A stretch of 64,000 bases of DNA. Origin: Xylona heveae TC161. Lineage: Eukaryota > Ascomycota > Xylonomycetes > Xylonales > Xylonaceae. The position numbers and the translations under genes were made by a program. The notes under the pieces are model-generated. The model searched no databases, had not been told where the DNA came from, and saw only the letters and a program-made list of their open reading frames with translations. Below, in pieces: positions 1 through 64,000 of the stretch. The DNA lies in contig NW_017264202.1 of NCBI RefSeq assembly GCF_001619985.1, positions 248,001-312,000 on the forward strand, given 5' to 3'. The first letter of the stretch is position 1. Every line of letters starts with the position of its first letter.

Positions 1-377
1 CGTCTCAACCTTCTTTGTTTACCAATTGACCTTTTTTTTTCCTGAGCTTGCATTTGCTTTTGGCCAAGAAAAGAAAAAAATAGAGACCATTGTCAGGAGT
101 GCTCTGTTCAATCATATGAATTCTTTGGATGTATTTTTAACTCAAGCAATCTCGGAAATTTGTTTTAAATATTTTGAATTTTCGAAAGTTCATTTTAAAA
201 CCACATTCATACTCAAAAATGCTTTCAAATGCGCTTAAAAAACTTACAATACTTCTACAGACATGAATACATTTGCCTCTGACAAGTGGTATCGTTGAAT
301 AAAGAAAAAGCTATTCCACCACAGACTTTCTCTCCACTTTGCAACGTTCGAACTATGACACCGGAATTTCATCGTCT
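1..377. other. left-edge sequence without a gene
   Basis: AT-rich sequence downstream of the betaine lipid synthase stop codon. The open frames here are short and look non-coding. It probably holds the 3' untranslated region of the neighbouring minus-strand gene. Confidence 0.5.
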
Positions 378-3156
378 TCAAATGACTTGCATCGGCTTTC
401 CAATATTCAAAGGCTCCATGCGACTGACAACATCATCACCGGCATTACTGAGCTTGGTACAGATCCAAGTACTTGCGTACATGTTTACACTAAGTCTGTG
501 TCAGTCTGCGGCATACTGGCAGCAATTTGTCTGGTCTGGAGTCCTGAAACTTACCGATCAATGCAAGTGCCTGGATTGCGCACCGCTACCCGGGTGGCCT
601 GGAATCCATGTTTCTCAAATGCAGAAATATACCACGGATGCGTACCGGCGCTCCGCAGCATCAACCGGCCACCTACACGAAGGGCCTGACGGATGAGTTG
701 AACCTGCTCATCCAGCTCAGCACTGCCGGGCTCGAACCAGTCCATGCTGTCCATAACGACAGCAATTGTTAGCGTTCCTGGCTGCATCCGAGCCAAGACC
801 TCGCGGACCTCGTCCGTGTGAATGCGCATGCCGTCCAAGGCGCCAGGTCTTGAAAGTTTGGCATGGGCCCGCGCATCAAGATAAGGCGGGTGGCAACGCT
901 TTGTGTATCGGCCGAGCAGGGTCAGCAAGTAGTAGTGGTTTTCATCTGAAATCAATGTATTTTCAACCACTGGATCGAGTGTGTTGAGTGCATAGTTCCA
1001 GATGGCGCGGCCCGAGTTACGAGGACCAACAACAGCCGCTCTGGCCGCAGCAGCTTCACGGTATGTTTCGGCATTTTCTGAACGCTCCATACCCTTAACG
1101 GGAGAGGTAAGAGGGGGCGCATCACCAGATTGACGAGCAAAATCTTGCTCAATCATTTGTCGTTGCGCCTCTGGAACACCCAAAGCTTTCCACAACCATG
1201 TCTTATTACTCACAATTGCCCAGCTCAGCAGCCGGTTCAGGAGCACCCGACGCACGCTGCGTCGCCAGATGGTCAGCTGTTCGTCCATGGTCTTTGCGGA
1301 ACAGAGTCGTTCAATTTCCTTCTTCAAACCCAGCACTGAAAAAAGCCACTGAACTAGATTCAATGCATGACGAGAACCGCCAGTAAAGTAAAGACCATGG
1401 TTGGCAAAAGTCTCAGGGCCATATTGCAGCCAGTACTGGAAGGAGAGCGAGGAAAGATGGGGCGAAAGCTTGGTGATGAGAATCTCACGGAAAGAGTCAT
1501 GCTTGCCATCGCCGAACAGTTTCCAGATATCGCCATGTCCGAGCGCAGTGAAGGCAGCAAGCTTAAGTTCGAGAAGGTGGTTCTGATTGGGGCTTAAATT
1601 GGTCAGTAAATGAGGAACATATAGGGCAATAGCGAAACTCACTTCAGGTCAACACAATGAATGCGTTTCGGTTGCTTCAGCGCGTACGTGAGAGCATTAT
1701 CTCCCGCGCTTGTGATGGCCAGAATAACATCTTCCTTTTGGATATCCAGGATCTTCAAGTCTTCATGCGCGTCTTCCCAGGTGAATGCATAGATGTATTC
1801 GTTGCCAAACTGACGATGCTTTTGCAGGTGCTCATCAAAATGAATGCGCCAGTGGTGCTGTTGGTACCAGCTTGATGGAAGAGGGAGGCTTGAAGCCAAG
1901 TTGACTACGGCTGAATCGTAGGCTTTTGACCGAACTCCCTGTTCGCGTGTTTCTTTAGTTTCCTGCATTGACTTGCCATGGCGATCGAGCGCCGAGATAA
2001 AGGGAGACTCGGTTGCCGCGGCGTCAAGCTGCCTGAGTTTGGCCTGGGATACACCCGTATCTCGTGAGCATCCGATCCAAACATAGTAAGGAATGCGCAG
2101 GCCGAGCATTCGGTTCCGGGCATTGAAGCTGAGAATGGTCCCGAAGCGGTATTCCAAATAATCCTAACCGGGTATTCAATCAGTGCTGTACTTCCATAAA
2201 AGGGTTCTATGACATACTCTTCGAGCAGCCTCAAGGCTGACGCGGTCAACCTCAAACCAAGTCCGCCAGAAAACGCGCGAGATCCACATGCAATGCCGGT
2301 TGATCTCTCCACCGATATAGTTCCGGCTGTGATAATCAATCTCACTTTGGACGTAAAAGTCTGCAACACCAATGACTCCATTCTCAGAGAGAGTATTTGC
2401 CAGCGAATCCACGACGGAATAGAAGTCGGGAATCATCGACAGAGAATAAGACATGGTGATCAAATCTGGGCGGTTGCGGGCTTGCTCTCCATACCGCTCC
2501 GCTCTGAGCGGACTCTGGTAATGATCTTCGAGACGGAAATGTCTGGCATCTTGGCAAATGACGTGGACATTTTTCCAGCCCAGTCTCTTGAACCGATCGG
2601 CAGCGACAGCGAGGAGAGATGGCGAGAGATCAATAATGAAAACCCGGTCGAAGAAGTTGGGAACATCGACAAATCGCTGCATCTGCTCAACATTGTATCC
2701 TGTACCACCGCCCATCTAACCGCCCCCAATCAGTTATTCTTTTTCGCGTCACTCTCAAGGCTTCGGCAGACATACATCAACCCAAATGGGTTTCTGAGGC
2801 ACAATACCCTGCTTGACGCGATGGCGAATCTGGGCGGCGACCAAGCCTAGCATGTCCTCCCGACCACGCAAGAGCCGAGTTCTGGTATTATCATAAACAG
2901 ACGCCTGAGCTTTGTAAAAGCTCTCCAGAGCGACCTTTTGATCTCGGGTGCCTCTGCCCTCGTGTGGCTTGATGAAGCAGCCATAGCAAAAGCGGGCATA
3001 GTTTTGGAGGGATTCGGGAAGGAATGACAAAAGCTTTTGGGATCCGAGAAAGGCATGAGCAAAGATAGTCACAATGAAAAGGACCAGAATAATCGAACAA
3101 AGTAGGATCTGAGTTTGAGGCTCATGAAGCATCTGCATTGATGCAAGGAGTGCCAT
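378..3156 (-). CDS. BTA1: betaine lipid (DGTS) synthase, Bta1-type bifunctional enzyme
   Basis: Makes the phosphorus-free betaine lipid diacylglyceryl-trimethylhomoserine from diacylglycerol and S-adenosylmethionine at the ER. Five exons: 3156-2776, 2715-2218, 2163-1643, 1592-555, 489-378 (849 aa); the introns are 50-65 bp with GTATGT, GTATGT, GTGAGT and GTAAGT donors. The N-terminus has one hydrophobic segment (about residues 17-37), then a class I methyltransferase domain whose SAM loop (WVDMGGGTGYN) spans the first splice junction; this is the BtaB-like part. The C-terminal half is a DUF3419/BtaA-like domain with the motif YAFTWEDAHEDLKIL. The last exon restores the conserved ending NMYASTWICTK, which an unspliced reading would lose. 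In fungi this gene is typically induced by phosphate starvation (family knowledge); I saw no CACGTG box in the 1.4 kb upstream. Divergent from VPS54. Confidence 0.93.
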
Positions 3157-4571
3157 TTTTCCGCCTGCACCTGTGTTGAAAGGAGTGAAAGACGACGGCC
3201 ATCTTAGACAGCGGGGTAAAGCAGTGATATATCTATCATTCAGAAATAACTAGCTACGCCTTTGGTAAATGAGTGTCAAAGTGCAGAATAGAGCCGACAT
3301 TTTGGGTGTCCATCTCGCAGCTAGAGCAAGCAAAAGGTCAACGCGGACCTATGAGTTGAAGCACATGGGAGGGGTTGTTACGCATGTGTAGACATGTTCG
3401 GTACCCGTGGGAGAAGGGTCCCACCAGCGCTATTCTATTCATTCTGGGATGAAGCCGGCTGAAGCAGCCTGTCAGCGCTCGGTATGCAGCCATGTGGGTG
3501 TGGTAGAGTTGGGGAATTGATCAAATTGAGGTTGAAGTGGAGGGAAACTCAGGGTCCAGTGTTTGCTCTGTTTGCATCCGAGCAGGGGACACGAGGAGAG
3601 TTGGGGCCTCGTCACTGGTCAATTTCACCTCGTCAACATCCTTTGTCCCTGGAACCATAAGTTAACCCGCAACCTCCAAGGCACAGAATCTATATTCGGA
3701 CATTTCTTCCTTTCGACACATCTCTTATCAAATGGTCCCCAGATAGAGTTCTTCTTAATTACGTATATGAATCCTTCTCCTCACTCGACGGCGTTATTTG
3801 CTGAAGAATTGACTAAATACCTCATCTCCACTCCGCTCCGTTATGCAAGTAGGACCACCACAATTTTGATAAGGATGAGAGGTTGCCCCAATATTTTGTC
3901 TGCTTGCACGGGTCTCTTTCACCCTAATTTCTTCTATACTCTTTTCAAGCACCCATTCTTTGTTAAATCTTTTGCCAAACGTTGCTAATAAGAGTTTTGT
4001 GAGTGGTTAGCGTCATAGGGATGCAGGAAGTAAACAAAGGAAGATGGATGATCATATGAAAAGAACAGTAATGCTATCACATTCGGCCTTAACATGTGTA
4101 TATCCTGTTCTCTTCATCGAATTATTCTCTCCAAATCCATCAATATGAATGAGATATTGTTGCAATTTCCAAATGACGACTTCTTCGAACCCTGCAAGTG
4201 ATTGATGACTAAGATCTTATAAATCAACCCCGGATGTTATGACGGTCCGCGGATGGTTAAAATAGCGACAGATTACTGTCAGCTCAGGGCGATAACGTGG
4301 CCAGGGGGAAAGGAGAGACAGAAGGCCAGAGGAAGGCAACAAATATTCAGCATCAATCAGATTGATATTCCCATTTGAGCTCTGGGGACGTGCTCGATAT
4401 GAGTGACTAATACATAGATTTCAGTGTCAGGTCTCGCATCGCTCTGCGGTCGACACTGCACATCCAATCAGGCCTCCCGTGCAGCTTGTCTGCAATGACA
4501 TACAGTTTCGCACACCTTGCAGCGGCCGTTCATGTTGCCTCTGGGCTATTTGTCCACCATAGCTTGAGGTG
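3157..4571. other. divergent intergenic region between BTA1 and VPS54
   Basis: About 1.4 kb that must hold the promoters of both divergent genes. It has a 141-codon open frame at 3563-3988 (+) with no recognisable domain, which I regard as chance. No tRNA or transposon seen. Confidence 0.5.
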
Positions 4572-7500
4572 ATGTCGTCATATTCAGGAGCTCATCGATC
4601 GCCAGATGGCGACGGTTACGGTTCGCCCATTCTCTCTCCCACCGAATCCACACTTTCATTACACATTGAATCTCCACCGCGGCCGAGCTTCAGCTCTCGA
4701 TTACAGCTTCGACGAGGCTCGACCGCGAGCTCTGTCAGTTCCATTGGTGGAATTTTAGACACTTCCTCCAAGCATCACACACGACAAGCGGGCGAAGCGG
4801 ATCAAAATGCCATCTCGGCCCTCTTACAACCCCCAATCGTCCGAACTGGCCTCCTGCCACACACGACAGGCACCGCAGCGAGCGCTCAGCGACCACCCTC
4901 AACAAAAGACATTCCTCCGGTGACCCTCACGAATATACCCCATGTTGAGCCGGCGGCGTTTCGACCCTACCTGACTCAGATTGGTACGCTTTACGAGAGC
5001 TTCCAACAGGCGAAAGCAAATTCGGAAGAAGGCGGTGGCGTCCAGTTTTATCGACGGGAAAAAGACTCGACGGAAGACTTTTCGGAATTACTTGAGCGTA
5101 ACCTACGGAGGCAATCGCAACAATACGATGCTTCGAGCTTCTCGCGCAAGGCGTCCACCGCATCTCTGACGGTCTCGCCGCTTTTATCACCACAATCGAG
5201 ACGACCCTCGAGTAGTGGAAGCATCAGACGCGCGGGGCACGGCATCTCACCCCTATCGACCGTACCCAAGGTGTATTTTGAAGAGGATTTCCATCTCGAG
5301 AATCCCAGAACTTTTGATATTGTTAGTGAGAGGTCAGACGTCGTTCGAGAAAGCCCTAGTACCCCCACCGATGAAACCAAGGGCGCAAATGGGTTCGCTC
5401 TGCCGCCAGCGCCAACCGGTCGCAAAGCGCTTGCCACAAATGCTATCCTGCAGGAGAAGTTATCATGGTACTTGGATACTGTCGAGGTACATTTGATATC
5501 GTCCATTTCCAATGCGTCAACATCCTTTTTTGCCGCTCTGGGCTCACTTCGAGAACTACACTCGGAAGCGCAGGAATCCGTGGCAAAGATAAAGGCACTA
5601 CGAGAAGAGCTAGAGAAGTTGGACGAGGACATGGCCGTGGGTGGCCTGAATGTCCTCAGTTTGCGGAGACGAAGAAACAATGTCCATAAGCTGGCCTTGG
5701 CCATCGGACAACTCAAAGACGTTGTAGAGAATATTGCAGAGTGTGACGGAATGGTTGATCGAGGAGAGATTGAGAAAGCCATAGACGCGGTTGAGGGTAT
5801 AGAGCGACTAATTGCTGGTCAAGGCCAACAGCGTGTCAGCGCGGACGAGGACCAATCGTCAGATCCTCCTATGAAGCCTTTTGATTTGCGTGGTGTCAAG
5901 GCGCTCAGCGGTGCTCAAGAGGAACTCAGATTTCTGCGCAACCGCATTGGAAAGGGATTTGAGTCGCGATTTTTAGAAGCTCTGCTAGGAGATCTCCGCC
6001 GACATATCCAAAGCGTTCCCAGCTCGGAAACACTTGAACGGTGGGCATCGTTGTCTCCACGTTATCGTGCAGACCATGCCCGAAAAAGACCGGCTCTTCC
6101 AAGCTATCTGAAACTGGACGATTCAGTACGATCCGAACTTTTGTCTACACTTCATGGACTGAGTCGAGCTCGGCACTCTTCTGCTGCGACAGCAGCATAT
6201 CGAGACTGCGTTTTACGAGAGATGAAGAATCTCATTCGTCAGCATCTTCCAAGTTCAACAGACGACGATAACGAATCGATGGTGTCCGTCTCGACACACA
6301 GTGGCCGGCATTTAACCCAACAAGAAAAATCCTCAATCTTGGCACGTAATCTTCGCGCTTTAGATCCCGAATCAGCAGAAGAACTCTTGACAAAGATATA
6401 CTCTGGCGTGGGTGAAGGCTTGAGAAGGCTAGGTGTCCAGATTAAAGTTCTTTTGGATGTAACAAGCAGTATAAAAGTTCCAGAAGGACCGAGCCCAGTG
6501 ATGTCGCCGCTCCGTGGCCACGACGTTTCATCAATCAATGGCTATTTCAATGGGACCACAATTGACAGTGTCGCGTTTGAGAATGCCCAGGATGAAATCA
6601 ATCAAGCGCTGGACATGTCGAGTCTGCTCGGCCAAGCGGTGGATATTGCTCAGACGCAGATTACAAAAGTCCTCAAAGTCCGCGCCGACCAGTCGATACA
6701 TCTTCCACTCCAACATTTTCTACGGTACTTTCATATCAATCGCCTATTCGCTGACGAATGCGAATCGGTATCAGGCCGAGGTGGAACAGCGCTCAAAAAT
6801 GCTGTCAATGGGCACATTAAAGAGTTCGTGGCTAATATGGGCGAATTTGAACGACAAACACTTGCGCAAAGCATGGAGTCTGATCGGTGGGACGCCAAAG
6901 ATTTTGGCGACACCGAAAGCGTTCTCCTACAAAACGTTCTCGACGGCGGCACCAGAGATGTAGAATCGTGGATGAAGGGGGGTCGGATATGGGAGGCTCT
7001 CAGCGAGCCAACGCAATCCGCGTCGAATAACAGCAACGAAAATACCACTGAGAATGGCAAAGATAAGGTCCGCAGCGCTTCGTTTGATGAACAGAAGTTC
7101 ATCCTTCCTGCCTCTGCTGCTGTGGTGCTACAGGGTGTCGAGCGATTTGAAAATCTCATTGCGGGTATTCCCAGCATGACTCATGAAGTCTCGACAAACT
7201 TGCTAGAATACCTCAAGCTGTTCAATTCGCGATCCTGTCAGCTCATTCTCGGCGCGGGGGCAACGCGGAGTGCGGGCCTCAAGAACATCACGACCAAACA
7301 CTTGGCGCTTGCCTCGCAGTCACTAAGCTTCATCATCGCCTTGATTCCGTACATTCGCGAGTTTGTCCGCCGGCATTCTCCTCCTTCGAGCCCACTCATG
7401 GCGGAATTCGACAAGGTCAAGAGGTTATACCAGGAACATCAGTCTGGTATCCACGATAAACTTGTCGAAATCATGAGCATGCGCTCGTCTAGTCACGTTG

Positions 7501-8293
7501 GAGCGATGAAGAAGACTGACTGGGATAGTCCTGGCACGACGCAGCAGGAAGGAGCCAGCTCGTACATGGAGACCCTGACCAAGGAGACGACGACTCTGCA
7601 TCGGGTCCTAAGCAGACATTTCGCTGAACCAACGCTCATCATGATTATGGACCCTGTCTTTACGAGTTACCGAGAGCAATGGGGGAACGCGTTTCGTGCA
7701 GCGACTGTCAAGACTGATGCTGGAAAGGAGAGGTATGTTTTGACCCTGAATCCTTTCCCCCTTTTTCATTCCCCTTTTCTTTTCCCCTTCCATTTAACAA
7801 CTCGGCTAACCCGTACAACAGACTTCTCCGCGACGCTGAATTGTTCAAGTCCAGACTCAGCAAAATCACTGGCGCCGGCGACGTTGGCGATATGATTGTC
7901 AATATTGTCCAGGACAAGAAACCCTTGCAATCAAAGAATCCAAATCCGAATCCGAATCCGAATCCGAATCCAAACCCCGCTGCCAAAGCACCCACACCCG
8001 GTCCAGCTACCAATAATACCCAACCCTCGACTGCCCCGGCCCCTGCCTCGTCTGAAGACAAAGACACCAAGCTAAAGGAGCTAAAAAACTCCTTTACTCC
8101 CCGTTCTTCCAGTCTCGCTCCTCCTCCGCCTTCGTCTTCTTCTTCTCTCCCGGACTCGAGTCGTAAATCGTCTACGGATGAACCAACCCAGAGCACAGAT
8201 GCAAGCACGCGCACGTCTGTCGAGCAGTCCGGACGCGAGTCTGAATCTGCTCAGCCAGACTCCACAAACACGGATAGCGACAAGAAGGAATAG
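4572..8293 (+). CDS. VPS54: Vps54, GARP tethering complex subunit
   Basis: Subunit of the Golgi-associated retrograde protein complex (Vps51-54), which tethers endosome-derived vesicles at the trans-Golgi network. Two exons: 4572-7732 and 7822-8293 (1210 aa), with an 89-bp intron (GTATGT...ACAG). The first ATG in frame is 4572; the preceding GTG is not needed. The N-terminal 150 residues are Ser/Pro-rich and disordered. The Vps54 N-terminal coiled coil lies around residues 293-400 (LSWYLDTVEVHLISSISNAS, then Glu/Lys/Leu-rich heptads). The conserved C-terminal region (SIHLPLQHFLRYFHINRLF) is near residue 710. The intron removes sequence that would break the conserved helical end. The last 130 residues are Pro/Ser-rich and contain a hexanucleotide repeat. 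At 1210 aa it is somewhat longer than many Vps54 proteins because of its disordered ends. Confidence 0.92.
7937..7978 (+). repeat. in-frame hexanucleotide repeat in VPS54 (Asn-Pro)n
   Basis: About six tandem copies of AATCC(G/A), encoding alternating Asn-Pro in the disordered C-terminal tail of Vps54. The unit keeps the reading frame, so copy-number change would alter tail length without breaking the protein. Likely polymorphic between strains (inference). Confidence 0.85.
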
Positions 8294-8733
8294 GGGTCTC
8301 TTTATGAGGCGTAGCATGTATTATATACCTTTGATGGACAGCAGGCCCCTAGGTAGTTAATCAAATACATTAATGAAGCATGTAATCTTCTATTGTGCCA
8401 AGTAGTTTTATACCATATTCTGTCACAGTAGAGACAAAAGAGTGATATGTTTATTTATGTATTTTTCTCATCTTATTTTCCCTTTCTCGTCCTTACTTAG
8501 TTTCTTTTCTTTTTTTTTTACATATTATTGAGTACGCATACAACTAAATCAATCCCATTCATAAATTTCAGACAAAGCGTGTGAGGGTCAATAGAGAAAG
8601 ACACAAGTGCCAAAAAAATAAAATAAAATCTAAATCCCAAGAAACACACACACACACCAAAAAAAGGCATAGAAAAAAAGGAATAGAAAAAAAGAATAGA
8701 AAAATAAAATAAAACCCAAAATATTAGAAAAAT
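8294..8733. other. convergent 3' intergenic region
   Basis: AT-rich spacer between the convergent ends of VPS54 and the minus-strand hypothetical gene. The strand is strongly A-rich near 8610-8730, with CA and A tracts. Nothing coding seen. Confidence 0.5.
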
Positions 8734-10602
8734 CTAAACAAAAACCCTTCGGACTGGCGGCGTCGTCAAGCCAAACATTCTCCTTCTCCTCCTCCCTCCC
8801 CCTCCAATTCCTCTCCTTCTTTCTCCGGTGTCCGTCATATCATCGACGTCGTCGTTGCCGTTCCCTTCAGCCTCCTCGTGCACTAACGACAGCGTCGATA
8901 CATCCGATCCGTCAGATCCATCAAATACATTAACGTCCGCGTGAATGTCCGCGTGAATGTCCATGTCCATGGCGAGTAACATGCCCGCCAACTTTCCCAG
9001 CCCCAGCGAAACTTTCTTTCGTTTCTTATTCCCGCCTGTCCACGAAGCGATGTTTCTACCGTCCCCTTCCTCTGAGACTGACCCGCCCCAAGCGCCGTGG
9101 TCAGACGCGCCTGAAGCGCTGTCGTCGTGCAGATTGCCGTAATGGGCATCATCACGGTATGTAAGGCCGCCGTAAGAGTCGTCAAAGTACGGGTGACTTC
9201 GACGGTAACAAAGAGGATAGCCAGAGTGGTTGTGGTCATGACAGACAAACATGCCGCCGCGCCCATCAAACACGCATCGCCGCGGGATGGCGCGCAGACC
9301 AAATGCCATTCCTGCGCGGGGCGGGATGCGTGGTTCTATTTCAACAACCGTTGGTCCTGCCAGTCCCGTCGGTGCAGTCGATCCCGTTGGTCGTACTGGC
9401 CCTACCGGCAGCCTCTTCACATCTGAGTTCCGAGAAGAAATATTTCGAGAAACAATATCACCATCAAGGTTAATGTCAAAGTCAAAGTCCCGGTCAAGGC
9501 CAAGGTCAACGAAAGTATCGTCGGCGGGCCCAAGACGGGCCAAAGGATACGTCTTGGTCATTCGACCCATGTAGTTCCTCCGTCGGCGCCTCATGCGGCG
9601 GAGTTCTAGGGGGGTCATTTTCTCCGCGACGATTTTCTTTCTGTCGGCTGTGTCGAATGCGGGATGATTGCGACCATGACCATGACCATGGCCTAGATTG
9701 CGCACTGGACGTGGAGGTTTGTGGGTGCGGTGGTGTGTAGGATTCAGATTGAGCACGGTGTTCTGAGCGGGCGGACCGGCACGAGGATCATCGTGCGGCG
9801 AGGTACTAGGACCTTCGTGCTGTAAGCTAGGAGGAAGGTCAAGTGGGACAGAGAGGTCAAGAGGACTTTCAATCTGTCGCATATCCCAGTCCAGCGGACC
9901 TACAGCCTTGGCATGTTGCGGGACGGTATATACCTCTTCGCGCGCCGTTATTGACAGCTTCGTTGGCGCTGCTGCTGCGGGCGGGGATGGTATATTCGTT
10001 GTACGATATGTGTCGTGACTATCCTTCACTGTCTCGTGCGTCTTTTTCGTTTGGTTTGTCGAGCTTATATTGGACTCTGCTGCGAGTAGTTCTTGGTCTA
10101 GCTCGTGGATATCAATATCCAAATCACCCTTTCCGTCTGCTTTTTCATTCTCGGGAGGACCTTGATCTCCGACACGGTCAGGTCTTGGTCCTTCACTGCT
10201 GATAGCGTCGTCTGGTCTCGCAGTATGTCGAGATCGAGTACGAAGTCGTGCGCTACTTCTCGTATGTGTCTTTGTAAGAACTTGCAAAGACGACGGGACC
10301 GAAACAGACAAAGGAAGACTCCGCCTTCGAAGAGATTTTCCTGTCCGTGGCTGAGCACCCGCTGGCTCAGTTGTGTTTCTGCGCAGATCAAGATCGGCAT
10401 TCTTCCGTCTGGGCTTGCGTCCACTTATATCCGGAAGATTAAACAGGTCAATATCCGCCAAGGGACGAAGTTCCTTGATACTCCATCCCTTGCACTGTCC
10501 GCACTGGATGACGCGAGCGCGGCCTTCGGGGCGGGGCCGGACAGATGGGATCGTAGGTGGGACGTTGTTGCATGCCGGGCAGACTGTATCGTTCTTTGCC
10601 AT
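8734..10602 (-). CDS. hypothetical protein with N-terminal zinc-ribbon-like cysteines, largely disordered
   Basis: Single open exon of 622 codons from ATG 10602 to TAG 8734. I do not recognise the family. The N-terminus has two Cys pairs (CPAC near residue 8, CGQC near residue 34) that could bind one zinc ion. The middle is low-complexity, rich in Arg, Ser, Pro, Asp and His, with runs such as GHGHGHG and alternating Asp in DRDFDFDINLDGD. A segment near residue 445 (CVFDGRGGMFVCHDHNH) adds further Cys/His. No membrane segment. The length of the uninterrupted frame and the biased but non-repetitive composition support a real gene. The region upstream, 10603-10699, is only about 100 bp from the stop of the next minus-strand gene, so the two are tightly tandem. 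Confidence 0.7.
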   Translation of the reverse strand: MAKNDTVCPACNNVPPTIPSVRPRPEGRARVIQCGQCKGWSIKELRPLADIDLFNLPDISGRKPRRKNADLDLRRNTTEPAGAQPRTGKSLRRRSLPLSVSVPSSLQVLTKTHTRSSARLRTRSRHTARPDDAISSEGPRPDRVGDQGPPENEKADGKGDLDIDIHELDQELLAAESNISSTNQTKKTHETVKDSHDTYRTTNIPSPPAAAAPTKLSITAREEVYTVPQHAKAVGPLDWDMRQIESPLDLSVPLDLPPSLQHEGPSTSPHDDPRAGPPAQNTVLNLNPTHHRTHKPPRPVRNLGHGHGHGRNHPAFDTADRKKIVAEKMTPLELRRMRRRRRNYMGRMTKTYPLARLGPADDTFVDLGLDRDFDFDINLDGDIVSRNISSRNSDVKRLPVGPVRPTGSTAPTGLAGPTVVEIEPRIPPRAGMAFGLRAIPRRCVFDGRGGMFVCHDHNHSGYPLCYRRSHPYFDDSYGGLTYRDDAHYGNLHDDSASGASDHGAWGGSVSEEGDGRNIASWTGGNKKRKKVSLGLGKLAGMLLAMDMDIHADIHADVNVFDGSDGSDVSTLSLVHEEAEGNGNDDVDDMTDTGERRRGIGGGGRRRRRMFGLTTPPVRRVFV

Positions 10603-10699
10603 TTTCTTTATTATCTCCTCTTCCTCTTCTTCTCTCGGATGTGAAGCTGCTGAATGTTGCTAAAGGGAAACCAAACTCTCTAAAAAAAGTATCAATCAA

Positions 10700-11968
10700 T
10701 CACTCAATCCAGCTACCGATCTTTCTACTCCAGGCAACCGGATCGTCAGTGTCCGAGTTCTTGGCGTTTTTCAGATCTTGGCTTTCCTTGAGCGGCTTAA
10801 TGTCTGGGTATTGTGCGTCAAGGAGGTCAGTTACGTCCGTAATATCCGTGACTGTCGCCCACGTCGAGCTCGTTCTTGGTACTGATCCTGTTCCCGACCT
10901 GATTTCTGACGCCGGAGGTTGAAATGGCTGTGGAGGCGTTCTCGTTTGCGCGGATGCAGCCCAGTCTCCAAAGGCTGGATTACTATCGCTCGTATTTCCC
11001 TGCAGACCCTTGACAGCTGGACGGCCTGACTTGATCCACTTGCGGTATAATCTGCGAAAAGCGTCTTCTTCTTGGTCGTGTGCGTTTTGGGATTGATCCT
11101 CTTCTCTCTCGCCTCGGTGCTTTTGCGAATTGTGCAAATTTTGCGGATTCTGCGAGGCGTCAAATCCCCAGTCCCGTTGCTGTCGGTGACTTTTGTTTCT
11201 ATCTGCCTGCAAGACCTTTTCCCACGACTCCCACGAGCCCCACGAATTCAAGTCTCTTTTTGTACTGGCTCGATGCCGTAGACCTTGATCCAATTTCTCT
11301 TCGTCCCGGTTTCTCTGTTCAGCACTGCCTGCTCGCTGCGGATCCGCAGACGAAGGCGGGTATTCGACACTATTACGAGACGAATCCTTGTCTCTCCTCG
11401 TTCCGTAGGAGGCCCCCCCGTGCTGAGGATTAAACTGTTCCCAGAGAAGTCGCGCTTCTCGTATGCGATCCTGGTGATATTGTTCAAGTTGAACTTTCTG
11501 TAATTGCTTTGCGCCGCGTTCGGCGATGACGGCCCAATACCCAATGACAAAGAGGAAGAAAACTACGACAAGTGAAAAAGCAAGGCTCAGAAGCAAGACA
11601 TGCGAGATAGATACGAGGCAGTGGTGAGATCGGCTGAAAGAGGGAGGCGGAGCGGAAGGACGGTTTGGGATGTCAGTGTTGTGAGACAAGCGGAGAAGCG
11701 CACCGAGACGCTCAGGCGGATATGTTGATGGATAGTCCGGGTGGAGCGTGCGCGTGGATGTAAGGTTCTCAGCGGGTGTCAAATAGAGACTAGAATATTT
11801 GCTGGGGCCAAGCGACGCCTTTGCCTGAGAAATGATCCGGGATGCGATTTTGCTGTAGTCTGTGACGACACTTGTTCGGCCGCGCCAGTCTGTCGTGCGG
11901 AACGTCGTGGGCCCGTCTCTGAGATTAAAGAAGTTGGTAAACCCAAACGGAGGAAATATGCCAGGCAT
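10700..11968 (-). CDS. hypothetical single-pass membrane protein
   Basis: Single exon of 422 aa. The frame is open from 11980 but the first ATG is at 11968 (MPGIFPPFGFTNFF). Around residues 121-147 lies one strong hydrophobic segment (HVLLLSLAFSLVVVFFLFVI), followed by a basic, coiled-coil-like stretch (LQKVQLEQYHQDRIREARLL). The C-terminal 230 residues are charged and disordered, rich in Asp, Ser, Gln and Arg. This resembles fungal type II or tail-oriented membrane proteins of unknown function. No catalytic motif seen. The stop lies 97 bp before the start of the zinc-ribbon hypothetical gene on the same strand. Confidence 0.65.
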   Translation of the reverse strand: MPGIFPPFGFTNFFNLRDGPTTFRTTDWRGRTSVVTDYSKIASRIISQAKASLGPSKYSSLYLTPAENLTSTRTLHPDYPSTYPPERLGALLRLSHNTDIPNRPSAPPPSFSRSHHCLVSISHVLLLSLAFSLVVVFFLFVIGYWAVIAERGAKQLQKVQLEQYHQDRIREARLLWEQFNPQHGGASYGTRRDKDSSRNSVEYPPSSADPQRAGSAEQRNRDEEKLDQGLRHRASTKRDLNSWGSWESWEKVLQADRNKSHRQQRDWGFDASQNPQNLHNSQKHRGEREEDQSQNAHDQEEDAFRRLYRKWIKSGRPAVKGLQGNTSDSNPAFGDWAASAQTRTPPQPFQPPASEIRSGTGSVPRTSSTWATVTDITDVTDLLDAQYPDIKPLKESQDLKNAKNSDTDDPVAWSRKIGSWIE

Positions 11969-12720
11969 GGGTAATACCAAATAAAAGAATAACCAACAGG
12001 GCAGTAATTAATTCTGAATAGAAAAATGTAGAACCGTTTTGCCACTGCGAAAGGAAAAGCGAACAAGATCAGGGGAGGATGACATTAATTAAACAGGTTG
12101 CGCGGTATGATAGGAGATGAGGGCTTTTGTAGAGAAACAAAGAACTAAAAATCAATTGAGTAGTGGTGTGACGATGAAATTAAAGTCGTTAGATAATGTT
12201 AATAAGTAAGATGCTTCTGGAAGACAAGTCTTTTCTGTGGTTTCGCGTGGTGTCCTGCCTATCGTCAACAAAGAAATGGAGTTGCATGAGACAAAGAGAG
12301 CCTAGGGAAACGTGTATTTGCGCGAACAATGAAATGCGAAATAAAAATCATCGTGCATCACGTAGCATGAAAATGTTTAGCAATCAATATTGCTAGGGGG
12401 AAATCTTCGATGACAAAGAAATCTAATATTGTATATTTGACCTACCGCGGTAGGTAAACAAATCTGCCGTATAATACAAAATTCGAAATTAATAAACCCT
12501 ATCCGTCAATGCCAGCCTTATGCTAATTTCCGAAACCTTAACGCCAGCCGATGCATGCTGTAAGTGGAGAAGATGAGGATGGCGAGCACCGTGTGTGTAT
12601 CTGAGCGTATATACACTGATCCATTGGATGCCGTTCAAATCCGATGTCAATGCGAGATGTCATGCCAGCCTGCTTGTGGTACGCTACTGACTTAAAAAGC
12701 CAAGCTTTGACCAACTTCCA
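11969..12720. other. intergenic region
   Basis: AT-rich sequence upstream of the membrane-protein gene and downstream of TIM22. It contains short open frames only. I see no gene, RNA or repeat that I can support. Confidence 0.45.
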
Positions 12721-14106
12721 TTATTCCTCAGAAGGCATCCGCATGTAGTAGTCAATGGCAGCGCTAAATGCGGCGAAACCGGCACATCCGACAGCAGCCG
12801 CCTGCGGCCCAGCCTTTGCGCCTAAAACACCACCAGTAATGCAGCCTGCCGCAATACCATTGGTAAGATCGTTCTTTGCGCGGAACTAAGAAAGTGTCAG
12901 TGTCGCAATTACAGTATTACTCCTAGTGGCAAGCAAATCATCCGTAAAGAATCAGACTGCCAGAAAATGTAGATGCAAACCCACCGATTCAATGCAGCAT
13001 TCCGTGCCAGAGAAAATCATGCCGACAAGACCAAAGTTCTTGGCCGAGCTGAAACTTCTTGATCCCATATCCTTGAACCCCCGACGTAGTTGTTCCCTCA
13101 ACGGGAGGTTGGTAATAGCTTGACCGGCCGGTGTGAGAGGCGTATCATATGACATCTATATAGGGCCTCAGCAGTCTGCCATTTTCACTAAAGTGGAGGT
13201 GAAACATACACTGGACATGAACAGTCCAAAAGCACCACCAAGAGCAAATCCCATGCCGCCCGCAATGACAGCCTTGGCCGGACAGCTCTCCATTACAGAT
13301 TGCATCTGGATAAATGTTAGCGCCTGTTCGCCATAGATTCTCATTTCCCGGTGAGGTTGGCAATGTTTCCGGATCATTCAATTCTTCTGCTGGTCTGTCT
13401 CGCTGTCTCTCATTCGGTTTGTCGAATCGGATCAAGTCGGTGTCGTTTGGATCCTTGTAGAAAACCTGTCGCTAGCCAGTGCTTCCTTTTCGAAATGCTC
13501 TTCCTCTTTTAAACGTAGTCGGATAAATCCACCTCTTTCATGACTCTAACGTCCCAATCTGACTCAATTGCCCTTCATACCCATCGCTACTAGATGTGTT
13601 CCAGCGCACTGAAACATGCAATTTAGACGCGATTGAACAATAGACAATTTTTTCATCTATTCGGAACTTCAACCTCCCAATATCCATTTCCAGACCATTA
13701 AAGACTGCTGTCCTTGTAATATTGTTTTTTTTTTTTTCAATCCAAACGAGCTCCCGACTTCAGCTACAGCCTCGATTCAGTTCCGTGTAATCATTGATTC
13801 ACTCCAAACAATATATATACCACACCGCAAATCGTAACAATAGCGTCATCGGTGTTTCAATTGAAAGAGGGCGAAGACAGGGTAGACAGGAGGAAAACTC
13901 GACCGAAACTGTTCATAACCTCGAATTCAAATCCAAGAATCAAAGCCAACCACCCTAGGACAAAATCAGCGAGACAATAGGGAATAACCTACGGTCTTAA
14001 TCATGACCTGCTCCTGTTCACCCGGCGTCAGCGGGCCCGAAGGCTGTTGACCTCCGGCGCCAGCACCACCGCCGATGCCACGTCCTGGAAATCCGGGGAA
14101 ACTCAT
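12721..14106 (-). CDS. TIM22: mitochondrial inner-membrane translocase subunit Tim22
   Basis: Channel subunit of the TIM22 carrier translocase, which inserts multispanning carrier proteins into the mitochondrial inner membrane. Four exons: 14106-13993, 13305-13210, 13155-12985, 12885-12721 (181 aa). The Gly-rich N-terminus ([14 protein letters not shown]) is followed by the conserved matrix/membrane core: [20 protein letters not shown] in exon 2, [10 protein letters not shown] and the [17 protein letters not shown] loop in exon 3, GTECCIES at the exon 3/4 junction, and [20 protein letters not shown] near the end. The conserved Cys pair is present. The first intron is unusually long for this window (687 bp; the others are 54 and 99 bp). 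Splice donors are GTAGGT, GTATGT and GTGGGT. Confidence 0.93.
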
Positions 14107-14725
14107 CGTATCTGAAAACGTATATAATAGTCCCAGAGAAACAGAAATAATAGGACTGAAGGCGGTCAGGTCGTCCGGAAGAATCGGCGACAACAAAATA
14201 GGAGAGCAAGATGAATTGTCTAGTCTGACGGAAAGTTTCGTCCGTAAATTTGGGCGATAAACTCGCCGGGAGATTTTCGGGAAGAGCAGGGTAATCAAAG
14301 GTGGATGGACAAAGTGGAGAAAGGTAAAAGATTTGGGGTGTGGCGACACATTTCTTAGTGTGGCTAGTGGGACTTTTCGTGGGGTGGAAGTGTGGCTTGA
14401 TTGCTCCGCAGTTACACCGGAGTCAACCATTTCGCAACTTAGCAAGTCGCGATCATCGTATCTACCAGGGTTTGGCCGAGACATCTCACATTCATCATGC
14501 AATTGACAAGATGGACAATTGAGAATAATAGAAAAAGGGCTCAAAAATCTATCTTGCTACAACAGGGATATATGTGGGGTGTATGCCAGGAAAAAGGACA
14601 GAGCTTCTAAGAACAAAACCGCTCGCTCTATAGTACCAAAACAATAAGAGATGACAACCCGCATCAAAAGAGTCCAAAGAAATGTTTAGTTGAACAGTGA
14701 AAAGCAAGTAGACCTGGCAAGCGCT
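14107..14725. other. TIM22 promoter and DUF4048 gene 3' region
   Basis: Between the TIM22 start and the stop of the next minus-strand gene. A frame is open upstream of and in phase with the TIM22 start, but its translation is not conserved-looking and I treat it as leader sequence. Confidence 0.45.
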
Positions 14726-16407
14726 TCAATCAATCTTTTGGCCCTTCATTGGTGACGGCGAACGAGACAATGGAGCCTGGGACTCATCCGCAGTCTCAAT
14801 GGGCGGTGTGAGGCTCTTTTCCCACTCGCTCATCAGGGTAGACGCTGTTTTCGTGAGATTACTTGGCGTAAGGCTGACTAAGGACGGCCATGGAATTTCT
14901 TCTCGCTTTCTCGGCGTCGAGTGCTGCCTTGATAGTCGGTTGGCAAGGTCAAATGAACTACGTGGCCTTTAAATCAGTCGACACTCCTTACCTCTTGGCG
15001 CAGGGAATTTTACCTCGTACTTGTCCTGGGACTGCTGGCCATTGTTGGCGGAGAAGTTTCACGCTCAGAGGTCGAGGTAAAGCTACTCCGTCGGCTTTTG
15101 CGGGCGGGCGATGGCGAGTCCCAATTGTCCCAGCCGTCGTCGACGTCTGGTTTGGGGGGAGTTTTCCTCCCAGCTTCAGGATCACTCGTAGGCACCGTAG
15201 TGGGCTCGTTCTTCAAGGGGGACGTGGAATTTTTGCGGTCAAAATAGACGCCATTGTCTTTCCAAAAGTCGCCGCCAACGTCAACAAGAGTAGTGTCGTG
15301 GCCATCGTCGTGGGACGCTCTTGCCCGAGAACGCGAACGTGACCGATCAGCATCCCGAGCCTGCCGAACAGGGCTTTTGCCATGGCTTCGCAAGCTGGCA
15401 TTACTCCCCTGTCGTCTGGCCAAGTGCGGTGGGGGTGCGAGCTGTTGTGATCCACGATGACTGGTACCGTTAACTCCTTCATCGCCAACCGTGGCTTGGC
15501 GAAGGTCTTCGATAAATGTCCAGAAGCCTTCCCGAAAATCCACCGCCATTTGCTTTCCGGTTTTGATCAGCGCATCGCGCGTGGGATCACGCGTTTGGGA
15601 ATTAACGGTGTACTCGGACGACCGTTGACCGCTGAGGGGATACATAAAGTCGTCCGTCTCGGATTCGGGTTGAGAATTCGCCGCGGGATTTCGGTCCGTC
15701 GACAGTAAAGAGAGAGTCCTTGCATGGCGTGAAGGTGAAAAGACCTTTCTTTGGCCACGACGAGATGCCTGAAACATGGCTCTTCTTCGTTCCAACTCTC
15801 GGCTCTGTCGACCATGGTCGTCTTGACCGTCGAGACTGGGTCGTCCAGGTGAGCCAGAGAGAGAGCGCATGGGTTCAAAGTGACGAATCTCGCTACGCTT
15901 CTTGGAAGCTTCGTGGACTGCCCATTGCCTCTTGAATTTCTCAAGCTCAGTCTCGGCGCGACTGAGCTCCTCCTTGAGTTCGAGTACCCGCCTCTCCTGG
16001 GCAGCAAGGACAGTCAGAAAATTGGCGGACTCTGTAGGCGAGAGCACGGCAGATTCTTCTGGAGATTCAGCAGGTGGTGTGGATGGACTGATCGCAACGG
16101 AGCTGGATTGGGTGAGCCTGGTATGGCCGAATCGAGGTGATGGCTGAATGGGAAAGCTTAAAGACACCCGGTTACCCTTTCGACTGGGCACTGAGGTGGG
16201 AATCACCTGCTGTGCATTCATCGACTTGTGTGAAGGTGACGATGGGGTCGGCGACTTTGGTTCTGATGAAGGTGCACCTATACGTTCTGCTGGTGCGGGC
16301 ATCACGGGACTGGTCTCGCCCACCGAAGACAGCACTGCTTTGACGCTGGCAGGATCGACACTCGATGACACCCGCTTAGCGTCAGGTCTAGTCAATTCGT
16401 CGGCCAT
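14726..16407 (-). CDS. DUF4048-type coiled-coil protein, function unknown
   Basis: Two exons: 16407-15014 and 14927-14726 (531 aa), with an 86-bp intron (GTAAAA...TCAAG). The start is the first ATG, giving MADELTRPDAKRV; the open frame upstream of it has no ATG. The first 150 residues are Ser/Pro-rich. A coiled coil of about 45 residues follows (LTVLAAQERRVLELKEEL onward), then a Ser/Arg-rich linker, a conserved helix with FREGFWTFIEDLRQATVGDE, and a disordered C-terminus with WDNWDSPSP. This layout fits the fungal DUF4048 proteins. The short second exon ends SPSPMKGQKID. No enzymatic motif; possibly a scaffold (inference only). Confidence 0.75.
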
Positions 16408-16869
16408 GATTGTAAAGAGTATCAGAGAAGAAGAAGAAAGAAGAGAAGAAGCGTAAAAGGGCCCACGAGGGGAGCATGTTGAAGGTTGATTTGAAGGTCG
16501 GTCGGCCACACCATGGTAAACCTAATGCGACTGCAAGCGGGAGGTTCGTCATCACATGGTGGTTTCATCCGTTCTCAGGGGTACGCGGCCCATTTCGCTT
16601 ACGCTTGCAGCCGATCATCCGAAACCGTTCCTGACAGCGTATTTCCTATCCCGTCACATGGGGTTGAAACAATTGTCCGGGCGGATGTCAGAGGGCCATG
16701 ATGGGGACAGAACACTTTTCCGATTAAATCCGATTAATGACAGAACACTATACTAGAGCCGCAATAATTAGATGATGATTGTTATGGTCAAGTGGGTATA
16801 TAGAGGTAATCACTTTTTAGGAGGGTACAGAGTAAGACCATGGTAAATAACACGTTCATGGGGGACATC
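16408..16869. other. promoter of the DUF4048 gene and spacer
   Basis: No gene seen. Mixed-composition sequence that marks the change from conserved genes to the accessory island on its right. Confidence 0.4.
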
Positions 16870-16985
16870 TTTTCCTGGCTTTATCAAATCTAATTGAGCG
16901 GCCCCGGACCTGGCTCAGGGTCCATGTACGAGGTGGGAGGACTTGTACAGCTCTGCCTGGACTTTATCAGCTTCTGTCATTCCCA
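16870..16985. repeat. diverged duplicate of an upstream segment (copy A)
   Basis: Similar by eye to 20540-20655 in the same orientation. Shared blocks in order are TCCTGG-TTTA-CAAATCTAA, GCTCAGGGTCCA-GTA, and GACTTT-TC. The other copy lies about 480-600 bp upstream of the intact PD-(D/E)XK gene, so this may be a relict promoter of a lost or scrambled copy. Alternatively both could be remnants of a short repeated element. Confidence 0.5.
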
Positions 16986-17559
16986 TAGCTGTTACTAATA
17001 CGGCAGCTGAATTGCTCAATGGCTTGTATAACTTTCAAATTTCAAATTCAAGATGTCATCTATTACAAAATCTCTGCAGCGAATAATTGAACCGTTGGAA
17101 AGGCTTCTATCTGTGAGAAGATGGTTGGACCGTTGGATTGGTTCAACCCCAGAACACGTGGATGGTCATCCAAAATCCCACTGCGCATATTTTGACCCAG
17201 AGAGAACCCAAACGCCAGCATGGATTAAAAATAATGATCAGAGAGAAGCTTCAACTTTTCTTTTACAGGGCTGCCTTGAAATTCATTGCACAATCCTCCA
17301 TCTTCTTCCCATATACATACTCAAACATTATCGCAATGTTGCGATACTCGTGGTGTTTTTGGATGAGGCTTTTCTCATCCGTTTCTGTCTCCTTCTTTTG
17401 GTATCTTCCTTCACATCCGTCCTCTCTTTTTTGAGCTCTCTGAAGTTCTCCTCCGTCCGTCTCTGGAGGAGAAGGACGAATTCTTGAGGACTTTCGTGGC
17501 ATGCCTCGTTCCTGCTAGCCACTCTCTTTTGTTTCCACCACCTCTGTTAACATGGTTTA

Positions 17560-18440
17560 AAAAATCCTGCTTGAAGCCATATCACTCACCCTCTCTAGGG
17601 TCTGAAGTATATCCTTGCAGTCGGCCTTGAGGCCTACCCGCCGCATATCAGCTTCTCGAAGACTACTGACAAACTTCACCCACTTGGTGGATGAGTGGTC
17701 GACTTTGGCCTTTCCTTTTCGTCCTTGGGAAAGGTCTTCTTGTAGCTTTTTAGCTACATGGACCAAAATTTTTCCCTAAGCAAACTGTAAAACGAATTGT
17801 CTCGTTTGCTCTTGTCCTTTCTGATGCCGATTCCAATGAGACCTCAGTGCTTTATTCCCAAGGTCCTGGGCAGAGATCTTCATCTATTGAGCGGCCATCT
17901 CCTTTGTGGAGCGCTGCCATCGTTGCAACTTTGTCATTGTTTCTTGCAGTTTCTCGATGGCGTTTGCTCCTGCTTTCAATGGTTAATATTTATTTAGCTG
18001 AATATCACCGAAAAAGGCTCACTATTTTCTATTCCCCTTTAGGATTTTCACTTTATCATTTTTCCTCAGTCTTTTTCAGATAGCCCCGAATAAGTATCCG
18101 TGGATTTTCATCTCCGCCGTGTTATTGACGAGATACACAGAGACGCAGAAAGTGCAAATCGGCCACGACCATCGTCTCCGGATTCGTCAATTCGTTTTCA
18201 AGTCCCGTTATGTCTTCATGCCCATGCAGGGTAGAGTTGCAATGAATAATTCGCAGAAATCAGCGAAAGAATAGACAATAGTCGTTCTGATGTAGAAAGT
18301 AGAACTTAAAGAGGCCGATGCAGATGAATATTCTATAAAGTACCGATATGGAGTAAGAAGCTCTTTCTGTCGAGACGTCCTATATTCGGCCGAGGGTCTT
18401 GGACTCTTGGATAGCATAGCGGGGGAAAATATCGAAGAAA
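17560..18440 (-). pseudogene. decayed coiled-coil host gene, family unknown
   Basis: On the minus strand, about 150 codons between roughly 17,995 and 17,575 read as a coherent, helix-rich protein in one frame (for example KLQETMTKLQRWQ, SAQDLGNKALRSHWNRHQ, KADCKDILQTLER) but with about two internal breaks. A GTGAGT donor follows the last coherent codon. Further upstream, up to about 18,440, weaker coding-like stretches occur in more than one frame (LENELTNPETMVVADLHFLRL). I do not recognise the family. It sits in the same accessory island as the intact coiled-coil/PD-(D/E)XK pair, but I see no clear sequence similarity to the intact coiled-coil gene. Confidence 0.5.
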
Positions 18441-18654
18441 GCGATGAGCCGTGTCTTTATACTGCCAGTTACTGATGAGTAAATGTTTTGATTGAATCCA
18501 ACGCGTGATGGTGGTATGTACGTAAACAAGTATTCATGGGTGCATGGTGAAGCAGGAAGGTGGTTAGTAACTTGGTTGACGAGAGGGTTCGACAGATAGA
18601 GAAAGAGCGACAGATATGATTAACTCCAGATGTTCACTTTCTGGCTAAAGGCTC

Positions 18655-18770
18655 GCTGAGAATTTTGACGCCAGTGCTTAAAATGGACCAAAAATCTAAT
18701 GCGGAGGGGATTGTGAAAAAGCTCGAGGATATGAGATCCTACGCGACTTCAATAGATATTTATATCAAGC
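18655..18770 (+). pseudogene. relic of the 3' end of the PD-(D/E)XK gene
   Basis: This stretch is clearly related to 21555-21680, the last 35 or so codons and stop region of the intact gene at 21135-21653. Shared blocks include TTTTGACGCC-GTGCT, GACCAAAAA-CT-ATGCGGAG and GAGGATATGA-ATCCTACGC. Frame-disrupting differences are present and no upstream part of the gene remains in readable form, so this is a decayed fragment. It lies just downstream of the 3' end of the intact coiled-coil gene, consistent with an old tandem duplication of the pair. Confidence 0.75.
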
Positions 18771-18849
18771 AACCAGAGGACGCCCTTTGTTCAGGAAGGA
18801 TATACGTTACAGAAGCAAGCGACAATGTCAATTAAGCCTTTCAATCAAA

Positions 18850-20139
18850 TCACAGATCCTTGAGAAAGTCCGCGGCAACATCGTCCACGCTTCTGCCATA
18901 TGCAAAGCGGAACAATTCGGCACAGTGATTAGAAAATGACGTGTCTTGGAGCAAATTGTGCCACCTTTCTGGCAGACGTTCCGCGCCCAACTGTTTAGCA
19001 AAACGAGCGTCTTTTTTTTGATGCTCCTCGTCTTTCTTTCGGTGGACCAACAGCACTGCAAATTCCCAACTGCTTGTTCCAGTTCGCGAAGGTTTGATGC
19101 TCTGGATACAGTGACTACTGTGTCAATTTACCTAACTTACTGTGTGCGATGTATTGATGTTTGAATCATTTTGGGATGGTTTACTCACCTGGCAAGGATG
19201 CATAAAGTTTGCAAAAAAGCTCATGGGGAATCCAATTTTCTCGGCCTCGTCCTCTGTCAGTTGCTCGACCAGCCTCAAATCGCGCATCACTGTATGGGTT
19301 TCCGACTCTGTTTCGTCTCCAAAATATTCATCCAATGCTGTATCGGTGTCTTGTGCTGCTGATTGACCTGTCTCCCCTTTGAACTCTTGCTCGACAAGCT
19401 TTTCCCAGACTTTTGCCATGACATCGAGAAAGAGATTGTTCCTCCCATCAAGGAGCCGCGGTACACCATCGATTTGTCGCTTTATTCTCAAATCATTGCG
19501 TTCTTTTCGTAGTTCTTCAATTTCCTCTGTCACATTCCTATTTGCTTTTTGAATATCTTTGTTGAATCCAATTTCTCTCTTGAAGGACTGAGATTCTGCC
19601 CGGAAAGACTCAAATTCTGCTCGNNNNNNNNNNNNNNNNNNNNNNNNNNNNNNNNNNNNNNNNNNNNNNNNNNNNNNNNNNNNNNNNNNNNNNNNNNNNN
19701 NNNNNNNNNNNNNNNNNNNNNNNNNNNNNNNNNNNNNNNNNNNNNNNNNNNNNNNNNNNNNNNNNNNNNNNNNNNNNNGACTCAAATTCTGCTCGAGATT
19801 CTGCCCGGAAAGACTCAAATTCTGCTCGGGATTTTGCCCGGAGAGACTCAAATTCTGCTCGAGATTCTGCCCGTAGAGACTCAAATTCTGTCCGAGTAGA
19901 CTCGGATTCTCTTCGACTAAGTTCAATCTCTCTTCGAGTAATCTCAAATTCTTTTTTCAGATCGGCAATTTGTTCATCTATCCTAGAGAGAAATTAGTTA
20001 TAGTTCTGTTGAGGGAAAATGATTTAGCTTCTTGCTCTTCTGTTCGCCTAGCCATGTCTTCCATCATTTTCTCCACCACGGATTCCAGCTGTTTGTATTG
20101 GTCAATGGCATCACCTGTGTGAGACTGCTGGGGCGCCAT
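18850..20139 (-). CDS. coiled-coil protein with 33-bp (11-residue) repeats, function unknown; interrupted by an assembly gap
   Basis: Three exons by hand splicing: 20139-20036, 19982-19189, 19101-18850. The first intron (53 bp) is GC-AG: donor GCAAGA, acceptor CTCTCTAG, branch-like ACTAAT. The second is 87 bp, GTGAGT...TATCCAG. The N-terminus (MAPQQSHTGDAIDQYK) leads into a long coiled coil (EEIDEQIADLKKEFEITRRE) and then 11-residue repeats of the form FESFRAESRAE. A 155-N gap falls inside the repeats, so true length and frame across the gap are unknown. After the repeats comes a conserved-looking globular part (IDGVPRLLDGRNNLFLDVMA, then acidic DEYFGDETESE) and a C-terminal exon with WHNLLQDTSFSNHCAELFRF. 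No catalytic motif. About 1 kb separates its start from the divergent PD-(D/E)XK gene. I do not recognise the family. Confidence 0.7.
19624..19778. other. assembly gap (155 N) inside the repeat array
   Basis: A run of N flanked on both sides by the same 33-bp repeat. The stated length is not informative about the number of missing repeat units. Confidence 0.99.
19779..19910 (-). repeat. 33-bp tandem repeats in the coiled-coil gene
   Basis: Roughly four imperfect copies with a 33-bp period right of the gap, and part of another to its left (about 19,590-19,623). They encode an 11-residue unit (consensus AEFES-RAESR), which fits a hendecad coiled coil. The assembly probably collapsed or broke here because of the repeat. 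Confidence 0.85.
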
Positions 20140-20539
20140 GATGTTAGGTGAACGTCCAGTCGATGCAAAAATAAAACAAGTAATTATAATAAGATTTTTT
20201 TTGTCCTTGTGTTGGATGCAGTCTTGGTGTTATAATCAATAGCTTGTCCTCTGGTTGTAAAGTTACAACCGATGTAGGATTGTCGTTACCTTTATATGTG
20301 TCCTTTGGCCAGATATCGATTTCTTTTCCCCTTTTCTGACTATTAAATGGGCTGGAAATGGTCAAGCTTTGCACAGTCTCTAAGCCCGATAAAAGGAGAA
20401 CTTGGGTATAAAAGACTATGACTCTTCTGCTAGTTGCGTTGATAATGATACACATATTCGCTTGCCAATAAAGTACCGCCCCATGTTAACCCCAGATTTC
20501 TACACTTGGCCATATGCTCGCTAATTTGAAGTGACTAGT

Positions 20540-20655
20540 CTATCCTGGGTTTAGCAAATCTAACTTGGCGCGACGATTCTGACGGAGAGCTCAGGGTCCA
20601 CGTAACGACTTGTTATAGTCCCACCATGACTTTGTCGCGGCAGAAATCACTTTTG
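20540..20655. repeat. diverged duplicate of an upstream segment (copy B)
   Basis: Partner of 16870-16985, in the same orientation, upstream of the intact PD-(D/E)XK gene. The shared blocks are separated by small insertions and deletions. Confidence 0.5.
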
Positions 20656-20869
20656 ATTTTGGCTATGGCTATGAATTGCATATCATGGTACCTTATGTGT
20701 TCGCCATAATCCAGATACTCATCTATCATGGCTCGTCACTCGAAATGAGGATAGCTGTTCAATAGTTGCCCAAGAAAATGCATTGATGTGTAGACTGTGT
20801 AACACAAACCAAGCGCTTAGAGAGCCAATGCGACGTAGGAAAGGAGTCAACCCTGGTCCTCGATATGGG

Positions 20870-20879
20870 TATATAAAAG
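20870..20879 (+). promoter_or_regulatory. TATA box of the PD-(D/E)XK gene
   Basis: TATATAAAAG, a near-perfect TATA element, about 256 bp upstream of the start codon. It implies a leader of about 220 nt and a regulated rather than housekeeping promoter (inference). Confidence 0.55.
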
Positions 20880-21134
20880 GCCAGAAGAATGTTCCCCGCT
20901 TCAAAGAGAAAGGGAACAAACCCTTCGTCAATACACCAGTCATTCGGCCTTCAAAAATACACTGTCCGTTCATTTCACTAGTCATCATTAATTGGGTGAA
21001 ATATCGTAAGTTGCTGCTCATCGCCAGTTCATCTCTTCCAAATAAAATGCCATTCACTATGTCCGAGCTAAACGCAAATTCATCCCAAGGCTCACCAGCG
21101 TCCAGCTGTCAGATACAAATCTGAACCAAAAAAA

Positions 21135-21653
21135 ATGTCATACCTCGAGCTCACGGGTCTTCAGGGTTGCATCGAATGTGTTACCCCAGACTCTCCACGC
21201 CAAAAGGTCAAAACGCTCTGGTCGAATCTACTCTCTTATCATTTCCCCAGCACGGGCTATTACACCGTGATCAAACCGGCATCCCACAAAATCGATGAAA
21301 CGACCAAAGATTGGCCAGATCTCACAGTGGTCAAGGTCATAAGGGGCGAGAAAGTGCCACGCGGGAACCTCGTCATGGTTGAATGCAAGCGCAGAGAGCT
21401 TGATGTGCCCTCTGAATGGGCTAAGCTTGAGCAGCAGGAAACTCAGCAGATGATTATAGACAAGATGAGAGCGACCTGGAATGACGAAGCCAAAAGGCTT
21501 TACGCGGCGATCGCGATTGGACTGAGTGTCAGGTTTTATGCATTGAATGGCGACGAGTTCAGGGTTTTGACGCCGGTGCTGAAGGTAGACCAAAAACCTG
21601 ATGCGGAGCGGATTGTGAAAGTGGTTGAGGATATGAAATCCTACGCTGCTTGA
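21135..21653 (+). CDS. small PD-(D/E)XK nuclease-fold protein, function unknown
   Basis: Intronless, 172 aa, start ATG at 21135 with A-rich upstream context. The pattern WPDLTVV (Asp62) followed 20 residues later by VMVECKRRE (Glu83, Lys85) is the classical PD-(D/E)XK catalytic motif, placed between a helix containing KVKTLWSNLL and a helical C-terminus (EWAKLEQQETQQMIIDKMRA). The last third (AIAIGLSVRFYALNGDEFRV) looks like two strands plus a helix. The full motif set suggests a metal-binding nuclease fold, but activity is not shown. Such small proteins occur scattered in accessory regions of filamentous fungi (general impression, not a database result). It is divergent from the coiled-coil gene; a decayed copy of its 3' end lies at 18655-18770. 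Confidence 0.75.
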   Translation: MSYLELTGLQGCIECVTPDSPRQKVKTLWSNLLSYHFPSTGYYTVIKPASHKIDETTKDWPDLTVVKVIRGEKVPRGNLVMVECKRRELDVPSEWAKLEQQETQQMIIDKMRATWNDEAKRLYAAIAIGLSVRFYALNGDEFRVLTPVLKVDQKPDAERIVKVVEDMKSYAA

Positions 21654-22700
21654 ATTAGATATCTATAATCAGCAAATAGGGGATGTAATTTGTCGGATTG
21701 TCCAAATTGTGTATACTTGGAAAGTATAAATCGTGTCAGGGTGCCGGGAAATGGCCAGCCGATATTGAGGGGATAGCAGCCCGGCTTTAAACACTTCACA
21801 GACAGGACCACCGAATCATAGAAATCAGCTCAAGTTGATCCGATCGTCCCCGTCGATCTCCTTCTAATCCCTCTAACAATTAGTTAGCAATTCCACCGAA
21901 GCCACAGCGACAATCGCGCCAATCTCGGGGAAATTTTAGCGAGTCCTTGGCGAGGATTCTCCACTCGCTCGTACCTGTGATCGACTTCACAACCGAGACA
22001 GTTACTCCTTCCGGTTAAGTCGCCACGGGAAGCGCTTAACTAACCCGTGACGAATATACTTGCTCAAACCCTCTCACTGCCTTCTCTATCAAGCACTTCA
22101 CGTTTTTGACATCTCGTCCCTACCAAAAACTCTTTACCTACTCGATATGATACAGAACTATCGGATTTCAAGTGACTTTCGCGCCCGTGGAATGGTTGCA
22201 GGAAGGCATGTATGTCTCGGAAACTAATAAAGTGCGCAGAATGCCCCACTGCCTATCGACTAGCAGGGCAAACAGCAATATGTGGGGACCTGGATGGCTC
22301 TGCTCTGTTATCGGTCCTCAGACCATACTCCGTAGTCCGTATATGATATTGCGAAATCCGAATTCCGCCATGGCTGCAAAACAGGGACCCTGGTGATCTT
22401 TTAAAGTAATACCTGCTGCCCTGTCTAGTCGGTGTAACATACTACACTTTCTCCTTGTCGTGCTATACGCGTCTGTCTTCTCTCGTCTTTATATCTAGCA
22501 CGGCAACACCACTGGAGTTCACTTCATACTCATACCACCCTTTCTTTTGATCGTACTCTAACCATCTATTGATCTCATTCTCCGTCATCTCCAAACGTCT
22601 TGCGACTATTGCATTGTCTACGCTCTACTGCATATTCCCAACTTAGCATCCTCATTCTCATTACAAGTTACACCACCTTTACCATTCAACAACAACAATA
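21654..22700. other. intergenic region
   Basis: About 1 kb with no convincing coding sequence. The last 250 bp is pyrimidine-rich and ends in CAACAACAACAATA before the next start codon, typical of a fungal promoter and leader. Confidence 0.5.
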
Positions 22701-23841
22701 ATGTGCGGATGTGGAGGTGAATTCGGCCGTTCCAGCGCCGGCGGCCGCATCGCGGTCATGTTTCCGAGATTTTCACATTCATCGGCTTCCTATCCTTCTC
22801 CATTTCCTTCTCCTTCTCCAGCCTCATCACCCGCATCTCCCAATGGGTTTCCTTCGCAATCGACAATTCCTGCTTTACCTTCTGCATATAATCTCTTCTT
22901 TTACAATTCCGACTCCCACGATGCCGCGCCGTCAATGCCCACCTTTGATTCGTCACGAAGTCCGAAGCCGGAGACCGAGACTACGCGGGCAGTGTTCAGC
23001 TTTGATAATGGCCATACGCTTGCTGCGCTCAAGAACTGCGGTAGCTGTGATTTGCGCATAGAGTACGTCTTTCATTCTATTTCTATTGCCTTTTCCTTTC
23101 TTTCCTTTTTTTTTATATTTCTTTTTCTTCCCTTTTTCTTTTCTTCCTTCCTTTCTTTTATTTCCTTTTATTCATCTCTTTTGTTTTATTTTATTTTTTT
23201 GTCTTCTGCATTTTGCTTCTTATTTTGGCTCCTCTCTTCACTCTCTCTCACTCTCTCTTTCTTTTCTTTTCGTCACTTTCACCTGCTCTGAATCTCTGAT
23301 TTTCGCGGATTGCGTGAAATATAGCGCATTGCATACCCTCGCACGAAATGCAGCAGCAAAGCAAATAGCGAATAGAGCGAAAGTCGTTGTTGCTGAGAGA
23401 AGAAAATCCAAACCCCAGATGAAAACTGCCAAATCGAAACGTCAAAGGCAAAAGAAACTAAACAAAAACTAACAATCATCCAGACAATACGGATATACAT
23501 CCCCCTCATCCCTGAACGAAGCAGCCGCTGCAGGAGGATATAAACCGCTATATTCCTTCCCACTGAACATGACTTCCCTGCCCTCGACCAACGGCACCAC
23601 TGCCGCAGGAGCAGCAGCACCTGAAGAATGCGGTAGAGTAACAGAAGGACGGACACTTGAGTTTGACCTCCCCGAGAAACTCGACCTGGGCGTTGGCGGC
23701 GCGGGTGTTGTCGGGCGACAGGTCACGCTGGTGTGCCGCCGGTCTTTGGCCTCTGCTGAGGGGGAAGTCCCGGGCGAAGGCTTGGGTGAGAGTAACATGG
23801 GCGCGTGGACGCTGGCAGAGGGAATTGTGGGGTATAATTAG
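22701..23841 (+). CDS. hypothetical fungal protein
   Basis: Two exons: 22701-23062 and 23484-23841 (239 aa), joined across a 421-bp intron (GTACGT...ATCCAG). The N-terminus MCGCGGEFGRSSAGGR is Cys/Gly-rich, followed by a Ser/Pro-rich stretch and a conserved-looking segment spanning the junction (FDNGHTLAALKNCGSCDLRI, then QYGYTSPSS). The C-terminal part has short strand-like blocks (VGRQVTLVCRR, AWTLAEGIVGYN). I do not recognise the family. The intron is long for this genome and starts with about 200 bp of nearly pure pyrimidine, then a purine-rich part; both halves contain open frames that I regard as chance. Confidence 0.65.
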
Positions 23842-24170
23842 ACGTTCTTTGTGACAATGCAAAGAACTATGTGTCATGGCTTTTAACTTTGCCTTGTATT
23901 TCAGCTGGGTAAAGTCATGGTTTGTTGGGTTCGGGTCTGGTATTATATGTGTTATGGTATGGTATGGTGGCAATTGGTATATGGAATTAGCGGTCAGCAT
24001 GAGAGATAGTCCCATTAGAATCAGACTTTAGATTATTTGATGGATTTTAGCTTGCATCTTTATCGTCAGAACAGATTATAGAGCACATGGCTACCAATGT
24101 CAAAATAGCTACGAAATTTGCTCGTTCACATTTAATAGCTAATATTCCCACTAGTCACAGTAAAGGACCT
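23842..24170. other. convergent 3' intergenic region
   Basis: Short AT-rich spacer between the 3' ends of two convergent genes. It includes a small GGTAT-type repeat near 23950. Nothing else seen. Confidence 0.45.
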
Positions 24171-25014
24171 TTACATAGCAGGCTTGAACGTCTTGCTTGA
24201 GTCGATACCATGCTTGTATCTCTCCTCAGCAACGGCCCAGTTAATAACGCGCCAAATCTGGCTAACGTAACCGCCCTTGTTGTTCAGGTACTGTTAGACG
24301 TATTAGTTTTCTGTCCTAGATATCATCATGTCCCTTCAGGGTCATAACTGAAGCATACCTGCAAATAGTATGCATGCTCCCACATGTCAACTCCAAAAAT
24401 GGGAACCTCTGGCGCCGTCACTGGATCCTGGTCCTTGGTAGTCGTGATGTCGAGCTTGCCTCCATTGCCACGGCTCACGAGCCAGCCCCAGCCGCTACCC
24501 TGAAGACCAAGCAGGGTGTCGCTAAATGTATCTTTGAACGCCTGCTCTGAGCCCCAGCGGGAAACAATGGCCTTGTGCAGGGTGGGCGCAGCAGTCTCGA
24601 GCTTGCTCGCATCAGAGTCCGGCGGGGTCAAGTTCTCCCAGAATAGAGAGTGATTAATGTGTCCACCGCCGTTGAACTTGATCTTTTGCAGCAGCGACAC
24701 GAGGGCACTAATATCGTTGGACTGGGTGGCCTTGGCTTGGCTTGCTAATGCGGCGTTGAGATTGTTGACATAGGTCTGGTGATGCTTCTTGTGGTGGAGG
24801 TCCATAATCTGCTGAGAGATGACGGGTTCGAGGGCCTTGATTCACGCATTTCTCGTTAGCAAGAAGACTTTAGGGATGATCCATGCTGTTCGTTAAGGCA
24901 AGAGAGTAGCAAAGCTGAAACACACAAGGTACAAGGAAAGGATATGAGGACGATACGTACATTGTAGGCATAAGGAAGCGGGGGCAAGGTGTAGGGTCCA
25001 GTAGAAGCAGCCAT
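24171..25014 (-). CDS. manganese superoxide dismutase, probably cytosolic
   Basis: Converts superoxide to oxygen and hydrogen peroxide. Three exons: 25014-24961, 24835-24359, 24290-24171 (216 aa), with introns of 125 and 68 bp. Metal ligands are visible: His in the LHHKKHHQTYVNNLN block, His in GGHINHSLFWENL, and Asp and His in DMWEHAYYLQYLNNKGGY. The MnSOD signature DMWEHAYY is complete and spans the exon 2/3 boundary region. With the start at MAASTGPYTLPPLPYAYN there is no mitochondrial presequence, as in the cytosolic MnSOD group of fungi (Candida SOD3-like). However, the frame stays open upstream to an ATG at 25587 that would add 191 residues with a hydrophobic signal-like stretch; I favour the short form because its start matches the family. 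Confidence 0.9.
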
Positions 25015-26174
25015 CTTGACGGAATTGCCTTGGGCTATGGTTGAACTTGGTGATGAGATAGTGGATTGGGAGGAAGATGAGTACAAGCCAGTGGACTTGG
25101 AAGAAGATACAGGACGAGAGTTTTGGTTGTCAGAACGATGAAGCCTTTCACAGATGGTGTTCAAAGGAAACGAGAGAGCTTCGTGGGCCGAAGCGGAGTT
25201 GGAACTAGGGCAAATGTAGTGATAGAGGGTTTCTTGAAAGATACGGAGAAATGATTCGCTCTGGTGGGGTAGCTGAGATTGCGTCGTTGGGGCTCTTGCA
25301 GAGTCCTGGGTGCGTAGTTGATGTTGACCACCAAGGTTCTCGTTTTCTTTACTTTGACCCTCCACAATTGCGTGCTCCCCACTCGTTCTAGCTGCCAACG
25401 GAGCACTTGTGATATCTGATGCGACGCATGGTGAGGCCAAGACGCAAAGGGTAATGGCGACGATCAGATAGCACATGAGCAAATTTGAGCATTTTAAGAA
25501 GGAACGATCTCTGCTGTGCTTAGCGGACTGCATGCCTTGCTGCCGCACGTGCTTGGAAATGTTATCTCCACATGGCATTCTGTCCATAGTTTTAACTGAA
25601 TCTGCAATTGGCCTCAGCCTACACGGATTGAAGTTATGATGGCTCGATGTTGGTCTTGCAGGCCTTGATCACACTCCACCAATATTAGGAATGCTGCGTG
25701 CGTTTAGCTTGCGCACATTGCCCTCTCCGAGTTTATGTGATATAGTTTTGCAGAGAATAGACGAGTAAGTGCAAGGATGTTATTTACATATGCTGCAACA
25801 AATAATTGCCTTAAAATGAAGTGGAATGATTTTCCATTTGGAGCTTGGAGCTTCAGATGACAAAAGCTGAAAAATGTTCCAATAATGCTTTGTCACTTCG
25901 CGGCCGCGATTCCGCCCATTTTTACCGGGATCCACTCCGGTCGCTAATAATCATGCGGCCTCGCGTCACGGCGTCAAGAGACTCACGTAACCCTTTTACC
26001 CGTTAGCCGGCGTCAAAAGCTAGCGCGACCTTCCGAGAGCTAATTCGGGACACCGCGAACTTCCCAAGCGTTTACCAGAGCTCTCTGTGCACATCCTGGG
26101 TCACTCTCGACATCGAGGGAGAGCACGTAGGTAATTTATACGCATTATAAACATAACAAAATCTGATTTTCAAC
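25015..26174. other. intergenic region, including a long open leader upstream of the SOD gene
   Basis: The first 570 bp is open in frame with the superoxide dismutase and may be a long 5' leader. The rest is GC-richer around 25,900-26,100 and contains no gene I can support. Confidence 0.45.
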
Positions 26175-26549
26175 TTACTTGACAATGACATGCGCATCAA
26201 GCAACGCTTGGATGGCTTCTGCGGTCCATTCCTGACAACGTCGAAGTGGCTCGTTTGGGAAGAGCCGACGGGAGCCTTGAAATTGCTTTTTTGGAGGTGG
26301 AATCATTTCGCAAACGTCTCTCATACGTGGATAATCAAATTCACTGACTTTTCCGATAAGAACCTTGGCTTTGTATGTTATGGAGTCTTCTGGTTTCTTG
26401 GTCGGCATCATACTGAAGGACATCCCTTCTTGAATATTACCCGCGACTTCGAGAAGCTCGCCAGTTCCATCTTTCTCTGTTTCCACGAAAATTGCATGGT
26501 GGTCCCGGGGAAGTCCAGTGGAGGCAATACGATACACGTTGTATGACAT
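26175..26549 (-). CDS. small conserved fungal protein, function unknown
   Basis: Single-exon frame of 124 aa, start ATG at 26549. The layout, a short strand-rich protein with MSYNVYRIASTGLPRDHHAI, GNIQEGMSF, YKAKVLIGKVSEFDYP and a C-terminal CQEWTAEAIQALLDAHVI, is typical of a widespread family of small fungal proteins of unknown function (possibly the DUF6914 type; name uncertain). The stop TAA overlaps a perfect splice donor (GTAAGT at the last codon), so a further 3' exon is possible, but I found no convincing continuation. Confidence 0.65.
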   Translation of the reverse strand: MSYNVYRIASTGLPRDHHAIFVETEKDGTGELLEVAGNIQEGMSFSMMPTKKPEDSITYKAKVLIGKVSEFDYPRMRDVCEMIPPPKKQFQGSRRLFPNEPLRRCQEWTAEAIQALLDAHVIVK

Positions 26550-27121
26550 TGTAATGAACCCTTGTTTGACTACTCGTAGGATTTCGAAAATTCGACTCTA
26601 TCAATGGGATCTTTAGCTCAATTTAAAAGTCCAGTCACGATGATTATGGCAGCTCGTAGTATTGAGAATGTATTTTTGGAAGCCGAGACTGGCCATGTGA
26701 CTGCAGTCCAGTCTATTGGCTGGTTGGAAAGCGACATACCGATTTGGACAGTTTTCAAATTATCGTGGAACGTCTCACTTCAGATGGACGCGGAATTGTC
26801 AATTTCTCGAGGTGCAAGGCTTGGAACAAGCGCATCGTCTTTTCTTATCTCGTCAAGGCTCTCGTTTAACGGTTGACCTATAAGCTTACAGCTTCAACTC
26901 CGGTAAGAAGCGTGATTGGGCCAAACGGCATGATAACAAATATCGTCAAACGTCTACCACTTTTTAAAGTGTCAGATTCTCGAGGTGCAAGGCATTTCGC
27001 TTGTTTTGTATCCAGACGAAGTGATTTTACAGGCTAAGCAGCTATGGAGGATCGTTATCATGTATTCACTCGGTGTTGAGAATCGACGGTTAACGGCCGT
27101 TGGAAATTGCGCGCTATGGAA
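26550..27121. other. intergenic region with a diverged direct repeat
   Basis: Contains two related blocks at about 26,761-26,823 and 26,941-26,993 that share TATCGT--AACGTCT and TCTCGAGGTGCAAGGC. Open frames of 90 and 144 codons here show no recognisable domain. Confidence 0.45.
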
Positions 27122-29067
27122 CTATGGAGATGACTTTTCCCACTCCTCCCTTTTCCGTCGCCATGATGCGCCTGTACGAATGAGATATATGATGATGCCG
27201 ACGACAACGAGATACATCAATGCAACAATCGTAAATGTCCAACCTGTTCCAATTGCTGTGACGACTGGGCCTTCGACAGCAGAGGAGATGGCAGCAGCAG
27301 CGTTGCGGAAGACACCATTGACGGCAACCAGACTTGCTGCCTGCCGAGGCGCGCACTCAGTTAAGTACGCTGAACTTGTTGCAAACACCCATGTCATTCC
27401 GAAGCCAGCTATAGTATGATACTGTCAGCTGAGGTAGGGCAAGGCTTCGCAAATCAACCGATATGGCCTGCCGGGCAGCGGGGTCGGGGCCTATGCTCAC
27501 AACAAACTCACCAAGAATAGTAGAAATTAACACGCTTGATATGTGGATGTGGAATCTCGTGAACCACCCGTACATTAAAAAGCCGGCTATTGAAATCAAG
27601 ATGCCAAAAATTTGTGAATGGATCCTCCGCTCAGGAGCAGCCTCACTACTCTGGCTCTGCTTTACAAACTTTGCCCGCATTTTATCAGACAATTTCCCGC
27701 TAATTAGTGAGCCTAGTATCATGCCACCCGCTGTATTCCAAGTGTTAGAAAGTTCAAGTAATGAGCCGTGATAAACACCATAAAAGATTAGAGGCTTACC
27801 TGGAGCAATAAAGGAAGCACCAATTTGAATCTGATTGAAAAGATATTTCTGTTCCAACGTACGAGCAAAATCCACAGTGAAAGCATAGTAGCCCCCAAAG
27901 AGCAGTGCATTATCAATACAAACTAGGAGCGTAGGCACATATCGCAAGAGATTGTAGTATGCTCGCGGGCTAGGCTTTGGTGGCCGTGGGTATTTCCTAT
28001 CATCATTCACAAGCCGCTTTTGCCAAAGCCGTGGTTTTGCTGGCCATGTTGAACTCTCGTAGACCGACCCGTTGCCCACGAGGTATCTAAGGGTCTCCGG
28101 AAGGCAAAGGAGGATCAGTGCAAAGGCGACAAAGGTCGAAATGGCTACCATGGACTTTTGTCAATGCAAACGAATGGGGTTGAAAAGGAAATTAGTGCGG
28201 GTCAAGTACGTACCAAGTAAAGCAAAGACATATCTATACGCATACTGCGAGATAATGCCACCAAGTAGAGGCCCAAGAGCGGGCCCGACCTGGGGGCCAA
28301 GCATGAAAATTGAAAGAGCAAAAGCGCGATCCTTTGGCGGTACGAGATCCACAATGGTTCCTGCACCGAGTGACATGACGCTTGCGCCGCCAAAAGCTTG
28401 GAAAAGTCGCAGTGGATATAGCGCACCGAATGACAAACAAAAAAACACAAGCAATATATTCGCTACAAAGAAAATGGTAAGGGAAGACAAATAGAGAATT
28501 TTTCGGCCACCAAAATCGGCAAGGCTTGCCCAAAAAAGGGGCTGAATAGAGGTCAGCATTTATCTAGATGAAAAAAACAAAACCGGGGAACGAAAGAAAT
28601 AAACCACCCTAACTCATAGTACAACCGGCATTATAAAAATGATCAAGGTAAAATCACGTGGTGCTGAACTGGAGGGCAGTAGTCTATCAAAGGACTTGAA
28701 CAGCAGAAAAAAACGAGCCACTTACCGCAACCGCAAAAGTCGCCATGAAGATCGATACAGTACCATTGACAGATGCTCTCGAGCGATGAAGCTCACCATG
28801 ATGGCCATTTTCCAACAGAGGTAAAAGTGGCAAATAAATGCTTCCAGAAAGTGGTCCAAGAAATCCAGCAAAGGTGACAATACCCATGTAGAACCGTCTT
28901 TTACCGCTGGAAAATGCCGAATAAGGCTCCGTGGATGATGCTTTAACTTCAGTCAGTACTGAGACCTTGTTATGGGCAGCCTCACCGTGGTTTGCTGTAG
29001 CCGCAGTTGTTTCAGGCTGGACAGTGCATGTCATACCCGGACCATGGCTGATTTTCTCTTCGTTCAT
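27122..29067 (-). CDS. MFS transporter, DHA1 family, DTR1/QDR-like
   Basis: Predicted proton-coupled exporter of the drug:H+ antiporter-1 family. Five exons: 29067-28726, 28541-28214, 28144-27800, 27730-27512, 27408-27122 (506 aa); introns 184, 69, 69, 103 bp. The start is the ATG that gives MNEEKISHGPG. About twelve hydrophobic segments are visible. The loop after TM2 reads FWASLADFGGRKILYLSSL, the family's G-x-x-x-D-x-x-G-R-K/R motif A, and LGPQVGPALGPLLGG follows in TM5. The long central loop before TM7 is basic. It sits beside CYP56/DIT2-like and DIT1-like genes; in yeast the bisformyl-dityrosine exporter DTR1 is an MFS protein of this group, so export of the cluster product is the likely role (inference). 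Not distinguishable from QDR-type multidrug carriers by sequence alone here. Confidence 0.85.
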
Positions 29068-30192
29068 TTCTGGGTCTTCAAGGATGTATAATGTTATTTG
29101 GAAGCTGGATAAAGAGAAGTTGCCAGACAGAAAAGATGTGATAATGATTGATGGAGTATAATGCGGTATGCAGAAGAGTAATGTTCTTTTCTTTTCTAGG
29201 GGTGCCAAATTTCCCAGATAGTTGAGTCTAGCGATTCTACTCAAGCTGCGTGGCCAAGCAGGTGGGTTTATGCCAAGATCATGCTGCAATCCTCAGTGCT
29301 CCACTGGAAGTTTGAGCTTATGTCAATCGGCGAATCTGTGTATATAATCGCGTAAAAACAATTCTCGGCCTATGGTGTGGCAATCAATAAAAAGTGGTAG
29401 GCCGTGACACCGTGATTGAGACCCATATGCAGGGCCCAGGCCAAGAATGGCACGCACAGCGGGAGTAGAAATTAGCGTATTGCATAGTGAGCTGAAATTT
29501 CAGCTTAGAGCGCCAAGTTTTGCCAGAAAGATTGGATAAAGTATCAAGGGCTGCCATCTTGATCTTGATGCTTGGCATTAGTGGCTCATGGACGATTGAT
29601 GCATGTTGGTGGAGCCGCTGGAAATTTGCGGGAATAATTCAGCGAAGATCAGGCACTCCTTTATCTGGCTAACCGAGCAAGGCTTAGTTGAATCTAGTGG
29701 AAAGTCCAGCTGTAAACTGAGCTTTTCTCGCTTGACTCCCCACTAGAACCGTTGCATGAGTAACCTCGAGCCGCCCTTACCAATTAATAGGCTTAGTTTG
29801 GCTGGGATGAAATAGGACCAATACCTTTGTATCACCGAAGAAAAGTACCGTTGTTAGTAATACGAGACGTTCCTTCTCTGCGAACAGTTAAACATTTCTC
29901 AAAAAATAGCCAATGCTTCCATGCATTCGTAGGAACTTTCCAAGTTCAAAATTTGTGCTGCACGACTAGTCTAAGGCGATTTGCATGCCTAGAGAAGGAC
30001 CTGCGTTATGTAGTCGCTGTTCAATATCCTTGACATTTATTTATTATAAAAAGTCACACGGGACGCTTCTAATATGTATATATAACGTTTCCACCGTAGA
30101 TATCACAAGATTGCTTCAAAGCAGGCGACTAATTTTCACTTTGCTTGAGTCGAATTGAGTCAGCTGACATGAAGAGCATCAGTCGTAGTGGC
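29068..30192. other. intergenic region upstream of the MFS gene
   Basis: About 1.1 kb between two minus-strand cluster genes. It contains the MFS promoter and the 3' region of the P450. No additional gene seen. Confidence 0.5.
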
Positions 30193-31844
30193 CTAAAGCT
30201 CCTCAACTTGAACACGCAGCATTCTTGGATATAGAGGCCCCGCCTAAGGAATTTTTGTTAGCAGCGATTCAATAAAAGACGGGCACAGACCAGCAAAACT
30301 TACCGGAGTCATTCGCTCTGGCCATGTAGGGTCAAGTTTCCATTTAAGCCTCTGAATCAGATAGAAGAGCGTGACGCGAGCTTCGAGAATGGCGAGCTTC
30401 TCTCCCAGGCAAGCTCTACGTCCTCCATGAAACGAAGTAAATTCAGCTTTGCTCTTTGCTCTTCGATACTTGTTCGCAATTTCTGGCATTGTCCCTCCCC
30501 ATCTTTCTGGTAGAAACTCATTCGCATCGAGCCCCCAGCATGTGGCATCCCGACCTGTGGCATACGCATGATATCCAACATATGTGCCCTTTGGAATAAT
30601 AATCTCATTTCCAAGAGCCACCGTCCGAGTCGTCTTTCTATTTATGAGTTGAGATATCGGAGGAAACAAGCGAAGGGCCTCGTATATGACAGATGTAAGA
30701 TATGGCATATTTTTGAACATATCATGGGATGGGTCATCCTGCCCTGAGCACAAGATCTCTCTGCGAAGCTTTTCTTGAATTTCCTGCGGAGAACGAGATG
30801 GTGAGTTTCTATTCATGTGTCTCAAATCACATATATGACCTACTTGATGCTTGGCCAGTAGATAGATTAGGGTAGAAAGCAAGAGTTGCGGATTCTCATG
30901 TCCTGCCACAAAAGATATGACCATATTGTCTTGAAATTGCTTTTCTCTAAGTACGCTCTTTTTTCGTGCAGAAATGAGTCTACAACCTAGGTTATCGCTC
31001 TCAGTAGAGCAGCAATTTCCAGCATGGCTCTTTTGTACCATTTTACAGAACTCATCCCTGAAAACTTGAACGGTCCTCCGGGCCTTTTTGCGGCTCGGAA
31101 TGGGCAAGGCATCGAGAAAGGGAAAGGTTAGAAATATCGGTTTGAAAATTTCCTTTTTAACAGCCATTTGTAATAGATGCACATCAGCATCGGGTTTTTC
31201 CATAGTCTTTGCACATCCGTATTAGCAATGAATCAATGATATAGCATGAACCTGGTCAATGGAAATACCTGAAAATCCGCGGAGAAAACCGCCTTTCCCA
31301 AGTTTGCAACAGTATACCGCTGGAGCAGAGGCGTGACTAGGACTGCACCATCTCTGTTGTTCGTCTCCTTCAGAATACGGATAAGAAGAAGCGCATTCTC
31401 ACAAAATGATGATATGTCAAATTGTTTCTGCAACCCTGGTTTTAGGACCTGTTGATAAAGTCTCCAGTCGTCACCGTGTGCACTAATGATATTGTCGCCA
31501 GTGTAATCTGCCAGCACGCTGTATGGAATCTTTTTCTGATTACCAGATTTGGCATATGTCTTCTCGTCTTTGAAGATTTCCGCCATATATTCTGGCTTTT
31601 GGAGTAATATGTTCCATCGGGCGCCGAAAAAAATCTTGACGGCCCCGTGCGTTGCTAGAGGCTCTTCTAGATACTCCTTGAATATCTTTTCTTGATCGAC
31701 ATCTTTGAAAAGCGGCAGAAGGGTGACGTAAAATGGAACAGTTGGGATGTTTCTAGGAAAGTTTCGAGGCGGAAAAAAAGTCCAAAAATACAATTTTGTC
31801 ACTGCAATAAAACAGATTGCCGAGACACATAAGAAGGCAAACAT
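30193..31844 (-). CDS. DIT2: cytochrome P450, CYP56 / Dit2-like
   Basis: Heme monooxygenase; yeast Dit2 (CYP56) couples two N-formyl-tyrosines into N,N'-bisformyl dityrosine. Four exons: 31844-31269, 31206-30844, 30783-30304, 30243-30193 (489 aa, the length of yeast Dit2). Introns are 62, 60 and 60 bp; the 60-bp intron at 30784-30843 keeps the frame and would be missed if read through. An N-terminal membrane anchor covers residues 1-22. Motifs: helix C block NIISAHGDDWRLYQQVLKPG, I-helix AGHEN in place of the usual AG-D/E-T, EALR of the ExxR pair, PERW, and heme-binding FHGGRRACLGEK. The tiny last exon adds AGPLYPRMLRVQVEEL. Divergent from the DIT1-like gene across 882 bp, the same arrangement as DIT1-DIT2 in yeast. 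Confidence 0.9.
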
Positions 31845-32726
31845 AATGCGTACAACTAACCTCTGTAGTCTTCAAAGGACATGCAAAAACAAAAGAATGA
31901 TACATTTCATTTCAGCTTAAACAAATATAAAACCCCATTGCGCCCTCGTGTCAGCTGAGACCGATTCTGCGCTTGTCAATCGAAATCATCCACCTCGGCA
32001 GAGTAAGACCGAATCCCCACTCCGCCAGGAACAACAACGTCTAGACCTAGATGATCCAATGGTCGGATTCATTTCTTCCTTCGCATTGAATAAGGCTGCT
32101 CGGCGAGTATGGTAGAAATCGGAGGAACTAAAGGGTGGATAACATAAGGTAAATATTCATGGGCCTTCTGAGAAATGGACGTGCGATGCTAACTTATTAG
32201 CTGCTTGCTCGCGTGGGCCGCCAATACGGCCCACTTAAGGCATCACGGATGCTTCTCCCCACGTGCGTTAGTTCTAACTCAATTCCCTCCCTTCTCCTCC
32301 CTATTATTCCTGCGATTGCGCCATTGCTGAATGATCCGCCTGACCGTGCGCGTGGAATTATGTTATCTCATAACTTGATGGGATTTGTTAGTCTTCGCCA
32401 GCTACTGTAGAGTAGTGGATGAAGCATTCTTCATTCTCTTGGCGTCATATCTGTTCTTGAGGGCGTCCAACAACGGAGTCAATGCAACCCTACCCCTGTT
32501 GCTGTTCGGGATCCGAAATGAAATTGCGCAAACCCGCTCAGCATGAATATTCCACCCTGCACAAGATGTTTCTGGGCGACTTTCATGATTATGCAATGTT
32601 TTCTTGGCTATATGCCAAATTATTTCGAGTGATGATTCTATCCGTGAATAATTGGCTTTGATAGTCCTCCATTCACAATGGCATGCTTCTCGTTGTTCAT
32701 TTCGCTGATGCAAAGGCATTCAATAT
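31845..32726. promoter_or_regulatory. divergent promoter of the DIT2-like and DIT1-like genes
   Basis: An 882-bp head-to-head spacer. It contains one CACGTG box at about 32,259. I found no obvious TTTGTG-type mid-sporulation element in my reading. Shared control of both genes is likely from the layout alone. Confidence 0.5.
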
Positions 32727-34509
32727 ATGGATTTTCTCTCTTCGAGTTGCTCTCCTGTGTCGGTGTATCATGAGATACACGCGATCTATATTCGAGATGC
32801 CGGTGGCCAATCGCTGAAGGTCCTTCGAGGAAGACAGGAGCCAGTTGAGAGAGTATTGGCCTTTATCTTCCGCAATCATCCATGGTCGTCCAGCAGCGTC
32901 AGCCTCGCGACGAAGAGGCCCAAGCTAGACCCTTGCTCGCGCGACTTCTCCAGTGATGATCAGTGGGTCAAGGATTGCATTGCGCAATCATGCAACACAA
33001 ACGGCGAGGCATTGACTGCAGTTTCAGGATTTACTTTAAGGCTGCAAGAGGTCCCTCGATTCTCAGATGGAATTATTTTCGGTCTTCTCAGTGTGTTCCC
33101 ACAAGAGTCAGGCATCAGTCCGCGATTTCGGCAGTGGTTCACCTCTTTGGTCGTCAACGGAGCAAGGATCCCAATTCACGATTTACGGTTTCAAGAAAAT
33201 ATTGACACAAATGCAAGATATCTCAGTTCAATTATCTGTGGAATTTTCGATCAAAGCCTCAGAAACATTTCTCGCGACGACCAATGGGAATGTGGAGGAC
33301 GTGCGTTGTTCGAGGATCTAGCCTATCGATTTATTTCCCGAGGAGCAACAGTCGAATTTTGCTTGCCAGCCTTTCCCTGCAAATCTTCAAATACTGACAA
33401 GGTTACCGGATATCTACCTGACAAGGGAGAGGAGATTGCTCTCAAAAACTTAATCTCGTTCCTCCGCAGCGTTCGGAAAATATATGAGCCGGGCGCGAAA
33501 CTTTGGGTCATCAGTGACGGGCATGTGTTCAGCGATTGCAGTGAGTTTCTCATGCTTTACCAAGCCAACTTTCAGGACATCGCACTGTCTAGAAGGATAT
33601 ATAGCTAATAATACATTCTTAGTCGGCGTGGATGATATTATCGTAGACAAGTACAACGAAGTTCTAAAGTCCCTTTGCGCAAATATTCTCGAAAATGAAG
33701 ACGCACTCTTCAAAGATTGCATACAATTCTGTTCACTAAAGGAGTTGCTGTTCCGAGACGAACTTCGTGATAGTCAATTTGACCGAAGTGTTCTTTCAGA
33801 TATTACTGTGTCTCATTTCCTGGGGACAACATTATCCCCCGACTCAGAATTATGTCGAAAAATTCTACTCGCAGGATGCCAGGTCGACAGCAACGAGTTG
33901 CGTGCGGCGATTGAAGATCAGGATCCAGCGAGACTAGCACTCTATCGAGGTTTTTCCAAATTTATGCTGGAAGATTTGTCTCTGCATTCCGCAAGCGAGA
34001 CACTGAGCAAAAGTCAAAGGAAGAAAATGAGCTCCAAAATTGCTTTTGAGATGATCAAGGTGCGCGGCTTGTCACCATTTCCGGATCTATTTACTTACTT
34101 CCTTAGCGCAACCATGCATATTCAAATCTTGTCGAGCTCTTGTTCCCCCAACACATTCGACTATCGATACACGCGTAAGTGATATCTCGCTTGGTAAGTG
34201 GTTCAAATCGGCTTACAAAATAGACATGACAACCGCGGACCCAAATTCGGAATTCGACTGCTAGGAAAGAATGCCGCCAAACTGGAAAGATTTGACGGGA
34301 AATTTCTCTCGTCAACCAGCGACGATCTACTCCACATACCTACACCATGGCATAACTGCGTGTTTCAGATTGAAGGCGGATCAACATATTATATTGCAAA
34401 GTCGCGAGTCATACGAGAGATTATGAGGACCGGGCAATACAAAGGCGTCTGGACCGAGAGTCAGAATGGACAAGGGTATTTTTACCTTGCACCTTGCGAG
34501 CATTTGTAA
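32727..34509 (+). CDS. DIT1: DIT1-like isocyanide synthase (pyoverdine/dityrosine biosynthesis family)
   Basis: Family members act on tyrosine or tryptophan: yeast Dit1 makes the formyl-tyrosine-type precursor of spore-wall dityrosine, and bacterial PvcA/IsnA and fungal relatives make isocyanides. Four exons: 32727-33540, 33623-34059, 34107-34174, 34224-34509 (534 aa, against 536 in yeast Dit1). Introns are 82, 47 and 49 bp. Conserved blocks: FCLPAFPCKSSNTDKVTG, GEEIALKNL, PGAKLWVISDGHVFSD joined by splicing to IGVDD, RNHAYSNLVELLFPQHIRLS in the 68-nt third exon, and HDNRGPKFGIRLL at the fourth. The SISDG-type signature and the catalytic-region HDN...PKFGIRL are intact. Start chosen as the first ATG of the open frame. 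With the P450 and MFS genes it forms a complete synthesis/coupling/export set. Confidence 0.9.
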
Positions 34510-35883
34510 GCGGGTCTACGAAACAAAATGCAATATTTTTGGATACTTTATGCAATAAAGGCATTAAATTACTTAGATTTTTTGGTCTTGAAATACCTAT
34601 ACAGTATATTTGTGCATCTAAATGCAATTCAAAGCGACATTTGTAATGCCAATCTGCTTACGTGAACTCCTCCACCTCTATTCGGGCTGGCCTTAACTGA
34701 CATTTAGCGGGCCGACCCACCATAGAGGCCGCCATTGTACCTCACGCTAAGCCACTATGGCGCCCCACCGTAAGCAGCTATAATACTCCGTACACTGTTA
34801 AGCTCAACTGACTTGCACTAAAACTCGCCAATCGTTGTCCAATCTGGCTACAGTCGGCAAGGAAACTGCCTCAAACCCACGCAATCCTGCTCAATCCACA
34901 TCTTACCCACCGAACAACACATTCAAGTTCCACTACTGCAGATAAGATGCTTACTAAAGCGTCAATAGTGTAGGTGCAGTAATCAAGTGTGTTACAGGCG
35001 AGCTAACTCTATATGCCATGGACTTGCGTGCCGCAGAGCCTCATGCAACACCACTTCCAATCCTCCCGCATGATATAAAGGCGGATATTAGATCCGCTTT
35101 CTTCGCCAGTGCAAATTCTCCCTGCGCCCTTGTTTCTCGAGATCCAATAGATCTAAATATTTTACACCATACTATACGCCATATGTTTTGTAAGCAATGA
35201 ACAGCGAATTGCGATAATAAGCAGAGTCACGTGCCGCCCTCTCAACCCCATAAGCTTGAGTCAGAACCTGGCGTGACTGGTGAGAATGACGCTTTCGTCT
35301 TACGTGTAGTTGAAGGTTGGAGCCAAGTTATTACTACAAATACTGCTGATAGCACCGCTGGGTTGTGAGTTGCCAACCATTAAGATATTGAATGGTAATC
35401 GCTTTGCTATTGCTGCTCCAGCTCCGGATACTGCGCAGACATTCTTCTTAGGACAAGCCTACAAGGTGAGATTTGATTGTATTCTTGTTTATTTGTCTTT
35501 GATATTACTTTTTCTTGGGAGAACCTTTGATTTTTGAACATGTTTTTTTTTTCCTGTGCGGTTGTTTTTTGGCATTTGATATGGGATTGTTTTGGTACGC
35601 GCCTTGCTCGGATTATTATGTCTTCCAATTTCTTCCCTTTTGCCGTTTTATCTTCGTATCCGTACCGCATGATTTCTACTGGACATACACTACCGTACAC
35701 GCTCTCCAGCTTACAATCGCTTGAAAAAAAGACACAAAGAACATCAACAGTCTACCTCGATCTGATATTGACTAGTATAGATAGATAAACACGACAGCTC
35801 AGTCCCCTTCTTTCCTGCAAACTCTCCCACACTGTACGAGTCTTACGACGTCTGATACACCCACCCACCCAACGCCTCCAACC
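34510..35883. other. intergenic region with possible gene fragments
   Basis: About 1.4 kb. A coding-like stretch begins at ATG 35018 (RSAFFASANSPCALVSRDPI, DLNILHHTIRHMF) and ends at a GTAAGC donor near 35190. Other coding-like pieces lie at about 35,240-35,330 (LESEPGVTGENDAFVLRVV) and 35,380-35,467 (NGNRFAIAAPAPDTAQTFFL). I could not join them in one frame, so I do not call a gene. The last 150 bp is the promoter of the DJ-1/PfpI gene. Confidence 0.35.
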
Positions 35884-36621
35884 ATGTCGACCACTTCCAC
35901 CCCTTCGGCTTCCGCCACCAAACCAAAGAACTACGCCATGATTCTCTTCCCAGGCTTCCAGCCCCTGGACGTCTTTGGGCCACTTGACGCATTCAACATC
36001 CTCTCCCTCAGCCACACCATGAACCTCTACATGATCGCATCCACCTTGGACCCCGTGTCCACGCAGGCTCGCCACCCGTCCATGAATCCCGCTGGCTCCA
36101 ACTTCTACCAGAGAGTTGTTCCAACACACACCTTTGACAATGCGCCCAGTGATATTGACGTCTTGCTTATTCCCGGCGGCATCGGCACTCGGGCACCAGA
36201 CCTTGGTCCCGTGATTGAGTTTATCCACAATCGGTATCCCAGCTTGCAGTATCTGGTCACGGTGTGTACGGGCGCCGCACTAGCGGTGCGGAGTGGAGTC
36301 CTGCAAGGGAAGAGGGCGACCACGAATAAATTGAATTGGAGCCTCGTTACGTCGCTGAAGCCTGATCCTGGCTATGCGCCCCTATCCAACAGCGGCACCA
36401 GCGGAAGCACAATCACCTGGATCCCCCAGGCGCGCTGGATCCGCGACGGCAATATCTGGACAACAGCAGGCGTGACCGCCGGCATCGACGCCATCTTGGC
36501 ATTTATACAGGACGTATATAGCCCCAAGGACGCGGATCGTGTTGCGACGGAACTCGAGTTTGACTGGCACCAGGACTGGCAGTGGGATCCGTTCGGTGCT
36601 CTGATTGAGCAGGGAAAATAA
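35884..36621 (+). CDS. DJ-1/PfpI family protein
   Basis: Single exon, 245 aa, ATG at 35884. Class I glutamine amidotransferase-like fold: strand YAMILFPGFQPLDVFGPLDA, LLIPGGIGTR, and the nucleophile elbow TVCTGAALAVRSGVL, where the Cys is the predicted catalytic residue. WTTAGVTAGIDAILAFI closes the fold. Members act as glyoxalase III-like deglycases, chaperones, isocyanide hydratases or transcription co-factors. The last is worth noting because an isocyanide synthase gene lies 1.4 kb upstream, and isonitrile hydratase (InhA-type) belongs to this superfamily; the link is inference. Downstream sequence is a poly-T tract with a short N gap. Confidence 0.88.
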   Translation: MSTTSTPSASATKPKNYAMILFPGFQPLDVFGPLDAFNILSLSHTMNLYMIASTLDPVSTQARHPSMNPAGSNFYQRVVPTHTFDNAPSDIDVLLIPGGIGTRAPDLGPVIEFIHNRYPSLQYLVTVCTGAALAVRSGVLQGKRATTNKLNWSLVTSLKPDPGYAPLSNSGTSGSTITWIPQARWIRDGNIWTTAGVTAGIDAILAFIQDVYSPKDADRVATELEFDWHQDWQWDPFGALIEQGK

Positions 36622-36649
36622 TCGTATTAGTCTTTTTTTTTTTTTTTTT

Positions 36650-36659
36650 NNNNNNNNNN
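36650..36659. other. assembly gap (10 N) in a poly-T tract
   Basis: Ten N flanked by T runs on both sides, just after the DJ-1/PfpI stop codon. Probably an unresolved homopolymer. Confidence 0.98.
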
Positions 36660-37741
36660 TTTTTTTTGCTTCGGAAAATCCCCCACTCTAGATTAATCCT
36701 GTAATCAATGTATTTTGAGTTTATTTTGTCATCATTATCATCATTATTATCTCTGTGTTCTGTGTTATCTTTATTACACTCAGCATCTTCAGATTCTAGG
36801 GTGTCCGTCGGTCTAGTCTGGGGTGGTCTTTACCTTAAAGACTAACCTCCAGACCGGTGGAAGCATGTACAAAAGACCGACCCAAGATGGTCGGGTCCTA
36901 CTTTTAAAATTCCGCACTTGGTCTGGGTACACTGCATGAAAGACCAAAGACCACCAGTCTCTACCTCAAACCCAACGGACATCCGACACACAAACAGACC
37001 ACTCAGGGTTTCATTGCCATACAACCAACAAACGGTAAACAGTAAATCAATTTAGTTTATTATTTTATCAATGTACATACTATACACTATATAGCAATTT
37101 CAAGAATCAAGTGTCTCAGGACCTCGGTTCTTAGATAGATATATTATATATATATATATAAACCATAAAGATCAATAGTTGAACAATCATGCTACTGCTA
37201 CAATTAACTTAATCACCCTCCTGGATTCCTGGATTCATCTACAAAATACAAAATACAAGCCACCATTTATAAATCATGAGTCATGACATCATGTTATGGT
37301 AATGCAGCGATGCCATGTAAGTTAGCATTTTAGCCCTCTCTACAGGGTTGCAACTTGACAAGGATGCTAATTGCTGAATTATCAATCGAATGGACTGGAC
37401 CCAGGTCCGGGCAGTAACAACTTACAAGCAGGTTCACCGTTCTTATGAATCAACTGAGCCTCAGCCCTCTGAACGAAAACATAATGAAAAAAAAAAAAAA
37501 AAATCATTGACAAAATAAAAAAGGAAAGACAAGATAAGTTGAAAAAAGTCAGTATCACAAAAGCACGGGAAAATGAGGCACGAGATATTGCTTAAGAAAA
37601 GAAAAATACCTTTTTCAAAACATAAAAAAAAAAGAAAGAAACCAAAACCAAAGATCAAAACGCAACCAAAAAAAAATTAAAAAATAAAAACAAAAACAAC
37701 GATAACAACAACAGCATTAAAAAAAGAAAAGAAAGAAAAGA

Positions 37742-37813
37742 ACAAGACAAAAAGGACAAGACAAAAAGGACAAGACAAAAAGGACAAGACAAAAAGGACA
37801 AGACAAAAAGGAC
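37742..37813 (+). repeat. 14-bp tandem repeat AAAAAGGACAAGAC
   Basis: About five near-perfect tandem copies of a 14-bp purine-rich unit within the A-rich region. Minisatellite-like. Confidence 0.85.
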
Positions 37814-38070
37814 ACAAAAAGAGACACAAAAAGAATCAAGGAAAAAGGACTACGAAAGAACCACAAAAAAATATGAACAAATAAAGAATAAAAAAATTAC
37901 ACAAAAGTGAATATTCAATTTATAGTAATATATCAAGAAAGCATAACTTATAAGAGGGTGAGGAAACAAAGTACACACTCGACTTACTCGAATGGAGAAA
38001 GAAAATATTACACAATGTGCAGAATATTCAATTTGTAGTAAACTAGCCGTATGTAAAGTCAGGTAAGGTA

Positions 38071-38155
38071 AGTACCTAGGTAGGTAAGTGTACAATAATA
38101 TGTACCTTAGATATGTAGGTATGTAGGTATGTAAGCCAGGTAAGGTAGGTAGATA
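38071..38155 (+). repeat. GTAGGTA/GTATGTA short-period repeat
   Basis: Degenerate 4-8 bp repeats such as GTAGGTATGTAGGTATGTA and GGTAAGGTAGGTAG. Microsatellite-like, non-coding. Confidence 0.7.
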
Positions 38156-38635
38156 ACATGGGACTACTTGGAGATATGTGAATGGGTTTAGTGTTTACGT
38201 TTGGCGGTCCAATAGACAAGAAGACAAAAAGACAAGAAGATAAGAAGCTAAGAAGATAAAAAAGAAAAAGGAAAATGCGCCAAACCGTATGCTCCAGGCC
38301 AGATGTGAGAAGAAGGTCCAAAACGGAAGAAGGGAAAGTGAGACGAAGAAAAGGAGGCGAGAAAAAGAGAAACGGACAAAAGAAATTCAGAAAAAAGGAA
38401 AAAAAAGAAAAAAAGGGAACCGGAAAAAAAGGAAGAAAGGAAAAAAAGCGAACAAGGTAACCTTGGTATACAACAGAAATATGGTACAACACCAGTATTC
38501 AACGCCAAATAATAAGTGCCCATGTACCTCGCCTCCTTGCGAGCTTTATAAGCAGGGAGTAGCGGAGAAACGCGGAATAACGGAGAGATGAACTAAGAGA
38601 AAGAAACAAGAGACGCCCTATCCTGACTCTCATAG

Positions 38636-40726
38636 CTAAAATGCTGGCCAGCGATTCTGCAGACCTTCAGCCCATCGCCCATACAGGACTTCTGCGAGCT
38701 GCTTGGTATGTTCCATGCCCGGTACAGAATCTGCAGGAAATGTCGACTGGCTATCTGTCCAGGGATCGGAGTCAGAGACTTGAGAATTTTGCCGCCGTCT
38801 TGCATTTTTCAAGTGCGGATTATTCTGCGCCAAGACGAGCTTTGGCTTCTGAGGTGTAGGAGGAGCAGCAGGTATTAAAGATGCCGAGAGTCTAGGGTCA
38901 CTGAATCCCATAATTAGCATTGAACGGAAAAGACAATCCAAGGAGAAATGAAATACCTCTGAATCTTCTCCATCATCAGCTTCAGCAACTGATATTCTCC
39001 CTCTGGATCTAGCGCATCCATGGCGCTCCAAGCGTCGGCCGCACGTGACAATGCATCACGCCTTGCAGTGTCTGATGTCTGCGCATGCATCTCTTGGAAA
39101 GCAGGATCAATGGCTTTCGAAAATGCTCTCCGACCGAGTAAACCCTCCTTCGTAACGCTCTCTACCAAAGGCGGGCGGTTCTCATCAGTGCCCAAGACGG
39201 ATCCGTCTGGAGATATATTAGGTGAATTATCGGACACTCGCTTGAATTGGCGAATGGTAGACCCGCTGTTGCCAAAATTTATTGCCGGAACCAGAGGCTG
39301 TTTCTGTTGACTAGACCGGCGTGATGGCGATGGTGACATTATTTGAACGTTTGATGATTTTCGCCGTCCCTTGTCTCGGCGTGCTGTGGAAGGTGGTGAC
39401 GGTGTTGGAGCAGCATTGAGGTCCAGTCGGCTTAGCGCTCGATCTGGAGTATCTTGCGAATTATCCGATATCAAAGATAACTGCCTCCGTCGCTGCGTTT
39501 GCTTCAATGGACTTATCGTAGGTGCCTTGACTGTATCAAACACCCACTCATCGTCGTCCTCATCATGCGCTCCCTTTGGAGCTAACGTGGCCCTGCGAAA
39601 CATTAGCACATGCACCCCTCAGTCCCTTCCGACGACAAATTTGACTGACATATTCTCTTCGTAAAACTTTGGATGAGGCGTCCTGCCTCTGGCACTTTCC
39701 CATTCTTGTCGCCGGACAATCAGCTCCTGCAGTGCCTCCACCTTGCCAGCATTGCGAATAAACCGATGGCGCAAAAGATCCTTGGCAGTCGGCCTTCGAT
39801 CCGGATCTTTTACTAAACAAGAAGCGATAAAGTCCTTGAAATCTCGACTATAGTTATTTCCTTGTAGTCTTGGAGCCGGTGCCTTTGGAATCAAGAAGAG
39901 GACCTTCATTGGGTGGGTGCCTGCGTTGGGAGGCTCGCCGTTAATCAATTCCATTGCCGTTATTCCCAGCGACCAAATATCCGCCTTGAAGTCATAGCCC
40001 GCCTGCTGAATAACCTCTGGTGCCATCCAAAATGGTGTGCCAACAAAAGTGTTTCGCTGCGACTTGATATTCGTGAGTTGCGCGGCGACGCCAAAATCGG
40101 CCAGCTTGACCTTCCCTGATTGTGCGAGTAAAATGTTGGCGGCCTTGATGTCTCTGTGTATCTTGCCTTCCTTGTGAAGATAGTCCAATCCCAGTAATAA
40201 TTCGCGACAGATGATTGCAATGTGTCCTTCATTAAACGGTCCCGGTTTCAGCTGCAATTGTCAGCACGGCAAACACAAAAAACCAATTCGCCATTATTGT
40301 TGGGGGCGTACCAAATCCAAGCATGAACCCCCACCTAGATATTCCATTACAATCCATAGCTTATGTCCACGTAGAAAACAAGTCTTGTATTGCGTGACGA
40401 ACGGGCTTGCGCATGTACTCAGGACAGATATTTCCTGCTGAATCTCCTGTATGTCGTCTTCGCTCGATTCGAGGTCAATCTATCCCAGTTAGCTTCACTT
40501 GCCATCCTCTCTTCTTTCCCAATGGCAATCGCACATGTTTAATTGCGACCATTTCCCCAGTCGCCTTGTCTATTGCTTTGTACACAACTCCAAAACTTCC
40601 ACCTAATTCGCATCATCAGTATTTACTCCAGTGTGCCAATGACTTTCCTATAGTGTCTTCCAATCACTCACTTCCAAGCTCCTCCAACATCTGATAATGA
40701 TTTGCCAAGGCTCCTTCGTCCGCCAT
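38636..40726 (-). CDS. Ste20/germinal-centre-type serine/threonine kinase, Sid1/SepL-like
   Basis: Probably the kinase of the septation initiation network (Sid1; SepL in Aspergillus). Proposed exons: 40726-40672, 40602-40535, 40479-40312, 40251-39668, 39592-38957, 38900-38636 (591 aa). Kinase motifs: Gly loop split by intron 1 and restored as [12 protein letters not shown], Lys in [41 protein letters not shown]. The C-terminal part has [13 protein letters not shown], a Ser/Pro/Arg-rich linker, [15 protein letters not shown] (joined across the last intron), and a terminal helix with [19 protein letters not shown], as in fungal Sid1 proteins. The exon 4/5 junction is uncertain: the only GT donor that keeps frame with the good acceptor at 39593 is a weak GTTTTA at 39667, which would drop a conserved-looking FYEENM. 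Confidence 0.85.
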
Positions 40727-41963
40727 TTTTTCAAGCTCAAAGACCGCACCACTCGTAATTCTCAATTCGGTTCCAGCATGGAACGAGGCCCGGATGTTCT
40801 GATCACTGCGCCAGAACGAAGGTCCAAAGTGCACACAAAAAAGAGGAGAGGGTGAGAAGCACGCAGGATCAAGAGCGAAGTAAGAAGGGCCAAGATGTGG
40901 CACGCACTCCTTAGCGAAAAGAAGGACGACGAGGGACAAAATCGGTCGTTGGGCTGAAGTTTGGAGTCCGGAGTTGCCCAGGGCGTTGTTCGGTAAGCGG
41001 AGCAACTAAAAGGGAAGGCACGATTAGCTTCCCACAACATATTACCCGATCGGGGAACACCCCGGCAACCGGCAATTGGGTCCCCGTTTCGCTTGCTCGA
41101 GTCCGATTGGACGAAGTGGGCCATGAGAAACCCCTTAATTCTGCATCTTCCCCCGCAATTCCTCGTCGCCATGCAATTGTGAACTCTACCTTGTCCCTAA
41201 CCCTTATGCAGGGAAATATGCCCGCCCAGGCGCCCCATGCGCATACCAGTCCTCGAACGCATCATCTCGTACGTTTAGAATTTTTTTTTTTTCCCTTTGT
41301 CTGCCTTTCAGTAATTTCCCTTTGGTATGTAGAACCTCATGTGAGCACATTAAGCATCACCGTGCTAGGTTTATTTTGGACAATTAAGAACCTAGACGTA
41401 GCCACATTGGGGATTCTCAGAGATTTTTAGTTAGCTTGGTTATTTACTACACGCTGAGCTCCGCCAAAGGCGCGAATAAATGATCGAACCCAGGATCCAG
41501 GATTATGAGGATCCACTTTTGTGATTCAGTTGACCTAAATGAGAGAGCGAAATAGCATTTCGCGTGCTTCACTCTGCTCGGGAAGCAGGGACGAGGGGTT
41601 TAATATGAGATGAAGCCCCTTTAAATGCCCAAGGACAGGGGTTCATCCACATGGCTTCGGGCACTAAGCTCGTCTTCTCACCCGTATTGATGGTTCAGTA
41701 AAAACCCAGATCCACCTCAGTCCTCTAAGCCAGCGATGCTTTTTCCCTTTAAGAGATGTGCACAAACAATGGCCATGATCAACTGAGGATTCACGAACAA
41801 ACAAACACGAAAAGGGGCAAACTTGATTCCACGTGGGCTGCAATTAGAGTAATATAGAAATATATGTTTCATATGAGCTAGGGTGTGTTGAATCCAAAGG
41901 CTTCCAAACTTCTAAAAAAAAAAAAAAAGCAAATTCCCAAAAAAAACTCCGTACTATCATCGT
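40727..41963. other. kinase promoter and 3' region of the FGAM synthase gene
   Basis: About 1.2 kb. Contains T and A tracts (41,281 and 41,915) but no convincing coding sequence or RNA gene. Confidence 0.5.
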
Positions 41964-44900
41964 TTAACCGACCCATCTCCGGGCGCTCTTGAACATGCGC
42001 ACCCACGGGCCGAATTGGTCCCACTCTTCCATCCTCTCCTTGGGTACCCAGCTGCCCACCTCCTTGAGAATGGTACGCTCCGGGTGAGGCATCATAGCCA
42101 GAACCCGACCGTCAGGGGTACGCACACCGGCCACAGCCTCTTGGCTGCCGTTCGGGTTGTACGGATAGCGCTGAGTAGGCTGCAACCGATTGTCGACGTA
42201 GCGCAGCCCAACCAATCCGCGCTGAAGAAGAGTAGTAGGCTCGACCTCAGGCGGAAAGACTGCTCGACCTTCTCCGTGGGCGACCGCAATTGGAAGGGTT
42301 GAACGGCCCATACCGTGCAGGAAGACAGAGGGGGTAGCAGTGGGCGGTTCAAGTACCTCAACCATGGAAACACGTCCTTCGTACTGCTCGCTGGCATTGC
42401 GCTCAAACGTGGGCCATGATTCGGCACCAGGGATTATCGATTTGAGTCGGGAAAGGAATTGGCATCCGTTGCATACTCCAAGCGCAAAGGTATCGGGTCG
42501 CTCAAAGAAGTTCTTGAACTCTTCGCGGGTGTTGGAGTGCAAGAGAACGCTCTTCGCCCATCCCTGACCGGCTCCAAGAACATCACCGTAAGAGAAGCCA
42601 CCGCAAGCCGCAATACCCTTGAAGGTGGATAACGAGACAGCACCGGATATGATATCGGTCATGTGAACATCAATCGCAGCGAACCCAGCGACATTGAAAG
42701 CAAACGCCATTTCGGCTTGGCCGTTCACACCCTGTTCACGCAAGATGGCAACGCGAGGGCGCTGAGTGAATGGAGTCGGGATCGATGTGATCATCGTCGT
42801 CAGAGGGAGGATATTCTCCTTGGGGTTGTAGGTCAAGTTGTATGACAGACCCGGGTCAGAGTCATTTTTGATGTTTTCGTATTCGGCATCAGCACAAGCG
42901 GGATTATCCCGCAGACGCTGCATCTGGTGGGAAGTGAACGCCCACTTTTGCTGGAGGTCCTTGCGAGAAGCTCTGTAAACAATCGGTCCAGCGGTGCCGT
43001 ATCTAATAGTAAGCTCCTGCTTTGTGGCCGGAAGAACTGATCCAATCTTCCGAATGAGACCGTGGGGAGGTCCGCAAGTGGCGAAGCAGCGCTTAAAGTT
43101 GATCTCGTCCTTCTTCCGCACTTGGAAGACAGCACCCAACTCCTCATTGAACAAGGCCTTGACAACGCTGGCAGTCTCCGAACTTGCAGCAATGCCTTCA
43201 ATGTCAATCTCTAGGCCACAGCGACCAGCGAACATCATCTCGGCCAGAGTAGTGAAGAGTCCACCGTCAGAACGGTCGTGGTACGCCAGAACGACACCAG
43301 ATTCGTGCAGCTGCTGGATTGCGTCAAAGTAGTCTTTAAGTGTGTCAATGTCCCGGACATCAGGCGCCTCCTCGCCAATTTGTTTGAATACTTGCGCAAG
43401 GGCAGAGCCTCCAAGAGCTTGGTGTGTCTGGCTGCCAACGAGAGCAAGGTCAACGAAGAGGAGCACGGTCTCGCCAACATCCTCAACCCGTCGAAGAGCA
43501 GGCGTCCAGGTCTGGTCAATATGCGCAACTGGGGCGAAAGCACTGATGACAAGAGACAGAGGAGCAGTGACCTCTTTGTTCTCCTTCGTGGCTTGATCCT
43601 TCCATTTCATCTTCATGGACATGGAGTCCTTGCCTACGGGGATACTGATTCCAAGCTTGGGGCAGAGCTCCATACCAATGGCCTCAACTGCCTCGTACAG
43701 GGCAGCGCCCTCGCCAGGGTGGCTGCTGGCAGACATCCAGTTAGCCGAGAGTCGGATACGCTCCAGACCATTGAGGGTGTCGGCGGCAGCAAGGTTCATC
43801 AGCGATTCAGCGACTGCCATACGGGCGGATGCGGCGCCAGAAATTAAGGCAAGAGTGGGCCGCTCTCCAATAGACATCGCTTCACCTGTCTTGGTGCCGG
43901 GGAGGAGCGATGTCGCAGTCACGGAGACATCGGCCACAGGAACTTGCCAAGGCCCGACCATTTGGTCACGAGTGGTCAATCCACCGACAGTACGGTCACC
44001 AATAGTGATCAAGAAGGACTTGGAGCCAACGGATGGTAACTTGAGAACACGAGAAACGGCTTCATTCAAAAGACCATCAGTGGGCGTTTGGGGAAGATAG
44101 GTCGTTAGGCTGCTGTCGAACACGGGCAAAGAAAGTTTACGCGAGTCGACAACGCGGGAAAGCTTAGGTGTCTTTCCGAAGAGAATGCTCATAGGGAGGT
44201 CGATAGGCCTAGGGTACTCTTGCGAGTCCCGGTCCATCAAGATAAGTCTCTTCTCGCCCTCCTTTCCGCCCGTGGCTCTACCAACGACAGAGAATCCACA
44301 ACGCTCACGGTTAGCAATGTTCTTGAACATCTGCAAACCCAGTTCATCGACAGCTAAGACGTAACGCTCTTGCGCCTCGCAGCACCAGATCTGCAGAGGG
44401 CTCATACTCTTGTCGGCGCTGTCAACCTCCCTCAGCTCAAAGGTAGCACCAAGGTTGGCATCATGAACGAGCTCCGGCAGAGCATTTGAAAGCCCACCAG
44501 CGCCTACATCATGAATGAGATTGATGGGGTTCTTGTCCCCTTGAGCAACGCAGGCGTTAATCACTTCCTGCGCTCTGCGTTGGACTTCGGCGTTTCCTCT
44601 TTGGACACTAGCAAAATCCAACTCGACAGAGCCCTCACCGGAGGTGATACTGGAGGCAGCACCGCCACCCAGACCAATCAGCATAGCAGGTCCACCAAGG
44701 ACGATCAAGTGGTCTCCGGGGCTAACGAGTTCGCCGTCCTTGAGAGCGTGTTGAGGACGCACAGTTCCTACACCTCCAGCAATCATGATTGGTTTGTGGT
44801 AACCTCTGATCTCCTTTTGACCATTGCCAATTGGAAGCTCGGTGAGGAGAGTTCGGAAATAGCCTGATGTGCATGGACGTCCAAATTCGTTGTTGAAAGC

Positions 44901-46193
44901 CGCACTACCAATTGGAGCCTCCATCATGATATCAAAAGAGCTGGCAATATGCGCTGGCCGGCCCACATCTAGCTCCCAAGGTTGCCTGTGGCCAGGAATC
45001 AGCAGCTCCGAGACGTTGTAGCCAGACATTCCAGCCTTTGGCTTTGAGCCTCGTCCAACGGCGCCCTCATCTCTGATCTCTCCACCAGAGCCAGTGGCAG
45101 CACCCGGATACGGCGAGACAGCGGTGGGGTGGTTGTGAGTCTCAACCTTGCCGAGGAAGTGAACAGTCTCCTTGGTCTGAGTCCACTCGCCAGTCGAGTA
45201 ATTCGGGGCCCAGTGACTACCGTTTTCACCTTGGAAGACGGCGGCATTGTCGCTATATGCGCTGACAACATACTTGGAGTTAGCCTTGTGTGTGTTTCTG
45301 ATCATGCCGAAGAGACTGTATGGCTTCTTCTCGCCATCAATCGTCCAGTCAGCATTGAATTGCTTGTGTCGACAATGCTCCGAGTTGACCTGAGCGAACA
45401 TGAAAAGTTCGACATCGAAAGGCCCACGCGCCAGTGGTCCATCCTTAGCGTAAGCATTTACTAGGTAATCAATCTCGAAGGAATCGAGGGCAAGACCCAG
45501 AGTCTGGTTGGCCTTTTCAATAGCCTCGCGGGGCGTGGCGCCCTCCTCGTAGAGCTGGACGATGGACGCAGGAGCGGGCGACTGCTCCGAGAACATGACA
45601 GCAAGTTCAGGCTCTTCTTCGCCGATCATTTGCGTCATGCGGTCGTAGAGTGAGTCGGCACCCTTCATAATATCGGCAATGGGCTTGTCTGTGGTGAGAG
45701 CGAAGGCGAAGCCACGCTCAACACGTTTCACGGCATCTTTCAGGCCGCATACATGCGCAATAGCAGTTGCCTGGGAGCTCCAAGGCGAAATTGTTCCGGT
45801 TCTGGGGGAGACAAAGAGGATCTTTGACTCGGAGCGCTTGGCACTGCTCGCACACGGGTCAGCGGAGAGCGTCCAATCTCAAAGCCGCCATAAGTGGCTG
45901 ATTGTGTATAGAGCATTTGTAACACCGAAGGGACAAATTACTCACCCCGTCCCATTGCGAACGACATCATGAAGCTCCGTGTATATTTGATCGTGTGAGT
46001 CGGGATATTCGCCATAGGTGAGGAGCTGGTCGAGGACGTCGGCCTCCTCCGCAGTCAGGGCTCGGTGAAGATCCACATAGTGGACCCAGATGGCCCGAAC
46101 GGCAGACACTCCAATCGACTCGGAAAGAGCGGCGAGTCGAAAGCCGGAGTAAGTCTTGGAGCCGGGAAGTGCGAGATGTTTTGGCTCAGCCAT
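41964..46193 (-). CDS. ADE6: phosphoribosylformylglycinamidine synthase (FGAM synthase)
   Basis: Fourth step of de novo purine synthesis: FGAR + ATP + glutamine to FGAM. Two exons: 46193-45946 and 45843-41964 (1375 aa, close to the usual 1350 or so), with a 102-bp intron (GTGAGT...GAGCAG). Domains in order: N-terminal PurS-like part ([13 protein letters not shown]), AIRS-like domains with [19 protein letters not shown] and [15 protein letters not shown], a second copy with [17 protein letters not shown], and a C-terminal glutamine amidotransferase with [16 protein letters not shown], nucleophile in [12 protein letters not shown], and the His/Glu of MMPHPERT. The start is the first ATG of exon 1 ([15 protein letters not shown]). 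All key residues are intact. Confidence 0.96.
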
Positions 46194-46941
46194 TTTGAGC
46201 CACAAATAGGCAGATGCAACTGAGGGGCATGGCGGGGAATTTTTCTCAAGAGTCACCGGTAAATTTGAGACGGCGAGCGAAAGGGCGGTTTTTCGGGATC
46301 AACCTTTTTCCGTTTCCATCACCCGTCTGTTCCCGAATAGGGAAAGTGGGGTAGTTCGACGATGAAAGCTAGTCCCAAATCGGAGCATTATTCCGTATCG
46401 CTCCGACCCCTTCCAGATGAAAGGCTTCAAGTAAACATGCAAGGATGGCATCGATATATGCATCGCCTCTACATTATTATTGGGCAGCGTTATGCAAGAA
46501 GAAAGCCTTGATAAGACCAATATTGCATACAGGTATTTGATGCTAGGAGTAGAAGTGTACGTACTCCCGTAGTACATTGTAGTGAGATGGCTCCGTTTAT
46601 CAAGGCGTTAGCCGAGCTGTGGGAAGCTCTCATACATGTTCTTAGCCTCGTACTCTTACTACCTTCACTGAGTATGGGGAAAGATACCCCTCTCAAATGT
46701 CAGCCAGCCATCTCGTATGGCATCCTTGTCATAACCATGTAGCAGGACGGGCGCAGGTGCAAGGATAATATTGCTAACGCTACAGGCACCCACCCAGCCA
46801 TGTAACCTGCCACAGCCTCCTCGCAACAATGAACCCCCTTAAAAGTGCATCCACCCCGCAAGTCGTAGAGTTTACATAGGCTAGATATTGCTTCCTCATC
46901 ATAACAGTCACCACAACAATTAATAGGTGAATAGAATCAAT
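46194..46941. other. divergent promoter region of ADE6 and the AAA ATPase gene
   Basis: About 750 bp between diverging genes. Short open frames only; nothing else seen. Confidence 0.45.
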
Positions 46942-48351
46942 ATGTATAACCAAGATAACCTTGCAATCCGGGTATCCTCATCCCAAGACCTTCCATCGGC
47001 AGAGTTCCTTCATCATTCATCAGCTCAACGTGTCAACACCGACGTCATCATCTTCCAGGCAATCAGATCGCAATATCCTGGAAAACAAGTAATCATCTGC
47101 CCAGAAAGAAATTGCAACCTCATCCAATATGCTGCAAGAGGACTTGCCAGCGCAGTTCCAATTGATGATGCAAAGGAGCCGTCCCTGACGTCTCTCAAAT
47201 GGCGTCTTTATGTGCCGCCAAGCCGTCGACTTGATGGCGATTCTGGTCAAATTATTGACGGTTTGCATTTCGGCAAATTTTTATATTCTTGGAATGGGCA
47301 CGAGTTCATCCTCTACTTTGTCGATGGCAGAGATGGTCAAGAAGCTTATCCCACAACCAGACATAACTACATAGTCGGTGATGAAAATGCAATCAACCAA
47401 CTGATCAATACGGTCGGGAAATTTACAAATGAACTCCACAACGAGATATGGGTGTTCGAACAGAGCATGTGGCGCAAGGATGCGGATCTGTGGCGAAGCG
47501 TCCATAAGGCGTCGTGGGACGACGTCATTCTTGACGCTGATATGAAGAAAGCCATCATTACCGATGCTCGCCGATTCTTCGACTCTAGGTCCACATATGC
47601 TCAGCTTCGCGTGCCCTGGAAGAGAGGTCTTATTTACTACGGTCCACCGGGTAATGGAAAGACCATTTCCATCAAGGCTATGATGCACGATCTGTACAAC
47701 AGAAAGCCTGCTGTGCCTACATTATACGTCAAGACTCTATCTGGGTAAGCCGACAATTTGGTGATCAGCATTACGCTACCGCATTACTGATGAATGTGAT
47801 TTAGATATTTGCCTCCAGCTATGGCGCTCGCCGAAATCTTCTCCAAGGCAAGGCAAGAGGCACCCTGTTTCTTGGTGTTTGAAGACCTGGATAGTATCGT
47901 CTCAGACAGTGTCCGAAGCTTCTTTTTGAATGAGGTGGACGGGTTGTCAAGCAATGATGGAATCCTGATGGTAGGTAGCACGAACCATCTTGAGCGTCTC
48001 GACCCGGGTATCTCCAAGCGGCCGAGTCGCTTTGACAGGAAGTACTTGTTTCCGAACCCCAATGAAGCGGAGCGAGTAAAATATTGCGAGTATTGGCAGC
48101 GGAAACTCTCTGACAACAAGGACATTGACTTCCCGCATGTGCTGTGCAAAGCAATTGCCAAAATTACCGACGACTTCAGTTTTGCTTATATCCAGGAAGC
48201 ATTCGTAGCTGCTTTGCTTTCTATTGCGGCGGCCGATGGGGAAACGGTGACTTTCGTGGAAGAGGATGAGCTGAACAAATACATTCTCTGGCGGGAGATC
48301 AAGAAACAGGTTAAGATATTGCGTGATGACCTTGACAAGTCGGGCAATTAG
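46942..48351 (+). CDS. AAA+ ATPase, Bcs1-like group
   Basis: Two exons: 46942-47744 and 47805-48351 (449 aa), with a 60-bp intron (GTAAGC...TTTAG). The frame is open slightly upstream, but the first ATG is 46942. The N-terminal 215 residues are not similar to anything I recognise. The C-terminal half is one AAA module: LIYYGPPGNGKTISIKAMM (Walker A), CFLVFEDLDSIV (Walker B with Glu-Asp), GSTNHLERLDPGISKRPSRF (sensor 1 and arginine-finger region), and a small helical lid. Relatives are common in filamentous fungi as Bcs1-like or orphan AAA proteins. There is no N-terminal transmembrane segment as in mitochondrial Bcs1, so a role in complex III assembly is unlikely. Confidence 0.85.
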
Positions 48352-48559
48352 GGACCAGGATATCAATTTGAATCCCGGCCTTGTCTTTTAATAATCTTAT
48401 TATGTGCCTTATAAGCAGCGTGAAATTCCCCTGTTTTGAGGTGCCCAAAAAGTGAAATTATATCATTGCCAAAGCGATGCTACAAATTAAATTATGTGAC
48501 TTGCAGAAAAGATCAACACCAATCCAAGAAAATGTCAGGGTTTAAGAGAAAACTAAACA

Positions 48560-49666
48560 TTAGATCCGAACGTGCCACCGGGACTTATTCTTATCGTCAC
48601 GCATATCATTGAGGATGAGATTTACCTTGTCTACGTCAAGACCCTGCACAACAGCATATCTCAAAGGCTTCACGAGACCCTTTTCAATCCATGTAGGAAG
48701 AGCCTTCCAGAAGAGGGCGCCTACTTCAGGATGTGCATGAGACGATCCAAAGACCATGAGATCATCGAAACCATTCGATTTCTTCTGTGCGATTGCTGCA
48801 TCGGGTGGGGTCGGAAGGACCTTAGCAAGGGAGCCTTTTTTGGAGTCTGACAGGAGTGACACGGCGAGATTGACTGTATTGGGCGCACCTACAGCATCGA
48901 AAGCGTAGATGAGGTCGTCGCCAACTATCTCACGGACCTTGGAAAAGATTTCTTCGTCTGACAATTTGCGGTCAATCACATGTGTCGCCCCGTAGGCTCT
49001 AAGCTCTACGGCATGGTACGAGCCAGCAATAACAATAATGGTCCCAATTCCAGCGACTTTGGCAAACTGTGTTGCAAGCTTGGAGACATTCCCACCGCCC
49101 ATGATCAACAACGTTTGCGACTTATAATCGAAGCTAGCTGATGCAGGAGTTGATGGAAACGGGATCTTCAGACCAGATTCGTCAAAGAGTGCCACAGCAG
49201 CAGTGACGCCATTGGTGGGAAAGACGGCCGCGTCTGCATCAGAAAGATTGTCTGGAACACGGGCAGTAAATGGTACGTCGGCAACTACGTACTCTTGCAG
49301 AGCGGTTTCATCATTGGTGCCGTGTAAATTGGACTCGGTCATGACGCGGGTTCCTGGAGGCAAGTCGCCATGATGAGACCCAGGTCCAGCAGCCACAACC
49401 GAGCCAACAACATCACTTCCAATGACTGCTGGCAAACGGTGGGACCATTGAAAAATGTCGTAGTCTCTGGCTTTTTGGTCGCTTGGATTTACTAAAATAT
49501 TCAGGAATCAGGTCCGTGTCCTCTATGCCATCGGATTGGGGCACTCACGTCCAGCAACGGTGACCTTCACGAGCACTTGATTTTCACCCGGAGTGGGGAT
49601 TATGCGAGCAACCTTTTCCAAGTGTTCGCCGAAATATATCACGGCCAGAGCTTGTTGTGCCGACAT
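48560..49666 (-). CDS. zinc-type alcohol dehydrogenase/quinone oxidoreductase (MDR superfamily), enoyl-reductase-like
   Basis: NADPH-dependent oxidoreductase of the medium-chain dehydrogenase/reductase group. Two exons: 49666-49549 and 49491-48560 (349 aa), with a 57-bp intron (GTGAGT...TTTAG). The GroES-like N-terminus has ENQVLVKVTVAGLNPSDQ, split by the intron, then VIGSDVVGSVVAAGPG. The Rossmann part shows TLLIMGGGNVSKLATQFAKV in place of the usual GAxxxVG. The catalytic zinc ligands of classical ADH are not evident, fitting the zinc-free quinone reductase/trans-enoyl reductase branch that often accompanies secondary-metabolite genes. No polyketide synthase is in the window, so its substrate is unknown. 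Confidence 0.88.
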
Positions 49667-51699
49667 GATTCCGCTCTGCTATGAGGTTGACGAGGAATGT
49701 TTTCAGTGGCCAAATCCTCCTCTCTCGAATGTTCCGCGCTGGATGAAATTTGGATCAAGAGGAACGTTCTTTTAAGAGTGGAGAAAGCGTATCAATTGAG
49801 GAAAGATTGCGTGCTTGCGAACGTTTTGATGAAGCTCTGAGGCCGGAAGCTGGAGGTTTGGGTATATAGCGTATTTCCGAAGCACCTGTTAAGCTTGACC
49901 CCGCTTCTCCCTCAATCAATTCCAGGCTATATCGAGGAATATAAAGTAATTGAGGTGCTCTGTCCCATGTGAGATTACACAATCACAATTGCTTATCACG
50001 GACGCTCCGATTGATCGGAGGTCGATGTAAGCAACTGGTGTCGTTCGATGGCAACTGCAAGGGAAGCACTTGAAGCCCCATCTCCCCCCACTCCTCGATC
50101 CTTTCCAGAGCTTGTGTCTGCATCAACAAGCGGCTGCAAAAGGCTGCGTCAGAGTGTCCCCAGGCAATAGCCGGTTGGGCGAACCGTCGCATGTCTCTTA
50201 ACGTCGAGCCATAATACGTACACAATAAACTTTGTGGGTAAGAAAGAAGAGAAAGGCAAAGGCGTTGGAATGACGTCATTTGTGTGTATATACCGAGACC
50301 TTCTCTATTGGCACTTTCCCTGCACAGATCGCGGCATACATTATACACCGTAGAGGTGCATCTCACCTTCTCGACGCCCTCAGTAAAGGTGCTGCACGAT
50401 ATTGCTCAATTATTTGCACAGAAAGATACACAAATTTTCAGTTTACCATGCAAAAAAGTCATCATGATTTCAATTCAACAATTGTTGGTCGATCTGAGCC
50501 GCACTCTCAACCAAAAAGTCACGTGCTCTTGGGTCCTAAGTTCAAGCGTTTTAAGATCAATTTCCGGATAGCGGCATGAATATAAATATACCTCATATAG
50601 ATGACAATTAAAATCTATCAAATAAATAGGTTTCTGGACGCTAGATCATTCCAATAACGATTTAGATTTACATTTGCATTTACTTGTGGAGCATTGATAC
50701 AAATAAAACTCCTGAAGCACATTTGGGATATTGTCAATCCCTGTATGCTTTTAGCTTAGAAATGTGTAACGTCACGTACATCAATAAAATCGCGAGCGAA
50801 CAATAGTTCCGTCTGACATGGTCATTGTATGCTCAGCTTCTATAAACACATTCTCGCACTCGGTCAACAAGCAGCCTCCGAGGGTTAGTTAAGCAGAGGT
50901 GTCATTAGTTAATCGTCCCGTCACTAGGGGGCAGCAAGTTACCCCGTGGATCGGTGAGACGGCCATTCCCGTCTCCGATACTGTTCGTCACGCGAAACTG
51001 CGGGGCAAGCAGATTGAAGTTGCTCCGTCTAAGCTACCTCTGACAAATCCTTTCTTACAGTGGATGGTTGGAGTAGCTAGCAGCGATTCCTTCTTTTACT
51101 TTCTACCTTACTTTTCTGTGGATAGTAGATGTTACTAATCATACTGCAACCTGAGTTTTTGGATAGTTAGCGGCTTTTGTTTATCTGTTGCTTGAAGAAC
51201 ACCAGACTCAGGCATTCAGATTACGAACCAACTGTTGCCGCCAGTCACAATTCTTCTTCCACTGCTTGTTATAGATGTCGCAAGCTCTTCTAGTAATCTT
51301 TGTAATAATGCAGTAATTCAACTAACTAGAATTAACTTCTAAGCGCTGCACGCATGGCGTTCTTGGCGGTATATCTGCTCCCTAAACCTAAACTACTCTT
51401 GGCCTTCAAGATTGTTAGGCCAGGTCCAATTGGACTGCTTTCTAATCCAACACCAACTGCGAGCGGAGAGGGGTTATGAGACCCTCCGCTTCCGTTAAGA
51501 TGTTTGATGCTTATTCCTCTGCACGAAAGTATAAATCCGAACCGTGACCCTCTGTTGTGCATGTTGCCCCACAGAAACAACTATATTCTTCACTTGCTCT
51601 TCACATATCCCTGATTCTGCCAACTCCTCATAACTTATTCAGCATTTTATACATCTTTTGACAACCGTTATCCCTCTACGAGCTCAATTCGGAAACACA
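49667..51699. other. gene-poor intergenic region
   Basis: About 2 kb. A 127-codon minus-strand frame at 49983-50366 and a 76-codon one at 51332-51562 (starting MHNRGSRFGFILS) are open but show no domain; the latter is Gly/Ser/Leu-rich. I do not call either as a gene. The last 100 bp is the promoter of the NmrA-like gene. Confidence 0.4.
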
Positions 51700-53006
51700 A
51701 TGGCCAAGATTCTGACCGTGTTTGGTGCGACGGGGAACCAAGGCGGTTCCGTCGTTCGAGCAGTCCTTGAGCACCCTATTCTGTCAAAAAGCTACAAAAT
51801 TCGTGCAGTCACTCGAGATCCAACCAAGCCAAATGCCAAGGCTTTGAGCGATAAGGGTGCAGAGGTGGTCAAGGTTCGTGACAGCCATCTAGCGTTCAAT
51901 TCTGAGTTCGAATCCGCGTGCCAAGCTGACATCAACCACAATCCAGGCCGACCTCTCAGATAAGGCTTCTGTGGTCCAAGCAGTTAAAGGCTCACACGCC
52001 GTGTTTGGCGTCACCAACTGTATGTCTCTTTCCTCTCTATGGCCTTCAATTGCTAACTTACTGCTCTTTCAACAGTTTGGGAGAACCCGCCGTCGAAGCA
52101 GAGGGAGTATACTCAGGGAAAACACATTGCGGATGCGTCAAAAGAGACCGGTGTCGAGCACCTAATTTGGTCAACTCTGCCGCATGCCTCGACATGTATG
52201 TGTGGTGCCTAACTTCTGAACTTGTCAACATGTTCCTGGCTGCGGCTCTTCAAAAACATTTTACTAACGATAGAAATCGAAAATTCAGTGACTGGCGGAA
52301 AGCTTAGTGGTGTAACGCACTTTGACAGCAAAGCTGAGGTTGCTGAATACATTGAGCAACAAGGGATCCCCGCCACATTTTACCTGCCGGCATGCTTCAT
52401 GTCGAATATAACCGGCTCCTTGCAAAAGGTTCGTTCAGATATAACGCCTCATTGTCTGGGGATATACTGACGATGTATCAGACTGGTGCCGGATATTCCT
52501 TGAATTATCCTTTCACGCCGACTACTGTTATTCCTTGCATCGATGTCGTTGCAGATACTGGTAAATTTGTTGCGGCAGCCCTTGCCAATCCCTCAGCATT
52601 TATAGGCAAGAAAATACTTGGAGTTACGGGCTGGTACACGCCGAACGATATCAAGGCAGCATTTGAAGAAGCGACTGGCAAGCAACTTGAGTACAACGAA
52701 ATTTCGGTCGAGACCTTCCGCAGCTTTTTGCCTGATTTCATGGCCGAGGAGCTCGGCGAAAATTTCCTTCTCATCAAAGATTATCAATACTATGGTCCTG
52801 GAACAGAGAAGAAGATTGGAGAGTCTCTAAAGGTAGGTTTCAAATTCCTCGAAATTGAGCACCTCATGCGTTGAATGGGCAAACACCGTTGTTCGGAGAT
52901 TTTTTTGTCAAATCAAAGCTAATATCACTGTTCACAGGTTCTTCAAGAGGTCGGCGAATCGCCTACCGGACTGAAGGAGTTTTTCTCGCAAGCCAAACTA
53001 CCCTGA
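51700..53006 (+). CDS. NmrA-like NAD(P)-binding protein (atypical SDR)
   Basis: Six exons: 51700-51873, 51947-52019, 52076-52195, 52289-52428, 52482-52832, 52938-53006 (308 aa); introns 53-105 bp. The N-terminal Rossmann motif reads ILTVFGATGNQGGSVV (GxxGxxG), followed by YKIRAVTRDPTKPNAKAL. Then AVFGVTNFWENPPSKQREYT, HIADASKETGVEHLIWST and LPACFMSNI, which are characteristic blocks of NmrA-family redox-sensor or reductase proteins. The active-site Tyr-x3-Lys of classical SDRs is not conserved, as usual for the family. The family includes the nitrogen-repression regulator NmrA and isoflavone-reductase-like enzymes; the sequence alone does not decide. Convergent with the MFS gene downstream. 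Confidence 0.9.
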
Positions 53007-53318
53007 GCGTTGCTATTTAGCGCGAAGGTTTTCTGAAAACGCGAACCTGTTTCATCCTTCTTTCTCTATTAATGCACGTGCGATCATTACGATCTTTGGT
53101 AACATACGTCCATTGCTCTACTTGATTGCAGTTGGCATGCGCCATGATTATTATTACTTTCCGACATAATGAGAGCTAGCAAATTGAAATTAATGAAATG
53201 AATCACTTTTTCTATTATCATCATAATTTATGTATCAGCGAAAAGAATCATTTGTGTAGCGTAATTCTATTCTTTTTCTCTGTCTTCCCTCTCATTTTCT
53301 TGGTGGGATCTCAGAGGT
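53007..53318. other. convergent 3' spacer
   Basis: Short AT-rich spacer between the ends of the convergent NmrA-like and MFS genes. Nothing else seen. Confidence 0.45.
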
Positions 53319-55281
53319 CTAACCAGCAGCAAACTTACTTCTCGCCCTTATCTTCGCTCCCCAAAACCATAACAAGATTGGTGCCGGGATTCCAATTGCT
53401 ATCGACGCACACGCCAGCACAGTGCATCCTTTACCATATCCCAACGTATCAAACATACGTGGAGCAAAAAGCGGAAAGGCAAACCCTGCCAACGACCGCA
53501 GGAATACAACGGATCCGGAGGCAGATGCTGCATATCGCTGATACGAATCAATCAAGTACGCTTGGAGACACTGATTGCTCACGGCGATTCCCATAGACAT
53601 AATGGCAATCCCAATGTCTGGCATGATCCAGTGCAACGGCGGCGAAGCGGATGCGGACCATCCATACCACAACAGACCAATCGGAATAATCAGCGAGCAG
53701 GGAATCATGAGCGGGACGCGATACTCAGGCACCACTGTAACGGTCTTTGTGGATTTCTCAGCCTTGGACGAGGTGACGTTTTGTTCGCCAGCAGTCTGTT
53801 TTTTAATTTCGCCGCGCTCGATATCAACATCCACATTCGGTTTGTCGGGCTCAGAACTCCTTTGCCGTTTCTTGTGGGTTATCCCAAGCATGTCCCCCAA
53901 AATCAGCTTTCCCCCTGACTCTATTCCATTCTCTTTTAACCTTTTATACAATTTATCCAGCAGCGGCAGAGACATGACACCGAAGCAAAGCCCGATTGCA
54001 ACGGATATGAACTGAAGTCCGGTAATCCCTTCTGACTGATGGTAGACTCTTGCGTACATCACCGGCATCGTCGACAGCATCAGGTACGTTAGACCGTACT
54101 GATATGCTCTATATAGCGTGAGAAGCTGGATAATAGGCTGCGTTGCTAACATAATGAACGGCCGCGAGAGGGAAGTTCTCCAGAGGCTGAGGAGCGACCG
54201 GGATGATGGATCCTTGGCTTCGTACTCGGTGAGGAGGTTTTCGTTTCCCGTGGTTTTCTGGAGCTGCTTCTTTTTTCGCGCGAGCAAAACCGGTGCATAG
54301 GTTTCCTGTAGAAAGAACAATCCGATAACTTGCACCACGGCGTCTGCAATACTAGTTGCATAGAATGCCCATCGCCAACTACTGTATTCCGTTATAAACC
54401 CACCGGCGATCGGCCCCACGGCTGGCGCCAGAAGTGGCATCAGCGCGTATAAACTGACAGCGCGTCCACGCTGATCTGCGGTAAACAGATCGGAAATGAC
54501 TCCACCAGAGACCTATTGTAGAGTCAGTTAGAAAAGGAGCCCGCCGACAGTTGGGGGAAAAGTGACACAAGAAGCCCCGAGATGATATCGTTTTGATCCA
54601 GGTAAATGCTTACACTCAAAGGGGCACTCCCTCCCAGTCCAGAGAGGAACCGAAATGCAATAAGCTGACCCTTTGTTCGACTAGCTCCACCTGCGAGGTT
54701 GAACACAAGATACACCAGATTCGCTAGCTGAAGCACTGGGACCCGACCATAGATCTCTGACAATGGACCTAGAAAAAGCGGACCAAAAGCATACGCCAGA
54801 ACAAACGCCGACATGGTCATTTGCCCTTCAGCCGTGCGCGTAATGTGAAGATCTCGACTGATAGTCTCTATTCCAGGCGATACCATTGATGAAGAACACG
54901 GAGATATGAATGTAAAGCAAGAGACGACATATACTGCTGCCCATTTGCGACGGAACGACCAATTCTTTGGGTTGGCTGGGTCCGAAGGGGAATCCCATGA
55001 TACCTAGATAACGCAATTAGCTGAAAATACCCAAACAATGTCTTCTCTGAGGAGCGTACAATATTTCGATCATTTGGATCGTCATCAGATGTCTCCGGCT
55101 CTTTCGCTTCTAGTGCTTGCTCTTGATTTTGAAGGTTCTCCTGATCAATTGGAACGGGCACGTTCTCGAGTTTGTGATCTGGCAGCTTGCTCTCTGTCTG
55201 TACCCTCACTTCTGAAGCCACTGTACTATCCGGTTCTATATCAAAGTTCCCGTCTTGTGAACCGGAGTGTTTTGGCGTCAT
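53319..55281 (-). CDS. MFS transporter, DHA1 family
   Basis: Predicted drug:H+ antiporter. Three exons: 55281-55060, 55003-54614, 54512-53319 (601 aa); introns 56 and 101 bp. The first ATG in the open frame is 55281 (MTPKHSGSQDGNFD). The N-terminal 75 residues are acidic and cytosolic. The exon 1/2 junction restores DRNIVSWDSPSDPANPKNWS, a hallmark of this fungal MFS group. TM region motifs: YAFGPLFLGPLSEIYGR (motif A), FRFLSGLGGSAPLS joined to VSGGVISDLFTADQRGRAVS at the second junction, PAVGPIAGGFI (motif C), and a charged central loop of about 90 residues between TM9 and TM10. Head-to-head with the Zn2Cys6 regulator gene across 650 bp, a common arrangement for a pump and its regulator (inference). 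Confidence 0.9.
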
Positions 55282-55931
55282 AGCTTCTCTTGCACCAGAT
55301 CTTCCCTCTCCCTGTCTTTCTTGTTCCGCACAGAAGTCGCGGTGCACGCTAAATAGCAATAAAACGCTACATCCCCTTGGGTATTATCCATAGCTATATA
55401 TCTTACTCGCCAGCACTCCGTATGATTCAGTGCAAATCGAGAAAGCCGGGACCGGGATTCTCATCTCCTCGTTATTGGTCAAGGGCAGAAATGCAGGAGT
55501 TTGGGTATTTCCTTTTTAGGAAAGTCGCTTGTCCGGCCCCGGGCCTGAACCGGCCCGTTAACGGGATTTCGGAGTTTGGGATTTCTTTGGATTTGTGACC
55601 TATCGATGAAACAGTAACAGTTCTGCGCCTTTGATGATTTTCCAGGTAGAGATACTATCAAGACTGATCGCGGGAGATGCTCTGGGCACAATTTGCGGCT
55701 TACGTTGATTAATGACGGGTGTCTGTGCCCGATCGATTATCCTTGACTTTGCGCCATCTCATGCCGGTTCAGGCTCGGGATTTCGGCCTTGCGTTGTGCC
55801 ACGGAATAGAGAACGAACAATGGAGAGCGTTGAAAGTAGTCAATCCCCAGAGGCGTATGCATATTCTTTTTTTATCTTCTGACCTGAATTCTTGATAAGT
55901 CGATTTGGTAAAAAGGAGAATCTGAGCTGAC
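55282..55931. promoter_or_regulatory. bidirectional promoter of the MFS pump and the Zn2Cys6 regulator
   Basis: A 650-bp head-to-head spacer. It contains a GC-rich island at about 55,532-55,565 with several CCGG/CGG triplets and a perfect palindrome. Zn2Cys6 proteins usually bind paired CGG/CCG triplets. Confidence 0.6.
55554..55565. promoter_or_regulatory. palindromic candidate Zn2Cys6 site CCCGTTAACGGG
   Basis: A perfect 12-bp palindrome containing CCG-N4-CGG (an everted CGG pair), preceded by CCGGCCCCGGGCC and CCGGCC. It lies inside the shared promoter of the pump and regulator genes, so it is a reasonable operator candidate. Confidence 0.5.
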
Positions 55932-58584
55932 ATGACCTGTTTGACTGCTAGAGCTTTGCGGCCTAGAAGGCGGGTAAAGCAGGCTTGTACGGAGTGTAGA
56001 CAGCAAAAGGCAAGTAGCTTGTATCTTAATTTAATCATTGGTTGTTGCAATGATCCTTGCTCTTTATCTTCTCTGCTTCGTGGATGTGTACACTGCTTTT
56101 GACTTTGCTTGCTTACGATCTGTTCTTATTCTTATTTTGCCATTTGTTTTCTATGGTTCATATTTCAGAATTTCTCTCCTTCAAGCCCTTGCTCGATCCG
56201 ATTTAGATTCTGTACATTGTTGAAATCCAGAAGCTGCCTCAAAGATCTCCTGTTCTATCAGTTTACCATTTACTAATAACCCTCCAGGCGCGCTGCGATG
56301 GTTATCTTAGCCAGCCATGCTCAAGATGCAGGAAACTGGCGGTAAGATGTGTCATGTCCGATCCATTCAAGCGGGAGAACAAAAGACAGTAAGCCATTCC
56401 TATGGGATGTTTCTAGTCTGAAATGCGGCTATTTCTGACGCCGATTTGTTCAGGAAGATTGCACAACTTGAGGAAGAGGCTCGCAGACTTCGGCAAAGAC
56501 TTGCATTTGAAAGTGGCGAAAGCACAACTCAAAGGAATGAGACCAAACGTCAGACCTCAGCCTTTGATATACTGACGGCTGCTGCGGCTGGATTTGGAGG
56601 CGATCTCCAGTCAAGAGAGGCTGTCAGCTCAGGAGAGCCCTCTGGGCATCCAATTCATGGAGAATCTGCAGTCTCTCCGGCTTATAAAGTTTCTGAAGCC
56701 TCCAACTGTCGAGTTCAGAGCCAAACTCGACAAGGAGAAGTTTCCGCGGTTTCTACGCTGCCCCGCTCACTTGACAGTATAACTCTGAGCACGAAAGCTA
56801 TTGACGAGTTATTTTACCTGTTGGTTTTCTTCCGCATCAGGCATATATCTTAATACTAACTATGATGCGATCAGTTACTTTCATTATCTTTCTCATTATA
56901 TTCCAATTTTGGACTCCTCAGTTTCGCCTAACACCTACTACTCAGAATCACCTTTTCTTTTCTGGGTGATTATTGCGGTCGCATCAAGGATGTACAATGC
57001 TGACAGCAATTTGTTACATGCTCTTGCCCCAAAAGTTCTTGACATGGCGGCGATGTTGATCAAGTCTCGAAAGGCCGCACTTCATACCATTCGTGGTCTC
57101 CTGCTTCTTTTAACTTGGCCGATGCCCAAAGGCGCTCAGAATGATGAAGCTTCTTTCCCACTAGTAGGGGCTCTCTGGCATATGGCAATGCACAATGGCT
57201 TGCACATGCCTTTCTCGTCTCACGACCCCAGAATCAAGTTAGGTGAGGCTGAGCTTAAGCAACGTGCAGAGCTGTGGATATTTTGTACGATCACATATCA
57301 GCGGTAAGCTTAATCACATTTGTAAAAAGAGGCCGCGCTGACGTCGGTAACCAGCTCATGCAGCTTGGTCGGCCAATCACCGGTGCTTCCTAACTCACGG
57401 AAACAAAAGGCCCTAGTCGCATATCTACCGGCGCCCCTGAAGCTTCTTTGGAAATTACATAGTATTTACACATCATGCTGTGCTGCTCTACTTGAAAATG
57501 GTTTAGAAGATATGACAGGAGATCAAGAGCGAGCAATGGATATTATACTCCGAATATTTGAGAGTCAAATCACAGATACGGAAGATGAGATATCATCAGG
57601 TGCGCGTTTAATTTCGCTTTTTGTATTTATTTTTTTTTTTTTTTTTTTTTTATCTGGTCTGCTAATGAAGGAATAGATATGGACCGAGTATATTACGATA
57701 TAGCCCTGCTCACCGTCCAAGTCTTTCACTTCTTTAAAAATCCACCCGAAACTACCCAATCACCGCCAATACCACTCATCAGCCTGTTCAACACCTCCTG
57801 CCGTCTGATAGATGATATTTCGTCTATTGATCAGGAAAATATCTTCATCCCTAAAACAATGACGCAGTACTTCCGTCTAGCAATAATCACCGCAGCATGC
57901 AGCTTGCTAAGAATTGTTCGCGGAGTTTCTGCACATTTCTTTGACACCGACGCTGCAAGAACATACGTCTTCAAAGTAGTCGACTTGCTTAAATCGGCTT
58001 CAAGCGCAAGCGAAGACAGTTATCGCTATTCAATCTCATTGTCACAGTTGTGGAATAGTCAAAAGGCGTTCAAAAAGCCTGATGGCTCGCCATATACCAC
58101 GCTCAGAATCCGAGCCCGTCTGGCACTGAGTCCAGTATATGATGCAGTTTGGTGGTGGAGAGAGGAATTTGGAAGGCCCGCTGGCGACACCGGAATCTAT
58201 CTGCGTAACGGTATGTTCTCAAATACTTTTAAAATTTCCCTAACACGTACTTCTTTACGTTCAGCCGCTTGTTACATTATCTTAGCACTGCCATGATCCG
58301 TGACCCGCAAAAGTCACTAATGGTCTTTAGATGCACCTTCGCCGGGTTCTACGGCGGGACGCCCAAATGCTCTACAACTCATGGGGTCGCCTTCCATTCA
58401 TTCTGCATCATATCTCGAGCCACAAACATTCTCAGCATTATCTGCCAATGACCCTTTCCTCTCAGACTTTGGTTTTGGCCCATATGATTTCGCATTTGAC
58501 AGTGCAGCTTTTTTCCCGCTCGACATGCCGTATGAGCTCACGTCAGGACCTTTTCCATTAGACGCCAACGGCGTGGCCATGTGA
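55932..58584 (+). CDS. Zn2Cys6 fungal transcription factor with fungal-specific regulatory domain
   Basis: Seven exons: 55932-56009, 56288-56388, 56454-56819, 56875-57303, 57355-57599, 57677-58210, 58331-58584 (668 aa). The DNA-binding domain spans exons 1-2: CTECRQQK joined to ARCDGYLSQPCSRCRKLAVR and a final Cys, giving C-x2-C-x6-C-x7-C-x2-C-x6-C. Joining these in frame needs a GC-AG intron (donor GCAAGT at 56010; 278 bp). The coiled-coil linker KIAQLEEEARRLRQRL follows, then the fungal_trans middle homology region (ELFYLYFHYLSHYIPILD, SPFLFWVIIAVASRMY). The acceptor of intron 4 could instead be 9 bp later (57363), in the same frame. The C-terminus is acidic and aromatic (SDFGFGPYDFAFDSAAFF), a likely activation domain. 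Confidence 0.9.
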
Positions 58585-59244
58585 TCTTATATTTCAGCTC
58601 TTTATACAATGGAAATACATTTTGGCACTCTCAAGTAAGCCTAAAAAGCCTATAAAGCCTGACTATATGCCGCCCAAAATGATTTCCGACTTGCCTGTCG
58701 CTTTTCTTAACAAAACATCCATCGCAATCAAGATACTTTCTGTCCCGTTCGCATATCAGAATTATCTACAAATGCTTCCATCCACCTTTCTGCTCCCGAC
58801 CTGAAGCCGAGAAACCATCTCTCTCGAGCACCTTGTCACCAGCCATTAGCCCTTTTTATTTCCGCATTTCCGCATAGCCAAGCAAGTTACTATGGAAGAA
58901 GACATCAAGAAAACAGCAGCAACGTATCGCCACACCAGAGTATTTAAACCCGCCAAATACTGCACAGTCTTTATTTCTCGCGCACTATTCCGGTTCCTCG
59001 TCTCCCATCGCAGCCCCATCCAAATACCTTCTACTTCCCCAATCTTTGATATGTCAATAGATCCTTCGACAGGTGAGATACAAGCCCACACTCACGCGAG
59101 ACCGCGGTGGTTTTTTTCATAATGACGCTCATCGGACCCCTTCTTGTCAGTCGCATAAGTACTTGCAGGTAATTCAGCATAATTTTTCAATTTTTCGATT
59201 GTTTGATGTTTCATTGTTTTGTTTTATAACAGATTGGATATTCA
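58585..59244. other. convergent 3' intergenic region
   Basis: Between the regulator gene and the small Cys/His gene on the opposite strand. It contains short open frames and a TTTAAA stretch near 58,943, but no supported gene. Confidence 0.4.
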
Positions 59245-59539
59245 TCAAGCTGGAACATTTTTTTTTCTTTCTTTCTTCCCCTTCTCCTCAGTCTTCTCCC
59301 CCTTCTCATTCTGCTTTTTGTCATTATCTCTAATAAAAGAATTAGTAAATACAAGACAAAATAAGACATAGTAGTACATACTTGGAGTGCGCATTGCATT
59401 TATGTTTGTCGGTCTTTGAGAAAGTCCACCCACATGAGGGACATACCCTCATGTGGGTTTTACAGTATGCTTTATTATTGACAGTTGTGTGTCTGCAGTT
59501 ACCAGAGAGCTTTTTGGTTATAGCATATTGGATATTCAT
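59245..59539 (-). CDS. small Cys/His-rich (zinc-binding-like) protein with charged tail
   Basis: Two exons: 59539-59382 and 59329-59245 (80 aa), with a 52-bp intron (GTATGT...TTATTAG). The N-terminal half carries regularly spaced Cys and His (NCRHTTVNNKAYCKTHMR, VCPSCGWTFSKTDKHKCNAH), which could bind two zinc ions. The tail is almost wholly Lys/Glu (GEKTEEKGKKERKKN). The start ATG at 59539 is the first in the frame, but an upstream exon cannot be excluded. The tail plus the following sequence (DEYPICY in the next frame) recurs about 290 bp upstream at 59519-59620, indicating a local duplication. I do not recognise the family. Confidence 0.5.
59428..59458. repeat. perfect 13-bp inverted repeat with 5-nt loop
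   Basis: Arms ACCCACATGAGGG (59428-59440) and CCCTCATGTGGGT (59446-59458) around ACATA. It lies inside the small gene and encodes THMRVCPSCGW. It could form a hairpin in DNA or mRNA. Confidence 0.9.
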
Positions 59540-59620
59540 CGAGCCGGGGGCTGATTTTCTTTCCCTCTTTCTTTTTCCTTCTTTTGTCTTTTAAACTTTC
59601 TTTCTCTTTTTGCTTAAACC
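59519..59620 (-). repeat. second copy of the charged-tail segment
   Basis: On the minus strand this reads as a Lys/Glu/Arg-rich tract followed by DEYPICY, matching the 3' end of the small Cys/His gene (59230-59300) in order and orientation. A frame upstream of it, 59738-59499, starts MVSKGMKCAACKRTE and may be a diverged neighbour gene or the lost 5' part of a duplicate. Confidence 0.55.
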
Positions 59621-60721
59621 CCACGACATCTAGTTCAGCAAGAACAGCACAGGAAAATAATCTGGAGCCCTCATTTGCTCTTGATGTGCTGATCTCTGTT
59701 CTCTTGCACGCAGCACACTTCATCCCCTTGGACACCAACGCAGACTCCCAACCCCGGCCGTATCACGCCGGGAATGACCTGATCCCTTCAGGCAGACCGT
59801 AAGGGTAAGCGGGCTATAGTATTGCAAGTCTGCACCGCCAGGTAGCCACAAATCCGGCTATTAGCTTTCAGTTTGATGCTTTCAATTTTTGCAACAGCGA
59901 CGTAGGTAAGGGCGTTGGGAGTGTACGCAGCGTTGCCGGTCCTTTCCTGCGTTGGTAGTGTTGTTAATGATGTTGCTGTTTCCAAGTTTATTTCCCCGCG
60001 ATTCCTGCGTTGCCGGTGTTGCGTCCTGTGCTGCTAAAAGCCCACCCAGCCAATATAGTCAGACTACCTGCTCAGCTTTTTCGGTCTCATAATCTTGGCT
60101 TCGCGCTTGTTACTTGCTAGTTACATGTACGCTTCGTACAGCACACAGCGCGGTAAAATAATCTCTCGGATTTCCACTTCCACGGTCACTGAAGTCGTAT
60201 ACGCACTGCCTATTCCTGTTCACAAAACAGCGAAAATTCATTCGCTTTCGCCTTCTTTCTCCTTCTTTCAAAGCTTGTTTCAATTAGTAGCAGTACCCCA
60301 ATTCAAGGTGAGCAGCAATGTAGCTTCAGAAAAATTGAGACTCAGTATCGATATTTCTCGCAGTTCTATTTTCTGCGTAAATTTAAGTTGTTATATGTTG
60401 TGGTAAGCTCGGGTTGATCGCGAGCATCAAACTCCTCCGAAAACCTTTCACGAGATTGCGACCTCTCTGGTTTTTCTGCCTTTCGATCCTCGCTAGTATA
60501 TCATAGTGCAGAACCGCGCAGGACGAGGAACCACGGATAGCGCGCCAGGCAGACAAGTCCCGTCTGGGCCATATCGCTGAGATGTTCGAGAGCTGAGCAA
60601 CTCGCCGCCATTTTCAATGCTCACAGACCAGCGCAAGTCAGCAAAACCAAAGCGCTCCGAACCATGAAGTGCGCAGCGGCTTGGTTCATATGTGTTTCAT
60701 TTGGCCACTGCTCAACCAATT
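59621..60721. other. intergenic region upstream of the tRNA
   Basis: Mixed sequence with GC-richer blocks near 59,740-60,040. No gene supported apart from the possible duplicate frame at its left end. Confidence 0.4.
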
Positions 60722-60792
60722 GGTTCTATGGTGTAGTGGTAGCACTTTGGATTCTGATTCCAACAACCTGGGTTCGATCCCCAGTAGGACCT
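60722..60792 (+). tRNA. tRNA-Gln (anticodon CTG)
   Basis: Cloverleaf folds by eye: acceptor GGTTCTA/TAGGACC (one G-U pair) with discriminator T, D-arm with GTAGTGGTAGC, anticodon arm TTGGA-TTCTGAT-TCCAA giving anticodon CTG, and T-arm CTGGG-TTCGATC-CCCAG. A T-run follows (CTTTCTTTTT), a Pol III terminator. No intron. Confidence 0.93.
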
Positions 60793-63700
60793 TTCTTTTT
60801 GTACTCACAAGCAAACCTAACCTCACTAGAGGGTAAGGTAAAAATATTTTTTTGCAACATGACTTTCTTTCGATTCTCGTCGTTTTTTTTTTCTTTCCTC
60901 TTCTTACAACCCTGGCCAAGTGCAATAGACTTTGAAGGATTTGTTAAGAGAAATTGTTAGCTGTCAGCAAATTCAGAAAAATGCGACGCGTCTGACAAGC
61001 TCATGGGATCCGCCCTGTGAGGCTGCAGGCTGCAGCTTTGCTGATATGAAGCTGATATGAAGGGAAATAACGTCCGAACAAGTCTTGTAGATACACCATT
61101 CGTGGTAAACTTGTGCTTGGAGTTCACAAACAAGACTCCATTTAGTTAGGCCAAGTATGCTTTATGCACAATGGCATGGTGAACATTGACTTAGATGTTA
61201 CTCAAAAAACCCTCATTCATGTAAAAGGAGTTTGATTGTTGGAAGCAGTGGCTAAAGAGGGGAAACAGTCCCACTCCCCACACAAAAACCCAAACATGCT
61301 GATGAAATTGGCATCAATCCTATACATTTGAAGCCTTGGTAGCTAATCCTGTAATGTAAGTACAGTTACTAGAGTTTGTATAGCCTGTGAACTGCAAGGA
61401 CATCTTTTGATCCTAGAAATCCTTTTAAGTAACGGATACTTATCTGCAAGATGGCAAGGTGCAGCAGTCTCTGCTTCTTCTCGAAAAATTGTGAAAACTA
61501 AAAGAAAGTAGTCATCGTCAAAGAAGGACTTCCTTGGCTTTACCATTGGTAACTGCTCTGTTGCATTTTTCGAAAAGCAGGGGGGTAGATAGATGAGAGT
61601 GGTCAGCTCTCTGGGTTTTATAAAGTAAACCATAACAAGAAAACGGTAGTTGCCAGAACCTCATCCGTTTCAAGGACGCTGGCAGAGCATCTTTGTAAAG
61701 TTCGTCGCCATGCAGCATTTGAAAACTCCGCAGAGCAAGCCACCGGCCCACCGGTCGAGTTTGAAAAATTACCCTTGTGGCGCAGTCCAGCAACCACTGC
61801 TGCAAGCGTGAGTGCTGGGGTTCCTCATCGTCTGACACCGCCAACACGGAGCCTACAATGGGAGGGACGCTCGTCCCTTTTTCTGTACTGTTCTGATGGC
61901 AAAGGAACAAACTTTTTGTGATACCAAAGGCCAGTATTGGTAAACCATCGACTGGTTATCCACTTATCGTCTGCCGATATAGTCGAACTTCCAGAGGCGA
62001 GTCAAGTTACATGCCATATGTGTTCTGCTTTTGTTGATGTGGATATTGCTTTCATGACCATTGACCTCGCTCATGGTAAAACGTTAGTAGGCTTTTGAGA
62101 TATTCCTTCGGAGAAGTTCTGGAGAAAGTTCCAAGTTTGTTGATATAATGTTCTAAGTAAAAACAGAACGGGCTTGGATATTTAGGGGAAGTCGTGCCGT
62201 TGACGCGTTGAATGCTTTGATGCGGCAGTTCAAGCCAAGTGACAAGCAGGCAGGCCAGAGGCCCACAACGCATAATAAGCTGAGCGGTAGCGGTATCTCC
62301 TATACACAAACCGCATTGCTGTGATAGCGCTTTTGGAGAAGCTATCTTCCTGGGATCAAATAGCAGGCAGCAGCATTGCCACGTGACATGGGTCAAAATA
62401 CAAGCCCGAAACCACCAGACATAGTCCTGGAAACACAATGATGACTGCACCTTGTCGGCTTGCCATTGCAGGGTTTCGTATTCCAGTTAAACGACCTCCT
62501 TCTATTTCTGTGTTCGTGGTTGCGTCCACACCGTGCTAGCTTGAGCATTTGTGCTAAAGCCAGCGCCCAGAACGATGGTGTCGTTTGAGCGTGCTGGATA
62601 AAAAGTTTGAATTCATCCAATCGAGGGAAAAAGCCAAGTTATCAAGTTCGAGTTTTTTTCCCAAGATCTTTCGTTCCTGTCAATAAAGAAGCAGGTTCCG
62701 TAAGTTTCTGGATCTTGATGGGCGACAGCAGGACACCCAAGCCAGCGTCATCTCCCGTTTCGCTTGCCTTGAATTTGACCTTTCTCTTCTTCCAAGACCC
62801 GGTGGGGAGGCAGCAACTTGTGCAGGGTGTATATAGTTTGTATTCGTTGAGGGTCATTTTGCTCATTAGACATGATACTGCCGCGTTTGTTTGACCGCTT
62901 TTTCGGTTTTTATATCCCGAGAACAGTCAAATGCAATACATGGTCTTTTCTTTGTCGATGAGCTTGGTGAGTTCCCCATTTTGTTGCAGGAAGGAAAACG
63001 AAACAACAAGACACAACCGGTGATTTGGTTTCAGGTCCTGTTGGTTTCTCATCATCTCATTTTCCCTAGTCCAGCCATGCGGCATGGTTAAGTTCACATT
63101 AGAAGATTTGAAAGCTTGACACGGATAACTTCGATCAATTTCTCAAGTCATGCGAAAGCAGTCGAATGCCAATGGCAGAAAACAAAGAAGACATTATCTC
63201 AACAAGCAAGAAAGCCCGTTTTTTTGTGTGCAATCAGTCCAAAAAACATATGCATCAAGAGAAGGTCTGACTTGTTGATCTCGCCTTATTAAAAATAAGA
63301 AACAACTCGGTCTGGCTCCTGCTTCGTGTTGGACATTCTGTTTTTCCACCCACGATTCATAGAAAGATTGATAATGGTCGCGGTTCATATCTTCCCTTTC
63401 GCGAAAAGACTCAAGTGAAGCTTTGTATTTGCCCGGAATGTTTCCCGCACAGGATATGGTGCTGGGCTTTTGATTGTGTTTATATGTCTGAGCACCAGTT
63501 TTTGTTTTTGTCTTTGTCTTTTCATCTCCTGATCACGTTGTAGCGTGGAGAGCGTAATCGCTGAGTGCCTGTAATTTCAGCGAACCAGGGCTCTAAATTT
63601 CCCATTTGGAAGGGGCCAAGGTCCTGCTTTTAGACATAGGAGCTTTTATCACCAACTTTGTTGACATCCAGTTCTGTGGTTTCCTTTTGCTTTCGCTTTG

Positions 63701-64000
63701 CGAGGACTCGAGGAGCTGGCTGGCAATGACACAAGAACCAGGAGACTAGTTCCTCAAGATTTACGCTGCCTATGAAAAGCCAATAAGCAATTAAAGTGAA
63801 ATCGAAGTCTCAATTGAGATGCATTGACGCCGAAAATCGGTCAATGGATATGACTGGTCCGGAGTCCGGACGAGTGTGTTTGTTATGCGTCGTTTGTGCT
63901 CAAGTTCGTCTTTTGACATCATTCTAAATTCGAATTAATATGAATTTATTGTTCAAAGTTATCAGCGATAAGGTTTTGAAGAATGTCCAAAGAGCGCTTC
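60793..64000. other. long gene-poor region at the right edge
   Basis: About 3.2 kb with no convincing coding gene. Minus-strand frames at 61518-61910 and 62052-62450 are open but their translations look non-coding. The plus strand has pyrimidine-rich stretches around 63,480-63,540. It could be a long promoter or leader of a gene beyond the window, or hold non-coding transcripts. Confidence 0.45.

Follow-up and report, generated by a model that had tools for sequence, protein, structure and literature searches.

Two divergently transcribed genes of the 64-kb window (the whole stretch of DNA analyzed here), one coding for a coiled-coil protein with an 11-residue repeat and the other for a small protein with a PD-(D/E)XK motif, are accompanied by a decayed relative of each, and the repeat of the coiled-coil gene is interrupted by an assembly gap. 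The reading that we favor, with about even confidence, is that they are fast-evolving fungal orphans making up an accessory pair, subject to birth-and-death turnover. The small protein would most likely have a PD-(D/E)XK-type fold and cut or bind nucleic acid, and the coiled-coil protein would be a self-associating, rod-like molecule whose length can change by gain or loss of 33-bp units. Both genes read outward from a common 1-kb control region, and their regulation is presumably shared. The relatives of both genes, decayed just upstream with matching order and strands, would be the remains of a duplication of the pair. As for a joint role, the likeliest is that the two would work as a dispensable module, with the coiled-coil protein serving as scaffold or restraint for its nuclease-like partner. 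The genes are a real pair, possibly inherited together, and a role in conflict is possible; the relics and the pair fit fast-turnover or selfish genes, without constituting proof of either. If the two families do not recur as divergent neighbors, the locus would reflect the ordinary fast turnover of orphan genes.

The start codons of the two genes are 995 bp apart, in agreement with the 1-kb promoter region of the original prediction, and both the small protein with its PD-(D/E)XK motif and the divergent coiled-coil protein with its 11-residue repeat were confirmed. The intergenic region (20140–21134), common to both genes, contains TATA-like sites at 20872 and 20407 on the forward strand and at 20296 on the reverse strand, all of them consensus matches without a chance control. 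The pair is real. The own-frame codon preference is the best of six for the nuclease-motif gene (0.108, next 0.054), for exon 1 of the coiled-coil gene (0.202, next 0.016), and for its exons 2b and 3 together (0.137, next 0.047), as scored with a codon table derived from six long ORFs in the window, partial genes among them. For 516-nt stretches sampled every 171 nt along the window, with one reading each, the 99th percentile is likewise 0.108, the score of the nuclease-motif gene. A 25-codon frame starting with ATG (21047–21124), itself the 3′ portion of the ORF at 20786–21124, stops 10 bases short of the nuclease-motif start codon. Should transcription begin 3′ of the TATA-like site at 20872, this frame would constitute an upstream ORF, which could hold back translation.

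The nuclease-motif gene (21135–21653, forward strand) is a single exon coding for 172 amino acids, with PD at residues 61–62 and ECK at residues 83–85, a spacing of 20 residues. Among the 140 ORFs of the 64-kb window with at least 100 amino acids (stop to stop), it is the only one with the strict motif in a hydrophobic strand context, and when the protein is shuffled 20,000 times this arrangement arises in 0.6% of the shuffles. For the loose motif, the figures are nine of these 140 ORFs and 12.7% of the shuffles. The rarity of the strict motif is suggestive of a nuclease, short of proof. The PD, the 20-residue spacing, and the ECK are shared with the PD-(D/E)XK phosphodiesterase superfamily, but the protein matches no Pfam family of this superfamily and its fold is putative. 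The searches of Pfam, NCBIfam, PHROGs, and PADLOC gave no match to a PD-(D/E)XK family, the Pfam negative for the superfamily extending to E values of 10, with HMMER filters dropping most matches above about 0.1. The PDB sequence search returned no relevant entry, and no homologs were found in viral contigs, bacterial and archaeal genome contigs, or plasmids by scans that catch close relatives only. Two AlphaFold2 models have low confidence (mean pLDDT 37.1 and 34.8). The first contains strands at residues 63–69, after PD, and 80–86, around ECK, which would fit the PD-(D/E)XK fold, though the confidence is too low; in the second the strand after PD is lost and only residues 80–83 are kept. The protein owes its nuclease label to the motif, and the presumed fold has no curated family or solved structure behind it.

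The coiled-coil gene (18850–20139, reverse strand) has three exons: 20139–20036, 19982–19189, which includes the gap, and 19101–18850, which ends with the stop codon. Of the two introns, the second (87 nt) is of the usual GT-AG type. The first (53 nt) lacks a GT donor that could serve, and its removal needs GC-AG splicing; it keeps the frame and contains a CTAAT branch-like site, with a weak donor. A variant of this intron whose GT donor would lie at AGGTGATG was rejected because, as read by eye, it results in an in-frame stop. Because the GC-AG donor is weak, the 5′ end of the gene is a model only. The description of the gene as intact needs to be qualified for this reason and because part of exon 2 is unread. 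Exon 2b gave no homolog in viral contigs, in a scan that catches close relatives only. Several matches from the searches with the pair were set aside: CCDC90-like on the coiled coil (E = 0.00053), which is below the family cut-off and expected for such a structure; MreB-like_C (E = 0.0048), also below its cut-off; Golgin_A5, Elongin_A, HEAT_UF, and DUF7653, which are weak Pfam matches (E from 0.05 to 0.56); and matches in NCBIfam, PHROGs, and PDB, all with E above 0.02.

The repeat of this gene is a 33-bp array (19590–19890, reverse strand) coding for RAESRAEFES(L/F). Read by eye, the F, L/F, and S of the unit fall at a 3-4-4 spacing, as in hendecad coiled coils, and among the periods tested (7, 11, 15, and 18), 11 gives the strongest hydrophobic periodicity, level with 15. 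TRF identifies a period of 33 with 92% matches at 19779–19890, and self-matches of the repeat are also found beyond the gap, at 19590–19623. Three near-identical units precede the gap (91%–94% alike in DNA), which makes the array look recent, and a fourth, older unit is 52%–58% like the other three. The gap itself is drawn as 155 N (19624–19778) and lies inside the array. With this count the frame of the coiled coil is shifted. The first 33 bases past the gap fit the register of the array at 33 of 33 positions only if the gap is 16 mod 33, and a gap of this size also restores the reading frame. Hence, 155 N is probably an estimate of the gap size. The repeat that had been called variable thus contains an assembly gap, and the number of its units is not readable from the sequence. 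The original prediction held that the coiled-coil protein varies in length and that its repeat is fast-changing. Neither variation in length nor rapid change across strains is borne out by an array broken by a gap in one sequence only, as a single gapped sequence cannot show change, and much of the interest that was first seen in the locus rests on a repeat of unreadable length.

Read from left to right, the relics and genes lie in the order coiled-coil relic (reverse strand), nuclease-motif relic (forward), coiled-coil gene (reverse), and nuclease-motif gene (forward), with two instances of the divergent arrangement. The nuclease-motif relic (18570–18772, forward strand) corresponds to the 3′ end of the gene, that is, to residues 114–172 plus about 20 nt beyond the stop position. 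Its DNA identity with the gene is 82% over 112 columns (18663–18772 versus 21565–21675), and a frameshift-tolerant alignment places residues 114–172 at 18570–18748 with a score of 110 (E about 3e-7). Differences affect 15 of the 86 aligned coding bases (7 at the first, 2 at the second, and 6 at the third codon position), with four synonymous and eight nonsynonymous codons. The first 113 residues have no copy above background within the window.

The coiled-coil relic (17278–17492, reverse strand) is the last exon of a relative of the coiled-coil gene, with a similarity split over two reading frames. In a frameshift-tolerant scan of both strands with the last exon, it is, besides the exon itself, the only region above background (score 77, next best 46; E about 8.5e-5). 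The E values, which are for both strands, were fitted with the help of random sequences (40, first-order Markov, 64 kb each), whose maximal scores range between 38 and 54 for the coiled-coil exon and between 43 and 65 for the nuclease-motif query. Residues 49–79 are significant on their own by shuffling (p = 0.0008–0.0015), and the first half alone is not (p = 0.22). Among the 1603 stop-to-stop peptides of at least 25 amino acids, leaving out those that overlap the gene's own strand, the relic piece is the best match to the last exon by itself (48, runner-up 42) but only the third best to exons 2b and 3 together, without frameshifts (48, after 55 and 49). The protein identity in the best piece is 29%, and blastn gives no match for this relic.

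A neighboring region (17560–17973, reverse strand) is helical and coding-like, with two stops and a GTGAGT donor-like site near its end, and is possibly an upstream exon of the coiled-coil relic, or else part of another gene. Its similarity is weak (anchored p = 0.015, local p = 0.049), and a scan of the window with exon 2 of the intact gene revealed no relic and nothing at 17560–17973. Its pieces have no notable match in Pfam, nor its longest piece in PDB, and no further copies of this possible exon or of the coiled-coil N-terminus were found above background in the window. Weak Pfam matches on relic pieces, such as HTH_91 (E = 0.023), were dismissed. Repeat-induced point mutation (RIP) was discarded as the cause of decay, as there is no RIP signal between 12 and 28 kb, where the composite index is negative in 16 of 16 1-kb bins. 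Hence, the decayed relative of the nuclease-motif gene announced by the original prediction is indeed present nearby, and the turnover is broader than was claimed, as it includes a relic of the coiled-coil gene.

Because the relics match the intact pair in order and strands, the divergent pair may have been duplicated and inherited as a unit. The unequal divergence of the relics argues against one simple duplication event: with one at 82% identity in DNA and the other at 29% in protein, a joint duplication would need unequal rates or gene conversion. Either the coiled-coil family evolves far faster, or conversion has refreshed the ends of the nuclease-motif genes, or the relics have separate origins. 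The same inequality favors the main competitor of the accessory pair, a reading that we regard as distinctly less probable but still substantial, in which the genes are two unrelated orphan neighbors, each with its own local duplicate, having neither a joint function nor a role in conflict. Unrelated neighbors are also favored by the abundance, in filamentous fungi, of short ORFs specific to a lineage. Against this stands the arrangement of the relics, since those of the two families adjoin each other, ordered and oriented as in the intact pair.

Among the matches listed in a literature search, the papers on SPOK are the closest to the pair. The N-terminal coiled coil of the Podospora SPOK proteins corresponds to a variable-length repeat, the PD-(D/E)XK domain with its catalytic lysine is required for killing, the kinase domain is required for resistance, a pseudogene relative is known, and Vogan et al. 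describe close relatives in one Eurotiomycete (PMC6660238). A resistance-dead SPOK1 disrupts DNA in Escherichia coli, and in yeast it elicits a DNA-damage response (PMC9972908). SPOK (Podospora anserina; FuSpok in Fusarium) and the pair are alike in having a coiled coil with repeats, a PD-(D/E)XK motif, and decayed relatives, and in being fungal. They differ in that SPOK is one polypeptide with coiled coil, PD-(D/E)XK, and kinase domains, whereas the pair consists of two divergent genes, with no kinase in a Pfam scan of the pieces of both (the sequence outside the gap). SPOK also has a QxxxY downstream of the catalytic lysine, which is absent after the ECK of the nuclease-motif protein, where the segment SEWAKLEQQETQQMIIDKM has a Q but no Q-x3-Y. 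With two genes, no kinase found, and no QxxxY, the pair is not a SPOK as judged by the published features of SPOK, though it might work like one. The claim that no named system fits holds only in part: SPOK shares the ingredients of the pair, though in a single polypeptide with a kinase.

These shared ingredients are the basis for a third reading, which we consider unlikely, of the pair as a two-gene poison–antidote or spore-killer-like element, in which the nuclease-like protein would be the poison and the coiled coil its restrainer, that is, a SPOK-like set split over two genes. It draws on the union in SPOK of a repeat-bearing coiled coil with a PD-(D/E)XK domain needed for killing (PMC6660238), on the DNA damage attributed to resistance-dead SPOK1 (PMC9972908), and on the presence in the window of the same two ingredients together with relics. 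It is weakened by the lack of QxxxY after ECK and by the absence from the scanned pieces, gap excluded, of the kinase that in SPOK provides resistance. The nearest kinase domain is in an ordinary Pkinase ORF (39622–40260), about 18 kb away, and nothing links it to the pair. Marginally less probable again is a fungal killer/protector system of two genes with a stand-alone PD-(D/E)XK poison and a coiled-coil partner, specificity and protection being given by repeat length; it would be the split counterpart of SPOK, with the coiled coil replacing the kinase, kept and lost as a divergent unit. If the two families were to recur as divergent neighbors, they would represent a fungal conflict module paralleling the parts of SPOK, of which no description appeared among the papers listed in our literature searches, and such a module would offer a testable case of killing and protection becoming fused or split.

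The HNWD allorecognition genes (het-e/het-r), whose WD40 repeats sit in an NLR-type protein, provide another comparison. Their tandem units are nearly identical in DNA and undergo concerted evolution (PMC2873952), and near-identical tandem units are also found in the coiled-coil gene. The two differ in that the HNWD repeats are WD40 repeats, whereas the repeat of the pair is a coiled-coil hendecad with no NTPase domain found. Finally, it is very improbable that the nuclease-motif gene is what decay has left of a larger protein of the CR/CRN-type REase lineage, either an effector or one derived from a transposon: an origin from bacterial transposons has been put forward for SPOK-class nuclease domains (PMC12693581, with reference to Zhang et al. 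2016), but the gene is a compact ORF with its own start, a TATA-like site upstream, and coding bias, no transposase domain occurs in the pieces scanned (other small surrounding ORFs left out), and the sole inverted pair reported between 15 and 26 kb (29 nt, 72%, at 15750 and 22099) is taken as chance.

Elsewhere in the window, a cytochrome P450 ORF (30247–31221, reverse strand) adjoins two ORFs with DIT1_PvcA domains on the forward strand (E = 5e-33 and 3.3e-23), and this region (30244–34182) is possibly a biosynthetic cluster of the isocyanide type. A weak MFS match, below the cut-off, was obtained for an ORF at 27.4 kb, a DJ-1/PfpI gene is found at 35.8 kb, and a second assembly gap of 10 N lies at 36650–36659. 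The window looks like DNA of a filamentous fungus, with its spliced genes and a Mn-superoxide dismutase ORF (24326–24805, reverse strand) whose best PDB sequence match is 1kkc, the enzyme of Aspergillus fumigatus. An AAA ATPase gene (46927–48351) has the Pfam AAA domain on its second ORF (E = 1.6e-11), with none on the first, and presumably resembles the BCS1-type ATPases.
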